NCBI RefSeq assembly: GCF_008642355.1
Contig: NZ_CP029193.1
Location: 6,472,001-6,536,000 of the forward strand
DNA: 64,000 nucleotides
Origin: Streptomyces venezuelae
Lineage (GTDB): Bacteria; Actinomycetota; Actinomycetes; Streptomycetales; Streptomycetaceae
Direction of reading: 5' to 3'
Below the pieces are notes generated by a model that did no database searches, was not told the DNA's origin, and saw nothing but the letters and a program-made list of their open reading frames with translations. A program made the position numbers and the translations under genes. This document shows positions 1 through 64,000 of this stretch, piece after piece. Numbering within the stretch: position 1 is the first letter of the stretch; every line of letters starts with the position of its first letter.

Positions 1-36
1 CACCGCCTGAGTCCTGGAGAAGGCGAGGACTTGAGC

Positions 37-1470
37 ATGGGATCCACCAGCGTCAACCGTCGTGATGTCATGAAAAGGGCAGCGGCAGCCGGACTGCTCG
101 CCGTGCCGGCCGTGGGAGCGCTCAGCTCGTGCGCCAGCGGGGGCGGCGACGAGAACAAGGCCGAAAAGGGCGAGAAGAGCAAGAAGAACCCGCTCGGTGT
201 GAAGGAAGACGCCGGACTCACCGTCTACATCTTCAACGGCGGGTACGGGGACAAGTACGCCCAGTTCGTCACGGACATGTACGCCAAGAAGTACCCCGAG
301 GCCGACCCGGAGCAGAAGCCCACCGAGAAGATCGCCACCCAGGTCCAGCCGAAGATCGTCCGCGGCAAGCCCACCGCGGATGTCGTCAACAACTCCGGCG
401 CCGACCAGATGAACCCCGGCAAACTCGTCCACAACAAGCAGGTCGCCGACCTCAGCGAGGTGCTCGACGCGCCGTCGTGGGACGACCCGAACGTCACCGT
501 GCGCGAGACCCTCGTACCCGTCGTGGAGCAGATGGGCCGCTTCGGTGGCCGCGAGTGCTATCAGCTCAACATCGCGCTCACCGTGTACGGGAACTGGTAC
601 TCGAAGAAGCTCCTTGAGGACGGGCTCGACTCCTCGTACCCCAAGACCTGGGACGAGATGCTCGCCGTCTGCAAGAAGGCCAAGGCCAAGGGCATCCACG
701 GCTGGAGCTACCCCGGTGGCCACCCGCGCTACATGTTCTTCAGCATGTACGCGATGTTCGCCCAGCGCGGGGGCCGCGACGTCACCACGGCCATGGACTA
801 CCTGGAGCCGAACGCCTGGAAGCACGAGGCGGTCAAGGAGGTCTTTGAGGCCTGGGAGGAGCTCGTCGCCAAGAAGTACGTGCTCACCGGCTTCGACGGC
901 ACCGAGGCCCACACCGAGATGCAGACCGCTTGGACGAAGGAGGGCAAGTGCCTCTTCGTGCCCAACGGTTCCTGGGTGGAGAACGAGGCCAAGGACACCA
1001 CGCCCGAGGACTTCGCGATGACGGTCGGCGCGACCCCGTCGCTCGACTCCGGCGACAAGATGCCGTTCGGCACGCTCTACTCACCCGCCGGCGAGCCGTT
1101 CATCGTCCCGGCCAAGGCCAAGAACCGGCAGGGCGGCCTGGAGTGGCTGCGGATGATGTACAGCAAGGAAGCCGCGCTCAACCTCTTCAAGGAGATCGGC
1201 TCCATGCCGGTCGTCAAGGGCGCCATCGACGGACAGCAGCTGCCCTCGGGCACGGCGAGCGCCCAGGCGGCGATCAAGGCGGCCGGGGACAACATCGTCA
1301 TCCCCCAGTTCATGGACTGGTACAACGAGCTGTTCCGCGAGGACTTCAACAACATGATCCACAAGTTCATGCAGGGCCAGATCGGGCCCAAGCAGGCGAT
1401 GGACACCATGCAGAAGGCCTCCGACCGGATCATGAAGGACCCCGACATCACCAAGGTCAAGAAGGCCTGA
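37..1470 (+). CDS. ngcE: NgcE-like GlcNAc/chitobiose ABC substrate-binding lipoprotein
   Basis: Extracellular solute-binding lipoprotein of a CUT1 sugar ABC importer, probably taking N-acetylglucosamine or diacetylchitobiose. The N-terminus carries a twin-arginine-like stretch (NRRDVMKR) followed by a hydrophobic run and a lipobox (SSC), so it is likely a Tat-exported lipoprotein. The mature part is a typical 440-residue bacterial extracellular binding protein family 1 fold. The start NRRDVMKRAAAAG...GALSSCASGGG resembles what I recall of S. olivaceoviridis NgcE. ATG at 37 is chosen over TTG at 31 because the GAGG at 25-28 lies 8 nt before 37 and only 2 nt before 31. It heads an operon with two permeases and no ATPase gene, so MsiK is the likely ATPase. 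Substrate is inferred from family memory and position. Confidence 0.8.
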   Translation: MGSTSVNRRDVMKRAAAAGLLAVPAVGALSSCASGGGDENKAEKGEKSKKNPLGVKEDAGLTVYIFNGGYGDKYAQFVTDMYAKKYPEADPEQKPTEKIATQVQPKIVRGKPTADVVNNSGADQMNPGKLVHNKQVADLSEVLDAPSWDDPNVTVRETLVPVVEQMGRFGGRECYQLNIALTVYGNWYSKKLLEDGLDSSYPKTWDEMLAVCKKAKAKGIHGWSYPGGHPRYMFFSMYAMFAQRGGRDVTTAMDYLEPNAWKHEAVKEVFEAWEELVAKKYVLTGFDGTEAHTEMQTAWTKEGKCLFVPNGSWVENEAKDTTPEDFAMTVGATPSLDSGDKMPFGTLYSPAGEPFIVPAKAKNRQGGLEWLRMMYSKEAALNLFKEIGSMPVVKGAIDGQQLPSGTASAQAAIKAAGDNIVIPQFMDWYNELFREDFNNMIHKFMQGQIGPKQAMDTMQKASDRIMKDPDITKVKKA

Positions 1471-1502
1471 GACACGGCCTGACGGACGTCGACGTCCAGA
1501 CG

Positions 1503-1532
1503 GTCCGGGGTCCGCTGTCGCCGACCCCGGAC
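1503..1532 (+). promoter_or_regulatory. Intercistronic stem-loop after ngcE
   Basis: Perfect 10-bp inverted repeat (GTCCGGGGTC / GACCCCGGAC) with a 10-nt loop, 32 nt after the ngcE stop and about 58 nt before ngcF. Hairpins at this position commonly protect the binding-protein mRNA or partly terminate, giving more binding protein than permease. There is no T-tract. The role is inferred. Confidence 0.5.
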
Positions 1533-1589
1533 ACCGGCACGTAACCGAGCACGTGTAGGCATGGGAAAGAGCGGGCGGGGCTGATCAGC

Positions 1590-2639
1590 GTGAAGACCGA
1601 CACCCGGGTGGACCGGACGCCACCTCCGAAGAAGCAGGCCGAACGCAAGCCCCCACCGGGCCCGCCGAGCCTGCTGCTGTTCGTCGTGGCGGCGCTGCTG
1701 CCGCCCCGCTTCACCCCCGAACGCGTCCGCTACGACCGGCGCTACCGCACGCTCGACAAGTACCGCTTCATCGTGGGCTTCCTCGCCGTGCCGCTCGCCT
1801 TCTACGCGCTGTTCGTGATCTCGCCCTTCCTCCAGGCGATCTACTACTCGTTCACCGACTGGTCCGGCGGGCCCGTCGCGAACTTCGTCGGGTTCGACAA
1901 CTACGAGAAGATGTGGAACGACGACCGGTTCTGGGACTCGCTCGAGGTGAGCGTCCTGCTGCTGGTCATCGCGCCCGTCCTCACCCTCGTCCTCGGCATG
2001 TTCTTCGCCTACATGATCACCTCGGGCGGACGGCACCGCAGGGGACGCGCCATCGCGGGCGTCGCGGGCTCCTCGGTCTACAAGGTCGTCTACTTCTTCC
2101 CGCAGGTCCTCTCCGTCGCCATCATCGCGGTGGTGTGGGGACGCGTCTTCAACACCAACAGCGGTCTCATCAACGGCGGCCTCGACAAGGTCGGCGTCGA
2201 CGGGCCCGCCTGGCTCGGCGGCGACGAGACCCTCGGTCTCATCTCCCTGCTCACCGTCATCAGCTGGAGCTTCATCGGCTTCTACGTGGTGCTGTTCTCC
2301 GCGGCCATGGGCGCCATCCCCAAGGACATCTACGAAGCCGCGCTCCTCGACGGCGCGGGCCGCGCCCGCACCTTCTTCAACGTCACCCTGCCGCTGATCT
2401 GGGACACGGTGCGCACCGGCTGGATCTACATGGGCATCCAGGCGCTCGACACCTTCGCGATCTGCCTCGTCATGGTGCCGCCGCACGTCCTGAAGGTGAC
2501 CCCGGTCTTCCTCTACGAGCGGTTCAGGGACGGCCAGTACGGCTACGCCACCGCCATCGGCGTCGTCCTTCTCCTCCTCAGCATGGCGTTCTCACTGATC
2601 GTCATGCGGGTCGGGAACCGCGACCGGATCGAATACTGA
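1590..2639 (+). CDS. ngcF: NgcF-like ABC sugar permease (MalF type)
   Basis: First membrane permease of the NgcEFG-type importer. A cytoplasmic Pro/Lys-rich N-terminus of about 50 residues precedes six or so membrane segments starting near residue 57. The C-terminal half holds the EAA loop (YEAALLDGAGRARTFF then LPLI) that contacts the ATPase. Length, 349 residues, is normal for this branch. GTG at 1590 follows a G-rich ribosome-binding stretch at 1571-1580. It lies 119 nt downstream of the binding-protein gene and 33 nt upstream of the second permease, so the three are one operon. Family assignment is firm; the GlcNAc/chitobiose specificity comes from the neighbouring binding protein. Confidence 0.8.
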   Translation: MKTDTRVDRTPPPKKQAERKPPPGPPSLLLFVVAALLPPRFTPERVRYDRRYRTLDKYRFIVGFLAVPLAFYALFVISPFLQAIYYSFTDWSGGPVANFVGFDNYEKMWNDDRFWDSLEVSVLLLVIAPVLTLVLGMFFAYMITSGGRHRRGRAIAGVAGSSVYKVVYFFPQVLSVAIIAVVWGRVFNTNSGLINGGLDKVGVDGPAWLGGDETLGLISLLTVISWSFIGFYVVLFSAAMGAIPKDIYEAALLDGAGRARTFFNVTLPLIWDTVRTGWIYMGIQALDTFAICLVMVPPHVLKVTPVFLYERFRDGQYGYATAIGVVLLLLSMAFSLIVMRVGNRDRIEY

Positions 2640-2672
2640 GACCGCCCCTGAGACCGCGGGAGTCACTGCATC

Positions 2673-3584
2673 ATGACCACGACCACCACCACCGCCCCTC
2701 AGCCGCAGCCTCAGCCGCAGAAGGTCTCCTCCTCCGCGGTCCGCCGCGAGAAGGAGACGGGCGGCGCCCTCAACGTCTTCTCGCACGCCTTCCTGATCCT
2801 CTGGGTCGTCCTCGCCGCCGGACCGCTGATCTGGGTCGCCCTCACCGCGTTCCGGCCCTCCGCCGAGATCCTCAGCGACCCGATGGGCTGGCCCGCCTCC
2901 TTCCACTGGGAGAACTTCTCCAACGCGTGGAACAAGGCCAACATCGGGCAGTACACACTCAACTCGCTGATCATCCTCGCCGGTTCGCTGACCGGCACCA
3001 TGCTGCTCGGCTCGATGGCGGCCTACGTCATCGCCCGCTTCACCTTCCCCGGCAACCGCGTCATCTTCATGCTGTTCGCGGGCGGCATGATGTTCCCCGT
3101 CATCCTCGCCCTGGTGCCGCTGTTCGCCGTGATGGAGAACTTCGGGCTCCTCGACACCCGGCCGGGGCTGATGATCGCGTACATCGCGTACTCACTGCCC
3201 TTCACCACCTTCTTCCTGACCTCCTTCTTCCGCACGCTGCCGACCGGCGTGCAGGAGGCGGCGATGGTCGACGGGGCCTCCCACACCCGTACGTTCTTCC
3301 AGATCATGCTGCCGATGGCCAAGCCCGGCCTCGTCAGCATCGGGATCTTCAACTTCCTCGGCCAGTGGAACCAGTACCTGCTGCCGCTGCTGCTCAACAA
3401 CGAGGACGAGAAGAGCTACGTACTGCCGCAGGGGCTCGCCTCGCTGGCGGTCTCGCAGGGGTACCGGGGCGACTGGGGCGCCCTCTTCGCGGGCCTGGCG
3501 ATCGCCATGCTCCCGGTGCTCGTCGTCTACGCCGTCTTCCAGCGACAGGTACAGGCCGGTCTGACCGCCGGGGCCATCAAGTGA
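2673..3584 (+). CDS. ngcG: NgcG-like ABC sugar permease (MalG type)
   Basis: Second permease of the same importer. The N-terminus is an unusual low-complexity Thr/Gln/Pro stretch (about residues 2-18) before the first membrane segment near residue 34. The EAA loop reads QEAAMVDGASHTRTFF followed by LPM, as in MalG-type permeases, and the protein ends shortly after the last membrane helix (GLTAGAIK). ATG at 2673 has GGGAG at 2657-2661 as a rather distant ribosome-binding site. It pairs with the upstream MalF-type permease to form the channel. No ATPase gene follows; in Streptomyces the multitasking ATPase MsiK normally serves such importers. Confidence 0.8.
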   Translation: MTTTTTTAPQPQPQPQKVSSSAVRREKETGGALNVFSHAFLILWVVLAAGPLIWVALTAFRPSAEILSDPMGWPASFHWENFSNAWNKANIGQYTLNSLIILAGSLTGTMLLGSMAAYVIARFTFPGNRVIFMLFAGGMMFPVILALVPLFAVMENFGLLDTRPGLMIAYIAYSLPFTTFFLTSFFRTLPTGVQEAAMVDGASHTRTFFQIMLPMAKPGLVSIGIFNFLGQWNQYLLPLLLNNEDEKSYVLPQGLASLAVSQGYRGDWGALFAGLAIAMLPVLVVYAVFQRQVQAGLTAGAIK

Positions 3585-3619
3585 CCTGGTGAGGAAGGTG
3601 ATTTCGAGTTGGCCACGAA

Positions 3620-3635
3620 AGTGGTCTAGGCCTGT
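3620..3635 (+). promoter_or_regulatory. DasR-responsive element (dre) upstream of second sugar ABC operon
   Basis: The sequence AGTGGTCTAGGCCTGT matches 13 of 16 positions of the dre consensus AGTGGTCTAGACCACT recognised by the GntR regulator DasR, which represses aminosugar uptake genes until glucosamine-6-phosphate appears. It sits 100-115 nt before the start of the binding-protein gene at 3735 and just upstream of a possible -10 box (TAATGT, 3657-3662), a good position for repression. The consensus is quoted from memory of the DasR literature; binding is inferred. Confidence 0.65.
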
Positions 3636-3689
3636 CGAGGCGAATCCGGGCGTGAGTAATGTCGGCGCGACGGCGCCGCGGGGGGCGAC

Positions 3690-3703
3690 TGGAAGCGCTC
3701 AAG
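3690..3703 (+). promoter_or_regulatory. Possible LacI-family operator
   Basis: TGGAAGCGCTCAAG is centred on AGCGCT and resembles the Streptomyces CebR-type operator TGGGAGCGCTCCCA at about 10 of 14 positions. It lies 32 nt before the binding-protein start. It is imperfect and no LacI gene is adjacent, so this is weak. Confidence 0.25.
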
Positions 3704-3734
3704 TCGACACCGATGTCGAAGGGTTGAAAACAGC

Positions 3735-4997
3735 ATGAGGAACCGAATAGTCGCCACCGGTGCGGCAACGCTCGCCATGGCTCTGGGACTTACCGCCTGC
3801 GGCGGCGACAGCGACAGCGGCGACAGCAAGACGATCAAGCTCGTCGCCGCCGACTACGGCGACAAGGCCTCCAACGCCTCCAAGGTGTACTGGGCCGAGG
3901 TCAAGAAGGAGTTCGAGGCGGCCAACAAGGGCTACAAGGTCGACGTCCAGGTCATCAACTGGAACGAGATCGACAAGTCCGTCAAGAACATGATCCAGGC
4001 GGGCGACGAGCCCGACCTGCTCCAGACCGGCGGTTACGCGGACAAGGTCGCCGACGACCTGCTCTACAAGGCCGACGAGGTCCTCTCGCGCGAGACCCGC
4101 GACAACCTCATCCCGTCCTTCGCCAAGGCCGGCGAGGTCGACGGCACCCAGTACGGCATCCCGTGGGTCTCCTCCAGCCGCGTCATGTTCTACAACAAGG
4201 CCGTCCTCAAGAAGGCCGGCGTGAAGAACCCGCCCAAGACCTGGGACGAACTCGCCGACGCCGCGAAGAAGATCAAGGACAAGAAGGCCGCCGACACCCC
4301 CTACGCCCTGCCCCTCGGCCCCGAGGAGACCCAGGGCGAGACGATGATGTGGGAGCTCGGCAACGGCGGCGGCTACACCGACGCCGACGGCAAGTACACC
4401 CTCGACAGCGCCAAGAACGTCGAGACCTTCGAGTGGCTCAAGACCAACCTGGTCAAGCCCGGCCTGACCTACCCCAACCCGGCCTCCACCGACCGCAAGA
4501 CCGCCTTCGCGGACTTCGCGGCGGGCAAGGTCGGCATGCTCAACGGCCACCCGAGCCTCATCCAGATGGCCAAGGAGGGCAAGGTCGACTACGGAGTCGC
4601 GCCCATCCCCGGCAAGACCGGACCGCTCGACAGCACTCTCGGCGTCGCCGACTGGATGATGGCGTTCAAGGACGGCGGCGCGGAGAAGGAGGGCGTGAAG
4701 AAGTTCCTGGACTTCACGTACTCCAAGAAGATGCTGGCGTTCGACGAGATGTACAACCTCATGCCGGTCACCAAGGACGCCCTCAAGCAGATGACCGACA
4801 GCGGCAAGCACAAGGACCTGGAGCCCTTCTTCCAGGTGCTGCCGAACGCCAAGTTCTACCCGCTCGGCGACACCAGCTGGGACGTCGTCTCCGCCGAGAT
4901 GAAGAAGACCGGCGGCAAGGCCGTCTCCGACGACCCGAAGCAGGTCCTCGGCGACCTGCAGAAGAAGGCGGAGTCGGCCGCGGCGGACGCCAAGTAA
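3735..4997 (+). CDS. CUT1 sugar ABC substrate-binding lipoprotein
   Basis: Sugar-binding lipoprotein of a second CUT1-type importer. A signal peptide ends in a lipobox (LTAC, Cys at residue 22), and the mature protein starts with an acidic Asp/Ser linker. Family 1 binding-protein features include the YGIPWVSSSRVMFYNKAVLKKAG strand-helix region and the PKTWDEL motif. At 420 residues the length is normal. It clearly differs from the first binding protein in this window, so this is not a recent duplication. It is followed by two permeases. The dre site upstream suggests an amino-sugar or chito-oligosaccharide substrate, but the sequence alone does not define it. Confidence 0.75.
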   Translation: MRNRIVATGAATLAMALGLTACGGDSDSGDSKTIKLVAADYGDKASNASKVYWAEVKKEFEAANKGYKVDVQVINWNEIDKSVKNMIQAGDEPDLLQTGGYADKVADDLLYKADEVLSRETRDNLIPSFAKAGEVDGTQYGIPWVSSSRVMFYNKAVLKKAGVKNPPKTWDELADAAKKIKDKKAADTPYALPLGPEETQGETMMWELGNGGGYTDADGKYTLDSAKNVETFEWLKTNLVKPGLTYPNPASTDRKTAFADFAAGKVGMLNGHPSLIQMAKEGKVDYGVAPIPGKTGPLDSTLGVADWMMAFKDGGAEKEGVKKFLDFTYSKKMLAFDEMYNLMPVTKDALKQMTDSGKHKDLEPFFQVLPNAKFYPLGDTSWDVVSAEMKKTGGKAVSDDPKQVLGDLQKKAESAAADAK

Positions 4998-5024
4998 CGG
5001 CCGACGCCGAACAAAGGAGTTCTC

Positions 5025-5972
5025 GTGTCGCTCAAAGCCCCTTCGCCCCCGGCCGACACCGGCCGGGGGCGGGGCGGGCGCGCACCCAGGCCGGTGAGCC
5101 GCCGCAGCGGCCTGGCCCGGCTCGGTCCGCTGCCCTGGATAGCGCCCGTCATCCTGCTGATCCTCGCCGTGGTCGTCTGGCCCGTCGTCGAGCTGATCCG
5201 CACCTCGTTCCTCAACATCTCCATCTCCGGCAAGGTGCGCGGCAGCGCCGGGACCGACAAGTTCAAGAAGCTCTTCGAGGAGAGCGACTTCAGCGCCGTC
5301 CTCCTCTGGACGGTGGTGTGGACGGTCGTCGTCGTCACCGTCACGATGCTGTTCTCGCTGGCCCTCGCCCAGCTGTTCAACCAGAAGTTCCCCGGCCGCC
5401 GCTACGCCCGCTGGGCCCTCATCGCCCCGTGGGCCGCGTCCGTCCTGATGACGGCCATCGGCTTCAAGTGGATGCTCAACCAGACCGCGGGCGTCCTCAA
5501 CACGCTCATGCTCGACCTGGGGCTCATCGACAGCTCCAAGGACTGGCTGGGCAAGCCGGAGACCGCCTGGCCGTGGATGATGGGCGTCGCCGTCTTCGTG
5601 TCGCTGCCCTTCACCACGTACACGCTCCTCGCCGGTCTGCAGACCATCCCGCAGGACGTGTACGAGGCGTCACGCATCGACGGCGCGGGCCCCTGGCAGA
5701 CCTATCGGCACATCACGCTGCCGATGCTGCGGCCCGCCTTCCTCGTCGGCGTCGTCATCAACCTCATCAACGTCTTCAACTCCTTCCCGATCATCTGGGC
5801 CATGACCCAGGGCGGTCCGGGCTACGACACCTCCACGTCGATGGTGTTCATGTACAAGCTGAAGGAGACCGACATCGGTGAGTCCGCGGCCATGTCGGTC
5901 GTCAACTTCCTGATGGTCGTGGTGCTCGTGCTGATCTTCCTGAAGGTCAGCCGGTGGAACGAGGAGGACTGA
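5025..5972 (+). CDS. ABC sugar permease (MalF type)
   Basis: First permease of the second sugar importer. A 35-residue basic, Pro/Arg-rich cytoplasmic tail precedes the membrane part, and the EAA loop reads YEASRIDGAGPWQTY then LPML. GTG at 5025 is preceded by AAAGGAG at 5013-5019. The gene starts 27 nt after the binding-protein gene, and its stop overlaps the start of the next permease (TGATG), so the three are translationally linked. Family assignment is firm. The substrate follows the binding protein and is unknown. Confidence 0.8.
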   Translation: MSLKAPSPPADTGRGRGGRAPRPVSRRSGLARLGPLPWIAPVILLILAVVVWPVVELIRTSFLNISISGKVRGSAGTDKFKKLFEESDFSAVLLWTVVWTVVVVTVTMLFSLALAQLFNQKFPGRRYARWALIAPWAASVLMTAIGFKWMLNQTAGVLNTLMLDLGLIDSSKDWLGKPETAWPWMMGVAVFVSLPFTTYTLLAGLQTIPQDVYEASRIDGAGPWQTYRHITLPMLRPAFLVGVVINLINVFNSFPIIWAMTQGGPGYDTSTSMVFMYKLKETDIGESAAMSVVNFLMVVVLVLIFLKVSRWNEED

Positions 5973-6844
5973 TGGCCACCGCGACGGCGACCCGCCCCGC
6001 GCCGAAGAAGGGCCGCACACCCAAGCGCGCCTTCCGGCCCCGCACCCTGGTCATCACGGCCTGCGCGTGGCTCCTCGCCGCGGTCTTCCTCGCGCCGTAC
6101 CTGGAGATGATCGTCACCGCGCTCCGCCCCAAGGACGAACTGCGGGACCGCACCTACCTGCCCAAGGACCTGGAGTGGGCCAACTTCATCGACGTCTGGA
6201 AGGAGTCCGAGCTCGGCCAGAACCTCCAGGTCACCCTGCTCGTCGCGGGCGGCGCCACGCTGCTCGTCCTGCTCGTCTCGCTGCCCGCCGCGTACTACAC
6301 GGCGCGCATGCGGTACCGCGGCCGCAAGGTCTTCCTGCTCCTGGTCCTGGTCACCCAGATGTTCCAGCCCACGGCGCTCCTGGTCGGCCTGTACCGCGAG
6401 TTCCACCAGCTCGACATGCTCAACTCGGTCTGGACGCTGATCCTCACCAACGCGGCGTTCAACCTCGCCTTCGCGGTGTGGATCCTGACGGCGTACATCA
6501 GCTCCATCCCCGCGGAGCTGGAGGAGGCCGCCATGGTGGACGGCACCAGCCGCTTCGGCGCCATGATCAAGGTGACGCTGCCGCTGGCGCTGCCCGGCGT
6601 CGTGACGGCGGTGATCTTCACGTTCATCACGTCCTGGAACGAGTTCGTGATGGGCCTGACCCTCACCACCGAGCCCGAGAAGCAGCCGCTGACGGTCGGC
6701 ATCAGCAACTTCATCGGCAACTACACGGTGCAGTGGAACTACCTGTTCGCGGCGTCCGTGGTCGCGATCGTCCCGGTCATCGTGCTGTTCGCGATCATCG
6801 AACGGCACGTGGTGTCGGGGCTCACGGCGGGATCCGTAAAGTAG
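5972..6844 (+). CDS. ABC sugar permease (MalG type)
   Basis: Second permease of this importer. ATG at 5972 overlaps the preceding TGA and is served by GAGGAGG at 5961-5967; a longer in-frame start at 5954 would sit inside the previous gene without its own ribosome-binding site. Six membrane segments are evident and the EAA loop is EEAAMVDGTSRFGAMI followed by LPLALPG. The protein ends with the usual VSGLTAGSVK tail. No ATPase gene is adjacent, so it probably also relies on MsiK. Confidence 0.8.
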   Translation: MATATATRPAPKKGRTPKRAFRPRTLVITACAWLLAAVFLAPYLEMIVTALRPKDELRDRTYLPKDLEWANFIDVWKESELGQNLQVTLLVAGGATLLVLLVSLPAAYYTARMRYRGRKVFLLLVLVTQMFQPTALLVGLYREFHQLDMLNSVWTLILTNAAFNLAFAVWILTAYISSIPAELEEAAMVDGTSRFGAMIKVTLPLALPGVVTAVIFTFITSWNEFVMGLTLTTEPEKQPLTVGISNFIGNYTVQWNYLFAASVVAIVPVIVLFAIIERHVVSGLTAGSVK

Positions 6845-6867
6845 TCGGACCATAGGATCATCCGATC

Positions 6868-7887
6868 GTGAGGCGGCAAGTGGGAACCACCGCGGCGGGG
6901 GGCGCCTCCGGGCAGCAGGACAAGAGCGGCGGACAGATCGGCGGACGCGTCCTCGCCGCGGCCACCGTCACGGTCGTGCTCTGGGCGTCGTCGTTCATCT
7001 CGATCCGCAGCTCCGGCGAGCACTTCGGCCCCGGCGCCCTCGCCTTCGGCCGCCTTGTCGTCGCCTCCCTCGTCCTGGGCGCCATCCTGCTGGTCAGGCG
7101 CGAGGGGTTCCCGCCGCGCGAGGCGTGGCCCGGCATCGTGACCTCGGGCGCCCTGTGGTTCGGCGCGTACATGGTCGCGCTCAACTGGGGCGAGCGGGAG
7201 GTGGACGCCGGTACCGCCTCCATGATCGTCAACGTCGGGCCGATCCTGATGGCCCTCCTCGGCGGCTGGCTGCTCAAGGAGGGCTTCCCGCCGAAGCTGA
7301 TGGCGGGTATGGCGGTGTCCTTCGCCGGTGCGGTGGTGGTCGGATTCGCCACCTCCGGCGGGGGCGCCTCCTCCGTCCTCGGCGTGCTGCTGTGCCTCGT
7401 CGCCGCCGTCGTGTACGCCGTCGGTGTGGTGCTGCAGAAGCCGACACTGAAGCACGCGACACCCCTTCAGGTGACGACGTTCGGTGCGCTCACCGGAGCG
7501 GTGGCGTGTTCGCCGTTCGCCGGGCAGTTCGTGTCCGAGGCGGAGCGGGCGCCGATGTCGGCGACGCTGCAAGTGGTGTATCTGGGTGTGTTCCCGACGG
7601 CTCTCGCGTTCAGTACTTGGGCGTACGCCATCTCCCGCAGCACCGCGGGGAAGATGGGCTCGACCACGTACGCCGTGCCGGTGCTCGTCATCCTCATGTC
7701 GTGGCTGTTCCTCGGCGAGGTGCCCGGCCGGCTCGCCCTCCTCGGCGGCCTCCTCTGCCTGTCCGGCGTGGCGGTGGCGCGCATGCGCGGCAAGACGCCG
7801 GAGCGGGAGCCGGAGCGGGCTCCCCGGGACGTGCCGGCGGCGCCCCTCACCACCGACTCCGAGGCGTCCGCTGAGTTCACGCGCTGA
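6868..7887 (+). CDS. EamA/DMT-family transporter
   Basis: Membrane protein of the drug/metabolite transporter superfamily with ten predicted helices arranged as two EamA repeats. The first begins near residue 31 (LAAATVTVVLWASSFISIR) and the second near residue 168. The family typically exports amino acids or small metabolites. The C-terminus is a hydrophilic Glu/Arg/Pro tail of about 40 residues. GTG at 6868 is used; GTG at 6880 (MGTTAAGG) is an equally plausible start with a better-placed GAGGCGG. It lies 24 nt after the sugar permease and could be co-transcribed, but a link to sugar uptake is not evident. The substrate is unknown. Confidence 0.7.
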   Translation: MRRQVGTTAAGGASGQQDKSGGQIGGRVLAAATVTVVLWASSFISIRSSGEHFGPGALAFGRLVVASLVLGAILLVRREGFPPREAWPGIVTSGALWFGAYMVALNWGEREVDAGTASMIVNVGPILMALLGGWLLKEGFPPKLMAGMAVSFAGAVVVGFATSGGGASSVLGVLLCLVAAVVYAVGVVLQKPTLKHATPLQVTTFGALTGAVACSPFAGQFVSEAERAPMSATLQVVYLGVFPTALAFSTWAYAISRSTAGKMGSTTYAVPVLVILMSWLFLGEVPGRLALLGGLLCLSGVAVARMRGKTPEREPERAPRDVPAAPLTTDSEASAEFTR

Positions 7888-8036
7888 CGGTCTCGATTTC
7901 CCTCAACGACTTGACTGCGACAGCTCCTTCAGCGGAGTTTGGAGTTCACAACTTGTACATGGCCCGGTACCCGTTTCCGAGACCGGCGTCACGGGGGGCC
8001 ACGGGCCGCCCGAATGAGGGCAAAGGGTGAGAGTCA
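7888..8036 (+). promoter_or_regulatory. Upstream region of the ROK regulator gene
   Basis: 149 nt between the DMT transporter and the ROK gene, relatively AT-rich between 7890 and 7970. A -35-like TTGACT occurs at 7911-7916, but I see no convincing -10 box at the right spacing. A ribosome-binding candidate AAAGGGTGAG begins at 8022. ROK regulators of this type are often autoregulated, so operators may lie here; I could not identify a clear palindrome. Confidence 0.25.
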
Positions 8037-9236
8037 ATGGAGACTCCGGGGTCGCAGTCGTCTCTGCACCGGGCCAATCTGGAGCGGGTCGTGCGCGCCG
8101 TGCGCCTCGCCGGGTCGCTCACGCAGGCCGAGATCGCGAGGACGACGGGCCTGTCGGCCGCGACGGTCTCCAACATCGTCCGCGAGCTCAAGGACGGTGG
8201 CACGGTCGAGGTCACGCCCACCTCGGCGGGCGGCAGGAGGGCCCGCAGCGTCTCGCTCAGCGGTGACGCGGGCATCGTCATCGGCGTCGACTTCGGCCAC
8301 ACGCACCTGCGCGTCGCCGTCGGCAACCTCGCCCACCAGGTCCTCGCCGAGGAGTCCGAGCCGCTGGACGTCGACGCGTCCGCCGCGCAGGGCTTCGACC
8401 GGGCCGAGCAGCTCGTCAGCAGGCTGATCGAGGCCACCGGAGTGGACCGTACGAAGATCGCGGGCGTCGGGCTCGGCGTGCCGGGACCCATCGACGTGGA
8501 GTCCGGCACCCTCGGCTCGACGTCGATCCTGCCGGGCTGGACCGGCACCAAGCCCGCCGAGGAGCTCGGTGGCCGCCTCGGCGTCCCCGTGCACGTCGAC
8601 AACGACGCGAACCTCGGCGCGCTCGGTGAGCTCGTCTGGGGCAGCGGCCGGGGCGTCAAGGACCTCGCGTACATCAAGGTCGCCAGCGGCGTCGGCGCGG
8701 GCCTCGTGATCAGCGGGCGGATCTACCGCGGGCCCGGCGGCACCGCGGGGGAGATCGGGCACATCACGCTCGACGAGTCGGGCCCCGTCTGCCGCTGCGG
8801 CAACCGCGGCTGCCTGGAGACCTTCACCGCCGCCCGCTACGTCCTGCCGCTGCTCACCTCCAGCCACGGCACCGACCTCACCATGGAGCGCGTCGTCGGC
8901 CTCGCGCGCGAGGGGGACCCGGGATGCCGACGCGTGATCGCCGACGTCGGGCGGCACATCGGCAGCGGCGTCGCCAACCTCTGCAACCTCCTCAACCCCT
9001 CCCGTGTCGTGCTCGGCGGCGACCTCGCCGAGGCGGGCGAGCTGGTGCTCGCACCGATCAGGGAGTCGGTCGGGCGGTACGCGATCCCCAGCGCGGCGCG
9101 GCAGCTGTCCGTGCTGCCCGGGGCGCTCGGCGGCCGCGCCGAAGTGCTCGGCGCGCTGGCCCTCGCACTCAGCGAGATGGGGGATTCAACCCTTTTGGAC
9201 GGATCGATGCCCGCGAGTGCACCTGCCTTCACTTAG
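8037..9236 (+). CDS. rok7B7: ROK-family transcriptional regulator (Rok7B7-like)
   Basis: NagC/XylR-type ROK repressor or activator of 399 residues. The N-terminal winged helix-turn-helix (about residues 17-65, TQAEIARTTGLSAATVSNIVREL) is followed by the sugar-kinase-like ROK domain with the phosphate-binding stretch GVDFGHTHLR, the ROK signature VGLGVPGPIDVESGTLG, and the zinc site GH...CRCGNRGCLE near residues 240-261. Flanking genes, a GlcNAc-type importer on one side and xylFGH on the other, match the location I recall for Rok7B7 (SCO6008), which controls xylose uptake, carbon catabolite repression and antibiotic production. The orthology is inferred from synteny and length; the ROK family is certain. 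Confidence 0.8.
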   Translation: METPGSQSSLHRANLERVVRAVRLAGSLTQAEIARTTGLSAATVSNIVRELKDGGTVEVTPTSAGGRRARSVSLSGDAGIVIGVDFGHTHLRVAVGNLAHQVLAEESEPLDVDASAAQGFDRAEQLVSRLIEATGVDRTKIAGVGLGVPGPIDVESGTLGSTSILPGWTGTKPAEELGGRLGVPVHVDNDANLGALGELVWGSGRGVKDLAYIKVASGVGAGLVISGRIYRGPGGTAGEIGHITLDESGPVCRCGNRGCLETFTAARYVLPLLTSSHGTDLTMERVVGLAREGDPGCRRVIADVGRHIGSGVANLCNLLNPSRVVLGGDLAEAGELVLAPIRESVGRYAIPSAARQLSVLPGALGGRAEVLGALALALSEMGDSTLLDGSMPASAPAFT

Positions 9237-9358
9237 ATAACGCATGGCACCGTTGTCATCTCGTTAAGGATTTACTCCTTGACGCTGGTGTGGCGGCCGA
9301 GTTGACTTCGAGCCACCTCGGCCGCAACGACGCGGCCTCGTCAGGGAGGCACCCCACC
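9237..9358 (+). promoter_or_regulatory. xylF upstream region with a short palindrome
   Basis: This 122-nt gap before xylF contains the imperfect inverted repeat TTAAGGA-TTTAC-TCCTTGA at 9264-9282 and a -35-like TTGACG at 9279-9284. The palindrome overlaps the candidate -35 and is a plausible operator, perhaps for the adjacent ROK regulator. I do not see a good -10. GGGAGG at 9344-9349 is the xylF ribosome-binding site. Confidence 0.35.
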
Positions 9359-10453
9359 ATGAACGCAATGACGCGTCGCGTCGTCATAGGCACGGCCGCG
9401 GTTTCGATGGCACTCGCCATGACCGCATGCGGCAAGGCAGGCGACGACGACAAGGGCAGCGGCGGCGACGACAAGACCATCGGTCTGCTGCTCCCCGAGA
9501 ACAAGACCACGCGCTACGAGACCTTCGACCGTCCTTTCATGGAGGACAAGATCGAAGAGCTCTGCTCGGACTGCAAGGTCAAGTACAACAACGCGGCCCA
9601 GGACATCGAGACCCAGAAGAAGCAGTTCGACGCGCTCGTCACCCAGGGCGTCAAGGTCATCATCCTGGACGCGGTGGACTACAAGTCGACCAAGTCCTGG
9701 GTCAAGCAGGCCGACAAGCAGGGCGTGAAGGTCGTCGCGTACGACCGCCTCGCCGAGGGCCCGCTCGCCGCCTACGTCTCGTACGACAACGAGAAGATCG
9801 GCCGCCTGCAGGGCGGGGCCATGGTCAAGGCGCTCGGCTCCGACGCCAAGGACGCCAACGTCGTCATGATCAACGGCTCGCCGACCGACCCGAACGCCCC
9901 CTTCTTCAAGAAGGGCGCCCACTCGGTGCTCGACAAGAAGGTCAAGAAGATCGTCTACGAGCAGGACATCCCGGACTGGTCGCCGGACGAGGCGAACCGC
10001 AAGATGGCCTCCGCGATCGACAAGCTCGGCAAGGACGGCATCCAGGGCGTCTACGCGGCCAACGACGGCATGGCGGGCGGCGTGATCACCGCGCTCAAGC
10101 AGCGCGGCATCAAGGTCCCGGTCGGCGGCCAGGACGCCGAACTCGCGGGCGTGCAGCGCATGCTGAGCGGCGACCAGGACTACACGATCTACAAGCAGAT
10201 CAAGCCGGAGGCCGAGACCACCGCCGAGATCGCCGTCCGCCTGCTCAAGGGCAAGGACATCGACGCGATCACCGACCGCAAGGTCGACTCGCTCAGCGGT
10301 GACTTCAAGGGCATCCCGGCCAAGCTCTACGACGCGCAGGCGATCACCAAGGACGAGGTCGCGGACACCATCGTCAAGGACAAGGTCTACAAGGTCAGCG
10401 AGATCTGCACCGCCCAGTACAAGAAGGCGTGCGACGCCGCGGGTATCAAGTAA
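9359..10453 (+). CDS. xylF: D-xylose ABC transporter substrate-binding lipoprotein XylF
   Basis: Periplasmic-type sugar-binding protein of the CUT2 (ribose/xylose) class, 364 residues. The signal peptide ends in a lipobox (MTAC). The mature protein has features of the XylF branch: opening strand TIGLLLPENKTTRYETFDRPFME, the AYDRLAEGPLAAYVSYDNEKIGRLQG loop, and GVYAANDGMAGGVITAL. ATG at 9359 is preceded by GGGAGG at 9344-9349; the reading frame is open far upstream but those codons overlap the ROK gene and are not expected to be used. It is followed by a single-domain ATPase and a permease. The substrate, xylose, is inferred from family features and location. Confidence 0.85.
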   Translation: MNAMTRRVVIGTAAVSMALAMTACGKAGDDDKGSGGDDKTIGLLLPENKTTRYETFDRPFMEDKIEELCSDCKVKYNNAAQDIETQKKQFDALVTQGVKVIILDAVDYKSTKSWVKQADKQGVKVVAYDRLAEGPLAAYVSYDNEKIGRLQGGAMVKALGSDAKDANVVMINGSPTDPNAPFFKKGAHSVLDKKVKKIVYEQDIPDWSPDEANRKMASAIDKLGKDGIQGVYAANDGMAGGVITALKQRGIKVPVGGQDAELAGVQRMLSGDQDYTIYKQIKPEAETTAEIAVRLLKGKDIDAITDRKVDSLSGDFKGIPAKLYDAQAITKDEVADTIVKDKVYKVSEICTAQYKKACDAAGIK

Positions 10454-10571
10454 CTCCCGCCTGCGGTAAATCCGTTCGTACGAGACGAGGCCCACGGGCG
10501 GCGTGAGAGCGCTTCCCGGCCCCCTCCCGGCCCACCCCGGCCCCGTACGGAACGGCTTCCAGTACCGGTCA

Positions 10572-10616
10572 GGTGCCCGCCCCGGCACACCGCCCCGCAA
10601 ACGGGGGGCGGGCACC
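10572..10616 (+). promoter_or_regulatory. Stem-loop between xylF and xylG
   Basis: Perfect 12-bp inverted repeat (GGTGCCCGCCCC at 10572-10583, GGGGCGGGCACC at 10605-10616) around a 21-nt loop in the 223-nt gap after xylF. It is placed as in other sugar operons where a hairpin keeps binding-protein mRNA more abundant than the downstream ATPase and permease mRNA. An AGCGCT-centred sequence lies further upstream at 10507-10512. The function is inferred. Confidence 0.5.
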
Positions 10617-10676
10617 CGACCTGCCCTTGACGCACCACCATTCCCCGCCGGTCAGGCGGCGAAGGAGATGATTCAC

Positions 10677-11468
10677 GTGTCCGCTACGCCCGTGCTGGCG
10701 TTGCGCGGGGTCTCCAAGCGGTTCGGCGCCGTCCAGGCGCTCACGGACGTAGACCTCGAGATCCACACCGGTGAGGTGGTCGCCCTCGTCGGCGACAACG
10801 GCGCCGGCAAGTCCACTCTCGTCAAGACGATCTCGGGCGTTCACCCGATCGACGACGGGACCATCGAGTGGGAGGGCAAGGCGGTCCGCATCGGACGCCC
10901 GCACGACGCCCAGAACCTCGGCGTGGCCACCGTCTACCAGGACCTGGCCCTCTGCGACAACCTCGACGTCGTCGCCAACCTGTTCCTCGGCAGCGAACTG
11001 AAGACGGCCTCCGTCCTCGACGAGATCAAGATGGAGAAGCGGGCCAAGGAGCTCCTCGACACCCTCTCCATCCGCATCCCCAGCGTCCGCATCCCGGTCG
11101 CGGCGCTCTCCGGCGGCCAGCGCCAGGTCGTCGCCATCGCCCGCGCGCTGGTCGGCGACCCCAAGGTCGTCATCCTCGACGAGCCGACCGCGGCGCTCGG
11201 CGTCGAGCAGACCGCTCAGGTCCTCGACCTGGTCGAGCGGCTGCGCGAGCGCGGCCACGGAGTGATCCTCATCAGCCACAACATGGCCGACGTGAAGGCC
11301 GTCGCCGACCGCGTCGCGGTGTTGCGGCTCGGCCGCAACAACGGCACCTTCACCGTCGCCGACACCACCAACGAAGAGATCATCGCCGCCATCACCGGCG
11401 CCACGGACAACGCCGTGACCCGCCGCAAGGCGCGTACGGCCACGGTGACGAAGGAGGACGCGAAGTGA
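10677..11468 (+). CDS. xylG: Xylose ABC transporter ATP-binding protein XylG (single domain)
   Basis: ATPase of the xylose importer, 263 residues with one ABC domain: Walker A GDNGAGKST, signature LSGGQRQVVAIARAL, Walker B VVILDEPTAALG, and the switch His in LISHNMADV. This is half the size of the two-domain E. coli XylG or RbsA, so two copies presumably pair in the complex. GTG at 10677 is chosen because GAAGGAG (10661-10667) is 9 nt upstream; an ATG at 10668 directly abuts that site. The stop overlaps the xylH start (GTGA), indicating coupling. Confidence 0.85.
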   Translation: MSATPVLALRGVSKRFGAVQALTDVDLEIHTGEVVALVGDNGAGKSTLVKTISGVHPIDDGTIEWEGKAVRIGRPHDAQNLGVATVYQDLALCDNLDVVANLFLGSELKTASVLDEIKMEKRAKELLDTLSIRIPSVRIPVAALSGGQRQVVAIARALVGDPKVVILDEPTAALGVEQTAQVLDLVERLRERGHGVILISHNMADVKAVADRVAVLRLGRNNGTFTVADTTNEEIIAAITGATDNAVTRRKARTATVTKEDAK

Positions 11469-12766
11469 GCGACCTCGCCAAGACCCCCAAGGCCCCCGCC
11501 GACGCCTCGCCCGAGGCGGAACCCTCGGCCACGCCGTCCGCCGCGGTCGACCCGCGCCTCCTCGTCCGCGAGGAGGGCCTGGCCGGCTACTGGACCGAGT
11601 TCAAGCGCAAGATGCGCGGCGGTGAGCTCGGCTCGCTGCCCGTCGTCGTCGGCCTGATCGTCATCGCGATCATCTTCCAGCTGAAGAACGAGCACTTCCT
11701 GGACGCGAGCAGCCTCGCGAACATCGCCGTCTTCACCTCCGGCCTCGGCATCATGGCCGTCGGCATCGTCTTCGTCCTGCTCCTCGGCGAGATCGACCTC
11801 TCCGTCGGTTCGGTGGCGGGCATGGGCGCGGCCGTGTGGGCCGTGCTGAGCGTCACACACGAGCTGAACGACTGGCTCTCGGTCCTCATCGCCATCCTGT
11901 CCGGCCTGGTCATCGGCTGCCTGCACGGCTTCTTTTTCGCCAAGATCGGCGTGCCCGCCTTCGTGGTCACCCTCGCCGGCTTCCTCGGCTGGAGCGGTCT
12001 GCAGATCTGGCTGATGGGCGGCGAGGGCAGCATCAACACGCCCGAGGGCAGTGTCGTCGAGGACCTCACCGGCCACTTCTTCGCGGAGAAGGGCGCGGCG
12101 TACGGGCTCGCGGCCGTCGCGATCATCGCGTACGCGGGCTCCCTGCTCCTCGACAGCAAGCGCCGCAAGACCGCCGGCCTCCCCGCCCGGCCCGTCAGCG
12201 AGATCGTCCTGCGCACGGTCGTCGTGGCCGTCCTCGCGGGCGGCGCGGCGTACGAGCTGAACGAGCCGGAGGGCGCCCGCGGCCTGCCGCTGGCCCTGGT
12301 GCTCTTCCTCGCCGTCCTGGTGATCGCGGACTTCGTGGCCCGGCGCACCACCTTCGGCCGCCAGGTCTTCGCGGTCGGCGGCAACGCGGAGGCCGCGCGG
12401 CGCGCGGGCATCAACGTGGACCGCGTCCGGATCATCGTCTTCGGCATCTCCGGCATGCTCGCCGCCTTCGGCGGCCTCTTCATCGCCAGCCTCTCGGGCG
12501 GCGCCACGAAGAGCCTGGGCGGCGGCAACACGCTGATGATGGTGATCGCGGCGGCGGTCATCGGCGGCACGAGCCTCTTCGGCGGCCGCGGCAAGGTGTG
12601 GTCCGCGCTGCTCGGCATGCTGGTCATCCAGTCCATCCAGCAGGGTCTGAACATGCTCGGCATGGCCAGCGAGATCCAGTACATGATCACCGGCGCGGTC
12701 CTCCTCGCCGCGGTGGTCATCGACTCCGTCTCGCGCCGCACGCAGAAGAGCGCGGGTCGCGCCTGA
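11465..12766 (+). CDS. xylH: Xylose ABC transporter permease XylH
   Basis: CUT2-family sugar permease (BPD_transp_2 fold), 433 residues. About 60 hydrophilic Ala/Pro-rich residues precede the first membrane segment. The conserved FVLLLGEIDLSVGSVAGMGA motif and the later ARRAGINVDRVRIIVFGISGMLAAFGGL segment are typical of RbsC/XylH permeases. GTG at 11465 overlaps the xylG stop and has GGAGG at 11453-11457. It is longer than E. coli RbsC because of the extended N-terminus and an inserted central region near residues 220-275. It is the last gene of the xylFGH operon, followed by a strong hairpin. Confidence 0.85.
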   Translation: MSDLAKTPKAPADASPEAEPSATPSAAVDPRLLVREEGLAGYWTEFKRKMRGGELGSLPVVVGLIVIAIIFQLKNEHFLDASSLANIAVFTSGLGIMAVGIVFVLLLGEIDLSVGSVAGMGAAVWAVLSVTHELNDWLSVLIAILSGLVIGCLHGFFFAKIGVPAFVVTLAGFLGWSGLQIWLMGGEGSINTPEGSVVEDLTGHFFAEKGAAYGLAAVAIIAYAGSLLLDSKRRKTAGLPARPVSEIVLRTVVVAVLAGGAAYELNEPEGARGLPLALVLFLAVLVIADFVARRTTFGRQVFAVGGNAEAARRAGINVDRVRIIVFGISGMLAAFGGLFIASLSGGATKSLGGGNTLMMVIAAAVIGGTSLFGGRGKVWSALLGMLVIQSIQQGLNMLGMASEIQYMITGAVLLAAVVIDSVSRRTQKSAGRA

Positions 12767-12777
12767 GTCACCCACCG

Positions 12778-12818
12778 GACGCACCGCTACGGGAACTTTT
12801 GTCCTGTAGTGGTGCGTC
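12778..12818 (+). terminator. Terminator of the xylFGH operon
   Basis: 13-bp inverted repeat (GACGCACCGCTAC ... GTAGTGGTGCGTC, one G-U pair) that can extend inward to about 17 bp with a 7-nt loop, beginning 12 nt after the xylH stop. It has no T-tract, as usual for Streptomyces terminators. Confidence 0.65.
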
Positions 12819-12935
12819 TGTTCGTGTGACGGGGAAAACCCCTCCCGGACGCGTGCCTCGGCGGCGGAACATTAGACTCGACAGACCCGGCAACGCTCGA
12901 ACAGCACATCTCAGCTCTACTGCAAGGAGGCACGG

Positions 12936-14867
12936 GTGCCGCTGCTGACCCGCATCACGGGACCGCGCGATCTGGACCGTCTCAGCCCGGAGGAGCTGAA
13001 CCAGCTGGCCGGAGAGATCCGCAGCTTCCTCGTCGATGCCGTCGCCAAGACCGGCGGCCACCTCGGGCCGAACCTCGGCGTGGTCGAGCTCACCATCGCC
13101 CTGCACCGCGTCTTCGAGTCCCCGCAGGACAAGGTCCTCTTCGACACCGGCCACCAGAGCTACGTGCACAAGCTGCTCACCGGCCGCCAGGACTTCACGA
13201 AGCTGCGCAGCAAGGGCGGCCTGTCCGGCTACCCCTCGCGCGCCGAGTCCGACCACGACGTGATCGAGAACAGCCACGCCTCCACCGTCCTCGGCTGGGC
13301 CGACGGCCTCGCCAAGGCCAACGAGGTCCGCGGCAAGGACGACCACGTCGTCGCCGTCATCGGCGACGGCGCGCTGACCGGCGGCATGGCCTGGGAGGCG
13401 CTGAACAACATCGCCGCCGCCAAGGACCGCCCCCTGGTCATCGTCGTCAACGACAACGAGCGGTCCTACGCCCCGACGATCGGTGGGCTCGCCAACCACC
13501 TGGCGACGCTGCGCACCACCGACGGCTACGAGCGCTTCCTGGCCCGCGGGAAGGACATCCTGGAGCGCACGCCGGTCGTCGGCAAGCCGCTCTACGAAAC
13601 CCTCCACGGCGCGAAGAAGGGCCTGAAGGACTTCATCGCCCCGCAGGGCATGTTCGAGGACCTCGGCCTGAAGTACGTCGGCCCGATCGACGGCCACGAC
13701 ATCGAGGCCCTGGAGTCCGCCCTGCAGCGCGCCAAGCGCTTCGGCGGCCCCGTCATCGTGCACTGCCTCACCGAGAAGGGCCGCGGCTACCAGCCCGCCG
13801 AGGAGGACGAGGCCGACCACTTCCACGGCATCGGCCCCATCCACCCCGACACGGGCCTGCCCATCGCCGCCGCGGGCATGGACTGGACCTCCGTCTTCGG
13901 CGAGGAGATGGTCAAGCTCGGCCACGAGCGCGAGGACATCGTCGCGATCACCGCCGCCATGCTGCAGCCGGTCGGCCTGAAGAAGTTCGCCGAGGAATTC
14001 CCCGGCCGGGTCTACGACGTCGGCATCGCCGAGCAGCACGCCGCCGTCTCCGCCGCCGGCCTCGCCGCGGGCGGCCTGCACCCCGTCTTCGCGGTGTACG
14101 CGACGTTCCTCAACCGCGCCTTCGACCAGCTCCTCATGGACGTGGCGCTGCACAAGTGCGGCGTCACCTTCGTCCTGGACCGGGCCGGCGTCACCGGCAC
14201 GGACGGCGCCTCGCACAACGGCATGTGGGACATGTCGATCCTGCAGTGCGTGCCGTCCCTGCGGATCGCCGCGCCGCGCGACGCCGACCAGGTCCGCCTC
14301 CAGCTGCGCGAGGCCGTCGAGGTCGACGACGCCCCGACCGTCGTGCGCTATTCGAAGGGCGCGGTCGGCCCGGCGGTCAAGGCCGTCGGCAAGGTCGGCG
14401 GCATGGACGTGCTGCGCAAGGCGGGCACGAACAAGCCGGACGTCCTCCTCGTCTCCGTCGGCGCGCTCGCGCCGATGTGCCTGGAGATCGCCGACCTCCT
14501 GGACAAGCAGGGCATCACCACGACCGTGGTCGACCCGCGCTGGGTCAAGCCGGTCGACGAGGCGATGGCGCCCCTCGCCGAGCAGCACCGCGTCGTCGTC
14601 ACCGTCGAGGACAACTCCCGCGCGGGCGGCGTCGGTTCGGCCGTGGCGCAGGCCCTGCGCGACGCGGGCGTCGACGTGCCGCTGCGCGACTTCGGCATCC
14701 CGCCGCGCTTCCTCGACCACGCGTCCCGCAAGGAGATCATGGCCGAGATCGGCCTGACCGCCCCGGACATCTCCCGTCAGGTGACGGGCCTGGTCGCCAA
14801 GCTCGACGGCAGGTACGAACGGAACACCGCGTCGGCCGTGGACTCCGTGGAGCCCGCCCGCGACTGA
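12936..14867 (+). CDS. dxs: 1-deoxy-D-xylulose-5-phosphate synthase
   Basis: Thiamine-diphosphate enzyme condensing pyruvate and glyceraldehyde-3-phosphate, the first step of the MEP isoprenoid pathway. Visible features: [13 protein letters not shown] near residue 50, [10 protein letters not shown], the ThDP motif [16 protein letters not shown], then the transketolase central part with EQHA and the C-terminal domain. Its 643 residues match the family. GTG at 12936 has AAGGAGG at 12924-12930. It stands alone between the xylose operon and an amino-acid permease, closed by a hairpin. Streptomycetes often have more than one dxs, and this copy sits beside xylose uptake as in S. coelicolor. Confidence 0.95.
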
Positions 14868-14887
14868 GGTCGACCCGCGCCGCCGAA

Positions 14888-14928
14888 GGGCCGGTTCCAT
14901 CACCCTGTACGGGTGGTGGAACCGGCCC
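14888..14928 (+). terminator. Terminator after dxs
   Basis: 12-bp inverted repeat (GGGCCGGTTCCA / TGGAACCGGCCC) continuing into an inner CACCC/GGGTG stem around a 5-nt loop, starting 20 nt after the dxs stop. Strong rho-independent-type hairpin without a T-tract. Confidence 0.75.
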
Positions 14929-15013
14929 ATTCGCGTGAAAGGGCCCGTCCCGGCGCTTATGGGGTACCCGCCCTCTCGATCATGGCGGGGACGACAAGCG
15001 TGGGAGGTAGCCC

Positions 15014-16507
15014 GTGAGCAGCACCCTCTTCAGGACGAAGAGCGTCGAGCAGTCCATCAAGGACACCGAGGAACCGGAGCACGCGCTCAAGAAGTCGCTG
15101 TCCGCCCTCGACCTCACGGTCTTCGGCGTCGGCGTGATCATCGGCACCGGCATCTTCGTGCTGACGGGAAAGATCGCCAAGGAGACGGCGGGGCCCTCGG
15201 TCGCCCTCGCCTTCGTCGTCGCCGGGCTCGTCTGCGCCCTCGCGGCCCTCTGCTACGCCGAATTCGCCTCGACCGTGCCGGTCGCGGGCTCCGCGTACAC
15301 CTTCTCGTACGCCTCACTCGGCGAATTCCCCGCCTGGATCATCGGCTGGGACCTCATCCTGGAGCTGGCGCTCGGCTGCGCGGTGGTCGCGGTCGGCTGG
15401 TCCGGCTACCTGCGCTCACTCCTCGACACCGCGGGCATGCACCTGCCGCAGGCGCTGAGCGGGACACACGAGGGACAGTTCGGCTTCGACCTGCTCGCCG
15501 CCGTCCTCGTGCTCGTCCTCACGGGCATCCTGGTCGCCGGCATGAAGCTCTCCTCGCGGGTCACCAACGTCATCGTCGCCGTCAAGGTGACCGTGGTGCT
15601 CCTCGTCATCATCGTCGGCGCGTTCCTCATCACGGGCGCCAACTACGACCCGTTCGTCCCGCCCACCGAGCACGTCGAGGGCGGCGGCGGCATCACCGCG
15701 CCGCTGGTCCAGCTGCTCTTCGGCTTCACACCCTCGCACTTCGGCGTCATGGGCATCTTCACCGCGGCGGCCGTCGTCTTCTTCGCGTTCATCGGCTTCG
15801 ACATCGTCGCGACCGCCGCCGAGGAGACCCGCAACCCGCAGCGCGACGTGCCCCGCGGCATCCTCGGCTCGCTGCTCATCTGCACGATCCTGTACGTCGC
15901 CGTCTCCGTCGTCGTCACCGGCATGCAGAAATACACCGAGCTCTCCACGGACGCACCGCTCGCGGACGCCTTCAAGGCCGTCGGGCACCCCTTCTGGTCC
16001 GGTGTGATCAGCTTCGGCGCGGCCGTCGGCCTCACCTCCGTCTGCATGATCCTGCTGCTCGGCCAGACCCGCGTGTTCTTCGCGATGAGCCGTGACGGCC
16101 TGCTCCCGCAGACCTTCTCCAAGGTCCACCCGAAGTTCGGCACCCCCTACCGCTCCACGGTCCTGCTCGGCGTGATCGTCGCCGTCGTCGCCGGTTTCAC
16201 CTCCATCGACGAGCTGGCCGAACTGGTCAACATCGGCACTCTCTTCGCCTTCGTCGTGGTCGCCCTCGGCGTCATCCTGCTCCGCAAACAGCGCCCCGAC
16301 CTGCCGCGCGCCTTCCGCACCCCGATGGTGCCGCTCGTGCCCGTCCTCTCGATCCTCGCGTCGCTCTGGCTGATGTTGAACCTGCCCGCGGAGACCTGGG
16401 TGCGGTTCGGCGTCTGGATGGTGCTCGGCGTCGTCATCTACTTCGTGTACGGGCGCTCGCACAGCCGGCTGCACCAGCGCGACCCGCACGCGAACGACGC
16501 ACGGTAG
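15014..16507 (+). CDS. APC-family amino acid permease (CAT/YfnA type)
   Basis: Cytoplasmic membrane amino-acid transporter of 497 residues with about 12-14 helices. The N-terminal signature ALDLTVFGVGVIIGTGIFVLTGKIAKETAGP carries the unwound glycine-rich helix 1 of the APC superfamily. The later segment FFAFIGFDIVATAAEETRNPQRDVPRGI is the helix 6-loop signature of cationic amino acid transporters. GTG at 15014 is preceded by GGGAGG at 15002-15007. The exact substrate (cationic or branched-chain amino acid) cannot be told from sequence. The gene is monocistronic, 9 nt before a divergent-function membrane protein on the same strand. Confidence 0.85.
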   Translation: MSSTLFRTKSVEQSIKDTEEPEHALKKSLSALDLTVFGVGVIIGTGIFVLTGKIAKETAGPSVALAFVVAGLVCALAALCYAEFASTVPVAGSAYTFSYASLGEFPAWIIGWDLILELALGCAVVAVGWSGYLRSLLDTAGMHLPQALSGTHEGQFGFDLLAAVLVLVLTGILVAGMKLSSRVTNVIVAVKVTVVLLVIIVGAFLITGANYDPFVPPTEHVEGGGGITAPLVQLLFGFTPSHFGVMGIFTAAAVVFFAFIGFDIVATAAEETRNPQRDVPRGILGSLLICTILYVAVSVVVTGMQKYTELSTDAPLADAFKAVGHPFWSGVISFGAAVGLTSVCMILLLGQTRVFFAMSRDGLLPQTFSKVHPKFGTPYRSTVLLGVIVAVVAGFTSIDELAELVNIGTLFAFVVVALGVILLRKQRPDLPRAFRTPMVPLVPVLSILASLWLMLNLPAETWVRFGVWMVLGVVIYFVYGRSHSRLHQRDPHANDAR

Positions 16508-16516
16508 TCATCCCGT

Positions 16517-18025
16517 ATGGTCGCGCCGCCCTCGGCGTCACCGCGCTCCGTACGCCACCTCCGGGTGCCGGGCCCGCGCAAGGAGCACGTCGCCGAAGGC
16601 GGTGCCCGGCGCCCGGGTGCCTACTGGGCCCGCCTGCTGCCGCCGCTCGCCGCCCTCGCGTGCCTGACCCGGCTGCCCTCCTTCCGGTGGCCGCTGTGGA
16701 ACCCCGACGAGGGGTACCTCGCCGTGCAGGCGCAGATGCTGGCGCACGGCGGCGCGCTCTACGACACCGTCGTCGACCGCAAGCCGCCGCTCGTCCCCTG
16801 GCTGTACGCGGGCGCCTTCGCGCTCTTCGGCGACGACTCGCTGCTGCCGCTGAAGGTGCTCGCCGTCGCCGCGCAACTCCTGACGGCGGTGCTCCTGGTC
16901 TCGCTGGCCCGGCGCCGCTGGGGGGACGCGGCGGGCCGCACGACCGGCGTGCTGTACCTCCTGATCTCCATCGGCCTCAACCCGGAGGACACCCAGGCCG
17001 CCGCGTTCGAGGTCTTCATGCTGCCGTGCACGGCCGCCGCCATGTGGTGCGCCGACCGGCACCGCTGGGCAGCCGCGGGCGCCGCGGTGGCCTGCGCGTT
17101 CCTCACCAAGCAGACCGGGGGAGCGGTCCTCCTCCCGGTCGGCTGGCTGCTGTGGCGGGCCGGGGCGCGGCGCCGCGACACGGCACGCCTCGCGGCCGGA
17201 CTCGGCCTGCCCGTCCTCGCCGCCGCCCTCCTGACGACCCCCGCGGGCTTCGTGTTCTGGACGGTGACGGGCTCGGGGGCCTACGCCTCCTTCACCGGCT
17301 CCGAGCTCCACGTCCTCGGGCGGGGCCTGGTGAACGCCGCGGTCCTCGCCGCGGCCTGCACGGGGATCGCCGCGCCCGTGGTACGCGTCCTGCGCATCGC
17401 CCGCACCGGGGCGCCGGAGCTCTGGCTCTGGCTCGCCTCGTCCGTGGCCGCCGTGCTCCTCGGCTTCCACTTCTTCGGCCACTACTACCTGCAGCTCATG
17501 CCGCCGCTCGCCCTGTTGGGCACGGCCGCCCTGCAGATCCTGCCGCGCGAACGGACGGTCCGCGCGCTCGTCGTCTCCGGGTGCGCGTGCGCCGTGTTCC
17601 TCGGATGGGGGCTGCTGGCGCCCCGCCCCGAACTGGCCCACGCCACACGCCTCGCGGAGACCGTCAGGGACCGCACCGCGCCGGACGACCCCGTGCTGTT
17701 CTGGGGCATACACCCCGAGGCGTACTGGCTCGCCGACCGCGTACCCGCCAGCCGCTACCTCACGGCCGGACTGCTCACCAACTACAGCGGTGGCAGGAAC
17801 GGCCCCCAGGTCGGGGAGAAGTACGCGGTCGACGGCGCCTGGCCGGTCTTCCGCGACGAACTGCGCAGCCGCCCCCCGGCGGTCGTCGTCGACGACTCAC
17901 GGGGCAAGCCGTTCGCCCCGGACCGCGTCCCGGCCCTGCGACGGTTCCTCGCGGTCGGGTACGAGCCGGTGCTGCGGACGGGGGGAGCGGTGGTGTACGT
18001 ACGGGTGGCGCGGGAGTCCGGTTGA
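16517..18025 (+). CDS. GT39-like integral membrane glycosyltransferase
   Basis: Polytopic membrane protein of 502 residues with about 10-11 helices. The first extracytoplasmic loop reads NPDEGYLAVQAQM and the second DRKPPLVPWLYA; acidic DE pairs plus the RKPPL motif are the hallmarks of the ArnT/PMT (GT39) fold, which uses polyprenyl-phosphate-linked sugars. A hydrophilic C-terminal domain follows residue 375. ATG at 16517 has no clear ribosome-binding site, so a later start cannot be excluded. The acceptor and sugar are unknown. It overlaps nothing and converges with the NYN gene at 18040. Confidence 0.7.
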   Translation: MVAPPSASPRSVRHLRVPGPRKEHVAEGGARRPGAYWARLLPPLAALACLTRLPSFRWPLWNPDEGYLAVQAQMLAHGGALYDTVVDRKPPLVPWLYAGAFALFGDDSLLPLKVLAVAAQLLTAVLLVSLARRRWGDAAGRTTGVLYLLISIGLNPEDTQAAAFEVFMLPCTAAAMWCADRHRWAAAGAAVACAFLTKQTGGAVLLPVGWLLWRAGARRRDTARLAAGLGLPVLAAALLTTPAGFVFWTVTGSGAYASFTGSELHVLGRGLVNAAVLAAACTGIAAPVVRVLRIARTGAPELWLWLASSVAAVLLGFHFFGHYYLQLMPPLALLGTAALQILPRERTVRALVVSGCACAVFLGWGLLAPRPELAHATRLAETVRDRTAPDDPVLFWGIHPEAYWLADRVPASRYLTAGLLTNYSGGRNGPQVGEKYAVDGAWPVFRDELRSRPPAVVVDDSRGKPFAPDRVPALRRFLAVGYEPVLRTGGAVVYVRVARESG

Positions 18026-18039
18026 CGGCCCGGCGCGGC

Positions 18040-18408
18040 TCAGGGGCGCACGGTGCGCGGGCCCGCGCACTCCGCGCCCGTCTCGCCCACCCTGCGGCGC
18101 AGCTCGCGGTCGGCCGTGACGACCAGGCAGGGGCGGCCCGCGGCGCTCGCGGCCACCTCCACGATCCGGTCGTCGCCGCTGCCGGACGCGCTCTCCACGC
18201 GCACGCCCGGCACGGACTCCACACCGCGCGCCGCGCCCTCCACGACCAGGACGACCTCAAGGGGGCCGGGATGTCCGGGAAGGCCCTCCTCCGCGTACCG
18301 GACGAGGGAGTCCCGCAGCCGCTCGGCGGCCCCGCGGCGGTCGTGCCACCACCCGTCGGGCACGGATCCGACCACGTTCGCGGCATCGACGACGACGAGA
18401 GTACGCAT
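18040..18408 (-). CDS. NYN/PIN-like domain protein
   Basis: Small protein of 122 residues with a NYN (PIN-like) nuclease fold: the opening strand VVVDAANVVGS carries the catalytic first Asp and Asn, a central SGSGDDRIVEVA supplies further acidic residues, and VVTADRELRRRV the last. Such proteins bind Mg and are thought to cleave RNA. ATG at 18408 is taken because upstream codons overlap the divergent gene. A -10-like TAGTTT (minus strand) lies just before it. The next gene diverges 67 nt away. Domain call is good; cellular role unknown. Confidence 0.7.
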   Translation of the reverse strand: MRTLVVVDAANVVGSVPDGWWHDRRGAAERLRDSLVRYAEEGLPGHPGPLEVVLVVEGAARGVESVPGVRVESASGSGDDRIVEVAASAAGRPCLVVTADRELRRRVGETGAECAGPRTVRP

Positions 18409-18475
18409 ACGGCAAACGTAAACTAAGGGGCGGAACACCGTGCGTCCGTGAACGTGGAAGGATTGGCGCAGAGTC

Positions 18476-19546
18476 ATGCCGTCGAGGTCAAGCAGCACCG
18501 GTGCGCCGGAGACCGCCCGCTGGCTGCTGCGCGGCCGTGACGGCCGCCTCACCGCCTACGCCCGCGCCGAAGGAGGCCTCCTGCGCTGGACGGAGACCCG
18601 GCCCGGCGGACCCGACTGGGAAGGCCCCGCCTTCTTCGAGGCACCCGACCTGACCTACCTCACCCTCGCCCAGGGCACCGACGGATACGTGCACTTCCTG
18701 GGCCGCCGCGAGCGCCGCGACGCCGAAGGGAAACCCCTCGTCGACGTCGTGCACTCCATCCAGTACCAGTCGGGGCGGCCCCTCATGGACTGGCGTTCGC
18801 TCGGCAACCCGCACACCAAGCTCGTCGAGCGCGCCCCGCACCTCGGGGCGCCCGCCGCGGCCGTCGACACCGCGGGCACCGTCCACGTCTTCGTGCGGGA
18901 CGCGGTGGGCAGCGTCCGGATGCGGCGCGAGGGCAAGGGCGGCAAGTGGGAGGGGTGGAAGGACTTCAAGGTCCGCGACACCCTGGACGGCACGGTCGCG
19001 GTCGCCACGTCGACGGGCCGCATCGAGGTCCTCGCCCCCTCGGGCAAGGCCACGCTGCGCTGGGCCCAGGAGAAGCGGGGCGGTGACCTGGTGCGCGCCG
19101 ACGACGTGCCGCTCGTCCCGGCGCCCGGCTCCGGCACGGCCCTGGAAACGGGCCCCGACCGTCTCACGTACTACGCGGCCGACGCTCTCGGCGACGGCGT
19201 CCTCGCCCACCGCCCGGCCGACGGCGGCCCCGCGCTGCCCCTCGGCGGCATCCCCGGCACCGGCCCGACGGCGGCTGTCCGCACGACCATAGACGGCTAC
19301 GACTGCACGGTCCTCGCCCACCGCGCGAGCACCGGCCGCCCCGCGCTCGCCGCGTTCCCCACGGAGGACGAGGGGGCGGGGCTGTGGTGGGCCGAGACCG
19401 GCGAACCCTGCCTGGGCGCGCCCGCGCTGGCGCTCGACGCGCGGGGGCGTGTGGTCATGGCGGCGATCGGGCTCGACGGGACGCTGCGGATCGCCCGTCA
19501 GAAGGCGGAGGCGGGGCTCGCGCTGGAGGCGTGGGCCCGCGTCTGA
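18476..19546 (+). CDS. Hypothetical protein, beta-propeller-like
   Basis: Soluble protein of 356 residues, no signal peptide or membrane segment. It consists of repeated strands such as GRDGRLTAYARAEGGLLRW, GTDGYVHFLGRR, DTAGTVHVFVRDAVGSVRMRR and DARGRVVMAAIGLDGTLRIA, spaced by 40-50 residues. The pattern looks like blades of a PLL/tectonin-type beta-propeller that might bind a glycan or protein. The function is not known. ATG at 18476 follows GGAAGG (18460-18465). It ends at a strong bidirectional hairpin shared with fadB. Confidence 0.65.
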   Translation: MPSRSSSTGAPETARWLLRGRDGRLTAYARAEGGLLRWTETRPGGPDWEGPAFFEAPDLTYLTLAQGTDGYVHFLGRRERRDAEGKPLVDVVHSIQYQSGRPLMDWRSLGNPHTKLVERAPHLGAPAAAVDTAGTVHVFVRDAVGSVRMRREGKGGKWEGWKDFKVRDTLDGTVAVATSTGRIEVLAPSGKATLRWAQEKRGGDLVRADDVPLVPAPGSGTALETGPDRLTYYAADALGDGVLAHRPADGGPALPLGGIPGTGPTAAVRTTIDGYDCTVLAHRASTGRPALAAFPTEDEGAGLWWAETGEPCLGAPALALDARGRVVMAAIGLDGTLRIARQKAEAGLALEAWARV

Positions 19547-19550
19547 GCAA

Positions 19551-19596
19551 ACGGAAGCGGGCCGTACGGGAGTTGTCCCGTACGGCCCGCTTCCGT
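19551..19596. terminator. Bidirectional terminator
   Basis: Perfect 21-bp inverted repeat with a GTTG loop between the convergent hypothetical gene and fadB; the left arm begins ACGGAAGCGGGCCGTACGGG. It lies 5 nt after one stop and 8 nt before the other, so it should end transcription from both sides. Confidence 0.9.
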
Positions 19597-19603
19597 TGCC
19601 GCG

Positions 19604-21736
19604 TTACGCCGGTACGCTCGCCACGCCCTGCGCCAGGAACCGCTTCCCGTTCACGCGCTCGCTGACGCCCTCACGGTCCAGGTACGGCGTGATGCCGCCC
19701 AGGTGGAAGGGCCAGCCCGCGCCGGTGATCAGGCAGAGGTCGATGTCCTGCGCCTCGGCGACGACGCCCTCGTCGAGCATGAGACCGATCTCCTGCGCCA
19801 CCGCGTCGAGGACGCGGTCCCGCACCTGCTCCTCGGTCAGGACCTTGTCGCCCTGCTTCAGGAGCGCGGCGACCTCGGGGTCCAGCTCCGGCTTCCCGCT
19901 GTCGTACACGTAGAAGCCGCGCTTGCCCGCCTTGACGACGGCCGCGAGGTTCGGCGAGACGGTGAAGCGCTCCGGGAAGGCGCGGTTCAGGGTCTCGGAG
20001 ACGTGCAGACCGATGGCCGGACCGACCAGCTCCAGGAGCACGAGCGGAGACATCGGCAGACCGAGCGGCTCGACGGCCTTCTCGGCGACGGCGACCGGGG
20101 TGCCCTCGTCGATGACGTTCTGGATCTCGCCCATGAAGCGGGTGAGGATGCGGTTCACGACGAACGCCGGGGCGTCCTTCACGAGCACCGCGGTCTTCTT
20201 CAGCTTCTTCGCGACACCGAAGGCGGTGGCCAGCGACGCGTCGTCCGTCCGCTCGCCGCGCACGATCTCCAGGAGCGGCAGGATCGCGACCGGGTTGAAG
20301 AAGTGGAAGCCGACGACCCGCTCGGGGTGCTTCAGCTTCGACGCCATCTCGGTGACCGACAGCGAGGAGGTGTTGGTGGCGAGGATCGCGTGCGCCGGGG
20401 CGACGGCCTCGACCTCGGCGAACACCTGCTGCTTGACGCCGATCTCCTCGAACACGGCCTCGATGATGAAGTCCGCGTCGGAGAAGCCCTCGGCCTTGTC
20501 CAGGACACCGGAGACGAGCGCCTTGAGGCGGTTCGACTTGTCCTGGTTGATGCGGCCCTTGAGGAGCAGCTTGTCGATCTCCTCGTGGACGTAGCCCACG
20601 CCCTTGTCGACACGCTCCTGGTCGATGTCGGTCAGCACGACCGGCACCTCCAGGCGGCGAAGGAAGAGCAGCGCGAGCTGCGAGGCCATCAGACCGGCGC
20701 CGACGACGCCGACCTTGGTGACCGGACGCGCCAGGCTCTTGTCCGGGGCACCGGCAGGCCGCTTGCCGCGCTTCTGCACGAGGTTGAACGAGTAGATGCC
20801 CGCGCGCAGTTCACCGCCCATGATGAGGTCGGCGAGCGCGGTGTCCTCGGCGTCGAAGCCCTTCTGCAGGTCGCCGTCCTTGGCGCCCTCGATGATCTCC
20901 AGGGCGCGGTAGGCGGCCGGAGCGGCGCCGTGCACCTTGGAGTCGGCGATGGCACGGCCGCGCGCGACGGCGGCGTCCCAGCCCTCGCCGCGGTCGATCT
21001 CCGGCCGCACGACCTCGGTCTTGCCGTTCAGGACGGACGCCGTCCAGAGCAGCGACTGCTCCAGGAAGTCCGCGCCCTCGAAGATCGCGTCGGCGATGCC
21101 GAGCTCGAAGACCTGCTTGCCCTTGAGCTGGCGGTTCTGGTTCAACGAGTTCTCGATGATGACCGAGACGGCCTTGTCGGCGCCGATCAGGTTCGGCAGC
21201 AGCGCGCAGCCGCCCCAGCCCGGGACCAGGCCGAGGAAGACCTCGGGCAGCGAGAACGCGGGCAGCGCCTTGGAGACGGTGCGGTACGAGCAGTGCAGAC
21301 CGACCTCGACGCCACCGCCCATCGCGGCACCGTTGTAGTACGCGAACGTCGGCACGGCGAGGCCGGAAAGCCTCTTGAAGACTTCATGCCCGCCCTTGCC
21401 GATGGCGAGCGCGTCGTCGTGCTTCTTCAGCAGCTCGACGCCCTTGAGGTCGGCGCCGACGGCGAAGATGAACGGCTTGCCGGTGATGCCGACGCCGACG
21501 ATCGCGCCCTCGGACGCCTCCTTCTCGACCTGGTCGATCGCCGTGTTCAGGTTGGCGAGGGACTGCGGTCCGAAGGTGGTCGGCTTCGTGTGGTCGAAGC
21601 CGTTGTCGAGGGTGATCAGCGCGAAGCGCCCGGCACCGTGGGGGAGGTCGAGGTGGCGCACGTGCGCCTGCGTGACGACCTCGTCGGGGAACAGCTCGGC
21701 CGCACCCTTCAGAAGCTCGGTGGTCGTGGTGCTCAT
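19604..21736 (-). CDS. fadB: Fatty-acid oxidation multifunctional enzyme (enoyl-CoA hydratase / 3-hydroxyacyl-CoA dehydrogenase)
   Basis: Two-part beta-oxidation enzyme, 710 residues. The N-terminal crotonase domain (about 1-200) hydrates enoyl-CoA. The middle begins with a Rossmann motif VGVVGAGLMASQLALLFLRR near residue 340 and is followed by the HAD segments NTSSLSVTEMA, HPERVVGFHFFNP and VVNRILTRFMGEI. ATG at 21736 overlaps the fadA stop (ATGA), so it is translated after fadA. Together they convert enoyl-CoA to acetyl-CoA. The oxyanion loop reads AVGADLKGV, and the crotonase acidic residues should be checked by alignment. Confidence 0.85.
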   Translation of the reverse strand: MSTTTTELLKGAAELFPDEVVTQAHVRHLDLPHGAGRFALITLDNGFDHTKPTTFGPQSLANLNTAIDQVEKEASEGAIVGVGITGKPFIFAVGADLKGVELLKKHDDALAIGKGGHEVFKRLSGLAVPTFAYYNGAAMGGGVEVGLHCSYRTVSKALPAFSLPEVFLGLVPGWGGCALLPNLIGADKAVSVIIENSLNQNRQLKGKQVFELGIADAIFEGADFLEQSLLWTASVLNGKTEVVRPEIDRGEGWDAAVARGRAIADSKVHGAAPAAYRALEIIEGAKDGDLQKGFDAEDTALADLIMGGELRAGIYSFNLVQKRGKRPAGAPDKSLARPVTKVGVVGAGLMASQLALLFLRRLEVPVVLTDIDQERVDKGVGYVHEEIDKLLLKGRINQDKSNRLKALVSGVLDKAEGFSDADFIIEAVFEEIGVKQQVFAEVEAVAPAHAILATNTSSLSVTEMASKLKHPERVVGFHFFNPVAILPLLEIVRGERTDDASLATAFGVAKKLKKTAVLVKDAPAFVVNRILTRFMGEIQNVIDEGTPVAVAEKAVEPLGLPMSPLVLLELVGPAIGLHVSETLNRAFPERFTVSPNLAAVVKAGKRGFYVYDSGKPELDPEVAALLKQGDKVLTEEQVRDRVLDAVAQEIGLMLDEGVVAEAQDIDLCLITGAGWPFHLGGITPYLDREGVSERVNGKRFLAQGVASVPA

Positions 21737-22959
21737 GCTTCGCCTCCGGCGTCCTTGTGGTGGGGGTTCTCCCAGATGACCGTCGCGCCCATGCCGAAGC
21801 CGACGCACATGGTCGTGAGGCCGTAGCGGACCTCCGGCTGCTCCTCGAACTGCCGCGCCAGCTGCGTCATCAGGCGTACGCCGGAGGAGGCGAGCGGGTG
21901 GCCGAACGCGATGGCGCCGCCGTACTGGTTCACGCGGGCGTCGTCGTCCGCGATGCCGTAGTGCTCCAGGAAGGCGAGCACCTGCACGGCGAAGGCCTCG
22001 TTGATCTCGAAGAGACCGATGTCGCTGATCGACAGCCCGGCCTGGGCGAGAGCCTTCTCGGTCGCCGGGATCGGACCGTAACCCATGACCTCGGGCTCGA
22101 CGCCCGCGAAGGAGTACGAGACGAGGCGCATCTTGACGGGGAGGTTGTTCTCCCGCGCGAAGTCCTCGGACGCGATGAGGGAGGCGGTGGCGCCGTCGTT
22201 GAGACCGGCGGCGTTGCCCGCGGTGACGCGGCCGTGGGTACGGAACGGCGTCTTGAGCCCGGCGAGGCTCTCCAGGGTCGTCCCCGGACGCATCGGCTCA
22301 TCGGCGGTGGCGAGACCCCACCCGGTCTCACCGGCCTCCTCGTTCGTGCGCCGTACGGAGATCGGCACGAGGTCGGCCTGGATCTTGCCGTCGGCGTACG
22401 CCTTGGCGGCCTTCTCCTGCGAGCGCACGGCGTACTCGTCGGCGCGCAGCTTGGTGATCGTGGGGTACCGGTCGTGCAGGTTCTCGGCGGTCATGCCCAT
22501 GAACAGGGCGGACTCGTCGACGAGCTTCTCGCTCACGAACCGCGGGTTCGGGTCGACGCCCTCGCCCATGGGGTGGCGGCCCATGTGCTCGACACCGCCG
22601 GCGACGGCGATGTCGTACGCACCGAAGGCGACGCTGCCCGCGACGGACGTCACGGCGGTCAGGGCGCCGGCGCACATGCGGTCGATGGAGTAGCCCGGCA
22701 CGGACTGCGGGAGCCCGGCGAGGATGCCGGCGGTGCGGCCGATCGTCAGACCCTGGTCGCCGATCTGCGTGGTCGCGGCGATGGCGACCTCGTCGATCTT
22801 GGCGGGGTCGAGGTCCGGGTTGCGGCGCAGCAGCTCCCGGATGGCCTTCACGACGAGGTCATCGGCACGGGTCTCGTGGTAGATGCCCTTCGGGCCCGCC
22901 TTGCCGAACGGGGTGCGGACGCCGTCCACGAAGACGACGTCCCTGACGGTACGAGGCAC
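21733..22959 (-). CDS. fadA: Acetyl-CoA acyltransferase (3-ketoacyl-CoA thiolase)
   Basis: Thiolase of 408 residues that cleaves 3-ketoacyl-CoA in beta-oxidation. The nucleophilic Cys is in SIDRMCAGALTAV, the C-terminal catalytic His is in YGGAIAFGHPLASSG and the second Cys in TTMCVGFGMGA. The start is GTG at 22959 with GGAGGAGAG upstream on the minus strand. It is the first gene of a fadA-fadB operon whose start and stop overlap downstream. A candidate promoter with an operator-like palindrome lies 58-86 nt upstream (23017-23045). Confidence 0.9.
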   Translation of the reverse strand: MPRTVRDVVFVDGVRTPFGKAGPKGIYHETRADDLVVKAIRELLRRNPDLDPAKIDEVAIAATTQIGDQGLTIGRTAGILAGLPQSVPGYSIDRMCAGALTAVTSVAGSVAFGAYDIAVAGGVEHMGRHPMGEGVDPNPRFVSEKLVDESALFMGMTAENLHDRYPTITKLRADEYAVRSQEKAAKAYADGKIQADLVPISVRRTNEEAGETGWGLATADEPMRPGTTLESLAGLKTPFRTHGRVTAGNAAGLNDGATASLIASEDFARENNLPVKMRLVSYSFAGVEPEVMGYGPIPATEKALAQAGLSISDIGLFEINEAFAVQVLAFLEHYGIADDDARVNQYGGAIAFGHPLASSGVRLMTQLARQFEEQPEVRYGLTTMCVGFGMGATVIWENPHHKDAGGEA

Positions 22960-23016
22960 GATGGCTCTCCTCCAGGGTGCGGTTGCGCCACGCCTGCGGC
23001 GCGCTTCCTTCTCCTC

Positions 23017-23045
23017 ACCCTACTTGCCGGTAACTATGTGGCCAA
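23017..23045 (-). promoter_or_regulatory. Candidate fadAB promoter with palindromic operator
   Basis: On the minus strand a -35 box TTGGCC (23040-23045) and a -10 box TAGGGT (23017-23022) are 17 bp apart. The spacer and -10 edge hold the imperfect palindrome TAGTTACC/GGCAAGTA (23021-23036, 6 of 8 positions paired), which is of the size bound by TetR-type acyl-CoA-responsive regulators. A repressor here would block RNA polymerase. Sequence-based inference only. Confidence 0.5.
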
Positions 23046-23119
23046 GGGCGACCTCGGCGAGGCAAAGGTCACACTCCGCTACGTGGGTTCCCGTACGCTG
23101 CCCACGCCTCCGCACCGCC

Positions 23120-23307
23120 CCACCCACCCGTGCACCCGGCGCGTCCGTCCCCCTGGCCTGACGCTGGTCCGCGGGTGACGCCCCGGCGACTGCCCCTGTC
23201 CCGCCGCGGAGCGTCGGCTTGCAGGCGGGGGCGGGACGAGACGCCCGCGCACCCCCGTGCGTGCGGGTCTTCGTTCACCGGGCGGGGCGCGGTGCACGGG
23301 TGGGTGG
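23120..23307. repeat. Nested inverted repeats in the 419-nt rnd-fadA gap
   Basis: The gap 22960-23378 has no convincing gene. It contains an outer perfect 17-bp inverted repeat (23120-23136 with 23291-23307, right arm GGTGCACGGGTGGGTGG), a middle 8-bp pair (GTCCCGCC 23198-23205 with GGCGGGAC 23230-23237) and an inner hairpin (CCCGCGCAC 23244-23252 with 23257-23267). The RNA from either strand could fold into a long branched structure. It is downstream of the RNase D gene and upstream of fadA. The role is unknown. Confidence 0.55.
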
Positions 23308-23378
23308 TGGGTGGGGGAGGGATTCGCCGCGGAGCGGCGGGGCAGGGAGTGGTGTCCCTGGCCCGCCGGGTCGTGGGG

Positions 23379-24644
23379 TCAGGCGAGGGCCGTCACCAGT
23401 GCGGGGGTCACCTGCGTGATCTGCCAGGCGCGCGCCCCGTGGGACGCGAGGGCAGCCGACACCGACGCCTCGTCGACCCGCGCCGGCGGCTCCCAGCACA
23501 CCCTCCGCACCGTGTCCGGAGTGATCAGGTTCTCCTGGGGCATGTTCAGCTGCTCCGCGAGGGAGGAGATCGCCGCGCGCGCGGCGGAGAGCCGCGCCGC
23601 CGCCGCCGGGTCGCGGTCCGCCCAGGAGCGGGGAGGCGGAGGACCGGTCACGGTCTGGCCCGGCTGGGGGAGGTCCGCGTCGGGGAGCGCCTTCGCGCGG
23701 TCCACCGCCGCCTGCCACTGCTCCAGCTGGCGCCGCCCCATCCGGTGCCCGAACCCGGACAGCGCCGCGAGCGCGTGCACGTTCGGCGGCAGCCCGAGCG
23801 CCGCCTCCACGATCGCCCCGTCGCTGAGCACCTTGCCGGGCGACACGTCACGCCGCTGGGCCACCTTGTCGCGGGCGGTCCAGAGCTCTCGTACGACCGC
23901 CATCTGACGGCGACGACGCACCTTGTGCATGCCGGACGTGCGACGCCACGGGTCCTTGCGGGGCGGCGCGGGCGGCGCCGACGCGATGGCGTCGAACTCC
24001 TCGCGGGCCCACTCCAGCTTGCCCTGCCGGTCGAGTTCCTTCTCCAGCGCGTCCCGCAGGTCCACCAGGAGCTCCACGTCGAGTGCCGCGTAGCGAAGCC
24101 AGGGTTCGGGGAGCGGGCGGGTCGACCAGTCGACCGCGGAGTGTCCCTTCTCCAGGACGTAGCCGAGGACGCTCTCCACCATCGCCCCGAGGCCCACGCG
24201 CGGGAACCCGGCGAGGCGCCCCGCGAGCTCCGTGTCGAAGATCCGGGACGGGACCATGCCTATTTCGCGCAGGCACGGCAGGTCCTGCGTGGCCGCGTGC
24301 AGGACCCACTCCGCGTCGCCGATGGCTGCACCGAGCCCGGACAGGTCGGGGCAGGCGACGGGGTCGATGAGCGCGGTGCCCGCGCCCTCGCGGCGGAGCT
24401 GGACGAGATAGGCCCGCTGTCCGTACCGGTAGCCGGACGCGCGCTCGGCGTCGACGGCGACCGGTCCGGTGCCACCGGCGTACGCGGCGATCATCTCCGC
24501 GAGGGCCTCCTCGTCGGCGATCACCGGCGGAATGCCGTCGCGGGGCTCGAGCAGCGGGGTCGGCGCCGTTTCGACGTCGTCCGGAGGAGCGCCTCCGGTG
24601 GTTCGCAGTGAGCTGTCTGCTGCGGTCTCTTGGGCGTCGGTCAC
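23379..24644 (-). CDS. rnd: Ribonuclease D-like 3'-5' exoribonuclease with HRDC domain
   Basis: DEDDy exonuclease of 421 residues that trims RNA 3' ends. The catalytic acids are visible: VAVDAERASG (D-x-E), HAATQDLPCL, FDTELAGRL, and YAALDVELL (Y-x3-D). A C-terminal HRDC domain (about residues 222-305, starting KVRRRRQMAVVRELW) assists nucleic-acid binding, followed by a helical extension. GTG at 24644 is the start. It is preceded by the response-regulator gene on the same strand, with a palindromic terminator between, so it likely has its own promoter. Confidence 0.85.
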   Translation of the reverse strand: MTDAQETAADSSLRTTGGAPPDDVETAPTPLLEPRDGIPPVIADEEALAEMIAAYAGGTGPVAVDAERASGYRYGQRAYLVQLRREGAGTALIDPVACPDLSGLGAAIGDAEWVLHAATQDLPCLREIGMVPSRIFDTELAGRLAGFPRVGLGAMVESVLGYVLEKGHSAVDWSTRPLPEPWLRYAALDVELLVDLRDALEKELDRQGKLEWAREEFDAIASAPPAPPRKDPWRRTSGMHKVRRRRQMAVVRELWTARDKVAQRRDVSPGKVLSDGAIVEAALGLPPNVHALAALSGFGHRMGRRQLEQWQAAVDRAKALPDADLPQPGQTVTGPPPPRSWADRDPAAAARLSAARAAISSLAEQLNMPQENLITPDTVRRVCWEPPARVDEASVSAALASHGARAWQITQVTPALVTALA

Positions 24645-24669
24645 CTGTCAAGGGTATCTGTGTATGGAC

Positions 24670-24705
24670 AGCGCCCGTCGACGGAACGTTCCGTCGACGG
24701 GCGCT
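24670..24705 (-). terminator. 36-bp perfect palindromic terminator
   Basis: A perfect 36-bp palindrome without loop (18-bp arms, centre AACGTT, left arm starting AGCGCCCGTCGACGG) lies 18 nt past the stop of the response-regulator gene. It can fold as a hairpin in RNA and as a cruciform in DNA. The RNase D start is 26 nt further on. Confidence 0.75.
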
Positions 24706-24722
24706 CGGGGGGTGTAAATCAG

Positions 24723-25385
24723 TCAGTGGATGATGCCGGTGCGCAGCGCGACCGCGACCATCCCGGCCCGGTCACCCGTGCCGAGCTTGCGCGCGATCCG
24801 GGCGAGGTGGCTCTTCACGGTCAGGGCGGACAGGCCCATCGAGACGCCGATGGCCTTGTTGGACTGGCCCTCCGCGACCAGGCGCAGCACCTCGACCTCA
24901 CGGCCCGACAGTTCTCGGTAGCCGCCGGGGTGGCTCGGGGTGCCCGGAGGGCGACGGTGCATGCGGGCGGCGGCCGAACCGATGGGGGCCGCGCCGGGGC
25001 GGGTGGGGAGTCCGACGTTCGTACGGGTGCCGGTGACGACGTAGCCCTTGACGCCGCCCGCGAGGGCGTTGCGCACGGCACCGATGTCGTCGGCGGCGGA
25101 GAGGGCGAGGCCGTTGGGCCAGCCCGCGGCACGGGTTTCGGAGAGGAGCGTCAGGCCGGAGCCGTCGGGGAGGTGGACATCAGCGACGCAGATGTCCCGG
25201 GGGTTGCCGATGCGGGGACGAGCCTCCGCGATGGACGAGGCCTCGATGACGTCGCGTACACCGAGGGCCCACAGATGGCGGGTGACGGTGGAACGGACGC
25301 GGGGGTCGGCCACGACGACCATGGCGGTCGGCTTGTTCGGGCGGTAGGCGACCAGGCTTGCGGGCTGCTCGAGGAGAACGGACAC
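24723..25385 (-). CDS. Orphan LuxR/NarL-family response regulator
   Basis: Two-domain regulator, 220 residues. The receiver domain (about 20-130) has the phosphoacceptor candidate Asp69 in VADVHLPDGSG and the conserved Lys in GGVKGYVV; the usual acidic pair is reduced to one Asp (VVADPRV). A Pro/Gly/Arg-rich linker leads to the LuxR helix-turn-helix (about 158-215, LSGREVEVLRLVAEGQSNKAIG). No histidine kinase is adjacent, so it is an orphan, and phosphorylation may be atypical. GTG at 25385 has AGGAGG upstream. It matches the place of SCO6029 from memory. Targets are unknown. Confidence 0.8.
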   Translation of the reverse strand: MSVLLEQPASLVAYRPNKPTAMVVVADPRVRSTVTRHLWALGVRDVIEASSIAEARPRIGNPRDICVADVHLPDGSGLTLLSETRAAGWPNGLALSAADDIGAVRNALAGGVKGYVVTGTRTNVGLPTRPGAAPIGSAAARMHRRPPGTPSHPGGYRELSGREVEVLRLVAEGQSNKAIGVSMGLSALTVKSHLARIARKLGTGDRAGMVAVALRTGIIH

Positions 25386-25622
25386 CAGGCCTCCTGGATG
25401 GGGGGACGGGAGGGGACCGGCTCGGGGATGAAGCCGGGACGAACCGTGCTTTCAAGGTCACAAACCTCTTCGGCAGCAATCCCTGTCGCCTTTAGGGAAT
25501 GATCACGTTTTGGTGAGCAATAATTCGGGCAATTCGGACACGCGCTCGATCATCCGAAGATCAAACCGAACACGCCCACGTTCGAGTGACCCTTTCTGAG
25601 ACAAACCCCGGGGCAAGACGAA
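25386..25622 (-). other. Upstream region of the response-regulator gene
   Basis: About 240 nt without a gene. 25440-25560 is markedly AT-richer than the surroundings and probably holds the response-regulator promoter, for example TTGCTC or TTGCCC -35-like boxes on the minus strand. I could not pair these with a convincing -10 box. No clear long palindrome was seen. Confidence 0.3.
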
Positions 25623-25644
25623 CCCCGCGGCGCGGGCCGCGGGG
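25623..25644 (-). terminator. Terminator after the DUF3000 gene
   Basis: 9-bp perfect stem (CCCCGCGGC / GCCGCGGGG) with a 4-nt loop, 30 nt beyond the stop of the minus-strand DUF3000 gene. G/C-rich hairpin without T-tract. Confidence 0.65.
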
Positions 25645-25673
25645 AAGGGGGTGAATGGTCGAGTAGGTGTTCG

Positions 25674-26375
25674 TCAGTGGGACAGCGGGCCCCGCCGTTG
25701 CGGCAGGGACACCACGGAGGCGTCGCCCGAGCCCGAGCCACCCGGCCCGCCCGGACCGCCCGGCCCGCCGGGGCTCACCGGCGGCAGCCCCGCGACCTGG
25801 CAGAGCAGATCGCACCACGCCGCCAGATGCGCTCCCGTGTCCGGCACCCCGCCACCGCCCTCCCGGGGCGTCCACGACGCCCGGATCTCGATCTGCGAGG
25901 CGGGCGGCCGCTCCGAGAGCCCCCCGAAGTAGTGCGAGCCGGCGCGCGTCACCGTTCCGCTCGCCTCGTCCGCCGAGAGCCCCCGCGCGCCGAGCGCGCC
26001 GGTCAGCCACGACCAGCAGACCTCCGGCAGCAGCGGGTCCGCCGCCATCTCCGGTTCGAGCTCCGCCCGTACGAGCGTGACGAGCCGGAAAGTGCCCTGC
26101 CACGCGTCGTGCCCCGCCGGATCGTGGAGCAGGACGAGCCGCCCGTCGGCGAGGTCCTCCTCGCCCTCCACGACCGCCGCCTCCAACGCGTACGCGTACG
26201 GCGCGAGCCGTTGCGGCGGCCGCGTCGGGTCGATCTCGATCTCCGGCCGCAGCCGTGCCCCCCGCAGCGCGTCGACCGCCGCGCGGAAGGGCAACGGAGC
26301 CGAATCCGCCACCTTCCCCTCCGAACCGTCCATCTCGCCAGCGCCGTCCGACCGTTGTCCCTGAGCCGCAGCCAT
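25674..26375 (-). CDS. DUF3000 family protein
   Basis: Actinobacterial protein of unknown function, 233 residues. A conserved globular core (about residues 28-190) contains PFRAAVDALRGARLRPEIEIDPTRPPQRLAPYAYAL, LHDPAGHDAWQGTFRLVTL and a Trp-rich CWSWLTGAL segment. The tail carries a low-complexity PGGPGGPGGPGG run before a short basic end. ATG at 26375 is the likely start but has no obvious ribosome-binding site; ATG at 26333 is an alternative. It diverges from hemE 85 nt away, the arrangement usual in Streptomyces. I assign only the family. Confidence 0.75.
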   Translation of the reverse strand: MAAAQGQRSDGAGEMDGSEGKVADSAPLPFRAAVDALRGARLRPEIEIDPTRPPQRLAPYAYALEAAVVEGEEDLADGRLVLLHDPAGHDAWQGTFRLVTLVRAELEPEMAADPLLPEVCWSWLTGALGARGLSADEASGTVTRAGSHYFGGLSERPPASQIEIRASWTPREGGGGVPDTGAHLAAWCDLLCQVAGLPPVSPGGPGGPGGPGGSGSGDASVVSLPQRRGPLSH

Positions 26376-26460
26376 GCGGGGAAGGTTAAGGGGAACGGCG
26401 CCTTCGCGCAGGGAGAGACACCCGTCGGGGGGTTCCCGGTCAACGTGCGAGACTTTCCGC

Positions 26461-27534
26461 GTGAGTGCCAATGACAGCCGTGGCCCCGAGGGCCGGCAGA
26501 ACACAGCGACGTACGACTCCCCCTTCATGAAGGCGTGCCGGCGCGAGGCAGTGCCGCACACGCCCGTCTGGTTCATGCGGCAGGCGGGGCGCTCACTTCC
26601 CGAGTACCGCAAGGTCCGCGAGGGCACGGCCATGCTGGAGTCCTGCATGCGTCCCGACCTCGTCACCGAGATCACGCTGCAGCCCGTGCGCCGTCACAAC
26701 GTCGACGCCGCGATCTACTTCAGCGACATCGTCGTCCCGCTCAAGGCCATCGGCATCGACCTCGACATCAAGCCGGGCGTCGGTCCCGTCGTCGAGAACC
26801 CGATCCGTTCGCGCGCCGACCTGGCGCAGCTGCGGGACCTCACGCCCGACGACGTCCACTACGTCACCGAGGCGATGGGCATGCTGACGGCCGAGCTCGG
26901 CTCGACGCCGCTCATCGGTTTCGCCGGTGCGCCTTTCACTCTCGCGAGCTACCTCGTGGAGGGCGGTCCGAGCCGTAACCACGAGCACACCAAGGCGCTC
27001 ATGTACGGCGACCCGCAGCTCTGGGCCGACCTGCTCGACCGTCTCGCGGAGATCACCGCCGCCTTCCTGAAGGTGCAGATCGAGGCGGGCGCGAGCGCCG
27101 TGCAGCTCTTCGACTCGTGGGTGGGCGCGCTGGCGCCCGCCGACTACCGCCGCTCGGTGATGCCGGCGTCGGCGAAGGTCTTCGACGCGGTCGCCTCGTA
27201 CGGCGTGCCGCGCATCCACTTCGGCGTCGGCACCGGCGAGCTCCTCGGCCTCATGGGCGAGGCCGGCGCGGACGTCGTGGGCGCGGACTGGCGGGTGCCG
27301 CTGGACGAGGCCGCGCGCCGCGTCGGGCCCGGCAAGGCGATCCAGGGCAACCTGGATCCGGCCGTCCTCTTCTCCACGAGGGAGGCCGTCGAGCAGAAGA
27401 CGGACGAGGTCCTCGCCGCCGCGAGCGGCCTGGAGGGCCACATCTTCAACCTCGGGCACGGTGTCCTGCCCACGACCGACCCCGAGGCACTGACCCGTCT
27501 CGTGGAGTACGTGCACACGCGTACCGCCGTCTGA
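26461..27534 (+). CDS. hemE: Uroporphyrinogen decarboxylase
   Basis: Cytosolic heme-pathway enzyme that removes four carboxylates from uroporphyrinogen III to give coproporphyrinogen III. 357 residues, with hallmark motifs WFMRQAGRSLPEYR near residue 37, the catalytic Asp in IYFSDIVVPLKA, and GFAGAPFTLASYLVEGG. The GTG at 26461 is chosen because homologues begin near this point and the upstream codons overlap the divergent gene; no ribosome-binding site is visible, so the mRNA may be leaderless. It fits with cgoX and chdC 2.6 kb downstream. Confidence 0.95.
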   Translation: MSANDSRGPEGRQNTATYDSPFMKACRREAVPHTPVWFMRQAGRSLPEYRKVREGTAMLESCMRPDLVTEITLQPVRRHNVDAAIYFSDIVVPLKAIGIDLDIKPGVGPVVENPIRSRADLAQLRDLTPDDVHYVTEAMGMLTAELGSTPLIGFAGAPFTLASYLVEGGPSRNHEHTKALMYGDPQLWADLLDRLAEITAAFLKVQIEAGASAVQLFDSWVGALAPADYRRSVMPASAKVFDAVASYGVPRIHFGVGTGELLGLMGEAGADVVGADWRVPLDEAARRVGPGKAIQGNLDPAVLFSTREAVEQKTDEVLAAASGLEGHIFNLGHGVLPTTDPEALTRLVEYVHTRTAV

Positions 27535-27589
27535 AACAGCGCGTCCGAACAGTCGGCGTTGAACAGCGGGCGTCCGAAAGATGTCTGAA

Positions 27590-27621
27590 AAGGGTCCCTG
27601 TCCGATCGGGCAGGGACCCTT
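27590..27621. terminator. Bidirectional terminator
   Basis: 11-bp perfect repeat AAGGGTCCCTG / CAGGGACCCTT with CCGATCGG inside the loop, between the hemE stop and the convergent flavoprotein stop at 27631. It should end both transcripts. Confidence 0.8.
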
Positions 27622-27630
27622 CGCGTCGCC

Positions 27631-29046
27631 TCAGCGGTCCGACCGCACCGCCGCCACCGCCTTCCGCGCCGCCACCAGGACCGGGTCCCACACCGGGGAG
27701 AACGGCGGCGCGTATCCGAGGTCGAGCGCCGTCATCTGCTCCACCGTCATCTGCGCCGTCAGCGCGACGGCCGCCACGTCGACCCGCTTGCCCGCGCCCT
27801 CGCGGCCGACGATCTGCACGCCGAGGAGCCGCCCCGTGCGCCGCTCGGCGATCATCTTCACCTTCATCGGCGCGGCCCCCGGGTAGTAACCGGCCCGGCT
27901 CGTCGACTCGATGGTCACCGTCACGAACCGGAAGCCGGCGGCCAGCGCGTCCTTCTCGCGCAGACCGGTGCGGGCGATCTCCAGGTCGCAGACCTTGCTG
28001 ACCGCCGTGCCGACGACGCCGGGGAACGTGGCGTAACCCCCGCCCGCGTTGGAGCCGATGACCTGCCCGTGCTTGTTGGCGTGCGTGCCGAGCGCGATGT
28101 GCCGCTCGCGCCCCGACACCAGGTCGAGGACCTCCACACAGTCCCCGCCCGCCCAGATGTCGTCATGTCCGCGCACGCGCATCGCGAGGTCCGTGAGCAG
28201 CCCGCCGTACTCGCCGAGCGGCAGCCCCGCCTCGCGGGCGAGGGCCGTCTCCGGGCGTACGCCGATGCCGAGCACCACCACGTCCGCCGGGTACTCGGCG
28301 TCCGCCGTCGCCACCGCCCTGGCCCGCCCGTCGTCGCCGGTGGGGATCGCGATGACCTCGGCGCCGTTCACCATCCGGATGCCCATGCCCGTCATCGCGT
28401 CGTGCACGAGACGGCCCATGTCCGGGTCGAGCGTCGACATGGGCTCCTCGCCGCGGTTGACGACCGTCACCTCGTAACCCCGTTTGACGAGCGCCTCCGC
28501 CATCTCGACGCCGATGTAGCCGGCGCCGATGACCACGGCACGGCGGCCCGGCGTTCCGGTCAGCGTGTCGAGCAGGGCCTGGCCGTCGTCCAATGTCTGC
28601 ACACCGTGCACGTTGGGCGCGTCGATGCCGGGGAGCGCCGGGCGCAGGGGGCGTGCGCCGGTGGCGACGACGAGCTTGTCGTACGCCGTCCAGTACTCCG
28701 CGCCCGACGGCTCACCTGCCTCCTCGCCCGCTGCCAGGTCCCTGGCGAGGACGCGGCGGCCCTGCACGTCGATCCGCACCACCTCCGTGCACATCCGCAG
28801 ATCGATCGCCCGCTCACGGTGCTCCTCGGGCGTCCGCGCGATCAGGTCGTCCCGCTCGCCGACGTCGCCGCCCACCCAGTAGGGGATGCCGCAGGCGGAG
28901 TACGAAGTGAAGTGGCCGCGTTCGAACGCGACGATCTCCAGTTCGTCGGGGCCCTTGAGCCTGCGTGCCTGCGACGCGGCGGACATGCCCGCCGCGTCGC
29001 CCCCGATGACCACCAGTCGCTCTCGTGTCCTGCTCGTGCCGCTCAT
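27631..29046 (-). CDS. FAD-dependent pyridine nucleotide-disulfide oxidoreductase (CoA-disulfide reductase-like)
   Basis: Flavoprotein of about 471 residues. The FAD-binding motif VVIGGDAAGMSAASQARR is near the start, and the NAD(P)H motif AVVIGAGYIGVEMAEALVKRG is central. The single-Cys active site YSACGIPYWVGGDV is the signature of CoA-disulfide reductase/NADH oxidase/persulfide reductase relatives rather than two-Cys enzymes. The C-terminal dimerisation domain ends in YAPPFSPVWDPVLVAARKA. ATG at 29046 is used; GTG at 29052 is in frame and equally possible. It probably reduces CoA disulfide, persulfide or oxygen; the exact substrate is not readable. Confidence 0.8.
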   Translation of the reverse strand: MSGTSRTRERLVVIGGDAAGMSAASQARRLKGPDELEIVAFERGHFTSYSACGIPYWVGGDVGERDDLIARTPEEHRERAIDLRMCTEVVRIDVQGRRVLARDLAAGEEAGEPSGAEYWTAYDKLVVATGARPLRPALPGIDAPNVHGVQTLDDGQALLDTLTGTPGRRAVVIGAGYIGVEMAEALVKRGYEVTVVNRGEEPMSTLDPDMGRLVHDAMTGMGIRMVNGAEVIAIPTGDDGRARAVATADAEYPADVVVLGIGVRPETALAREAGLPLGEYGGLLTDLAMRVRGHDDIWAGGDCVEVLDLVSGRERHIALGTHANKHGQVIGSNAGGGYATFPGVVGTAVSKVCDLEIARTGLREKDALAAGFRFVTVTIESTSRAGYYPGAAPMKVKMIAERRTGRLLGVQIVGREGAGKRVDVAAVALTAQMTVEQMTALDLGYAPPFSPVWDPVLVAARKAVAAVRSDR

Positions 29047-29078
29047 GGGCACACGCTACGGCGCCGCGCGCCGCACGC

Positions 29079-30011
29079 TCAGTCCTCACCCTCTCCGCCG
29101 CCCGCGGCACGGCGCGGCCACCGGGGACGTACGACGCGCAGCCACAGCAGCACGAGGAGCGCGACGACCGCCGCGAACGGCAGGACGGCCGCGAGGACGA
29201 TCGCGATCCAGCGCAGCGCGGTCACGAACGCGTCCCAGCCGCCCCCGAGAGCGTCCCCGAACGACGGGTCGTCGTCCTGCGTGTCCGCCTTCGTCCCGTT
29301 CTCGGTGAGCGAGAGCGTGATCGTCGCCAGGCTCGTCCGGTCCTTCAGCGACTTCTGCTGGGCGAGCAGCGCCTCCAGGTCGGACTGGCGGGTGCTCAAC
29401 TCCCCTTCGAGGGTCACCACGTCGCTGAGCTTCGTCGCCCTGTCCATCAGCTCCCGCACGCGTGCCACGCTCGCCCGCTGCGACGTGATGCGGCTCTCCA
29501 CGTCGACGACCCGGTCGGTGACGTCCTGGGCCTTCGCGTCCTTCCCGACGAGCTTGCCGGTGCCTTCCAGTGCGCTGAGGACGTCCTCGTACTTGTCCTG
29601 CGGCACGCGCAGCACGACGCGGGAACGCTCGCGTCCCTCGCTGTCGCGCGAGGTGTTCTCGTTCCCCACGATGCCGCCGGCGTCCTCGGCCGCCCGCCGG
29701 GCGTCGTCCAGCGCCTCGGCCACGTCGTCCACGCGGACGGTGAGCTTCGCGGTGCGGATGATGTGGGTGCCGGTGAGCTCGGGCTGTTCGCGGTCGGCCT
29801 TGCTGCCCGAGGCGCTCTTCCCGTTCCCCTCGGTCCGGAGTCCCGCGGCCTTGTCGTCGGCGCCCGCCGCGCCGGAGTCGGAGTCTCCCCCGCCGTCCCC
29901 CGCGTTCGTGCATCCCGTGAGCGCGAGCGCGATCGCCAGCAGGAGACCGGCGAAGACCTGGATCGTGCGGCGGTGAGCGGACCTGCCAGTGGGCTTGCTG
30001 GACGCGTGCAT
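29079..30011 (-). CDS. DUF4349 lipoprotein
   Basis: Membrane-associated protein, 310 residues. A signal peptide with lipobox LALTGC is followed by an acidic Gly/Ser/Asp linker, a DUF4349 domain (about 90-265, RTAKLTVRVDDVAEALDDARRAAEDAGGIVG), a coiled-coil stretch around LSTRQSDLEALLAQQKSL, and a C-terminal membrane helix (IAIVLAAVLPFAAVVALLVLLWL) with a basic tail. The domain is therefore outside the cell, tethered at both ends. Function unknown. ATG at 30011 is preceded by a G-run on the minus strand. It is divergent from cgoX 137 nt away. Confidence 0.8.
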   Translation of the reverse strand: MHASSKPTGRSAHRRTIQVFAGLLLAIALALTGCTNAGDGGGDSDSGAAGADDKAAGLRTEGNGKSASGSKADREQPELTGTHIIRTAKLTVRVDDVAEALDDARRAAEDAGGIVGNENTSRDSEGRERSRVVLRVPQDKYEDVLSALEGTGKLVGKDAKAQDVTDRVVDVESRITSQRASVARVRELMDRATKLSDVVTLEGELSTRQSDLEALLAQQKSLKDRTSLATITLSLTENGTKADTQDDDPSFGDALGGGWDAFVTALRWIAIVLAAVLPFAAVVALLVLLWLRVVRPRWPRRAAGGGEGED

Positions 30012-30148
30012 CGGCGTACCCCCCGAGGAACGGTGACTGATGCTCCTACGACGGAGGAGCGGGGCGAAACGATGGTTGCCGTGCGGTCCCGATGCGGTCA
30101 CGGTGGGGACTCGCCGGTCGCCGATGCGGGGTCTGAGAGAGTGGAGGC

Positions 30149-31612
30149 ATGCGCGCAACGGACACAGGCACGGGGAACGGTCACGTCGTCGTCATCGGAG
30201 GCGGGATCGCCGGACTGGCCGCCGCGCACCGGCTGCTCACCGCCGACCCGGACCGCGGGGTGACCGTCCTGGAAGCCGCCGACCGGCTCGGCGGCAAGCT
30301 CCACGCGGGGGAGATCGCGGGGGTCCGCGTCGACCTCGGCGCCGAGTCGATGCTCGCCCGCCGCCCCGAGGCCGTCGCCCTCGCCCGCGAGGTCGGTCTC
30401 GCCGACCGGCTCCGGCCGCCCGCCACCGCGACCGCCGCGATCTGGACGCGCGGCGCCCTGCGCCCCATGCCCAAGGGCCACGTCATGGGCGTGCCCGGCG
30501 ACGCGTCCGCCCTCGCGGGAGTCCTCTCCGAAGAGGGCCTGCGCCGCATCGCGCGGGACGGCGAACTGCCGCCCACCGAGGTCGGCGACGACGTCGCGGT
30601 AGGCGAGTACGTCGCCGCGCGCCTCGGCAGGGAAGTCGTCGACCGGCTCGTGGAGCCCCTCCTCGGCGGGGTCTACGCGGGCGACGCGTACCGCATCTCG
30701 ATGCGCTCGGCCGTCCCGCAGCTCTTCCAGGCGGCCCGCACGCACACGTCCCTCACGGAGGGCGTCCGCGCCATCCAGGCGCGCGCGGCGGAGAACCGGC
30801 AGACCGGGCCCGTCTTCATGGGCATCGAGGGCGGCGTCGGACAGCTGCCGCTCGCCGTCGCCGACGCGGTGCGCGCGCTGGGCGGCGAGATCCGCACGGG
30901 CACGCCGGTCACCGAGCTGCGGCGGACCCCGACGGGCTGGCAGGTCGGCACCGAGGAGCAGGTCATCGACGCGGACGCCGTGGTCGTCGCCGTGCCCGCG
31001 CACTCCGCCGCCGCGCTCCTCGGCGTCGAGGCGCCCGCCGCCGCGGCCGAGCTCGCCACGGTCGAGTACGCCTCCATGGCGCTGATGACCCTCGCCTACC
31101 GCCGCAGCGAGACCGACCTCCCTGAAGGGAGCGGTTTCCTCGTCCCTCCGGTGGACGGGCACACCATCAAGGCGTCCACGTTCGCGTCGCGCAAGTGGGG
31201 CTGGATCGCCGACGAGGACCCCGACCTGCTGGTCCTCCGGACGTCGGTGGGGCGGTACGGCGAGACGGAGATCCTGCGGCGCGACGACGCCGAGCTCATC
31301 GAGCTCTCCCGGCGCGACCTGCGCGCAGCGACCGGCCTGGACGCCGAGCCCGTCGCCACCCGCGTCACCCGCTGGCACGACGGCCTGCCGCAGTACCCCG
31401 TCGGGCACCACGCGCGCGTGGCGCGCATCCGCGAGCACGTGGCCGAGCTGCCGGGACTCGCCGTGTGCGGAGCGGCGTACGACGGCGTGGGCATCCCCGC
31501 CTGCATCGCGAGCGCCCATGCCGCCGTCGACCAGCTGGGCGGTGACACAGCGGGTGTGGAGGAGCTCACCCGCAACCCGGTGCAGAGTCTGCACGGCGGC
31601 GGAGGAGAATAG
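30149..31612 (+). CDS. cgoX: Coproporphyrinogen/protoporphyrinogen oxidase
   Basis: FAD enzyme of 487 residues (HemY/HemG3 family) with the dinucleotide-binding motif [17 protein letters not shown] at the N-terminus and the C-terminal FAD contact near [23 protein letters not shown]. In Actinobacteria this family oxidises coproporphyrinogen III to coproporphyrin III. The immediately following chdC gene (4 nt gap) supports the coproporphyrin-dependent route. ATG at 30149 has GGAGG directly upstream. The older annotation is hemG/hemY (protoporphyrinogen oxidase). Confidence 0.9.
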
Positions 31613-31616
31613 GGTC

Positions 31617-32336
31617 ATGAGTGACGACGCCCCCGCCAAGACGCCCAACGCGGGCAAGAAGGCCAAGGACCTCAACGAGGTCATCCGCTACACCCTGTGG
31701 TCCGTCTTCAAGCTGCGCGACGTGCTGCCCGAGCAGCGCGCGGGCTACGCCGAAGAGGTCCAGGACCTGTTCGACCAGCTCGCCGCCAAGGACGTCACCG
31801 TCCGCGGCACCTACGACGTCTCCGGCCTGCGCGCCGACGCCGACGTCATGATCTGGTGGCACGCCGAGACCGCCGACGAGCTGCAGGAGGCCTACAACCT
31901 CTTCCGCCGCACGAAGCTCGGCCGCGCCCTGGAGCCGGTCTGGTCGAACATGGCGCTGCACCGCCCCGCCGAGTTCAACAAGTCGCACATCCCGGCGTTC
32001 CTCGCCGACGAGACGCCCCGCAACTACGTCTCGGTCTACCCCTTCGTGCGCTCCTACGACTGGTACCTGCTGCCCGACGAGGACCGCCGTCGCATGCTCG
32101 CCGACCACGGCAAGATGGCCCGCGGCTACCCCGACGTGCGCGCCAACACGGTCGCCTCGTTCTCCCTCGGCGACTACGAATGGCTCCTCGCCTTCGAGGC
32201 CGACGAGCTGTACCGCATCGTCGACCTGATGCGTCACCTGCGCGCCTCCGAGGCCCGCATGCACGTACGCGAAGAGGTGCCGTTCTACACCGGCCGCCGC
32301 AAGTCGGTCGCCGAGCTCGTGGCGGGCCTCGCCTAG
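31617..32336 (+). CDS. chdC: Coproheme decarboxylase (HemQ/ChdC)
   Basis: Chlorite-dismutase-family protein of 239 residues that converts coproheme to heme b with peroxide. The catalytic Tyr lies in [15 protein letters not shown], and a candidate proximal His in [15 protein letters not shown]. The C-terminal half ends in [16 protein letters not shown] at 31617 follows the cgoX stop by 4 nt; AATAGGG gives a weak ribosome-binding site, so it may depend on coupling. The pairing with cgoX indicates heme made by the coproporphyrin route typical of Gram-positives. Confidence 0.92.
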
Positions 32337-32493
32337 GGGATCACGCCCGGTTAATTCGGTTGCCGCGCCTGTCCGGTGCGGGTTTCATCGAGAGGTCGAA
32401 GCCACGGACAGAAAGACGGTGAGTGTATGCCCAGGGCCCTGCGGAACAGCTCGGAGTCATCCCCTTCCGCAACGCTCAGGAGTCATCCTCACC

Positions 32494-32868
32494 ATGTCCC
32501 GCAACACCTCTCGGCGGGCCCGCACTGAAGCGCGCGCCCAGTCCTTCCGCTGCCTGCAGTGCGGTCTCGACGTATCGATGACCGCGCCCGGCACCGACCA
32601 CCGCAACCACTGTCCCAACTGCCTGTGGAGCCGTCACCTCGACGACACCCCCGGCGACCGGGCCGCGGACTGCGGTGCCCGGATGGAACCCCTCGCCATC
32701 TCCGTCCGCGGAGACGGCGAGTGGGTTCTCGTCCACCGCTGCACGCACTGCGGCGTCCTGCACGCCAACCGCACGGCCGGCGACGACAACGCGCTGCCGC
32801 TGACCCGGCTCGCGGTGCGTCCCCTCGCCCAGCCGCCGTTCCCGCTGGAGCGCCTCGCCGCGCTGTGA
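32494..32868 (+). CDS. RNHCP domain zinc-ribbon-like protein
   Basis: Small soluble protein of 124 residues with the RNHCP signature: FRCLQCGLDV (CxxC), then DHRNHCPNCLWSRHLD (HCPNC), and later RCTHCGVLHANR. The three Cys/His pairs probably bind zinc. Members of this family are short and of unknown function. ATG at 32494 has AGGAG at 32478-32482. It ends 4 nt from the convergent peptidase gene and may share its terminator. Confidence 0.75.
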   Translation: MSRNTSRRARTEARAQSFRCLQCGLDVSMTAPGTDHRNHCPNCLWSRHLDDTPGDRAADCGARMEPLAISVRGDGEWVLVHRCTHCGVLHANRTAGDDNALPLTRLAVRPLAQPPFPLERLAAL

Positions 32869-32872
32869 ACCG

Positions 32873-34474
32873 CTAGCGCTCCCTCGGGAGCGCCGCCCGC
32901 ACGGCGGTCGAAGGACGGGGCTCCTTGTGCGGTGCGCACGACGCCGCGCGCCGCACGGGGAGCTCACCCTTCAGGAGATAGGCGTCCAGGTGGCTGTTCA
33001 CGCACTTGTTGGGGCCGCCCCCGATGCCGTGCGTGCCTGCCTCCCGCTCGGTGACCAGGACGGATCCGGCCAGCCTGCGGTTCAGCTCCTGGGCGCCCTG
33101 GTAGGGGGTCGCCGCGTCGCGTTCCGCGGCCAGGATCAGGGTGGGCGGGAGCGCGCCCTCGGGCGTGCCCACGTCGACGGGCTGCTGCCGCGGCGCCTTC
33201 CAGTAGGCGCACGGCAGGTTCATCCACACGTTGTCCCAGGTCTCGAAGGGCGCCACGCGCGCCAGCGCCGAGTTGTCGCGGTCCCAGGTCGCGAAGTCCG
33301 TGGGCCAGGCCGCGTCGTTGCACTCGACGGCCGTGTAGACCGCGTTGCCGTTCTCGCTCTGGACGGCACCGCGCGGCTCGGGCGCGGCCTGTTCGACGAG
33401 CGGCTTGGGGTTGCCCTTCAGATAGGCGGAGAGCGCCGCCGCGCGGGTCGGCCAGTAGTCGTCGTAGTACCCGGCCTGGAGGAACGCGGACTGCAGCTGG
33501 CCGGGACCGACCTTGCCGCCCGCGGGCTCGCGGGCCAGCGCGGCGTTCACCTTCTCGTAGCTGCGCAGGACGTCCTCGGGCGTCTTGCCCAGGTGGTACG
33601 TCTTGTCGTGCTTGGCCACCCAGGTGCGGAAGTCCGCCCAGCGCCGCTCGAACGCCAGCGACTGGTCGAGATTGTTGCGGTACCAGATCTGCTCGGGGTG
33701 GGGGTTGACCGCCGAGTCGAAGACCATGCGGCGCACGTGCGACGGGTAGAGCGTCGCGTAGACCGCCCCGAAGTACGTGCCGTACGACGCCCCCATGAAC
33801 GTCAGCCTCTTCTCGCCGAGCGCCGCCCGCAGCACGTCGAGGTCGCGCGCGTTGTTCAGCGTCGTGAAGTGGCGTACGCCGGGGTTGCGTTCCATGCACC
33901 CGCGCGCATACGCCTTCGCCCGCGCGATCCTCTTCTGCTTGTACGCGTCGTCGGGGTGCGTCGGCGCCTGGGAGGGCGCGTGCGAGAAATCCTTCGGGTC
34001 CTGACAGGAGAGCGGCGCCGACCGGCCGACCCCACGCGGCGCGTAGCCGACCAGGTCGTACGCCGCCGCGATGCGCTTCCACTCGGGCATGACGCCCACC
34101 AGCGGGAAGTACGTGCCGGACGCGCCGGGGCCGCCCGGGTTGTAGACCAGCGCGCCCTGGCGGGCGACCGCCTTGCCCGCGCTCTTCTTCGTGGCCTTCG
34201 TGCGGCTGACGGTCAGTTTGATCCGCTTGCCGTCGGGGTGGGCGTAGTCGAGCGGCACGGTGACGGTGCCGCACCGGACGGACGGGGGGAGGCCTTCGGC
34301 CTTCGGGCAGGTGCCCCAGCGGATCCCGGCGGCCTCGGCGCGCTGGGCGGCGATCGCGACGCCGTGCTCCTCGGGGGAGGGAGGGGCGCCGGTCGCGCTT
34401 CCCGCGGGGGCGGCGACGAGGGCGGTCAGGACCAGGGACCCGGCGGTTCCGTACCGGGCGGCGGCTGCTCTCAT
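32873..34474 (-). CDS. Secreted TAP-like alpha/beta-hydrolase (tripeptidyl aminopeptidase family)
   Basis: Exported serine hydrolase of 533 residues. A signal peptide (basic start, LVLTALVAAPAGSATGA) is followed by an alpha/beta-hydrolase core: VYNPGGPGASGT, the nucleophile elbow MGASYGTYFGAVYA (Ser in GASYG), and a C-terminal TAP-like lid with the acidic residue and His in ERDAATPYQGA and GTHGIGGG. Relatives release N-terminal tripeptides from secreted proteins. ATG at 34474 is 7 nt after a -10 box, suggesting a leaderless mRNA. Confidence 0.85.
   Translation of the reverse strand: MRAAAARYGTAGSLVLTALVAAPAGSATGAPPSPEEHGVAIAAQRAEAAGIRWGTCPKAEGLPPSVRCGTVTVPLDYAHPDGKRIKLTVSRTKATKKSAGKAVARQGALVYNPGGPGASGTYFPLVGVMPEWKRIAAAYDLVGYAPRGVGRSAPLSCQDPKDFSHAPSQAPTHPDDAYKQKRIARAKAYARGCMERNPGVRHFTTLNNARDLDVLRAALGEKRLTFMGASYGTYFGAVYATLYPSHVRRMVFDSAVNPHPEQIWYRNNLDQSLAFERRWADFRTWVAKHDKTYHLGKTPEDVLRSYEKVNAALAREPAGGKVGPGQLQSAFLQAGYYDDYWPTRAAALSAYLKGNPKPLVEQAAPEPRGAVQSENGNAVYTAVECNDAAWPTDFATWDRDNSALARVAPFETWDNVWMNLPCAYWKAPRQQPVDVGTPEGALPPTLILAAERDAATPYQGAQELNRRLAGSVLVTEREAGTHGIGGGPNKCVNSHLDAYLLKGELPVRRAASCAPHKEPRPSTAVRAALPRER
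32876..32893. terminator. Overlapping bidirectional hairpin
   Basis: 8-bp repeat GCGCTCCC / GGGAGCGC with a minimal TC loop, just after the RNHCP stop and inside the last codons of the convergent peptidase. Candidate terminator for the plus-strand gene; weak for the minus strand because it is within coding sequence. Confidence 0.4.
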
Positions 34475-34480
34475 CGCGCT

Positions 34481-34510
34481 TGTCTATCTTGTGGTATTTG
34501 GCTATGTAAA
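34481..34510 (-). promoter_or_regulatory. Promoter of the TAP-like peptidase
   Basis: Minus-strand -35 TTTACA (34505-34510) and -10 TAGACA (34481-34486), 18 bp apart, in an AT-rich island. The -10 is only 6 nt from the ATG at 34474, so the transcript would be leaderless or nearly so, consistent with the missing ribosome-binding site. Confidence 0.55.
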
Positions 34511-34560
34511 GCACCGGTGCGCGGGTGTCGATGCAATGCCCTCCGTCGGCCCCGGGCCGC

Positions 34561-35313
34561 TCACCTGCGCGGCCGGTGGGAGAACGCCGCCCGCAGCTCC
34601 GGGTCGCCCGTGGCGCGGACCCCGCGCACGGCGACGGCCGTGAGCTCCTCGCCGCCCGCGGCCACCGCCCCGAGGAGCCGCTGGCCCGCGGGGGACGCCC
34701 ACCGCGTGTACGGATGCACCTCGACGCGCGCGATGACCAGGCACGCCGTGCACAGCAGCAGCGGCAGCGAGAACCAGACCGCGACCGGCACCTGCCCGGT
34801 CGCCGCCGGGCCATGAACGGGCATCAGCACCGCCACGGTGCCGAGGGCGAGCACCGCGCCTGTCGCCGCCCACACCTGCCGCACGGCGGCCGCGACCCCC
34901 GCGCCGAGTCCGTCGGGGACGGCGAGTCCCGCCGCGACGAGCCCGTCCGCGAGCGCCCGCACCGGGTCGGCGGTCGCCGCGCCACAACGTATCGGCGCTA
35001 TCCGCGACTGCCCGGCCGGGCCGATCGCGCCGAGCACCGAGCGCTCCATGTCGTCGCGGGCCACCGGGTCGACGACGGTCGCCCAGCCGGTGTGCGCGAT
35101 CAGCAGCCGGCGCGCCCTGGCCATCGCGACGAGCGTCACGTCGGCGACCCGGGAGGGGCCTCCGGACAGGAACGCCGTCTCGTACAGGGTGAGTTCGCGC
35201 CCGTGGTCCGCGGACCGCTCCTGGGTGGCGGCGCGGCTCGTGGCGAGGCAGAGCCGGCCACAGGACAGACCGGCGGCGGCGCAGGCGAGGAGGAGCAGAG
35301 GGACCCAGAACAT
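34561..35313 (-). CDS. TIGR04222-domain membrane protein (no Cys tail)
   Basis: Membrane protein of 250 residues: an N-terminal helix, a cytoplasmic TIGR04222 region with LTLYETAFLSGGPSRVADVTLVAM near residue 42, then two adjacent helices (VLALGTVAVLMPV and PVAVWFSLPLLLCTACLVI). It ends in a short basic tail and lacks the Gly/Cys-rich extension of its paralogue at 36278-37321. Shared order and domain make the two paralogous. It is the last gene of the minus-strand block with DUF4142 and DUF692. The function of the family is unknown. Confidence 0.7.
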   Translation of the reverse strand: MFWVPLLLLACAAAGLSCGRLCLATSRAATQERSADHGRELTLYETAFLSGGPSRVADVTLVAMARARRLLIAHTGWATVVDPVARDDMERSVLGAIGPAGQSRIAPIRCGAATADPVRALADGLVAAGLAVPDGLGAGVAAAVRQVWAATGAVLALGTVAVLMPVHGPAATGQVPVAVWFSLPLLLCTACLVIARVEVHPYTRWASPAGQRLLGAVAAGGEELTAVAVRGVRATGDPELRAAFSHRPRR

Positions 35314-35406
35314 GGCGGTTTTCTATGCGACCGCGCCGTATTCCGCCATGGCGTTTCCAGAATGTGGACGCGTGGTGACGGGTCGATAACGTTCCGTTTC
35401 TCTCGG

Positions 35407-36162
35407 TCAGTCCCTCTCGGCCCTGGGCCGGGACGCCGCGGGCGGCAGCGGGAACGTGGGCGAGGGGGTGACCGGGGTCGCCGAGCCGGGGGCGTCCGTG
35501 GGGCCCGGCGGGGCGGGCGAGCGGGTCGCGGGGGCATCTGGGCCGGTGGTCGCCGCGTCCCGGGCGAGGCCCTCGAAGTCGACGAGGCCGGTCTGCTCCA
35601 GGACCGTGATGTGGTCGAGGACGGTCGTGTTCGCGTCGTCCGCCAGATCGCGCACGAGTGAGTTGCGGGTGTTCGCGCGCACGTCGGCGACGACGGAGAA
35701 CACCTTGCCGTGCGCGCGGCGCAGGATGTTCGCGAACTCCTCGTTGTACGTCTCGCCGCGGGCGCCGCTCAACTGCGCCAGCCAGTCGCGCTGTTGGTCG
35801 TTCGGCTGGCTGGGCAGTTCGAGGTCGAGCCGGGTGGCGACCTCGCGTACCCGCGCGTCGAGGAACGTGTGGCCCTCCACGAGGTGCTTGCCCGCGGTCC
35901 GCACGGCCTTCGTCGTGCCGCGTTCCTCGGCCTGCTGCCCGGCGGGCAGCTCCCACAGCCCCGCGAGGCGGACTTTGGTGATGAAGTCCCGGTCCAGGGC
36001 GGACAGCGGCCCGAAGTCGGTGGACACGGTGTCGGCGTCGAGCAGGTCGAGGGGCGTGCCCGAGCGGTCCTCGTAGGACCAGAGGGGGAAGAGCAGCGCG
36101 GCCACGGTCGCGACGAGTCCCGCGACGATGAGGCCGGTGCCGTTGACGGTTCGTAATCGCAT
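35407..36162 (-). CDS. DUF4142 protein with TTA codon
   Basis: Exported or membrane-anchored protein, 251 residues: N-terminal helix (GTGLIVAGLVATVAALLFPLW), then a DUF4142 four-helix domain (about 50-190, LSALDRDFITKVRLAGLWELPAGQQAEERG), and a Pro/Thr/Ala-rich C-tail. It is about half identical to the DUF4142 protein at 38715-39482, so the two arose by duplication. Codon 3 is TTA (36154-36156), placing translation under the rare leucyl tRNA BldA. ATG at 36162 has AGGAGG upstream. Role unknown, perhaps cell-envelope. Confidence 0.8.
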   Translation of the reverse strand: MRLRTVNGTGLIVAGLVATVAALLFPLWSYEDRSGTPLDLLDADTVSTDFGPLSALDRDFITKVRLAGLWELPAGQQAEERGTTKAVRTAGKHLVEGHTFLDARVREVATRLDLELPSQPNDQQRDWLAQLSGARGETYNEEFANILRRAHGKVFSVVADVRANTRNSLVRDLADDANTTVLDHITVLEQTGLVDFEGLARDAATTGPDAPATRSPAPPGPTDAPGSATPVTPSPTFPLPPAASRPRAERD

Positions 36163-36247
36163 GGTGCCTCCTGGTGCGGCACCGCACGTTAGTGCGCGGG
36201 GGGAGGGGCACGGTCCGATACGGCCGGGAGTACGTCACCTGCCGTAC

Positions 36248-36271
36248 CGGGCCCATGGGTTGTTGGGCCCG
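36248..36271 (-). terminator. Hairpin after Cys-rich TIGR04222 gene
   Basis: 7-bp repeat CGGGCCC / GGGCCCG with a 10-nt loop, 7 nt past the stop of the 36278-37321 gene. It separates this gene from the downstream DUF4142 gene, so the block may be two transcripts. Confidence 0.45.
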
Positions 36272-36277
36272 CCCCGC

Positions 36278-37321
36278 TCAGGACGAGCCGCCCCCTCCGC
36301 CCCCGCAGGACGAGCCCCCGCCGCCGCCTCCGCCGCAGGAGGAGCCGCCGCCCCCGCCGCACGACGAGCCGCCGCCCGAGCAGGAGGGCCCGCCGCTGCC
36401 CGAGCAGGCGAAACCGCCGTCCTCGCCCGTGTCCAGGCCGCACCAGGCCGGAGTGCCGCCGCCTCCCGAGTTCCACGCCGCCGCGTTCTGGTGCCCGGCA
36501 CGACCGGGGTCGGCGGGGGCCGGGGGCGGGGTCCGGACGCGGGCCGCCGCGATCAGGTGGGACCGGATCTCCGGGTGCGCCCGCGAGAGGCCGCGCGTCG
36601 CCACCTGGTGCGCCGCGCCCGGCAGATGACGCGTCGAGGCGACGTACTGCCGCAGCGCGTACCGCCCCGCCAGCGTGATCTGCTTCGACGTGACCGCGAG
36701 GCAGACCGCGCCGCTCACGATGCCGAACACGGCGCCGGGAAGCATGACCAGGATGTCGACGAGCGGCGACCGCGAACCGCCCGGCAGCGCGATGTCACTG
36801 GCGGACAGCAGCAGTGCCGCGGCGGCGCACGCCACGAATCCGAGCGAGGTCAGGGCGATCTGCGTCCCCGCCCACGCGCGCCACTTCCGCCGGCGGCCCG
36901 GCCGCACCAGGAGCCCGCGCCGGGCGAGCGCCTCGCCCGTCTCCTGCACCGGCAGGCTGCGCATCACGGTGATCCGCAGCCAGTGCAGGGCACCACTGGG
37001 CGCCGCGGCGTGCGCGTCGACGACCGCCTGCTCGGCGGCGTTCCGGCCGACGGGACCGGTGATCCCGACGACGCCGGGACCCGCCACGACCAGCCGCCCG
37101 TCCTCGTGGAGGCCCGCGATCAGCGTGTCCGCGACGCGGGCGGGGCCACCGGCGAGGAACGCGGCCTCCAGCGTCCCGCGGACGTACACCCCGTGCTCGG
37201 CGTCGAGCGGCTGCCGCCCCCGGTACGGGGACCCGGCGCGGCGGGCCGCCGCCACGCCCCGGATCAGCTCGGCGGCTGCGAGCGAGACCACGACCGTGTA
37301 CACCATCGCCACGACGGTCAT
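36278..37321 (-). CDS. TIGR04222 membrane protein with Gly/Cys-rich tail
   Basis: Membrane protein of 347 residues. The N-terminal helix is followed by the TIGR04222 segment (VYVRGTLEAAFLAGGPARVADTLIAGL), a central pair of helices (about 145-200) and an extremely biased C-terminus. The last 55 residues repeat SSCGGGGG and hold six Cys at about 294, 306, 314, 321, 329 and 339. Such tails are characteristic of TIGR04222 proteins. It starts 4 nt after the DUF692 gene stop, so the two are translationally coupled. The tail is a good candidate substrate for the DUF692 enzyme, which in known systems modifies Cys residues. This role is inference. Confidence 0.75.
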   Translation of the reverse strand: MTVVAMVYTVVVSLAAAELIRGVAAARRAGSPYRGRQPLDAEHGVYVRGTLEAAFLAGGPARVADTLIAGLHEDGRLVVAGPGVVGITGPVGRNAAEQAVVDAHAAAPSGALHWLRITVMRSLPVQETGEALARRGLLVRPGRRRKWRAWAGTQIALTSLGFVACAAAALLLSASDIALPGGSRSPLVDILVMLPGAVFGIVSGAVCLAVTSKQITLAGRYALRQYVASTRHLPGAAHQVATRGLSRAHPEIRSHLIAAARVRTPPPAPADPGRAGHQNAAAWNSGGGGTPAWCGLDTGEDGGFACSGSGGPSCSGGGSSCGGGGGSSCGGGGGGGSSCGGGGGGSS

Positions 37322-37325
37322 GACG

Positions 37326-38633
37326 TCACCGCCTCGACAGGACCCGGCGGGTGGCGTGCAGCAGCCGCGCCGCGGGCCGCCGCGAGAGCGGGGCGGGCCC
37401 GGAACGCTCCAGCCACCAGTCCCGCAACTTCCGTCGGGCATCCGCTTCCCCGGGGCGTCCCGCCAGCATCAGGTGCTCGGCGAAGGCCAGCGCGTCGTGC
37501 CGGTAGCCACCGGTCATGGGCCGCCTGCGCGCGTACGCGAGGAACTCGTCGCGGTATGCCGCGCCGAGGATCTCCGGCAGCTCCGGCGCGACCTTCGCGA
37601 CGACGTCCGCCCGCTTGGCGGCCAGCGCGTGGCTCTGCACCTTCAGGCGCGCATGGTCGAAGCCCTCGGGCGCCGGGGTGCCGGCGACGAGTGCGGACAG
37701 GAGGGCGGCCTGGGCGACGGCGGTGCGCTGACGGGCGGCGTCGGAGGCGGCGGGGACGGCACGGTCCTCGGCGCCGCCGAAGTCCGGGTCCGCGGCGTCG
37801 GACGTCTTCACCGTCGCCCGGATGGCGTCCAACTCCCGCGCCAGCTCGCCCGGTTCGGGAAAGTTCTCGTCGCGCTCCAGGAGGACCCCGGGCGGGGAGA
37901 CGCGCGACGCCAGGTCGGCGAGGATCGCCAGCACCGGCTCCGGCACCGGGTGCGCGTGGCTGTCGTGCCAGACCCCGTCCCGCTCGAATCCGCCCGCCAC
38001 GTGGACGTACGCGATCGCCTCGACCGGCAGTTCGTCCAGCGCCTTGGCCGGGTCCTCGCCGCGGTTGACGTGGTTGGTGTGGAGGTTGGCGACGTCGATG
38101 AGGAGCCGTACACCGGTGCGCTCCACCAGCTCGTACAGGAACTGCCCCTCCGTCATCTCCTCGCCCGGCCAGGAGATCAGCGCCGCGATGTTCTCGACGG
38201 CGAGCGGCACGGGCAGCGCGTCCTGGGCGATCCGGACGTTCTCGCACAGGACGTCCAGCGCGTCGCGCGTGCGCGGCACCGGCAGCAGGTGCCCCGCTTC
38301 GAGCGGCTGCGTCGCGGTGAGGGCGCCGCCCGCCCGTACGTACGCGATGTGCTCGGTGACCAGCGGCGCCCCGAGTGCCTCGGCGCGTTCGGCCAGCGCC
38401 GTGAGACGCCCCTGGTCGGGGCGGTCCGCGCCGCCGAGGCCCAGCGAGACGCCGTGCGGCACCACGGTCACACCGCGCTCGCGCAGCCGCAGCAGCGAGT
38501 CGGGCAGATGCCCGGGACACACGTTCTCCGCGACGACCTCGACCCAGTCGATGCCCGGCATGTCCTCCACGGCGCCCGCGATCTCGGGCCGCCAGCCGAT
38601 CCCCGTCCCCAGCCGCGCAGTCAGCTGCCCCAT
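37326..38633 (-). CDS. DUF692 (multinuclear non-heme iron oxidase) with C-terminal extra domain
   Basis: Enzyme of 435 residues. The N-terminal 255 residues are a DUF692/MNIO TIM barrel with the expected metal-binding residues in place: HG at 60-61, EH at 94-95, EN at 147-148, D180/N183/H185, H211, D224/H226 and E253. Known members modify Cys in RiPP precursors. The C-terminal 130 residues ([32 protein letters not shown]...DALAFAEHL) resemble a DUF2063-type partner domain fused in. ATG at 38633 has GGGGGA upstream. It is followed after 4 nt by the Cys-rich TIGR04222 gene. DUF692 is certain; the partner domain and substrate are inferred. Confidence 0.8.
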
Positions 38634-38714
38634 GTCCGTTCCCCCTTCGTCCCCCGTTGCCAGGACCATGGCCCAGGCCGTTCGGGTCGAACCCTCGGGG
38701 GGAGACGTTCAGAG

Positions 38715-39482
38715 CTACATTTGAGGTTCCGGCCGACCGGTGTTGATCTCCCCGGGCGGCCCCGGCGAAGGCCTCGACGTCGTGGAGACGTCGCCGCTCG
38801 GCCCGGCGGGCGCGGGCTCGGGGGGTGCGGCTCCGGAGGGCTTGGGCGGTCCCGTGGGGCTGGCGGTCGCGGTCGACGCGGCGCCGTTCGCGATTCCGTC
38901 GAAGTCGACGAGCCCGGTGGCCTCCAGCATCGTGATGTGGTCGAGGACGGTCTGGTTGGAGTCCGTCGCGAGCTGCCGGATCAGCGAGTTGCGGGTGCTG
39001 TCGCGGACCTGCGCGATGACACCGAAGACCTTCCCGTGCGAGACGCGCAGCAGGTTCGCGAACTTCCGCTGGTACGTCTCGCCGCTCGCCGCCGACAGTT
39101 CGTCCAGCCAGCCCTGCTGCTCGTCGGTGGGCTGGTTGGGCAGCTCGACGCCGAGCTGCGCGGCGACGCTCCGCACCCGCTTGTCGAGGTCGGTGTGCCC
39201 GACGATGAGGTGGTCGCCCGCCTCCTTGATGGCCTCGGTCGGCGCGCGCTCGACGGCCTGCTGCCCCGCGGGTATCTCCCACAGCCCGGCGAGCCGCACC
39301 TTCACGAGCAGGTCCCGGTCGGCCGCGGACAGCGGCCCCCACTGCGTGGCCACGGACCCGGCGGCCAGATTGGCGGGCCCGGTGCTCGACCGGTCGGCGT
39401 AGGACCACACGGGGAACGCGATGGCCCCCAGCGTGGCGACGAGTGCCGCGATGATCAGAGCCGTGCCGTTGACGCGCCGCAA
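38715..39482 (-). CDS. DUF4142 protein
   Basis: Paralogue of the DUF4142 protein at 35407-36162, 255 residues: N-terminal membrane helix (GTALIIAALVATLGAIAFPVW), DUF4142 helical domain (LSAADRDLLVKVRLAGLWEIPAGQQAVER ... TVLDHITMLEATGLVDFDGIA), then a Pro/Ser/Thr/Gly-rich tail of about 65 residues. The start codon is TTG at 39482 with GGGAGG upstream. As first gene of the minus-strand block it lies 81 nt before the DUF692 gene. It is likely on the outer face of the membrane. Function unknown. Confidence 0.8.
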   Translation of the reverse strand: MRRVNGTALIIAALVATLGAIAFPVWSYADRSSTGPANLAAGSVATQWGPLSAADRDLLVKVRLAGLWEIPAGQQAVERAPTEAIKEAGDHLIVGHTDLDKRVRSVAAQLGVELPNQPTDEQQGWLDELSAASGETYQRKFANLLRVSHGKVFGVIAQVRDSTRNSLIRQLATDSNQTVLDHITMLEATGLVDFDGIANGAASTATASPTGPPKPSGAAPPEPAPAGPSGDVSTTSRPSPGPPGEINTGRPEPQM

Positions 39483-39569
39483 GATGCCTCCCGTGGTGCT
39501 CCCGTGTCGCCGGTGGTACCGGGGAGTACGGAAGATACGGGCGGGGTGTTCAGTGGCGCGAGAGGTCGG

Positions 39570-40325
39570 TCAGGATCGTTGCCCGCGTCCGGGGCGGAGG
39601 GCCGGGTGGTCGGCCACCACCGTGCAGGAACCCGGGGTGATCTCGGTGAAGCCCGCGTCGCGGACCACCGGGAGACCGCTCGTCGTGAGGTCGCTCCACT
39701 GTGCCGCGCCGGCCGTGCGGACCGAGAGGGGGAAGCCCGCGGCGCGCCAGGCCGTGCGGTCCTCGGGGGACAGCTCCCACCAGGCCAGCTGCGCGCCGTG
39801 CCCGGCCTGGGCCATCGACTTGCCCGCCGACATGTCGACCTCGGGGCTCATCCACAGGACGGGGTGCGCCGGGTCGGGTCCTGCCGGGGGCTCCGGGTCG
39901 TCGAGTTCCGTGCCCGAGACCTGCAGGCGCGCCAGGTCCTTGGGCCAGCCGTCGAGGGGCACCGGCGGATAGACCCGTACCTCCGCCGACTTGCCGGTGA
40001 CCGTGATGCCCGGCAGCGCCTCCGCCCTGCGCCACTCCGCGCCGCGCGCCCTGCGCACCACCTTGCGGATCCGGGCGTCCTGCCAGTCGCGCATCGCCTG
40101 CGCCCACGGGCCCTCGCCGAGGGACCGCTCGTCGCTCAGGATGGTCAGGACGGCGCGGGCCGCGGTCTCCAGGGCGTCCGTGCGGGCCGGGGGAGCGGCG
40201 CGTTCGATGCGGGCGACGAGCGGCAGCACGAACTGCGGTGCCTCGTCGCGTGACGTGCTCTCGTGGCGGAACGGGCTGTCCTGCGGGTCCGGTGCGTCGG
40301 GGGTGGTCGGTTCTTCGTTGCTCAC
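39570..40325 (-). CDS. Pth2-like peptidyl-tRNA hydrolase family protein
   Basis: Soluble protein of 251 residues. The C-terminal part reads VDMSAGKSMAQAGHGAQLAWWELS, the Lys/Gln/His signature of the PTH2 (Bit1) family, then SVRTAGAAQWSDL and VVRDAGFTEITPGSCTVVADHP. A long N-terminal region (about 1-155) precedes it. It may release peptides from peptidyl-tRNA, though bacteria usually use Pth1. GTG at 40325 is taken from the family-like MSNEE start; the ribosome-binding site is weak. It diverges from the ABC gene at 40377. Confidence 0.75.
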   Translation of the reverse strand: MSNEEPTTPDAPDPQDSPFRHESTSRDEAPQFVLPLVARIERAAPPARTDALETAARAVLTILSDERSLGEGPWAQAMRDWQDARIRKVVRRARGAEWRRAEALPGITVTGKSAEVRVYPPVPLDGWPKDLARLQVSGTELDDPEPPAGPDPAHPVLWMSPEVDMSAGKSMAQAGHGAQLAWWELSPEDRTAWRAAGFPLSVRTAGAAQWSDLTTSGLPVVRDAGFTEITPGSCTVVADHPALRPGRGQRS

Positions 40326-40376
40326 GTCCGTCAGTCTGCCAGCCGGGTGCGGCGGCCGGTGCGCGAGGATGACCCC

Positions 40377-41300
40377 ATGGAACGTGATCTTGCGGTGCGG
40401 CTCGACGGGGTGGGCCGTCGCTACGGCATGGGCGGCCCGTGGGTGCTGCGCCATGTCGACCTCGGCATACGGACGGGCTCCCTGGTGCGTGTCGAAGGAG
40501 CCAACGGGTCGGGAAAGTCGACCCTGTTGAGGTTGCTCGCCGGGATCGACGCGCCGTCCGAGGGGCGGGTGTCCGGGCGTCGGCGCACGGCGTTCGTCCC
40601 CGAACGGTTCCCCGCGGCCCTGCCGTTCACCGCCCTCGGCTACCTCACGCACATGGGCCGCGTGCACGGTCTCGGGGCCGGGGCGGCGCGGCGGCGCGCG
40701 AGCGAGTGGCTGGAGCTGTTCGGCGCCGGCGGGTACGGGCGTACGCCGCTGTCGGAGCTGTCCAAGGGCAGCAGCCAGAAGGTCGCCGTGGCGCAGGCGC
40801 TGCTCGCCGAGCCCGACCTGCTGGTCCTCGACGAGGCATGGACGGGTTTGGACGCACCCGCCCGTGCCGCGCTCGACCGCGCGGTGGCCGACCGTACGGC
40901 GGCGGGCGGCGCCGTGGCCTTCGTCGACCACGACCCGTCGCGGCTCCGCGGGATGGCGGACGAGACGTACGCGGTGGTCGGCACGGCACTCAACCGGCGT
41001 ACGGCAGAGGGAACGTCGGCATCGGGCGGCGCGCGTGTCCGGGGCGGGCCCGTCGTCCTCGTCGAGGTCCAGGGGCCGCGGGGCGCGGAGCTGCCGGAGG
41101 CGGTGGCGGAGTCGGTCGTGCGGTGGCTGCCCGCTGCGCCCGACGGCACCACACGGCTCACCGTCCCCCGGCCCCACTCCGACCGCATCCTGCGGGAACT
41201 CCTGACCGCGCGACCGCCGTGGCACGTGGTGGCGGTGAGCGCGACGGCCGACGCGGGCTCCCGGGAAGCGCCCGGCGAAGGGCGCGGTGAGGAGCTGTGA
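40377..41300 (+). CDS. ABC transporter ATP-binding protein
   Basis: ATPase of 307 residues: Walker A GANGSGKST, a degenerate signature LSKGSSQKVAVAQAL, Walker B LLVLDEAWTGLD and His in FVDHDP. About 100 extra residues after the ABC domain are Ala/Val-rich and not recognised. ATG at 40377 has GAGGAT 8 nt upstream. The stop overlaps the start of the next permease (TGATG), forming a two-gene exporter-like system. The substrate is unknown. The start is well clear of the divergent gene. Confidence 0.8.
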   Translation: MERDLAVRLDGVGRRYGMGGPWVLRHVDLGIRTGSLVRVEGANGSGKSTLLRLLAGIDAPSEGRVSGRRRTAFVPERFPAALPFTALGYLTHMGRVHGLGAGAARRRASEWLELFGAGGYGRTPLSELSKGSSQKVAVAQALLAEPDLLVLDEAWTGLDAPARAALDRAVADRTAAGGAVAFVDHDPSRLRGMADETYAVVGTALNRRTAEGTSASGGARVRGGPVVLVEVQGPRGAELPEAVAESVVRWLPAAPDGTTRLTVPRPHSDRILRELLTARPPWHVVAVSATADAGSREAPGEGRGEEL

Positions 41301-41986
41301 TGGCCGCGCCGTCCCCGCTGCCCGCTCTGCTGCGCTACCAGACGGCCCTGCTCGTACGTTCCCAGCGCTGGCTTCCGCCCGTGATCCTCTACGCCGTCTT
41401 CCTCGGCATCGGGGTGCAGGGCGGGCAGCCGATCCTCGACTCCCTCGCGTACGCCGCCGGGGCGCTGCTGCCCGTCGCTGCCTGGCTGGTCCGGGTCTGC
41501 GTGTCCAATGAGCCGCCCGCGGCGCGGAGTTGTTCCGCCGCGGCGGCGGGGCCGGGGCGGGCGCATCTCGCGTCGCTGCTGGCGGCACTCCTCGCGGCGA
41601 CCGCGCTGGGCGGGGTGGCGGCCGTCGTCGTCACAGCCATCAGCGACGCCACGAGCACGAACGCGCGGGTGCCGGTGCCGCGGCTCTCCGCGGGTGCGGT
41701 CGGGCTGCTCGCGATGCTGGTCAGCGCGCTGCTCGGCACAGCGCTCGGGGCGCTCGCGAACTGGCCGCTGCTGCGTTCCGCGGGTCGGGCCGTGCCCGCG
41801 ATGCTGCTCGGCGCGCTGCTCCTGCTCGTCACCACGGGCTCCCCGGTGAAGTCGGTCCTCACCGACCTGACCACGGGGTCACGGGAGGGCGTGGTGCCGC
41901 TGCCGCTGGGCGCGTCGGCCGGGGCACTCGCCGTCGCGGCGGCGGCGATGTGGGCGGCGTGCGCGCTGAGTTCGCGGCGGGGGTGA
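41300..41986 (+). CDS. ABC transporter permease-like membrane protein
   Basis: Integral membrane protein of 228 residues with six predicted helices, Ala/Leu/Val-rich throughout. ATG at 41300 overlaps the preceding TGA and has AGGAG at 41290-41294; GTG at 41297 would be only 2 nt from that site. It has no recognisable conserved motif, but the coupling with an ATPase points to the membrane partner of a small ABC exporter. It may equally be ABC-2-like. No cargo is suggested by the neighbours. Confidence 0.65.
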   Translation: MAAPSPLPALLRYQTALLVRSQRWLPPVILYAVFLGIGVQGGQPILDSLAYAAGALLPVAAWLVRVCVSNEPPAARSCSAAAAGPGRAHLASLLAALLAATALGGVAAVVVTAISDATSTNARVPVPRLSAGAVGLLAMLVSALLGTALGALANWPLLRSAGRAVPAMLLGALLLLVTTGSPVKSVLTDLTTGSREGVVPLPLGASAGALAVAAAAMWAACALSSRRG

Positions 41987-42096
41987 GGCGGAGCGGAGCG
42001 GACTTCGGCGCGCGCGGTGGGGCGCGGTGTGGTGCGGAGAGGTCGGGCGAAGTGCGGCGAGGTGCCGTGCGGGGCGCCGACTCGGGGCGGGCGGCA

Positions 42097-42279
42097 TCAT
42101 CCCGAGCACGCGGCCCGCTCCGCCTCCCGCCACTCGCACACCGGGCAGAGCGTGCTGCCCTTGTGGGACTCGGGGTACTCCGTGGGCGCCCGGCAGAGCA
42201 CACACTCGGCGACGGCTTCCGACGCGCCTGCCTCCATGCCGCTGCCCGTGCTCCCGTCGCTCTCGTCCTCATCCCTCAT
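42097..42279 (-). CDS. Small zinc-ribbon-like protein
   Basis: 60-residue acidic protein with two CxxC pairs (AECVLCRAP and LCPVCEWREAER) and a further Cys near the end, consistent with a small zinc ribbon. ATG at 42279 is 9 nt from the next stop upstream, so it may be co-transcribed with the deacetylase at 42289-43167. No homologue was identified by eye. It could be a regulatory or adaptor peptide; alternatively just a conserved hypothetical. Confidence 0.55.
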   Translation of the reverse strand: MRDEDESDGSTGSGMEAGASEAVAECVLCRAPTEYPESHKGSTLCPVCEWREAERAACSG

Positions 42280-42288
42280 GTCCCCACC

Positions 42289-43167
42289 CTAACCACGCAC
42301 CCCCACGCTCCCCGCCGCCCCGATCTGCTCCGACACCCGGACGAAACGGAAGCCGCGTTCCCGTAGCTCCGGGACGATCGTGCGCAGGGCGCGTTCCGTC
42401 GTGGGGGCCGCGCTGCGTGTGCAGTGCATGACGACCACCGAGCCGGGCCGGACGCCGTCGAGGACCTGCCTGGCCACCGCCGCCGGGTCCGTCGCGAAGG
42501 CGTCGCCGCTGACCACGTCCCACTGCACGGCGGTGACGCCGCCGGGGGCGAGGGCGCGCAGGGCCCGCTGGTCGTAGCAGCCGCCGGGGAAGCGGAAGTA
42601 CGGCACCCGGCGCTCGACCCCGGCCGCGCGGAACGCGGCGAACGCGCGCTCCATGTCGGCGCGCATGCGGGCGGCGGGAACGGTCGGCAGTCCGTAGCAG
42701 CGGCCGGTGAAGGCGTGGTGGCTGTACGAGTGGTTGGCGACCTCGAAGAGCGGGTCGCGGCCGATGGCCCTGGCCTGCGCCGGGTACTCCTCGGCCCACC
42801 GCCCCGTCATGAAGAACGTCGCGGGCACCTTCAGCCGCCGCAACGTGGCGACCAGCGCGGGGTTGTCGAACCGTTCACCGGCCGCCGCGCGCGGCCCCTG
42901 GTCCGCGGTCATGTCGGCGTCGAAGGTGAGGGCGACGGTACGGCCGCGGGAGCGGGGGCCGTTCTCGAACACGGGGGTCAGGCCGGACGGGCCGGGGGCC
43001 AGTGTGGGCGGGGCGGGCGGCGAGGGGGCCGCGGCGCTCGCCGGGGGGTGGGCGGGGCGGCCCACCTCGCCGGATGTCTCACCGGCGCATCCGGCCAGGG
43101 CGGCGAGGGCGGCGGTCAGGGTGCCGAGGGCGCAGAGCGTGGCGCGTCTCCGTACGAGAGTGATCAC
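42289..43167 (-). CDS. Polysaccharide deacetylase lipoprotein (CE4/NodB)
   Basis: Exported carbohydrate esterase of 292 residues. The signal peptide ends in lipobox LAALAGC, followed by a Pro/Ala-rich linker. The CE4 motifs are TFDADM (catalytic Asp and metal Asp), HSYSHH (metal His pair), RFPGGCYD, DVVSGD and VVMHCT. It probably deacetylates GlcNAc-containing polymers such as peptidoglycan or chitin, outside the cell. GTG at 43167 has no ribosome-binding site; the unusually AT-rich upstream stretch 43168-43212 may drive a leaderless message. Confidence 0.8.
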   Translation of the reverse strand: MITLVRRRATLCALGTLTAALAALAGCAGETSGEVGRPAHPPASAAAPSPPAPPTLAPGPSGLTPVFENGPRSRGRTVALTFDADMTADQGPRAAAGERFDNPALVATLRRLKVPATFFMTGRWAEEYPAQARAIGRDPLFEVANHSYSHHAFTGRCYGLPTVPAARMRADMERAFAAFRAAGVERRVPYFRFPGGCYDQRALRALAPGGVTAVQWDVVSGDAFATDPAAVARQVLDGVRPGSVVVMHCTRSAAPTTERALRTIVPELRERGFRFVRVSEQIGAAGSVGVRG

Positions 43168-43217
43168 ACACTGAACATAAATGTGGAAATGCGATAAATA
43201 GGGTTATAGGGCGGCTC

Positions 43218-43251
43218 CGGTCCGGGGCGCCACCCGTATGGGCTCGGACCG
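43218..43251 (-). terminator. Hairpin after the alpha/beta-hydrolase gene
   Basis: 7-bp repeat CGGTCCG / CGGACCG with a GGG/CCC inner pairing, 9 nt beyond the stop of the minus-strand hydrolase at 43260. Moderate terminator candidate. Confidence 0.45.
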
Positions 43252-43259
43252 CGCGGCGC

Positions 43260-43952
43260 TCACAGCCAGCCGTCCAACGACCTCATGAACCCCTCGAAGT
43301 CGTCCCGGTGAATCGTGTGCCCCGCTCCCCGCACCGTGCGCACCTCGAAGCCGCGCCGCGCCAGCTCCTCCTTGAGCGCGTCGGAGACGACGGTGCTCGG
43401 GTCCGCGACCTGCACGAGCGACGGTACGACGGGTGCGGACGGGGTGTGGTCGACCGCGCCCGCGCCGGAGATCGAGAGCGCGGTGTCCGGGTCCCAGACC
43501 GCCAGCGTCGCCATCTCCACGTCCACGTCGGCCGGCTCCCAGCGCGGGTTGAACTTCGCCAGGACGTCGCGCGGGATGTGCCGGAACTCCACGAACAGCG
43601 CGGGGTCGACCGCGCCCTCGCCGCCCAGCGCCCACGCCGGGTCGGAGTAGACGGCCCGCGCGGGCGCCAGTCGCTCGGCGGCGAGGGACAGGGCGAGACC
43701 GCCGAGCGAGTGCCCGATCGCCAGCTCCGCGCCCGTCGGCAACGTGTCGACCAGGTCGTCCGCGAAGATCTCCGCCCCGTACGCACCGCGTCCGCTCGCG
43801 CCGTGACCGCGCAGATCGACGCCGATCACGCGGTACCCCTTGTCGGCGAGAGCGGGTCCCACGCGCCGCCAGGTCCGGTGGTCCGACATGATCCCGTGGA
43901 CCAGGACGGCGACACGGTCGCCGGTTCCCCACTCGTGGGTGTGCAGCTTCAT
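43260..43952 (-). CDS. Alpha/beta-hydrolase
   Basis: Cytoplasmic hydrolase of 230 residues: HGIMSDHRTW oxyanion loop, nucleophile elbow IGHSLGGLALSLA (Ser), and the C-terminal GAGHTIHRDDF with the catalytic His. An acidic residue should lie near VADPSTVV. The fold fits esterases and haloalkane-dehalogenase-like enzymes; substrate unknown. ATG at 43952 has AAAGG upstream; an upstream GTG would extend the protein by 44 residues that lack domain features. A palindrome at 44000-44016 suggests local repression. Confidence 0.75.
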   Translation of the reverse strand: MKLHTHEWGTGDRVAVLVHGIMSDHRTWRRVGPALADKGYRVIGVDLRGHGASGRGAYGAEIFADDLVDTLPTGAELAIGHSLGGLALSLAAERLAPARAVYSDPAWALGGEGAVDPALFVEFRHIPRDVLAKFNPRWEPADVDVEMATLAVWDPDTALSISGAGAVDHTPSAPVVPSLVQVADPSTVVSDALKEELARRGFEVRTVRGAGHTIHRDDFEGFMRSLDGWL

Positions 43953-43999
43953 GGTGGCGGTGCCTTTCTCGTACGCGGCCCGGCGGCGTCGTCGGATCT

Positions 44000-44016
44000 C
44001 GTACAGATCTTGTACG
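44000..44016. promoter_or_regulatory. Operator-like palindrome between divergent genes
   Basis: CGTACAGATCTTGTACG is a perfect 6-bp-arm palindrome (CGTACA / TGTACG) about 48 nt upstream of the minus-strand hydrolase and 142 nt upstream of the plus-strand gene at 44159. A dimeric repressor could bind; the regulator is unknown. Confidence 0.4.
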
Positions 44017-44158
44017 TGGCTCGGGTCCGCCCCCGCGTCCGGGCCCCTGGTGTGACGCACGCAACGGGGCCTGTCCTCGCACAATCCAGAAGCGCGGCAC
44101 GATTCCGGGCAGTCTCGGAACGGCGAACGGCCCCGAAGGTGTGACGAAAGGAACCCCT

Positions 44159-44677
44159 ATGCGTCCGGTACTCCGCGACGATGTACGGCAGTTGGCGAAG
44201 AGATGGGTGGACCGGGACCGCGCCGACGCGTTACGCGCCGGCGAAAAGCCGCCGCCCCCGCTCGACGGCGTACCCGACGACCAGCGCGCGCCGCTCTTCC
44301 ACGAGGCGCACTATTGGCACACGCTCGCCTCCGGCCTCTTCTTGGAGCAGTCCGTCCCGCCCCGCCCCTCCGCGGCGAACATCCGCGCCATGCGCGACCA
44401 CCTGGCGGAGTGCTGCGCGCTGCTGCGCTCGATGATGGAGCGGCGCGGCGACCTGCTGCCCGACGGCGCGCGCGAGCAGCTGGCCACCATCGAGCTGCGC
44501 GTGGCCATGGCGCTCGACCTCGTCGAGAACGCCGGCGCGGCATGGGCCCGCGAGACCGACGCGGCGTGGCACGAACTGATGCTGCTGGCCCGCCTTCTCG
44601 CGTACGACCCCTCGCGCACGCGCGACGACTGGGTCCCGGAGGGGTGGAACAACTTCGCCGGGCTGTATCTGGTGTGA
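44159..44677 (+). CDS. Hypothetical protein with TTA codon
   Basis: Soluble, mainly helical protein of 172 residues without signal peptide. Recognisable pieces are PLFHEAHYWHTLASGLFLEQ near residue 46, a long helix around MRDHLAECCALLRSMMERRGDL, and the end WVPEGWNNFAGLYLV. I do not recognise a family. ATG at 44159 has AAAGGA at 44147-44152. Codon 25 is TTA (44231-44233), so expression should depend on the BldA tRNA, typical of developmentally timed genes. It diverges from the hydrolase. Confidence 0.6.
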   Translation: MRPVLRDDVRQLAKRWVDRDRADALRAGEKPPPPLDGVPDDQRAPLFHEAHYWHTLASGLFLEQSVPPRPSAANIRAMRDHLAECCALLRSMMERRGDLLPDGAREQLATIELRVAMALDLVENAGAAWARETDAAWHELMLLARLLAYDPSRTRDDWVPEGWNNFAGLYLV

Positions 44678-44924
44678 GTGCGTCCGATGTCAGATGTACG
44701 CGGGACAGGCGGCCGACTGGTCCGGGCGGCCCGCGGTGTGGCAGATTCTTTCCCGTGACTCTCGGCATGGTCCTTGGCTGACTCCCGCTCGCGCGCCGCG
44801 ACGCGGGGGTTTCGCATGCCCTCGTAAGGCCTGGAGGCAGAGGTCTCTCCCCTCTGTCCCTTCTCCCTCCCCGCGTCGTCGCGCTCTTCGTGCCTCAGCG
44901 CCCCGCGAACACGAGGAGTCCTTG
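44678..44924 (+). other. Leader region of the methyltransferase gene
   Basis: 247 nt without a convincing gene. The frame of the methyltransferase is open across most of it, but the codons give an unlikely Arg/Pro-rich sequence. 44840-44900 is pyrimidine-rich (CTCT/CCCT runs). I see no strong hairpin and no obvious promoter. Confidence 0.3.
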
Positions 44925-46094
44925 ATGCCCCGCATCGAGTGGACCGAGAACGACCACATCAGCCACGAAAGCCACAACCAAGCATTCCAACAAGCCCGTT
45001 GGCACTCCGAGAGCGGTGCTCCGGTGCCACGCCGCGTCGTCGTCGCCGACGACCGGACCAGGGCGGCCGACGCGCACCGCCTCGCATGCGAGGGCACCGC
45101 GCTGCTGTGGCGCGGTGACTTCCACGGCGCCCGGCAGCTCCTCGGCGCGCTCGGCCGTCGCGTCGACAGGAAGGCGCCCGCGCCGGGCGCCACCCCCGCC
45201 GACGCCTTCCACCTGCACCGCCGCGCCCGCGGCCACCGGGCGCGCGTGCTCGGCATGCTGCTGGTGCACCTGGACGGCGAGCACCGGCTGAACCTGCGCC
45301 GGGCACCCGACGTCCGTGCGGCCTGCCGGGAGGCCTACGGTCCACCCGACGGGCCGCTGGTGGTCTCCCTGCGCGAACTCCTCGGTGTGATCGGCGCCCA
45401 CGAATGGCGGGCGAAGGGCGTGGACGTGCCCGCACTCGGCGCCCGCATCCACCCGCACTACGGCGTGTTCTCGCCGGTCAGGGGCGAGTACGTCGACCTG
45501 GTCGCGCGGGCGCCGCTCCCCGGTTCCGGCGCGGGGCCACGGCCACGTACCGCGTTCGACATCGGGACCGGAACCGGCGTGCTCGCGGCCGTCCTCGCCC
45601 GCCGGGGCATGGGCCGGGTGATCGCCACCGACACCAACCCGCGCGCCGTCGCCTGCGCGCGGGACAACGTCGAACGGCTCGGTCTCGCCGGGCGCGTGGA
45701 CGTTCTGCGCACCGGGCTCTTCCCGCCCGGCCGCGCCGCGCTCGTCGTGTGCAACCCGCCGTGGCTGCCCGCGCGGCCGACCTCCGCGGTCGAACAGGGT
45801 GTGTACGACCCGGGCGGTGCCATGCTGCACGGCTATCTGGCCGGACTGGCCGCGCACCTGGAACCCGCGGGGGAGGGCTGGCTCGTCCTCTCCGACCTCG
45901 CCGAGCATCTGCAACTCCGGACGCGGGAACAGCTGTTGGAGTCGATCAGGGCGGCAGGGCTGCGCGTCGTGGACCGGCTCGATGTCGCGCCGCGCCATTC
46001 CCGCGCCACCGACCCCGACGACCCGCTGCACGCGGCGCGCGCGGCCGAGGTGACGTCGCTGTGGAGGCTGGGCAACGCGCAGGAAGCGTTTTGA
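44925..46094 (+). CDS. Class I SAM-dependent methyltransferase
   Basis: 389-residue protein. The SAM motif AFDIGTGTGVLAAVLARRG near residue 209 and the later VVCNPPWLPA (NPPW) identify a class I methyltransferase of the HemK/N6-adenine type, which act on amide or base nitrogens. The N-terminal half (about 1-190) is a helical substrate domain. ATG at 44925 has GAGGAG at 44913-44918. The target, whether protein glutamine, RNA or metabolite, is unknown. It ends 2 nt before the promoter of the MFS gene. Confidence 0.7.
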   Translation: MPRIEWTENDHISHESHNQAFQQARWHSESGAPVPRRVVVADDRTRAADAHRLACEGTALLWRGDFHGARQLLGALGRRVDRKAPAPGATPADAFHLHRRARGHRARVLGMLLVHLDGEHRLNLRRAPDVRAACREAYGPPDGPLVVSLRELLGVIGAHEWRAKGVDVPALGARIHPHYGVFSPVRGEYVDLVARAPLPGSGAGPRPRTAFDIGTGTGVLAAVLARRGMGRVIATDTNPRAVACARDNVERLGLAGRVDVLRTGLFPPGRAALVVCNPPWLPARPTSAVEQGVYDPGGAMLHGYLAGLAAHLEPAGEGWLVLSDLAEHLQLRTREQLLESIRAAGLRVVDRLDVAPRHSRATDPDDPLHAARAAEVTSLWRLGNAQEAF

Positions 46095-46153
46095 AGTGAG
46101 CGATTCAGAATGTGCTAGCGTCCAGCCTCGTCAGTTCTGAAGCAGTCGCTTCA
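46091..46153 (+). promoter_or_regulatory. MFS promoter flanked by two operator-like palindromes
   Basis: Two related sites, TGAAGTGAGCGATTCA (46092-46107) and TGAAGCAGTCGCTTCA (46138-46153), share TGAA...TTCA arms and flank a possible promoter (-35 TTGAAG 46091-46096, -10 TAGCGT 46116-46121). They suggest binding of a MarR- or TetR-type repressor on both sides. Binding is inferred. Confidence 0.5.
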
Positions 46154-46195
46154 ATACGTGTGCAGAGCACAAGAGCACAAGAAGGGGGCCGCTCC

Positions 46196-47413
46196 ATGCC
46201 GCTCGCGGTGTACGTGGTCGGGCTGGGCATCTTCACCCAAGGAACCTCGGAGTTCATGCTGTCCGGCCTCCTGCCGGGCATGGCCGACGACCTGGGGGTG
46301 TCCATCCCCGCCGCCGGACTGCTCATCTCGGCGTTCGCGGTCGGCATGGTCGTCGGCGCCCCGCTGCTCGCCGTCGCCACCCTCCGGTGGCCGCGGCGCA
46401 CGGCGCTCGTCTCACTGCAGTCGGCCTTCGTCGCGGCGCACGTCGTCGGTGCCCTCGCGCCCGGCTACGCCGTCCTCTTCGTGACCCGCGTGGTCGGCGC
46501 CCTCGCGTACGCCGGGTACTGGGGCGTCGCCGTGGCCACCGCCGTGGCGCTCGTCCCCGCCGACGCCAAGGCGCGGGCGGTCGCCGTGGTCGCGGGCGGG
46601 CTGACGCTCGCCACGATCGTCGGCGTCCCCGCGGGCACGCTGCTCGGCCAGGTCTCCGACTGGCGCGCCGCGTTCTGGGCGGTCGCGGCGGCCACCGCGG
46701 TCAGCGCCGTCTGCACCCTGCTCGCCGTCCCGGGCGGCCGGGACGAGAGCGAGCGGCCCTCCGTCGGGGCCGAACTGCGCGCCATGGCACGGCCGCAGCT
46801 CTGGCTCTCGTACGCCGTGACCGCCTTCGCCTTCGGCGCGGTCATCGTCACCTTCAGCTATCTCGCCGCCCTGCTCACCGAGGTGACCGGGGTACCCGAA
46901 GGGTGGGTACCCGCCGTCCTCGCGCTGTTCGGCGTCGGCGGGATGGCGGGCATCGTCATCGGCGGGCGCACCGGCCAGATGCGCCCCCTCGGCACGCTCG
47001 GCGCGGGGCTCGGCGCCCTCGCCGTCTTCTCCGCGCTGCTCGCGCTGACGGCGCACGTCACGGCCGTGGTGATCACCCTGGTCTTCCTGCTCGGTCTCGC
47101 CGGCTACGTCACCAACCCGGCCCTGCAGTCACGGGTGTTCGCCCTCGCGCCGGGCGCTCCCACGCTGGTCGGCGCGACCAACACGGCCGCGTTCAACGTC
47201 GGCAACACGGTCGCCCCGCTCCTCGGCGGCCTGGCCATCGACGCCGGCCACGGCTACGCCTCGGTGGCCTGGGTCGGCGCCGCGCTGGCCGCCGCGGGCG
47301 CGGCGGGCGTGCTGTGGGCGGCGGCTCTGCGGCGGGGGGAACGGAAGCGGCCGCCGGGGCGCGCGCCGCGTACGGCCGGGGCGGCTCGCGGGACCGCGCG
47401 GGCGGAGGTGTGA
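46196..47413 (+). CDS. MFS efflux transporter (DHA1, Cmx/CmlR-like)
   Basis: Twelve-helix major facilitator protein, 405 residues. The first helix reads VYVVGLGIFTQGTSEFMLSGLLPGMADDLGVSIPAAGLL, typical of DHA1 drug and chloramphenicol exporters. No large soluble insertions; the C-tail is short, Arg/Ala-rich and disordered. ATG at 46196 follows GAAGGGGG. The upstream paired palindromes and a downstream TetR gene suggest drug-inducible efflux. Its stop overlaps an alternative start for the next RidA gene. The substrate is unknown; linkage to the peptide locus 1.2 kb downstream is possible but unproven. Confidence 0.75.
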   Translation: MPLAVYVVGLGIFTQGTSEFMLSGLLPGMADDLGVSIPAAGLLISAFAVGMVVGAPLLAVATLRWPRRTALVSLQSAFVAAHVVGALAPGYAVLFVTRVVGALAYAGYWGVAVATAVALVPADAKARAVAVVAGGLTLATIVGVPAGTLLGQVSDWRAAFWAVAAATAVSAVCTLLAVPGGRDESERPSVGAELRAMARPQLWLSYAVTAFAFGAVIVTFSYLAALLTEVTGVPEGWVPAVLALFGVGGMAGIVIGGRTGQMRPLGTLGAGLGALAVFSALLALTAHVTAVVITLVFLLGLAGYVTNPALQSRVFALAPGAPTLVGATNTAAFNVGNTVAPLLGGLAIDAGHGYASVAWVGAALAAAGAAGVLWAAALRRGERKRPPGRAPRTAGAARGTARAEV

Positions 47414-47421
47414 GCGCCGGC

Positions 47422-47829
47422 ATGCGGGATCCTCGTACGACGCGTGTCCGCGTCACCGCCGACCCCGACTGGTACGAGTCGGCGGACATCTCGCTCGGCA
47501 TCCGCTTCGGCGACCTGGTCTTCACCTCCGGACAGGCCCCGGTGGACGAGCACGGACGCACGGTGGGTGCCGGCGACTTCGACGCGCAGGCGCGCCGGGC
47601 GCTGGCCAACCTGTCGACCGTCCTCACCCACGCGGGCTCCGGCCTGGACCGGCTGGTCAAGCTGACGGTCTTCGTCACGGACATCGCGCACCAGACCGCC
47701 TTCGCGCCGCTCCGTACCGAGTTCTACGGCGACCCTCGCCCCGCGGAGAGCTTCGTCCAGGTCGCCGCCCTCGCTGATCCGGAGTGGCTGATCGAGATCG
47801 AGGCGGTCGGGTCGGTCGAGGAGCGGTGA
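47422..47829 (+). CDS. RidA family protein
   Basis: RidA/YjgF/UK114-type protein of 135 residues, predicted to deaminate reactive enamine/imine intermediates. Signature segments: GDLVFTSGQAPVDEHGRTVG, FDAQARRALANLSTVLTHAGSGLDRLVKLTVFVTD and the C-terminal AALADPEWLIEIEAVGSV. Whether the catalytic Arg is present must be checked; the usual R-P-A-R/S-x-V motif here reads PRPAESFVQVAAL, with E rather than R. ATG at 47422 or the overlapping GTG at 47410 are both possible, and translation is likely coupled to the MFS gene. Confidence 0.7.
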   Translation: MRDPRTTRVRVTADPDWYESADISLGIRFGDLVFTSGQAPVDEHGRTVGAGDFDAQARRALANLSTVLTHAGSGLDRLVKLTVFVTDIAHQTAFAPLRTEFYGDPRPAESFVQVAALADPEWLIEIEAVGSVEER

Positions 47830-47850
47830 TGTGCGGAGACGGTGAGTGAC

Positions 47851-47877
47851 ACGTTTTGTATATGCGTTCCAAAACGT
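47851..47877 (+). promoter_or_regulatory. TetR operator candidate
   Basis: Perfect 8-bp arms ACGTTTTG (47851-47858) and CAAAACGT (47870-47877) around an 11-nt spacer containing TATATG, a possible -10 box (47859-47864). It lies 14 nt before the TetR start, as expected for an autoregulated repressor. Confidence 0.6.
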
Positions 47878-47890
47878 TTACCGTGGGTCC

Positions 47891-48487
47891 ATGGCCAGAC
47901 CCCGGGAGTTCGATGAGGACCGCGTCGTCACCGCGGCCATGGAGACGTTCTGGCGGCACGGGTACGAAGCCACCTCCACGCGCGACCTGTGCGACAGCAC
48001 GGGCCTCGGACCCTCCAGCCTCTACAACACCTTCGGCGGCAAGCGGCAGCTCTACCTCCGCGCTCTGCGGCGCTACCACGACACCGCCACCGAGGAGCAG
48101 GTCGCGATCCTGCGCGGCGACGGGTCCGCCAAGGAGCGGCTCCGCGCCATGATGACGCACGCCGTCGACGCCGACCTCGATGACGCGGACGCGAAGGACG
48201 CGGCGGGTACGCGCGGCTGCTTCGCGATCAACGCCGCCGTCGAGGCCGCCGGGTACGACCCCGAGGTCAGGGAAGCGGTGCGGCGCAGCTTCGACCGGGT
48301 CGAGGACGAACTGTGCGCGGTCGTCGAGGCGGGACGCACCGCGGGGGAGATCCGCGCGACCGGTGACGCCAGGGTCGTGGCCCGCCGGGTCCAGAGCACG
48401 TACTACGGGCTGCGGGTCCTCAGCCGCGTACAGGACGACCGCGAGGTCCTCCTCGCCACGGTGGACGGGGCGCTCGCCGACCTGTGA
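47891..48487 (+). CDS. TetR/AcrR-family transcriptional regulator
   Basis: 198-residue repressor. The N-terminal helix-turn-helix (about 6-55, REFDEDRVVTAAMETFWRHGYEATSTRDLCDSTGLGPSSLYNTFGGKRQLY) is followed by an all-helical ligand domain. It resembles the subgroup with a GCF(A)INAAVEAAGYDP segment, a TetR_C_16-type pocket with a Cys. ATG at 47891 is close to a palindromic operator, and no ribosome-binding site is present. It lies between the MFS-RidA pair and the peptide-P450 pair and could regulate either. Its ligand is unknown. Confidence 0.8.
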   Translation: MARPREFDEDRVVTAAMETFWRHGYEATSTRDLCDSTGLGPSSLYNTFGGKRQLYLRALRRYHDTATEEQVAILRGDGSAKERLRAMMTHAVDADLDDADAKDAAGTRGCFAINAAVEAAGYDPEVREAVRRSFDRVEDELCAVVEAGRTAGEIRATGDARVVARRVQSTYYGLRVLSRVQDDREVLLATVDGALADL

Positions 48488-48583
48488 GGTCGTGCGCGTG
48501 CATGCGGACCGCTGATGCTCCGCTCACGCGGGTCGCGCAGCCGTTTATCGGACGTTGATCGGGCCGGTCGATGCTCCTCGCAG

Positions 48584-48602
48584 GTCCATGTCCCGCATGG
48601 AC
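48584..48602 (+). promoter_or_regulatory. Hairpin upstream of RiPP precursor
   Basis: GTCCATG-TCCCG-CATGGAC, a perfect 7-bp stem with a 5-nt loop, 16 nt before the GGAGG of the precursor gene. It probably lies in the 5' untranslated region. It may stabilise the mRNA; role inferred. Confidence 0.4.
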
Positions 48603-48630
48603 GCCGACGGAAACGACCGGAGGTATGCAC

Positions 48631-48711
48631 ATGAAGGTTGTCCGCTCCCTCAAGAAGAAGATCACCGGCGAGAAGAGCCTGAAGGCGTACGCCTGGTACC
48701 ACTGGTACTAG
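48631..48711 (+). CDS. Atropopeptide-type (tryptorubin-like) RiPP precursor peptide
   Basis: 26-residue peptide, too short for usual gene callers, with GGAGG at 48619-48623 and a 7-nt spacing to ATG. The basic leader begins MKVVRSLKKKITG and the C-terminus is AWYHWY with no further residues. In tryptorubin A the core, from memory, is Ala-Trp-Tyr-Ile-Trp-Tyr, crosslinked by a single P450. Here five of six core residues are identical and position 4 is His. The P450 gene starts 128 nt downstream. The expected product is a rigid aromatic bicyclic or polycyclic hexapeptide. That this gene is translated and modified is inferred from the architecture. Confidence 0.85.
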   Translation: MKVVRSLKKKITGEKSLKAYAWYHWY

Positions 48712-48839
48712 GCCGGCCCAGTCGGTGCCGGGCGGGCTGCCTGTCGCCGACCGCAGGGACGTAATGCGCCGTTGAGGCCCGGGCCCGGCGTGCCGCGAAC
48801 CGGCCGCCGGGCTCGGCCCGCCCGCCCTGGGAGACCCCG

Positions 48840-49892
48840 ATGTCCATTTCCGGCACCGACCGGCTCGCGCGGACCACCGTCTTCACGCCGCGACTCCACG
48901 CCCTGCTGCGCGACCACCGCGGGCAGGACGTGTTCCGCCTGGACGACGACACCGTCGGCGTCGCCGGGCCCGTCCTCACCGACCGGATCCTCGCCGCACG
49001 CCCCGCCACCGAACGCGAACGCCCCACGTTCAAGCCGCTGCACGGCCGCTCCATCCCGCGCACCGAGGCCGCCACCGTCATGCAGGCCATCGGCCGTGAC
49101 GTACGGGCCGCGCTGAAGAAGCCCCTGCCCGGTCGGCTCGACCTCTCCGGCACGTGGCCGCACGTCGGCCACGTGTATCTGCGCGACCTGATCCTCGGCG
49201 CCGACCCGTACCGGCTGCGCATCCTCATGGACCGCACGCTGGAGCTGACGCCCAAGCTGACGTGGACGGTCATCGCGACCGGCGCCGCCCTGCCCGGCAG
49301 GATCCGCCCCGGCGCGCCCGTCACCAGCATCGCGGGCCTCACCGCGAACGCCACGACGTACGGCGACCGCCGCTACGCCATGGGCCTGTACCGGCGCGCC
49401 GCCGCGCCCGTCTGCTTCACCGTCTCCACGCTCGTCGCCAACGCGTACTGGCTCGGGGCACCCTTCGACGACGAGACACCCAACGAGCACATCCTGTACG
49501 AGTCCATGCGGTTGCTCCCGCCGTCCTGGAACATCCTGCGCAACGCGTCCCCCGAGTACACCGCCCTCGACGCGCGCATCGGCACCGGCGACGACGTCCT
49601 GCTCCTGCCCCTGCTCAGCCACCGCGACCCGGAACTCTGGGACGACCCCGACGTGTTCCGCCCCGCCCGCTGGGCCACCCTGGACCCCGACGACCACCCC
49701 GGCTACCTCCCCTTCGGCCACGTCTCCGAACGCTGCTGGGGCCGCCACATGGTGATGCCCCTGGCCGGCATGCTCCTCGACATCCTGCGCGCCGAGGGAA
49801 CGACGGTGGACCCACGCCAGACCACGGCGAAGGTGCCGCTCGCCGGGTTGCTCGGCGTCGACACGGTGCGCCTCGTGAGGGGCGGCTCGTAG
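48840..49892 (+). CDS. Cytochrome P450, RiPP crosslinking (tryptorubin TrpB-like)
   Basis: Short P450 of 350 residues. The K-helix ExxR lies in YESMRLLPPSWNILR, and the heme-thiolate loop reads LPFGHVSERCWGRHMV (FGxxxxxCxG). The I-helix (RAAAPVCFTVSTLVANAYWLG) lacks the usual acid-alcohol pair for oxygen activation, as in several peptide-crosslinking P450s. ATG at 48840 follows GGGAG. Its position immediately after the AWYHWY precursor makes it the likely catalyst of C-C and C-N crosslinks between Trp and Tyr side chains and backbone. The operon closes with a strong hairpin. Confidence 0.85.
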   Translation: MSISGTDRLARTTVFTPRLHALLRDHRGQDVFRLDDDTVGVAGPVLTDRILAARPATERERPTFKPLHGRSIPRTEAATVMQAIGRDVRAALKKPLPGRLDLSGTWPHVGHVYLRDLILGADPYRLRILMDRTLELTPKLTWTVIATGAALPGRIRPGAPVTSIAGLTANATTYGDRRYAMGLYRRAAAPVCFTVSTLVANAYWLGAPFDDETPNEHILYESMRLLPPSWNILRNASPEYTALDARIGTGDDVLLLPLLSHRDPELWDDPDVFRPARWATLDPDDHPGYLPFGHVSERCWGRHMVMPLAGMLLDILRAEGTTVDPRQTTAKVPLAGLLGVDTVRLVRGGS

Positions 49893-49916
49893 GCGAGGTG
49901 TGAGCAACAACCCACC

Positions 49917-49947
49917 GTCGGGCGTCAGTTGTCCACTGGCGCCCGAC
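49917..49947 (+). terminator. Terminator of the peptide-P450 operon
   Basis: 12-bp arms GTCGGGCGTCAG / CTGGCGCCCGAC (one G-U pair) with a 7-nt loop, 24 nt after the P450 stop. It isolates the two-gene RiPP unit from the downstream gene. Confidence 0.75.
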
Positions 49948-50192
49948 CGGCATGACAGGGCATGGTGGGAGTTCGCACGCAGGGAGTGATGAGCATGGCT
50001 GCGAACTACCGGCGCATGAGCGCCCGTTCCCACGGGAAGTGACCCCGGTCGCCGGGGCCGGCCCCGGACGCAGCCCTGTCTCCGACCCGTGTCGGACGCA
50101 TCTCCTCCGTCGGCCTCTCGGCACCCCGGATCCCTGATCGGATGATCGGATCCGTCCTTCACCCGCTCCGGCCTGCCGACGGAGGAACCGCC
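49948..50192 (+). other. Intergenic region with short open frame
   Basis: 245 nt between the RiPP terminator and a small membrane gene. It contains a 15-codon frame ATG 49995-TGA 50042 (start MAANYRRMSARSHGK) with AGGGAG 8 nt upstream, an overlapping ATG at 49989, GC-rich hairpin sequence near 50043-50070, and the pair CGGATCC/GGATCCG at 50127-50133 and 50148-50154. The peptide could be a leader peptide but nothing proves translation. Confidence 0.3.
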
Positions 50193-50372
50193 ATGACCAC
50201 CATCCTCATCGAACTCGCCGCGGGGACCCCTGAGTTCCTGCTCGCCGCTGTCGTCGTGATCGCCGTGACCTTCCTGGCCGCCCTCGCCATCGCGGTCCGG
50301 GGCACGGCCCCGGAGGAACGCGCTGCCGTCCTGCGCGCCTTCGCCCAGATCCTGCCGGTACGACGGAGATAG
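50193..50372 (+). CDS. Small single-helix membrane protein
   Basis: 59-residue hydrophobic protein with one clear membrane helix (FLLAAVVVIAVTFLAALAIAV) and a short charged tail RGTAPEERAAVLRAFAQIL ending in VRRR. ATG at 50193 has GGAGGA at 50181-50186. Its stop codon lies in a tandem repeat. No family recognised; the size and layout match many small Streptomyces membrane proteins. Confidence is moderate because of its length. Confidence 0.5.
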   Translation: MTTILIELAAGTPEFLLAAVVVIAVTFLAALAIAVRGTAPEERAAVLRAFAQILPVRRR

Positions 50373-50399
50373 GAGATAGGAGATAGGGGATAGGGGCGG
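50365..50399 (+). repeat. Heptamer tandem repeat at a stop codon
   Basis: GGAGATA occurs at 50365-50371, 50372-50378 and 50379-50385, then GGGGATA at 50386-50392 and GGGGCGG at 50393-50399. The first unit contains the TAG stop of the small membrane gene. Such microsatellites are unusual in high-GC genomes and could vary in copy number. Confidence 0.8.
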
Positions 50400-50514
50400 G
50401 TGAACGGGCGTGTCCGAGAAGCGCGGACCGCGTTCACGTGATGTATCCCCAGGCGTAATCGCAGCTGCTTGGATGTGCGGGCCCGCAGCAATCCCCCCGC
50501 CCCGAGGAGTTTCC

Positions 50515-51498
50515 GTGTCGCATGCAGTGTCGCGCAGGACCTGTGCCGTTGCCCTCGCCTCCGTGGTCGCCGGTGGCACGCTCGCCGCCGTCGGCCCGGC
50601 GGCTGCCGCCGACGCGTCCGCCGCGCCGCCGCCGCTGAAGGTGCTCACGTACAACACCTTCCTGTTCAGCAAGACGCTCTACCCGAACTGGGGGCAGGAC
50701 CACCGGGCGAAGGCGATACCGGCCGCCGACTTCTTCCGGGGGCAGGACGTCGTCGTGCTCCAGGAGGCGTTCGACAACTCCTCGTCCGACGCGCTCAAGG
50801 CGAACGCGGCGGGACGCTATCCGCACCAGACCCCCGTCATGGGGCGCGGCAAGGGCGGGTGGGACGCCACCGGTGGCGCGTACTCCTCCGTGACGCCGGA
50901 GGACGGCGGCGTGACCGTGCTCAGCAAGTGGCCGATCGTGCGCAAGGAACAGTACGTCTACAAGGACGCCTGCGGGTCCGACGCCTACTCCAACAAAGGC
51001 TTCGTCTACGCCGTGCTGGACGTGAACGGCACCAAGGCGCACGTCGTCGGCACCCACGCCCAGTCCACCGACCCCGGTTGCGGCAGCGGCGAGGCCGCGG
51101 CGACCCGCGCGAAGCAGTTCAAGGAGATGGACGCCTTCCTGGACGCCAAGAACATCCCCGCGGGCGAACAGGTGATCGTGGCGGGCGACTTCAACGTCGA
51201 CTCGCGCAGCCCCGAGTACGCCTCGATGCTCGCCGACGCGGGCCTCACCCCCGCCGACACCCGCACCGGACACCCGTACTCCTTCGACACCAGGGACAAC
51301 TCGATAGCCGCCGAGCGCTACCCGGACGACCCCCGCGAGGACCTGGACCACGTCCTGCACCGCAAGGGCCACGCCCGCCCCGCCACCTGGCACAACAACG
51401 TGATCAAGGAGCAGAGCGCGCCCTGGACGGTCTCCAGCTGGGGCAAGGAGTACACGTACACGAACCTGTCGGACCACTACCCCGTGACCGCGGGATAG
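50515..51498 (+). CDS. Secreted sphingomyelinase C / EEP-family phosphodiesterase
   Basis: Exported enzyme of 327 residues. The signal peptide has an RR start (SRRTCAVALASVVAGGTLAAVGPAAAADA). The endonuclease/exonuclease/phosphatase fold is clear: LTYNTFLFS, VVVLQEAFDN (metal Glu), GTHAQST, IVAGDFNVDS (Asp/Asn), EDLDHVLH and LSDHYPV (catalytic His). These match bacterial sphingomyelin phosphodiesterases rather than DNases. GTG at 50515 has GAGGAG 5 nt upstream. It converges with the DinB gene 16 nt away. Confidence 0.8.
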   Translation: MSHAVSRRTCAVALASVVAGGTLAAVGPAAAADASAAPPPLKVLTYNTFLFSKTLYPNWGQDHRAKAIPAADFFRGQDVVVLQEAFDNSSSDALKANAAGRYPHQTPVMGRGKGGWDATGGAYSSVTPEDGGVTVLSKWPIVRKEQYVYKDACGSDAYSNKGFVYAVLDVNGTKAHVVGTHAQSTDPGCGSGEAAATRAKQFKEMDAFLDAKNIPAGEQVIVAGDFNVDSRSPEYASMLADAGLTPADTRTGHPYSFDTRDNSIAAERYPDDPREDLDHVLHRKGHARPATWHNNVIKEQSAPWTVSSWGKEYTYTNLSDHYPVTAG

Positions 51499-51514
51499 GG
51501 TCCGGCGGCAGCCG

Positions 51515-52081
51515 CTACTGGCCGACCCTGCCGTCGACGCACTCGCGCAGCAGGTCGGCGTGGCCGCAGTGGCGGGCGTACTCCTCGACGCGGTGCACCA
51601 TCAGCTCGCGGACCGACGTGCGGTCCTTGCCGAGGCGTTCGCCCAGGTCCGGATGGTCGGCGAGGACCGCGTCGGTCGCGGCCTGCTCGCGCTCCAGCGC
51701 GGCGAACGCCTCGTCGACCACCGCCCGGTCCGCGACGGCCCCGTGGAAGTCCGCGTCCTTGGGGCCCCACAGCCTCGGCGCCTGGTCCTCGCTGATCCAG
51801 TTTCGCCAGTCCCGCTCGACCTCGGCGAGGTGGCGGACCAGGCCGAGGAGCGACATCGTCGACGGCGGCACCGAACGGCGGGCCAACTGCTCCGCGTCCA
51901 GGCCCTCGCACTTCATCCGCAGGGTCATGCGGTACCCCGACAGGAAGTCGAGCAGCGTCGGCAGCTCGCCGTCCGGACTGTTCCCCTCGCTGTCGCGGGG
52001 GTCGTCGTCCGGATCAGCCCACATGTCGGGGTAGGTGGTGGCCCGGCTCCACCGCTCGGGGCGGTCGCTCTGGTCGCTCAT
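51515..52081 (-). CDS. DinB/DUF664-family protein
   Basis: Four-helix-bundle metal-binding protein of 188 residues. Putative metal ligands are the His residues in LVRHLAEVERDW and VHRVEEYARHCGHADLLREC, matching DinB/mycothiol-dependent enzymes. ATG at 52081 is used; the upstream ATG at 52090 adds three residues and cannot be excluded. The N-terminal 45 residues are acidic and disordered. In actinomycetes such proteins act on mycothiol conjugates, but the substrate here is unknown. Confidence 0.7.
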   Translation of the reverse strand: MSDQSDRPERWSRATTYPDMWADPDDDPRDSEGNSPDGELPTLLDFLSGYRMTLRMKCEGLDAEQLARRSVPPSTMSLLGLVRHLAEVERDWRNWISEDQAPRLWGPKDADFHGAVADRAVVDEAFAALEREQAATDAVLADHPDLGERLGKDRTSVRELMVHRVEEYARHCGHADLLRECVDGRVGQ

Positions 52082-52151
52082 GCCGCCCATGGTCGGGCGT
52101 GGGGGGCCGGGGCCGCCAGTGCATTGCCGTGGCGCCCGCGACGCGTGCCCG

Positions 52152-53513
52152 CTACCTGTGCCAGGGGCCCGTCACCGCGAACGTCGTGCCGGGCGTGTAG
52201 CAGTTGACGTACATCGTGTCGTGGTCGGGGGAGAACGCGACGCCCGCGAACTCGCCCCATTCGGGCTCCTCCGGGGTGCCGATGGTCTGGCGGTTGCGGG
52301 CCATCGCGTAGACCTGGCCGCCCCGCGTGACGCCGTACACGTGCTGGGCGCCGTTGCCGTCCTCGCACACCATCAGGCCGCCGCTCGGTGCGAGGCAGAT
52401 GTTGTCGGGGGACTCGCCCGGCAGCTGGACGTCGGTGCTCGGGCCGAAGACGATCACGAGGGTGAGGCGGCGCCTGGACGGGTCGTACCGCCAGATCTGA
52501 CCGAAGTGGTCGCCCGCCGAGCCCTCCGCGCTGTGGGCGAACGACGAGACGAAGTAGACGGACGAGCCGCCCCAGTAGCAGCCCTCCAGCTTCTGCGCGT
52601 GCGTGATGCCCTTCTTGCCGAAGTCCTGGAGGCGGATGGGGGTCCGCGCCGCCAGCGGGTCGGGGACGTCGACCCACTCGATCCCGTCGAAGCAGGTGCC
52701 CGTCTCCTGCACGGCGGACAGGTCGGGCACGCCGGGCACCCGCATGGCCTGGAGCTGTCCGCCCGCGCGCAGCGAACCGCGGCCGCCCTCGGGCTTCTTG
52801 GGCAGAAAGCGGTAGAACAGGCCGAAGGGCTTCTGGAAGGCGTCCTCGGTCTCGTAGACGACGCCGCGCTTCGGGTCGACGGCGACGGCCTCGTGCTGGA
52901 ACCGGCCCATCGCGGTCAGCGGCACCGCGCCGGTGCGGTGCGGGTCCACCGGGTCGACCTCGAAGATGTACCCGTGGTCCTTGGTGTAGCCGTTCGTGCC
53001 GGCCTTGTCCTCGGTCTCCTCGCAGGTCAGCCACGTGCCCCAAGGCGTCGGCCCGCCCGCGCAGTTGACGGCGGTCCCGGCGATGGCGACGCGTTCGCCG
53101 AGGACGTCGTTCCTCCGGTCGAGCGAGAGCGCCGTACAGCCGCCCTTGGCCATCGGGTCGTAGGTCAGACCCTGGACGGTCGGCACACCGATCTTGCCGG
53201 TGACGCGGTTCTCGTGGTTGCGCACGAGGTGGACGCCGCCGTTCCTGCCCCGGAAGGCGGCCATGCCGTCGTGGTTGCTGGGCACCTTGCCCTCACCCGA
53301 CCGCAGTTCGTCGCCCTCGCGGGAGAGGACCCGGTAGCGGAAACCTTTCGGCAGATCGAGCAGACCCTTCGGGTCGGGGACGAGAGGGCCGTAACCGGCC
53401 CTGCCGTGTGCGGCCGCGGTGCCCGCGAAGAGTTCGGAGAGCGCACCGGTGAAGACGATTCCGGCCCCCACGGCACCGGAACGGGCAAGAACCTGACGTC
53501 GAGTGGCAGACAT
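52152..53513 (-). CDS. Tat-exported DUF839 / PhoX-like protein
   Basis: 453-residue exported protein. The signal sequence ATRRQVLARSGAVGAGIVFTG is a Tat signal. The remaining part has DUF839 features: SREGDEL, SNHDGMAAFRGRNGGVHLVRNHEN, GPTPWGTWLTCEETED, and EGCYWGGSSVYFVSSF. PhoX family members are calcium/iron phosphatases, but some DUF839 proteins lack that activity. ATG at 53513 has AGGAGG upstream. It shares a minus-strand run with zapE. Confidence 0.8.
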   Translation of the reverse strand: MSATRRQVLARSGAVGAGIVFTGALSELFAGTAAAHGRAGYGPLVPDPKGLLDLPKGFRYRVLSREGDELRSGEGKVPSNHDGMAAFRGRNGGVHLVRNHENRVTGKIGVPTVQGLTYDPMAKGGCTALSLDRRNDVLGERVAIAGTAVNCAGGPTPWGTWLTCEETEDKAGTNGYTKDHGYIFEVDPVDPHRTGAVPLTAMGRFQHEAVAVDPKRGVVYETEDAFQKPFGLFYRFLPKKPEGGRGSLRAGGQLQAMRVPGVPDLSAVQETGTCFDGIEWVDVPDPLAARTPIRLQDFGKKGITHAQKLEGCYWGGSSVYFVSSFAHSAEGSAGDHFGQIWRYDPSRRRLTLVIVFGPSTDVQLPGESPDNICLAPSGGLMVCEDGNGAQHVYGVTRGGQVYAMARNRQTIGTPEEPEWGEFAGVAFSPDHDTMYVNCYTPGTTFAVTGPWHR

Positions 53514-53638
53514 GATGGGCAACCTCCTGCTGGCGGACAGGAATGTGACCGGATGTGTGTACCACGCGCCCTGGTGCACGGGAACCACGCGCGTAGCTTC
53601 CGTTTCGCGTGCCGTCCCGTGTCGCCGCCGGAGTACGG

Positions 53639-54727
53639 TCAGTCGCCCACGAGTCCCTTGGCGTCCCGCGCGAGCGCCGTGAGCCGCGAGATGGCACGGA
53701 AGTACTTCTTCCGGTACCCGCCGTTGAGCATGTCCTCGCTGAAGAGCCGGTCGAAGGGCACACCGGAGGCGAGCACCGGCACCTCTCGGTCGTACAGCCG
53801 GTCGGCGAGCACCACAAGGCGCAGAGCGGTCGACTGGTCCGGCACCGGCGTCACGTCGGTCAGGCAGACCGCGCCGAGGTCGTCGGTCAGCGCGCCGTAC
53901 CGGCTCGGGTGGACCTTGGACAGGTGGTCGAGGAGGTGCGGGAAGTCGTCGAGGGAGGCGCGCTCGGTCGCGTACGCCGCCTTGGTGACCTGCTCCTCCG
54001 AGTACGGAGCGGGCGCCTCCGGAAGACCCCGGTGGCGGTAGTCCTCGCCGTCGATCCGCAACGCCGTGAAGTGGGACGACAGGCCCTGGATCTCGCGCAT
54101 GAAGTCCGTGGCCGCGAACCGGCCCTCACCGAGCTTGCCCGGCAGCGTGTTCGACGTCGCGGCGAGCGCGACGCCCTCCCCGACGAGCTTGGAGAGCAGC
54201 GAGGAGACCAGGACCGTGTCGCCCGGGTCGTCGAGCTCGAATTCGTCGATGCAGAGCAGCCGGTGCCCGCCGAGGGTGCGCACGGTCTGCTGGAAGCCGA
54301 GCGCGCCGACCAGGTTCGTCAGCTCGACGAAGGTGCCGAACGCCTTCTGCTCGGGGGCCGCGGGCGTCGCGTGCCAGAGGGAGGCGAGCAGGTGGGTCTT
54401 GCCGACGCCGTACCCGCCGTCGAGGTAGATGCCGCGGGGGCCCGCGGGGGCGGCCGCCTTCTTCTGGAACCAGCGGCGCTTGCCCGCGCCGCTCGCGTGC
54501 GCCCCGCCGAGTCCCGCCGCGAAGCCGCTCAGGACGCGGACCGCCTCGGTCTGGCTCGGCTGGTTCGGGTCGGGGATGTACGTGTCGAAGCGGGCTGCTT
54601 CGAAGCGAGGCGGCGGCACCATCTCCGCGACCAGACGGTCGGCGGGGACATGCGGCTCGCGGGCGCACAGCGACAGCGGAGCCACTTCGGCCATGGGGTG
54701 GTGCCCGGAGGCGGCGGAGGACGACAC
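53639..54727 (-). CDS. zapE: ZapE/AFG1-family ATPase
   Basis: AAA-type ATPase of 362 residues. Walker A GGYGVGKTHLL near residue 104, Walker B LLCIDEFELDDPGD, sensor ATSNTLPGKLGEG and arginine-rich lid are typical of the AFG1/ZapE family, whose Gram-negative member destabilises FtsZ. GTG at 54727 (GGGGAA upstream) is preferred over ATG at 54694. It diverges from the RibD-like gene with only 36 nt between starts, so the promoters must overlap. Confidence 0.8.
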   Translation of the reverse strand: MSSSAASGHHPMAEVAPLSLCAREPHVPADRLVAEMVPPPRFEAARFDTYIPDPNQPSQTEAVRVLSGFAAGLGGAHASGAGKRRWFQKKAAAPAGPRGIYLDGGYGVGKTHLLASLWHATPAAPEQKAFGTFVELTNLVGALGFQQTVRTLGGHRLLCIDEFELDDPGDTVLVSSLLSKLVGEGVALAATSNTLPGKLGEGRFAATDFMREIQGLSSHFTALRIDGEDYRHRGLPEAPAPYSEEQVTKAAYATERASLDDFPHLLDHLSKVHPSRYGALTDDLGAVCLTDVTPVPDQSTALRLVVLADRLYDREVPVLASGVPFDRLFSEDMLNGGYRKKYFRAISRLTALARDAKGLVGD

Positions 54728-54763
54728 GGTTCCCCAGTTTAGGGGGCGTGCAAGACTGCGGAC

Positions 54764-55585
54764 ATGCGACGCCTGTTCCCTGTGACCGACCAGACAGCCG
54801 ACGTGACCGACCGGGAAGCCGCCCGGACACACGACCGGACGCCCCATCGCACGGGTGGTGCGGCCGACCGGGAGTGGAGCCTCGACGAGCTCGCCGAGGC
54901 CTACGCCTACCCCGCCGGGGAGACGGCCTGGCTGCGCGCCAACATGGTGTCCACCCTCGACGGCGCGGCCCACCACGACGGGCGCTCCCACCCGATCTCC
55001 GGCGCCACCGACATGCGGATCTTCGGCACCCTGCGCGCCCTCGCGGACGTCGTGATCGTCGGCGCCGAGACCGTCCGGAAGGAGGGCTACCGCCCGGCGA
55101 AGGCACGTGAGGTCTTCGCGCGCCACCGCGCCGCCGCCGGCCAGACGGAGGCGCCCGCCATCGCCGTGGTCAGCGCCGGGCTCGACCTGGACTTCTCGGT
55201 TCCGCTCTTCACCTCGCCGGTGACGCCCACGCTCCTCGTGACCGGGGCCTCCGCACCGGCCGACCGCGTCGCCGCGGCGGAGCGCGCGGGCGCCGTCGTG
55301 GTGGTCGCGGGCGACGGCGCGACCGTGGAGCCGGAGCGGGTGGCGCCCGCCCTGGCCGAGCGCGGTCTGACCCGGCTGCTCACGGAGGGCGGTCCCCGGC
55401 TGCTCGGCCAGTTCGTGGCCGCGGGGGCGCTGGACGAGCTCTGTCTGACGGTGTCGCCGATGCTCACCGCGGGGGACGCGCAGCGGATCGCGGGCGGGTC
55501 CGCTCTGAAGGACCCCGACCGATTCGTACTGACGTCCGTACTGGAGGAGGCCGGGTTCCTCTACACCCGATACCGTCGAAGCTGA
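54764..55585 (+). CDS. RibD C-terminal (pyrimidine reductase) family protein
   Basis: Oxidoreductase of 273 residues. The RibD_C fold is seen in ANMVSTLDGAAHHDGRSHPISG, DMRIFGTLRALADVVIVGAETVRKEGYRP and RLLTEGGPRLLGQFVAAGALDELCLTVSPML, like the DHFR-related pyrimidine reductases. The first 40 residues are disordered. It probably reduces a deaminated pyrimidine or related NAD(P)H substrate; no riboflavin genes flank it. ATG at 54764. Confidence 0.8.
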   Translation: MRRLFPVTDQTADVTDREAARTHDRTPHRTGGAADREWSLDELAEAYAYPAGETAWLRANMVSTLDGAAHHDGRSHPISGATDMRIFGTLRALADVVIVGAETVRKEGYRPAKAREVFARHRAAAGQTEAPAIAVVSAGLDLDFSVPLFTSPVTPTLLVTGASAPADRVAAAERAGAVVVVAGDGATVEPERVAPALAERGLTRLLTEGGPRLLGQFVAAGALDELCLTVSPMLTAGDAQRIAGGSALKDPDRFVLTSVLEEAGFLYTRYRRS

Positions 55586-55643
55586 CAATCGGCGGAATCA
55601 GCCGTTCCGTTTGGCTTCGGCTGGGCACACTAGATCTCGCAGA

Positions 55644-55661
55644 CCCCGTGCGGGCACGGGG
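55644..55661 (+). terminator. Strong hairpin upstream of 55700 gene
   Basis: CCCCGTGC / GCACGGGG with a GG loop, 59 nt after the RibD-like stop. Acts as terminator of that gene or as an attenuator; 25 nt later is the ribosome-binding site of the next gene. Confidence 0.55.
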
Positions 55662-55699
55662 CAGGATGGTTTCCGCAAGGGCCTCAGGAGGGCCCACGG

Positions 55700-56200
55700 A
55701 TGAGAAGGGCGCCTGGCGTGTTCACAAGCGTATTGATGATCGAGAAGGCCCTGACGTCCGCCGACGTGGAGTTCGTCACCACCTTGCACGGGGACGAGCC
55801 CATCACCTTCCACGTGCTGCTCCAGCCGCGGGGCGACCAGGCGGACCGGCTGCTGCGCGCCATCGACGACGTCGCCCTCGGCGAGCTCGACGAGGCGGCG
55901 CGCGAGGGCGAGACCCCGGAGGGGCAGGAGGCGGCGGGCTTCGGCGAGCGGGCGCTGCAGGTCTCCCTGACGGCGCTGCGGGCGGCGGGCTGCGCGGCAC
56001 AGGGGCAGCTCATCGAGGACCATCCGCTGGACGCCCTCAAGACGCTGGTCGCCGAGGCCGGGGCCGACGAGGTGATCGTCCTGACCGACCCGCACTACGT
56101 GGAGGAGTTCTTCCACCGCGACTGGGCCTCCCGCGCCCGCCACAAGGTGGGCGTCCCCGTCCTCAAGCTGTTCTCGCACAGCCTGGCGGACGAGAACTAG
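55700..56200 (+). CDS. Conserved hypothetical, universal-stress-like
   Basis: 166-residue soluble protein. Segments ITFHVLLQPRGDQADRLLRAIDDVALGEL and LDALKTLVAEAGADEVIVLTDPHYVEEFFHRDWASRARHKVGVPVLKLFSH look like a nucleotide-binding alpha/beta fold of the UspA type, with no clear ATP motif. ATG at 55700 has AGGAGG at 55686-55691. It sits alone between RibD-like and murC genes as in other Streptomyces. I do not recognise its function. Confidence 0.65.
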   Translation: MRRAPGVFTSVLMIEKALTSADVEFVTTLHGDEPITFHVLLQPRGDQADRLLRAIDDVALGELDEAAREGETPEGQEAAGFGERALQVSLTALRAAGCAAQGQLIEDHPLDALKTLVAEAGADEVIVLTDPHYVEEFFHRDWASRARHKVGVPVLKLFSHSLADEN

Positions 56201-56302
56201 AGCGACGCCGGGGTGGGGCCCGGGTGCCTCGGGCGTCGTGTGCCGCGGGAGGCAATAGGCTGGGGCCTTCTCAGTCGTCGTACCACCAGGGGAGACACAC
56301 GC

Positions 56303-57706
56303 ATGGCACCCGGCCTGCCCCAGTCCATGGCCGACATGGACCGACCGCACTTCATCGGCATCGGCGGCGCCGGGATGTCGGGCATCGCGAAGATCCTCGC
56401 CCAGCGCGGCTCCCGGGTCGCGGGCAGTGACGCCCGGGAGTCCGCCACCGCGGAGGCGCTGCGCGCGCTGGGCGCCACGGTCCACATCGGCCACGACGCC
56501 GCGCACCTCGCGCCGGACGCCACCTGCGTCGTCGTCTCCTCCGCCATCCGTGAGGACAACCCCGAGATGGCCCGCGCCGCCGAGCTCGGCATCCCCGTCG
56601 TGCACCGATCGGACGCCCTGGCCGGCCTCATGGAGGGCCTGCGCCCCATCGCGGTCGCGGGCACCCACGGCAAGACCACGACGACGTCGATGCTGGCCGT
56701 CACCCTCGCCACCCTCGGCCTCGACCCGTCGTACGCGATCGGCGGCGACCTCGACGTGCCGGGCTCCAACGCGCTGCACGGCAAGGGCGACATCTTCGTC
56801 GCCGAGGCGGATGAAAGCGACCGCAGCTTCCACAAGTACGCCCCCGAGGTCGCCATCGTCCTCAACGTGGAGCTCGACCACCACGCCAACTACGCGTCCA
56901 TGGACGAGATCTACGAATCCTTCGAGATCTTCGCGGGCAGGATCGTCCCCGGCGGCACCCTGGTCATCTCTGCGGACCAGCCGGGCGCCGTCGAGCTGAC
57001 CAAGCGCGTCCGCGACCTCGGAGAGCTCAAGGTCGTCACGTACGGCGAGTCCGACGACGCCGACCTGCGCATCCACAAGATCACGGCCCGCGGTCTGACC
57101 AGCGAGGTCACCGTCCTCCTGGACGGCAAGCTGCTGACCTTCACGGTCTCCGTGCCCGGCCGCCACTACGCGAACAACGCCGTCGCGGCGCTCGCCGCGG
57201 GCATCGCCCTCGGCATCCCGTCCCGCAACCTCGCCGGGGCGCTGAAGTCGTACACGGGCGTCAAGCGCCGTCTCCAGCTCAAGGGCGAGGCCGCGGGCGT
57301 CCAGGTCATCGACTCCTACGCCCACCACCCGACCGAGATGACGGCCGACCTGGAGGCGATGCGCTCCGCGGCGGGCGACTCCCGCATCCTCGTCCTCTTC
57401 CAGCCCCACCTGTTCTCGCGCACCCAGGAACTCGGCACCGAGATGGGCCAGGCCCTCGCCCTCGCCGACTCCTCCGTGGTCCTCGACATCTACCCGGCCC
57501 GCGAGGACCCGATCCCCGGCATCACCAGCGCCCTGATCGTCGACGCCGCGCGCGAGGCGCACGCCGAGGTCACGGCCGTCCACGACAAGGCCGAGGCCGT
57601 CCGCGCGATCGCGGGAATGGCGAAGCCCGGTGATCTCGTTCTCACCATGGGAGCGGGCGACGTCACGGACCTCGGCCCGCAGATCCTGGCCGAGCTGTCG
57701 AAGTAA
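56303..57706 (+). CDS. murC: UDP-N-acetylmuramate-L-alanine ligase
   Basis: Mur ligase of 467 residues that adds L-Ala to UDP-MurNAc in peptidoglycan synthesis. The N-terminal GIGGAGMSGIAKIL, the ATP site AGTHGKTTTTSM, the metal-binding ADESDRSF and the C-terminal domain DSYAHHPTE are all present. ATG at 56303 is preceded by GGGGAG; longer in-frame starts lack it. The last codons are duplicated just beyond the stop (57709-57724). It stands apart from the main mur/fts cluster as in S. coelicolor. A msrB gene follows. Confidence 0.95.
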   Translation: MAPGLPQSMADMDRPHFIGIGGAGMSGIAKILAQRGSRVAGSDARESATAEALRALGATVHIGHDAAHLAPDATCVVVSSAIREDNPEMARAAELGIPVVHRSDALAGLMEGLRPIAVAGTHGKTTTTSMLAVTLATLGLDPSYAIGGDLDVPGSNALHGKGDIFVAEADESDRSFHKYAPEVAIVLNVELDHHANYASMDEIYESFEIFAGRIVPGGTLVISADQPGAVELTKRVRDLGELKVVTYGESDDADLRIHKITARGLTSEVTVLLDGKLLTFTVSVPGRHYANNAVAALAAGIALGIPSRNLAGALKSYTGVKRRLQLKGEAAGVQVIDSYAHHPTEMTADLEAMRSAAGDSRILVLFQPHLFSRTQELGTEMGQALALADSSVVLDIYPAREDPIPGITSALIVDAAREAHAEVTAVHDKAEAVRAIAGMAKPGDLVLTMGAGDVTDLGPQILAELSK

Positions 57707-57724
57707 GTCGAGCTGTCGAAGCAA
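57691..57724 (+). repeat. 18-nt direct duplication at murC stop
   Basis: CGAGCTGTCGAAGTAA (57691-57706) recurs as CGAGCTGTCGAAGCAA (57709-57724) with one substitution that turns the TAA stop into CAA. The period is 18 nt. It looks like a recent slip of the murC 3' end and is in frame with murC. Confidence 0.8.
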
Positions 57725-57738
57725 AGGGGAAGGCACCC

Positions 57739-58146
57739 ATGTCGTACGACGTCGAGAAGCCGGACGAGCAGTGGCGGGCGGAGCTGACCCCTTCGGAGTA
57801 CGCGGTGCTGCGCCAGGCCGGCACGGAACCGGCCTTCGTCGGTGAGTACACGGACACCAGGACCGAAGGCGTCTACTCGTGCCGTGCCTGCGGCGCGGAG
57901 CTGTTCACCTCGAAGGAGAAGTTCGAGTCGCACTGCGGCTGGCCGAGCTTCTTCGACCCCAAGGACACGGACGCGGTCGAACTGCTCCAGGACACCTCGC
58001 ACGGAATGGTCCGCACCGAGGTCCGCTGCGCCCGCTGCGGCTCGCACCTGGGCCACGTCTTCGAGGGCGAGGGCTACCCGACCCCGACGGACCAGCGGTA
58101 CTGCATCAACAGCATCTCGCTGCGGCTGACGCCGAGCGAGGGCTGA
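57739..58146 (+). CDS. msrB: Peptide methionine-(R)-sulfoxide reductase
   Basis: Zinc-containing MsrB of 135 residues. The four zinc Cys are in SCRACGAELF and RCARCGSHLG; HCGWPSFFDP and the catalytic Cys in RYCINSISLRL are conserved. It repairs oxidised Met in cytosolic proteins. ATG at 57739 has AAAGGGGAAGG upstream. It is 33 nt after murC and may share its transcript, ending at a 13-bp hairpin. Confidence 0.95.
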   Translation: MSYDVEKPDEQWRAELTPSEYAVLRQAGTEPAFVGEYTDTRTEGVYSCRACGAELFTSKEKFESHCGWPSFFDPKDTDAVELLQDTSHGMVRTEVRCARCGSHLGHVFEGEGYPTPTDQRYCINSISLRLTPSEG

Positions 58147-58158
58147 GACAGCGCCGAA

Positions 58159-58190
58159 GGGGCCGGTGCGCTGTGGAGCGCACCGGCCCC
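58159..58190. terminator. Terminator between msrB and the aminopeptidase
   Basis: Perfect 13-bp repeat GGGGCCGGTGCGC / GCGCACCGGCCCC with a 6-nt loop, 13 nt after msrB and 8 nt from the convergent aminopeptidase stop; acts in both directions. Confidence 0.85.
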
Positions 58191-58198
58191 GACGTGCT

Positions 58199-59662
<1,464 letters not shown>

Positions 59663-59672
59663 TCAGCCACGT

Positions 59673-59703
59673 CCGTATACCGGACACCTCTCCGGCTGTA
59701 CGG
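59673..59703 (-). terminator. Terminator of the rbs operon
   Basis: Two-part stem CCGTA / TACGG and CCGG / CCGG around CCGTATACCGG ... CCGGCTGTACGG, 16 nt beyond the rbsD stop. Moderate hairpin for the minus-strand operon end. Confidence 0.5.
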
Positions 59704-59718
59704 TTCCGTCGGCGGTCG

Positions 59719-60108
59719 TCAGAAGAAGACACCGCACCTCAGCAGCACGTTCGCGTACGGCCGCGCCTCGCCGGTCCGCACCACGAGGCGGGCGCCCGCC
59801 GAGAGCCCCTTGAGCTCCTCGTGCGGGACGAGCGCGAGGGAAGGGAGGCTGTCGTGCAGGAGCCGGTCCGTTTCCGCGTTCGCCTCGCGCACCTCCTCCG
59901 CCGCCGTCCCGCCCTCCACCACCAGCTCGTCGAGGAGCCCGTCGAGGACCTCCGCGAAGGACGGGACCCCGGCACGGAACGCCAGGTCCACCACGCGCGG
60001 GCCCACCGGGACCGGCATGCCCGCGTCGCAGACGAGCACGGTGTCGCCGTGGCCCAACTCGGCCAGCGCGCCCGCGAGATGACGGTTCAGGATGCCCGAC
60101 CTCTTCAC
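59719..60108 (-). CDS. rbsD: D-ribose pyranase
   Basis: 129-residue RbsD that equilibrates pyranose and furanose ribose before phosphorylation. The start KRSGILNRHLAGALAELGHGDTVLVCDAGMPVP and the end RTGEARPYANVLLRCGVFF are conserved. GTG at 60108 overlaps the rbsK stop (GTGA) and has GGAGGAGG upstream. It is the last gene of the ribose operon, unlike E. coli where it is first. Confidence 0.9.
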   Translation of the reverse strand: MKRSGILNRHLAGALAELGHGDTVLVCDAGMPVPVGPRVVDLAFRAGVPSFAEVLDGLLDELVVEGGTAAEEVREANAETDRLLHDSLPSLALVPHEELKGLSAGARLVVRTGEARPYANVLLRCGVFF

Positions 60109-61040
60109 GGAGACGGGACCTCCTCCTCCGGGACGGTCTCGGCGAGCTCCGCCGCCGTCGGGTAGGAGTCCTGCGCGCCCTTGCGGGTGACCGCGGCCGA
60201 ACCCACCCGCACCGCGTACGCGGCCGCCGTCGGCAGGTCCTCGCCGAGGCCCAGACGCCAGCCGAGCGCCGCGGTGAAGGCGTCGCCCGCGCCGGTCGTG
60301 TCCACCGCGTCGACCTTCGGGCTCGGCACCCGTACGGGGCTCCCGTCCGGGCCCGCCGCGGTGAGCGCGCCCTCGGCGCCCAGCGTGATCACCACCGAAC
60401 GCGGGCCGAGCGCGAGCAGTCCGCGCGCCCACTCCTCGGGGGAGTCACCGGCGTCGTCGCCGAGGATGACGCGGGCCTCGTGCTCGTTCACCACCAGCGG
60501 GTCACAGGCCGCGAGGACCTCGTCGGGCAGCGGGGCGGGCGGCGACGGGTTGAGGACGAAACGGGAACCGGGACGCAGGGCGCGGACCACCTCGGCGACC
60601 GTCTCCAGCGGGATCTCCAGCTGGCTGGAGACCACCCGCGCCGCCGACACCAGGCCGCCCGCCGCGCGGATGTCCTCGGGGGTGAGGCGCCCGTTGGCGC
60701 CGGGGGAGACCACGATGCTGTTGTCGCCCGACGGGTCGACCGTGATCAGCGCGACGCCGGTGGGCGCGCCGCCCACCAGGACGCCGACGGTGTCCACGCC
60801 GGCCGCCCGCTGCGCGTCCAGGAGGAGCGTGCCGTGGGCGTCGTCGCCGACCCGGGCGAGGAGCGCGGTGCGGGCGCCGAGGCGGGCCGCGGCGACCGCC
60901 TGGTTGCCGCCCTTGCCGCCGGGGTGGACGGCCAGGTCGGAGCCGAGGACCGTCTCGCCGGGCGCGGGGCGGCGCTCCACGCCGATCACCAGATCGGCGT
61001 TGGCGGAGCCCACGACCAGCAGCTCGTAGTCGTCGTTCAT
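60105..61040 (-). CDS. rbsK: Ribokinase
   Basis: PfkB-family kinase of 311 residues, phosphorylating D-ribose to ribose-5-phosphate. Signature 1 is HPGGKGGNQAVAAARLGA near residue 40 and signature 2 DTTGAGDAFTAALGWRLG (catalytic Asp). N-terminal VVGSANADLVIGVERRPAPGETV supports ribokinase rather than fructokinase. ATG at 61040 is preceded by AGGAAC. The gap of 85 nt to the fused transporter gene suggests partly separate translation. Confidence 0.9.
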   Translation of the reverse strand: MNDDYELLVVGSANADLVIGVERRPAPGETVLGSDLAVHPGGKGGNQAVAAARLGARTALLARVGDDAHGTLLLDAQRAAGVDTVGVLVGGAPTGVALITVDPSGDNSIVVSPGANGRLTPEDIRAAGGLVSAARVVSSQLEIPLETVAEVVRALRPGSRFVLNPSPPAPLPDEVLAACDPLVVNEHEARVILGDDAGDSPEEWARGLLALGPRSVVITLGAEGALTAAGPDGSPVRVPSPKVDAVDTTGAGDAFTAALGWRLGLGEDLPTAAAYAVRVGSAAVTRKGAQDSYPTAAELAETVPEEEVPSP

Positions 61041-61125
61041 GGGTGCTTGTTCCTGCTTTCGTACGATGAGGTGCCGATGTGACGGTACTCGGTGCGGCCG
61101 CAAATACGTGGTCGGCGGCCGTCGG

Positions 61126-63072
61126 TCAGGAGAAGTCCTTCACGTTCCTCGACATGACGACCTTCACCGGCACCTTCACCATCTCCTGCACCTTCTTGCC
61201 CTGCGAGGCCCGCACCGCGTTGCGCACGGCGATCTTCCCGAGCTCCTTGGGCTGCTGCGCCACGGACGCGTACAGCGTGCCCGCCTCGACCGCCTTGAGC
61301 CCGTCCGGGGTGCCGTCGAAGCCGACGACGGGGACGGACCTGCCCGCCTTGTCGCCGAGCGCCTTGACCGCGCCGAGCGCCATCTCGTCGTTCTCGGCGA
61401 AGACACCGGTGACGCCCTTGTTGGACTGCAAGAGGTTCGTCATGACGTCCAGACCCTTGGTGCGGTCGAAGTCCGCGGGCTGCTCGGCGACGACGTCGAT
61501 GCCGGGGTACGCCTTGATGCCCTCGGCGAAGCCCTGCCCGCGCTCGCGGCTCGCAGAGGTGCCGGGCGTGCCCTGGAGGACGACGACCTTGCCCTTGCCG
61601 CCCAGCTTCTCGGCGAGCGTCTTCGCCGCCAGCCTGCCGCCCGCGACGTTGTCGGAGGCGACGAGCGTCGCGGTCTCCGCCTTGTTCACGCCGCGGTCGG
61701 CCGCCACCACCGGGATGTCCTGCTTGTTGGCGCCCCGCACGGCGGGGCCCGCCGCGTCGGAGTCCACCGGGTTGACGATGATCGACTTCACGCCCTCGCC
61801 GGTGAAGTTCTGCAGCTGGTTCGACTGCTGCGAGGCGTCGTTCTGCGCGTCGGTGACCGTCAGGTCGATGCCCGCCTTGTCGGCCTCGGCCTGCGCGCCC
61901 TCCTTCATCTGCACGAAGAAGGGGTTGTTGAGGGTGGAGAGCGACATGCCGATCTTCGTGCTGGTGCCGGACGAGCCGGAGTTGAAGAAGGAGACGGCGC
62001 CGACGACGGCCGCGACGACCACGGCGGCGACCGCGTACTTCACCGCTTGCGGCCCCTTGCCGCGTATCCCTCCGGAGGCACCCGAGGAGGCCCCCGGTGT
62101 CGCACCGGCCCGCCGCCGCAGCGTGTCGAGGAGGACCGCGAGCGCGATGACGACACCGATCACGACCTGCTGCCAGAAGGCGGACACGGAGAGGAGGTTG
62201 AGGCCGTTGCGCAGCACCGCGAGGATCAGCGCGCCGATGAGCGTGCCGGACGCCTTGCCGACGCCGCCCGCGAGGCTCGCGCCGCCGATGACGACCGCGG
62301 CGATGGCGTCGAGCTCGTAGCCCTGCGCGGCCTGCGGCTGCGCGGAGACGAGACGGGACGCGAGGACGATGCCCGCGACGGCCGCGAAGAGGCCGGAGAG
62401 CGCGTAGATGACGAGCTTCTGCCGCTTGACGCGCAGGCCGGAGAGGCGGGCCGCCTCTTCGTTGCCGCCGATCGCGTACATGGAGCGCCCGATGAACGTG
62501 CGCCCGAGGACCAGCGCCGTGACGAGCCCCATCGCGACCATCACGATCACCGGGACGGGCAGCCGGCCACCGATGGTGTCGCCCAGGTGCGAGACCGAGT
62601 CGGGGAACGCGATGGGGCTGCCCTGCGAGATCACCAGGGACAGGCCGCGGGCCACCGACAGCATCGCGAGCGTCGCGATGAACGGCGGGAGTTTCCCGTA
62701 CGACACGAGCAGGCCGTTCACGAACCCGCAGGCTATGCCGGTGGCGACGGCGAGGACGACCGCCAGCCACACCGGCAGGCCCTGCGAGGTCGCCGTCCAG
62801 GCGAGGACGGTGGCCGACAGCGCGGCCACCGAGCCGACCGACAGGTCGATGCCCGCCGACACGATCACGAAGGTGACACCGAACGCGAGGATCGCGGTGA
62901 CCGCGGCCTGCACGCCGACGTTCAGCAGGTTCTGCGTGGTGAGGAAGTCGCCGGAGAGCAGCGACATCGCCACGACGAGGACGATCAGGGCGCTCAGCGC
63001 GCCGTTGTCGAGCAGGACGCGGCGGAGCGAGGCCGTGCCACCCGCGTCGCGCTTCAGGGTTTCAGTGGCCAC
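61126..63072 (-). CDS. Fused ribose permease (RbsC) and binding protein (RbsB)
   Basis: Single 648-residue protein combining two ABC components. Residues about 1-325 are an RbsC-type CUT2 permease (VTFVIVSAGIDLSVGSVAALSA, GNEEAARLSGLRV). A linker (residues 325-345) leads to a further membrane helix (AVAAVVVAAVVGAVSFF), and about 370-648 form a type I periplasmic binding protein (KIGMSLSTLNNPFFVQMKEGA ... DRGVNKAETATLVASDN ... PVVGFDGTPDGLKAVEAGTL). The binding domain is thus tethered outside. GTG at 63072 overlaps the end of rbsA by 11 nt. Confidence 0.9.
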   Translation of the reverse strand: MATETLKRDAGGTASLRRVLLDNGALSALIVLVVAMSLLSGDFLTTQNLLNVGVQAAVTAILAFGVTFVIVSAGIDLSVGSVAALSATVLAWTATSQGLPVWLAVVLAVATGIACGFVNGLLVSYGKLPPFIATLAMLSVARGLSLVISQGSPIAFPDSVSHLGDTIGGRLPVPVIVMVAMGLVTALVLGRTFIGRSMYAIGGNEEAARLSGLRVKRQKLVIYALSGLFAAVAGIVLASRLVSAQPQAAQGYELDAIAAVVIGGASLAGGVGKASGTLIGALILAVLRNGLNLLSVSAFWQQVVIGVVIALAVLLDTLRRRAGATPGASSGASGGIRGKGPQAVKYAVAAVVVAAVVGAVSFFNSGSSGTSTKIGMSLSTLNNPFFVQMKEGAQAEADKAGIDLTVTDAQNDASQQSNQLQNFTGEGVKSIIVNPVDSDAAGPAVRGANKQDIPVVAADRGVNKAETATLVASDNVAGGRLAAKTLAEKLGGKGKVVVLQGTPGTSASRERGQGFAEGIKAYPGIDVVAEQPADFDRTKGLDVMTNLLQSNKGVTGVFAENDEMALGAVKALGDKAGRSVPVVGFDGTPDGLKAVEAGTLYASVAQQPKELGKIAVRNAVRASQGKKVQEMVKVPVKVVMSRNVKDFS

Positions 63073-64000
63073 GGGAGCCCTCCGCTTCTTCCTTGTTCCG
63101 TGCTGCTGCTTCGTCGTGCGCTGCGTCTCGATGCGGTGCCGCCGTGCTGACGGCGAGCGCCATCACCGCGTCCTGCGTGGCCTCATCGGCCGTCAGCTCA
63201 CCGGCGATCCGGCCCTGCGCCATGACGAGGACCCGGTCGCTCATGCCGAGCACCTCGGGCAGATCGCTGGAGATCATCAGGACCGCGTGCCCGGAGGCCG
63301 TCAGCTCGTTGATGAGCTGGTAGATCTCGACCTTCGCGCCCACGTCGATGCCGCGCGTCGGCTCGTCGAGGATGAGGACCCGGATGTCGGCGAGCAGCCA
63401 CTTGCCGATGACGACCTTCTGCTGGTTGCCGCCGGACAGCGTGCGGACGTGCTGGCCGAGCCCGGCCATGCGCACCCCCAGCTGCTCGGCGATCCGCGCG
63501 GCCGCCCGCTCCTGCCCCTTGAGGTCCACGAGCCCGGCACGCGTCGCCGAACGCAGCGTCACCAGGCCGAGGTTCTCCCGCACGGAGGCGTCGAGGACGA
63601 GCCCCTGCCCCTTGCGGTCCTCGGGGACCAGGCCGATGCCGGCGCCCATCGCCGCGTTCACGTCGTGCCGGGGCAGCCGCTCCCCGCGTACGTCGACGGA
63701 ACCGCCGTCGTACGGATCGGCGCCGAAGACCGCGCGCGCCACCTCGGTGCGGCCCGCACCGACCAGTCCCGCGAGACCGACGACCTCGCCGGCCCGCACC
63801 TCGAAGCTGACGTCGTGGAAGACGCCGTCACGGGTCAGCCCCTCGACGCGGAGCAGTGGCGGACCGGTGTCGGGGTCGGGGCGTTCGCGCGGGTACTGCT
63901 GCTCGATGCTGCGGCCCACCATGAGGCGTACGAGCTCGTCCTCGTCGGTCGAGGCGGGCACCTGGTCGACGCTGCGGCCGTCGCGCAGGACGGTGACGCG
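63062..64000 (-). CDS. rbsA: Ribose ABC transporter ATP-binding protein RbsA (partial)
   Basis: C-terminal part of a two-domain sugar ATPase; the N-terminal half lies beyond the window. The reading frame continues to base 64000 with VTVLRDGRS, the usual end of the first ABC domain. The second domain has the degenerate Walker A GLVGAGRTE, signature LSGGNQQKVVIGKWL and Walker B VLILDEPTRGID. A GTG at 63961 is an internal codon. It is the first visible gene of the rbs operon, transcribed from right to left. Confidence 0.9.
   Translation of the reverse strand, partial: RVTVLRDGRSVDQVPASTDEDELVRLMVGRSIEQQYPRERPDPDTGPPLLRVEGLTRDGVFHDVSFEVRAGEVVGLAGLVGAGRTEVARAVFGADPYDGGSVDVRGERLPRHDVNAAMGAGIGLVPEDRKGQGLVLDASVRENLGLVTLRSATRAGLVDLKGQERAAARIAEQLGVRMAGLGQHVRTLSGGNQQKVVIGKWLLADIRVLILDEPTRGIDVGAKVEIYQLINELTASGHAVLMISSDLPEVLGMSDRVLVMAQGRIAGELTADEATQDAVMALAVSTAAPHRDAAHDEAAARNKEEAEGSRGH

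Follow-up and report, generated by a model that had tools for sequence, protein, structure and literature searches.

A minimal two-gene atropopeptide (tryptorubin-type) locus with the core AWYHWY in Streptomyces venezuelae

Background

The atropopeptide family has been charted in more than 650 clusters (PMC11450843). In that paper, atropopeptides are defined by a P450 of the class, a KSLK leader and a Trp at core position 2. The KSLK or related motif is placed at leader residues 17-20 in alignment numbering, and bitryptides are described as an atropopeptide sub-group. In the tryptorubin pattern, one indole is bonded through C3 to the other Trp and through C2 to a backbone nitrogen. Varsorubin B1, the product of one P450, carries the same three bonds by NMR (one C-C and two C-N), and laurentirubin B has these three links plus a fourth, an ether link added by a second P450. 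The same P450 class also yields the singly linked products scabrirubin and varsorubin B2a, and the P450 phylogeny may not predict product structure (PMC11450843). In the biarylitides, aromatic cross-links in a ribosomal peptide are likewise made by a P450, and His can be linked (PMC11450843, PMC12352619); their precursor has five residues and is encoded by an 18-bp gene (PMC13417212).

The closest described system to the locus reported here is the tryptorubin A/B cluster (P450 WP_007820080.1 in PMC11450843), with which it shares two genes, the KSLK leader, an xWYxWY core and the P450 class. The tryptorubin core is AWYIWY and the leader has other residues. The core here is AWYHWY, and the sequence confirms the original prediction that the two differ only at position 4, where Ile is replaced by His.

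Results and discussion

Precursor gene

The locus lies in the window, by which we mean the whole 64-kb stretch of DNA that was analysed, and comprises the following features.

48541..48561, + strand: block CCGTTTATCGGACGTTGATCG upstream of the precursor gene, with a similar block at the same place in six aligned loci
48619..48623, + strand: ribosome-binding site GGAGG, 7 bases before the ATG; CCGGAGGTA is conserved in six aligned loci
48631..48711, + strand: atropopeptide precursor gene, 26 aa, stop codon included; NF038372, 56.6 bits
within 48631..48711, + strand: precursor leader MKVVRSLKKKITGEKSLKAY, then core AWYHWY; probable boundary, by analogy with tryptorubin
48840..49892, + strand: atropopeptide-class cytochrome P450, 350 aa; PF00067 and conserved motifs; 93% identical to the Streptomyces atriruber (L009) P450
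49915..49950, + strand: hairpin 3' of the P450 gene, -30 kcal/mol, z -1.89, 5 of 200 shuffles as good

The six aligned near loci are the window, L009, L010, L011, L072 and L092. The precursor frame reads MKVVRSLKKKITGEKSLKAYAWYHWY*, in agreement with the predicted 26-codon gene with a ribosome-binding site, a basic leader and the core AWYHWY. The start at 48631 is likelier than a second in-frame ATG at 48625, because the latter lies one base past GGAGG and is missing at that place in L009 and L010, though present in L011, L072 and L092. The model NF038372 ("tryptorubin family RiPP precursor") matches residues 1-26 of 26 well above its cut-off of 33 bits, and this precursor is its sole match at E <= 1 in the host genome (8.02 Mb). 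Among 14 control genomes, matches at E <= 1 were found in four and above the cut-off in none; the precursor match is more than chance.

The precursor is collinear and free of gaps across the six near loci, and the intergenic DNA carries insertions. Of the 78 coding bases, 12 columns vary (six at third, four at first and two at second codon positions). Pairwise comparison of the six precursors gives 32 nucleotide differences in same-residue codons and 53 in different-residue codons, which alone would not demonstrate purifying selection; the coding status is argued from the family model and the wider set of relatives.

Family membership

An atropopeptide-class P450 adjoins the precursor, 128 bp downstream, and falls in one tree with those of Streptomyces sp. 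SPB074 (L059) and Amycolatopsis xylanica (L081), the latter a named amyxirubin producer (PMC11450843). KSLK occupies precursor residues 15-18 of 26, and its register relative to the core is the same in 87 of 107 distinct loci (a set drawn from the best 80 of 121 loci and a genus search, described below). Trp stands at core position 2, and AWYHWY together with KSLK also fits the bitryptide description of an xWxxWx core with a KSLK leader. The 26-aa precursor does not fit the five-residue biarylitide type. Since the class P450, the KSLK leader and Trp2 are all present, the locus is, as judged from its sequence, a two-gene atropopeptide (tryptorubin-type) RiPP pair; NF038372 points the same way, and the original prediction is borne out on this point.

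The P450 and its atypical helix

PF00067 matches residues 218-305 of the P450 with 50.1 bits. The predicted ExxR and FG/ERC-W motifs are in place (E221 and R224; F292-G293; E297-R298-C299-W300) and are invariant in 36 aligned sequences. The enzyme had also been described as having an atypical I-helix. This description is right, and the trait is shared by the whole family rather than peculiar to one P450, since the long modelled helix 174-206 lacks the canonical oxygen-activating motif [AG]Gx[DE]T[TS], and Y184, R185, R186, A189, P190 and C192 of this helix are invariant in the same 36 sequences. In the structure model, only eight residues lie between the long helix and the ExxR helix (215-225), and helix J therefore appears to be missing or very short; the helix names are our own assignment.

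The aminopyruvatide P450 model ApyO (NF050147) gave 61.4 bits, below its curated cut-off of 525. Fold searches with the P450 model retrieve P450s generally. The biarylitide enzyme P450Blt, distant from the window P450, was among the Foldseek rows at 15-17% identity and absent among the 50 VIA-align matches listed.

Relatives and variation of the core

Relatives of the P450 were collected from a genome scan, of which the best 80 of 121 loci were taken, and from a genus search of 392 genomes, which yielded 47 places in 46 genomes at E <= 4e-127, counting that of the window itself. Removal of duplicate P450s left 110 rows, three of which are distant P450s serving as the outgroup. The 107 others each have a KSLK-like, Trp-containing short frame no more than 260 bp upstream, a motif that the scan required. 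Across this set of 107 (from the best 80 of 121 loci and the genus search), core position 1 is A in 100, S in 4, V in 2 and T in 1; position 2 is always W; position 3 is Y in 105; position 5 is W in 106; and position 6 is Y in 90, I in 12 and another residue in 5. Position 4 holds I (35), L (30), F (17), G (13), H (10), A (1) or V (1), and is by this comparison the variable core residue of the family. Two cores are odd, namely SWGLYM of Xanthomonas vasicola (L051), without Trp5, and AWALWY of Kutzneria sp. 744 (L088), without Tyr3.

The core AWYHWY itself stands beside 10 of the 107 distinct P450s (the same set), in 7 of the best 80 of 121 named loci and in 6 of the 47 genus places. The uncharacterised loci with an identical core are those of Streptomyces silaceus NRRL B-24166 (L010), L011, L012, L014, L035, L072, L077, L092 and L096, whose P450s are 66-89% identical to the window's. 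L077 differs in having RSFK in place of KSLK and belongs to a distant clade. Leader motifs outside the list that precursors had to match in PMC11450843 occur in six of the 107 loci (L026, L029, L067, L077, L088 and L099; KNLK twice, QSLK twice, TSLK and RSFK), and such clusters could escape the filter described there.

The sister of the window P450 belongs to Streptomyces atriruber NRRL B-24165 (L009), also uncharacterised. It is 93% identical, with a near-identical precursor and collinear surroundings, but its core is AWYIWY, and Ser replaces Ala two residues before the core. On the P450 tree, the minimum number of changes between His and any other residue at position 4 is six, and that of changes of any kind is 23; the tree was built by a quick method with SH-aLRT only, and its root was not inferred, so that these counts do not separate gains from losses. 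That position 4 has been exchanged while the P450 hardly changed indicates that the cross-linking chemistry does not depend on this residue. The tryptorubin locus is more remote, with a P450 69% identical over the best segment in Streptomyces sp. SPB074 (L059), a tryptorubin producer.

NF038372 matches were found in 49 of 394 genomes of the bacterial family and in 7 of the 17 genera sampled. Close relatives of the P450 are also plasmid-borne, in 18 records (16 from Streptomyces clavuligerus and two from Embleya). More distant P450s, 36-40% identical, were found in four genomes (G303, G241, G166 and G358); three served as the outgroup, and the one from G358 was not included. Partial matches in G378, G204 and G253 were left out of the analysis. 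Within 600 bp upstream of the distant P450s L136, L137 and L138 (three Streptomyces genomes) no precursor was recognised, and these enzymes perhaps represent another peptide-linking P450 family.

Flanking DNA and gene neighbourhood

Genes for an MFS transporter, a RidA-like protein and a TetR regulator lie upstream (46112-48487). This DNA can be aligned, at least in part, with that of four near relatives (L009, L010, L011 and L072). In six others (L012-L016 and L035), at 76-80% nucleotide identity, the alignment is confined to the precursor-P450 block, and for this reason these genes are probably neighbours rather than members of a larger cluster. The CCGTTTATCGGACGTTGATCG block, located about 70 bp ahead of the precursor ribosome-binding site, was not evident in the upstream stretches compared from L012, L014, L035, L016, L013 and L077; it is possibly a promoter, or else the operator of the adjoining TetR regulator (47846-48487). 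A terminator had been predicted after the P450 gene. A hairpin is indeed seen at 49915-49950, and a scan for T-tract terminators found none; the hairpin is a possible terminator without a T run. Beyond it, at 49989-50042, there is a tiny open frame, MSMAANYRRMSARSHGK, whose pattern was found in no compared locus except copies of the same window.

No protease was detected by Pfam among the eight nearby proteins scanned. The host genome contains 29 PF00067 stretches, the next of which lies about 17 kb downstream of the P450 gene (G000:C1:6539290). A second copy of the locus in the host genome was sought and none was found, NF038372 matching once. The P450 query gave two matches at E <= 0.001 there (five of 25 first-look candidates were scored); the locus is the only one among the matches listed, and the other match is weaker.

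Predicted product and its mass

The genes, motifs, family membership and conservation are established in the present analysis, and single-P450 chemistry with the loss of four H is established for relatives (PMC11450843). By analogy with these, we infer that the two genes very probably form a minimal atropopeptide cluster, an expressed pair whose product would be an analogue of tryptorubin A or B with His at position 4. In the proposed pathway, the 26-aa precursor would be made on the ribosome and its basic KSLK leader would present the AWYHWY core to the P450. The enzyme would join Trp2 to Trp5 through a C-C bond and to Tyr3 through a C-N bond, and would connect Trp5 by a further C-N bond with a backbone amide nitrogen to give a pyrroloindoline; the side chains of His4 and Tyr6 would stay free. 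A protease encoded elsewhere would then remove the leader and often Ala1 as well. The predicted tryptorubin-type pattern, in which a single P450 forms one C-C and two C-N bonds, matches that of varsorubin B1. The Gln of varsorubin B1, the counterpart of His4, is in no side-chain link (PMC11450843), and ScaB cyclised the ScaA variant I25H (core position 4) and gave a product WPHWY, and it likewise cyclised the other position-25 variants except I25R (PMC12352619).

The hydrogen count of the original prediction needs correction. Its arithmetic was sound (924.3919 for linear AWYHWY and 918.3449 with six H removed), but the choice of six H was not. Three tryptorubin-type links cost only four, because pyrroloindoline formation places bonds at both C2 and C3 of the same indole and thereby removes its double bond. 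The ion of varsorubin B1 (791.3540 in PMC11450843) lies by our calculation 3.997 H below linear WYQWL, and that of laurentirubin B, with its extra link (824.3401 in the same source), 6.00 H below linear WYIWY; the count of four rests on these two compounds and on bond counting. By analogy, the hexapeptide product is expected as C49H48N10O9 with [M+H]+ 921.368, and the Ala-trimmed pentapeptide, not considered previously, as C46H43N9O8 with [M+H]+ 850.331. The proposed target ion near 919.35 would need a fourth link, and a refutation test built on it would miss the expected product, since three links lose four H.

Because the same P450 class also gives singly linked products, the number of links is not readable from sequence. 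The P450 might install the Trp2-Trp5 link only (-2 H), giving monocyclic WYHW, WYHWY or AWYHWY in the manner of scabrirubin or varsorubin B2a, and the P450 SvaB turned a single core into products of both types (PMC11450843). We consider this outcome unlikely. The window P450 is 61-64% to 93% identical to relatives with WYxWY cores, the tryptorubin-type lau and sva cores are carried to three links by the first P450 of their own cluster (PMC11450843), and the single-link enzyme ScaB, which the present tree does not include, has been described as branching earliest (PMC12352619).

Another departure from the three-link product with free side chains would involve His4 itself, with its imidazole bonded by the P450 to a neighbouring aromatic ring, in the way that biarylitide P450s link His, or free and giving a metal-binding atropopeptide. 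If this were true, the AWYHWY loci, including the distant-clade L077, would represent a chemically new sub-type, but we regard it as quite improbable, and a His cross-link in the product as unlikely.

The first proposed mass requires a fourth link (-6 H, m/z 919.352 or 848.315), which is very improbable. Laurentirubin B has such a link (PMC11450843), but there it depends on a second P450 of the cluster, and the 64-kb window contains no other P450. That the locus is decayed or silent and gives no product is hardly credible; a scan for sigma-70-like promoters, which does not cover other promoter types, was empty, but both frames are intact, the catalytic residues of the P450 are conserved, and the precursor stays collinear and gap-free in its five nearest relatives despite the intergenic insertions.

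Conclusions

The locus had been proposed to encode a new product. Our literature search of main texts found no paper on an AWYHWY product (supplementary core lists could already contain this core), and none of the papers containing the letters WYHWY was, judged by title, on peptide natural products; the core recurs in the family. The novelty of the locus is small, a genuine but ordinary addition to a common and already mined family, because that family has been charted, NF038372 has matches in 49 of 394 genomes of the bacterial family, AWYHWY stands beside several other P450s, and His4 is accepted by ScaB. Knowledge of how atropopeptides are made is unchanged by it. What the locus offers is a predicted natural analogue of tryptorubin that bears His, with a corrected target mass by which extract searches can be aimed at the right ions. 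It also supplies a natural pair for testing enzyme tolerance, namely two P450s 93% identical, of which one faces an Ile4 core and the other a His4 core. Solubility, metal binding or bioactivity might be altered by having a basic residue within the rigid bicycle.
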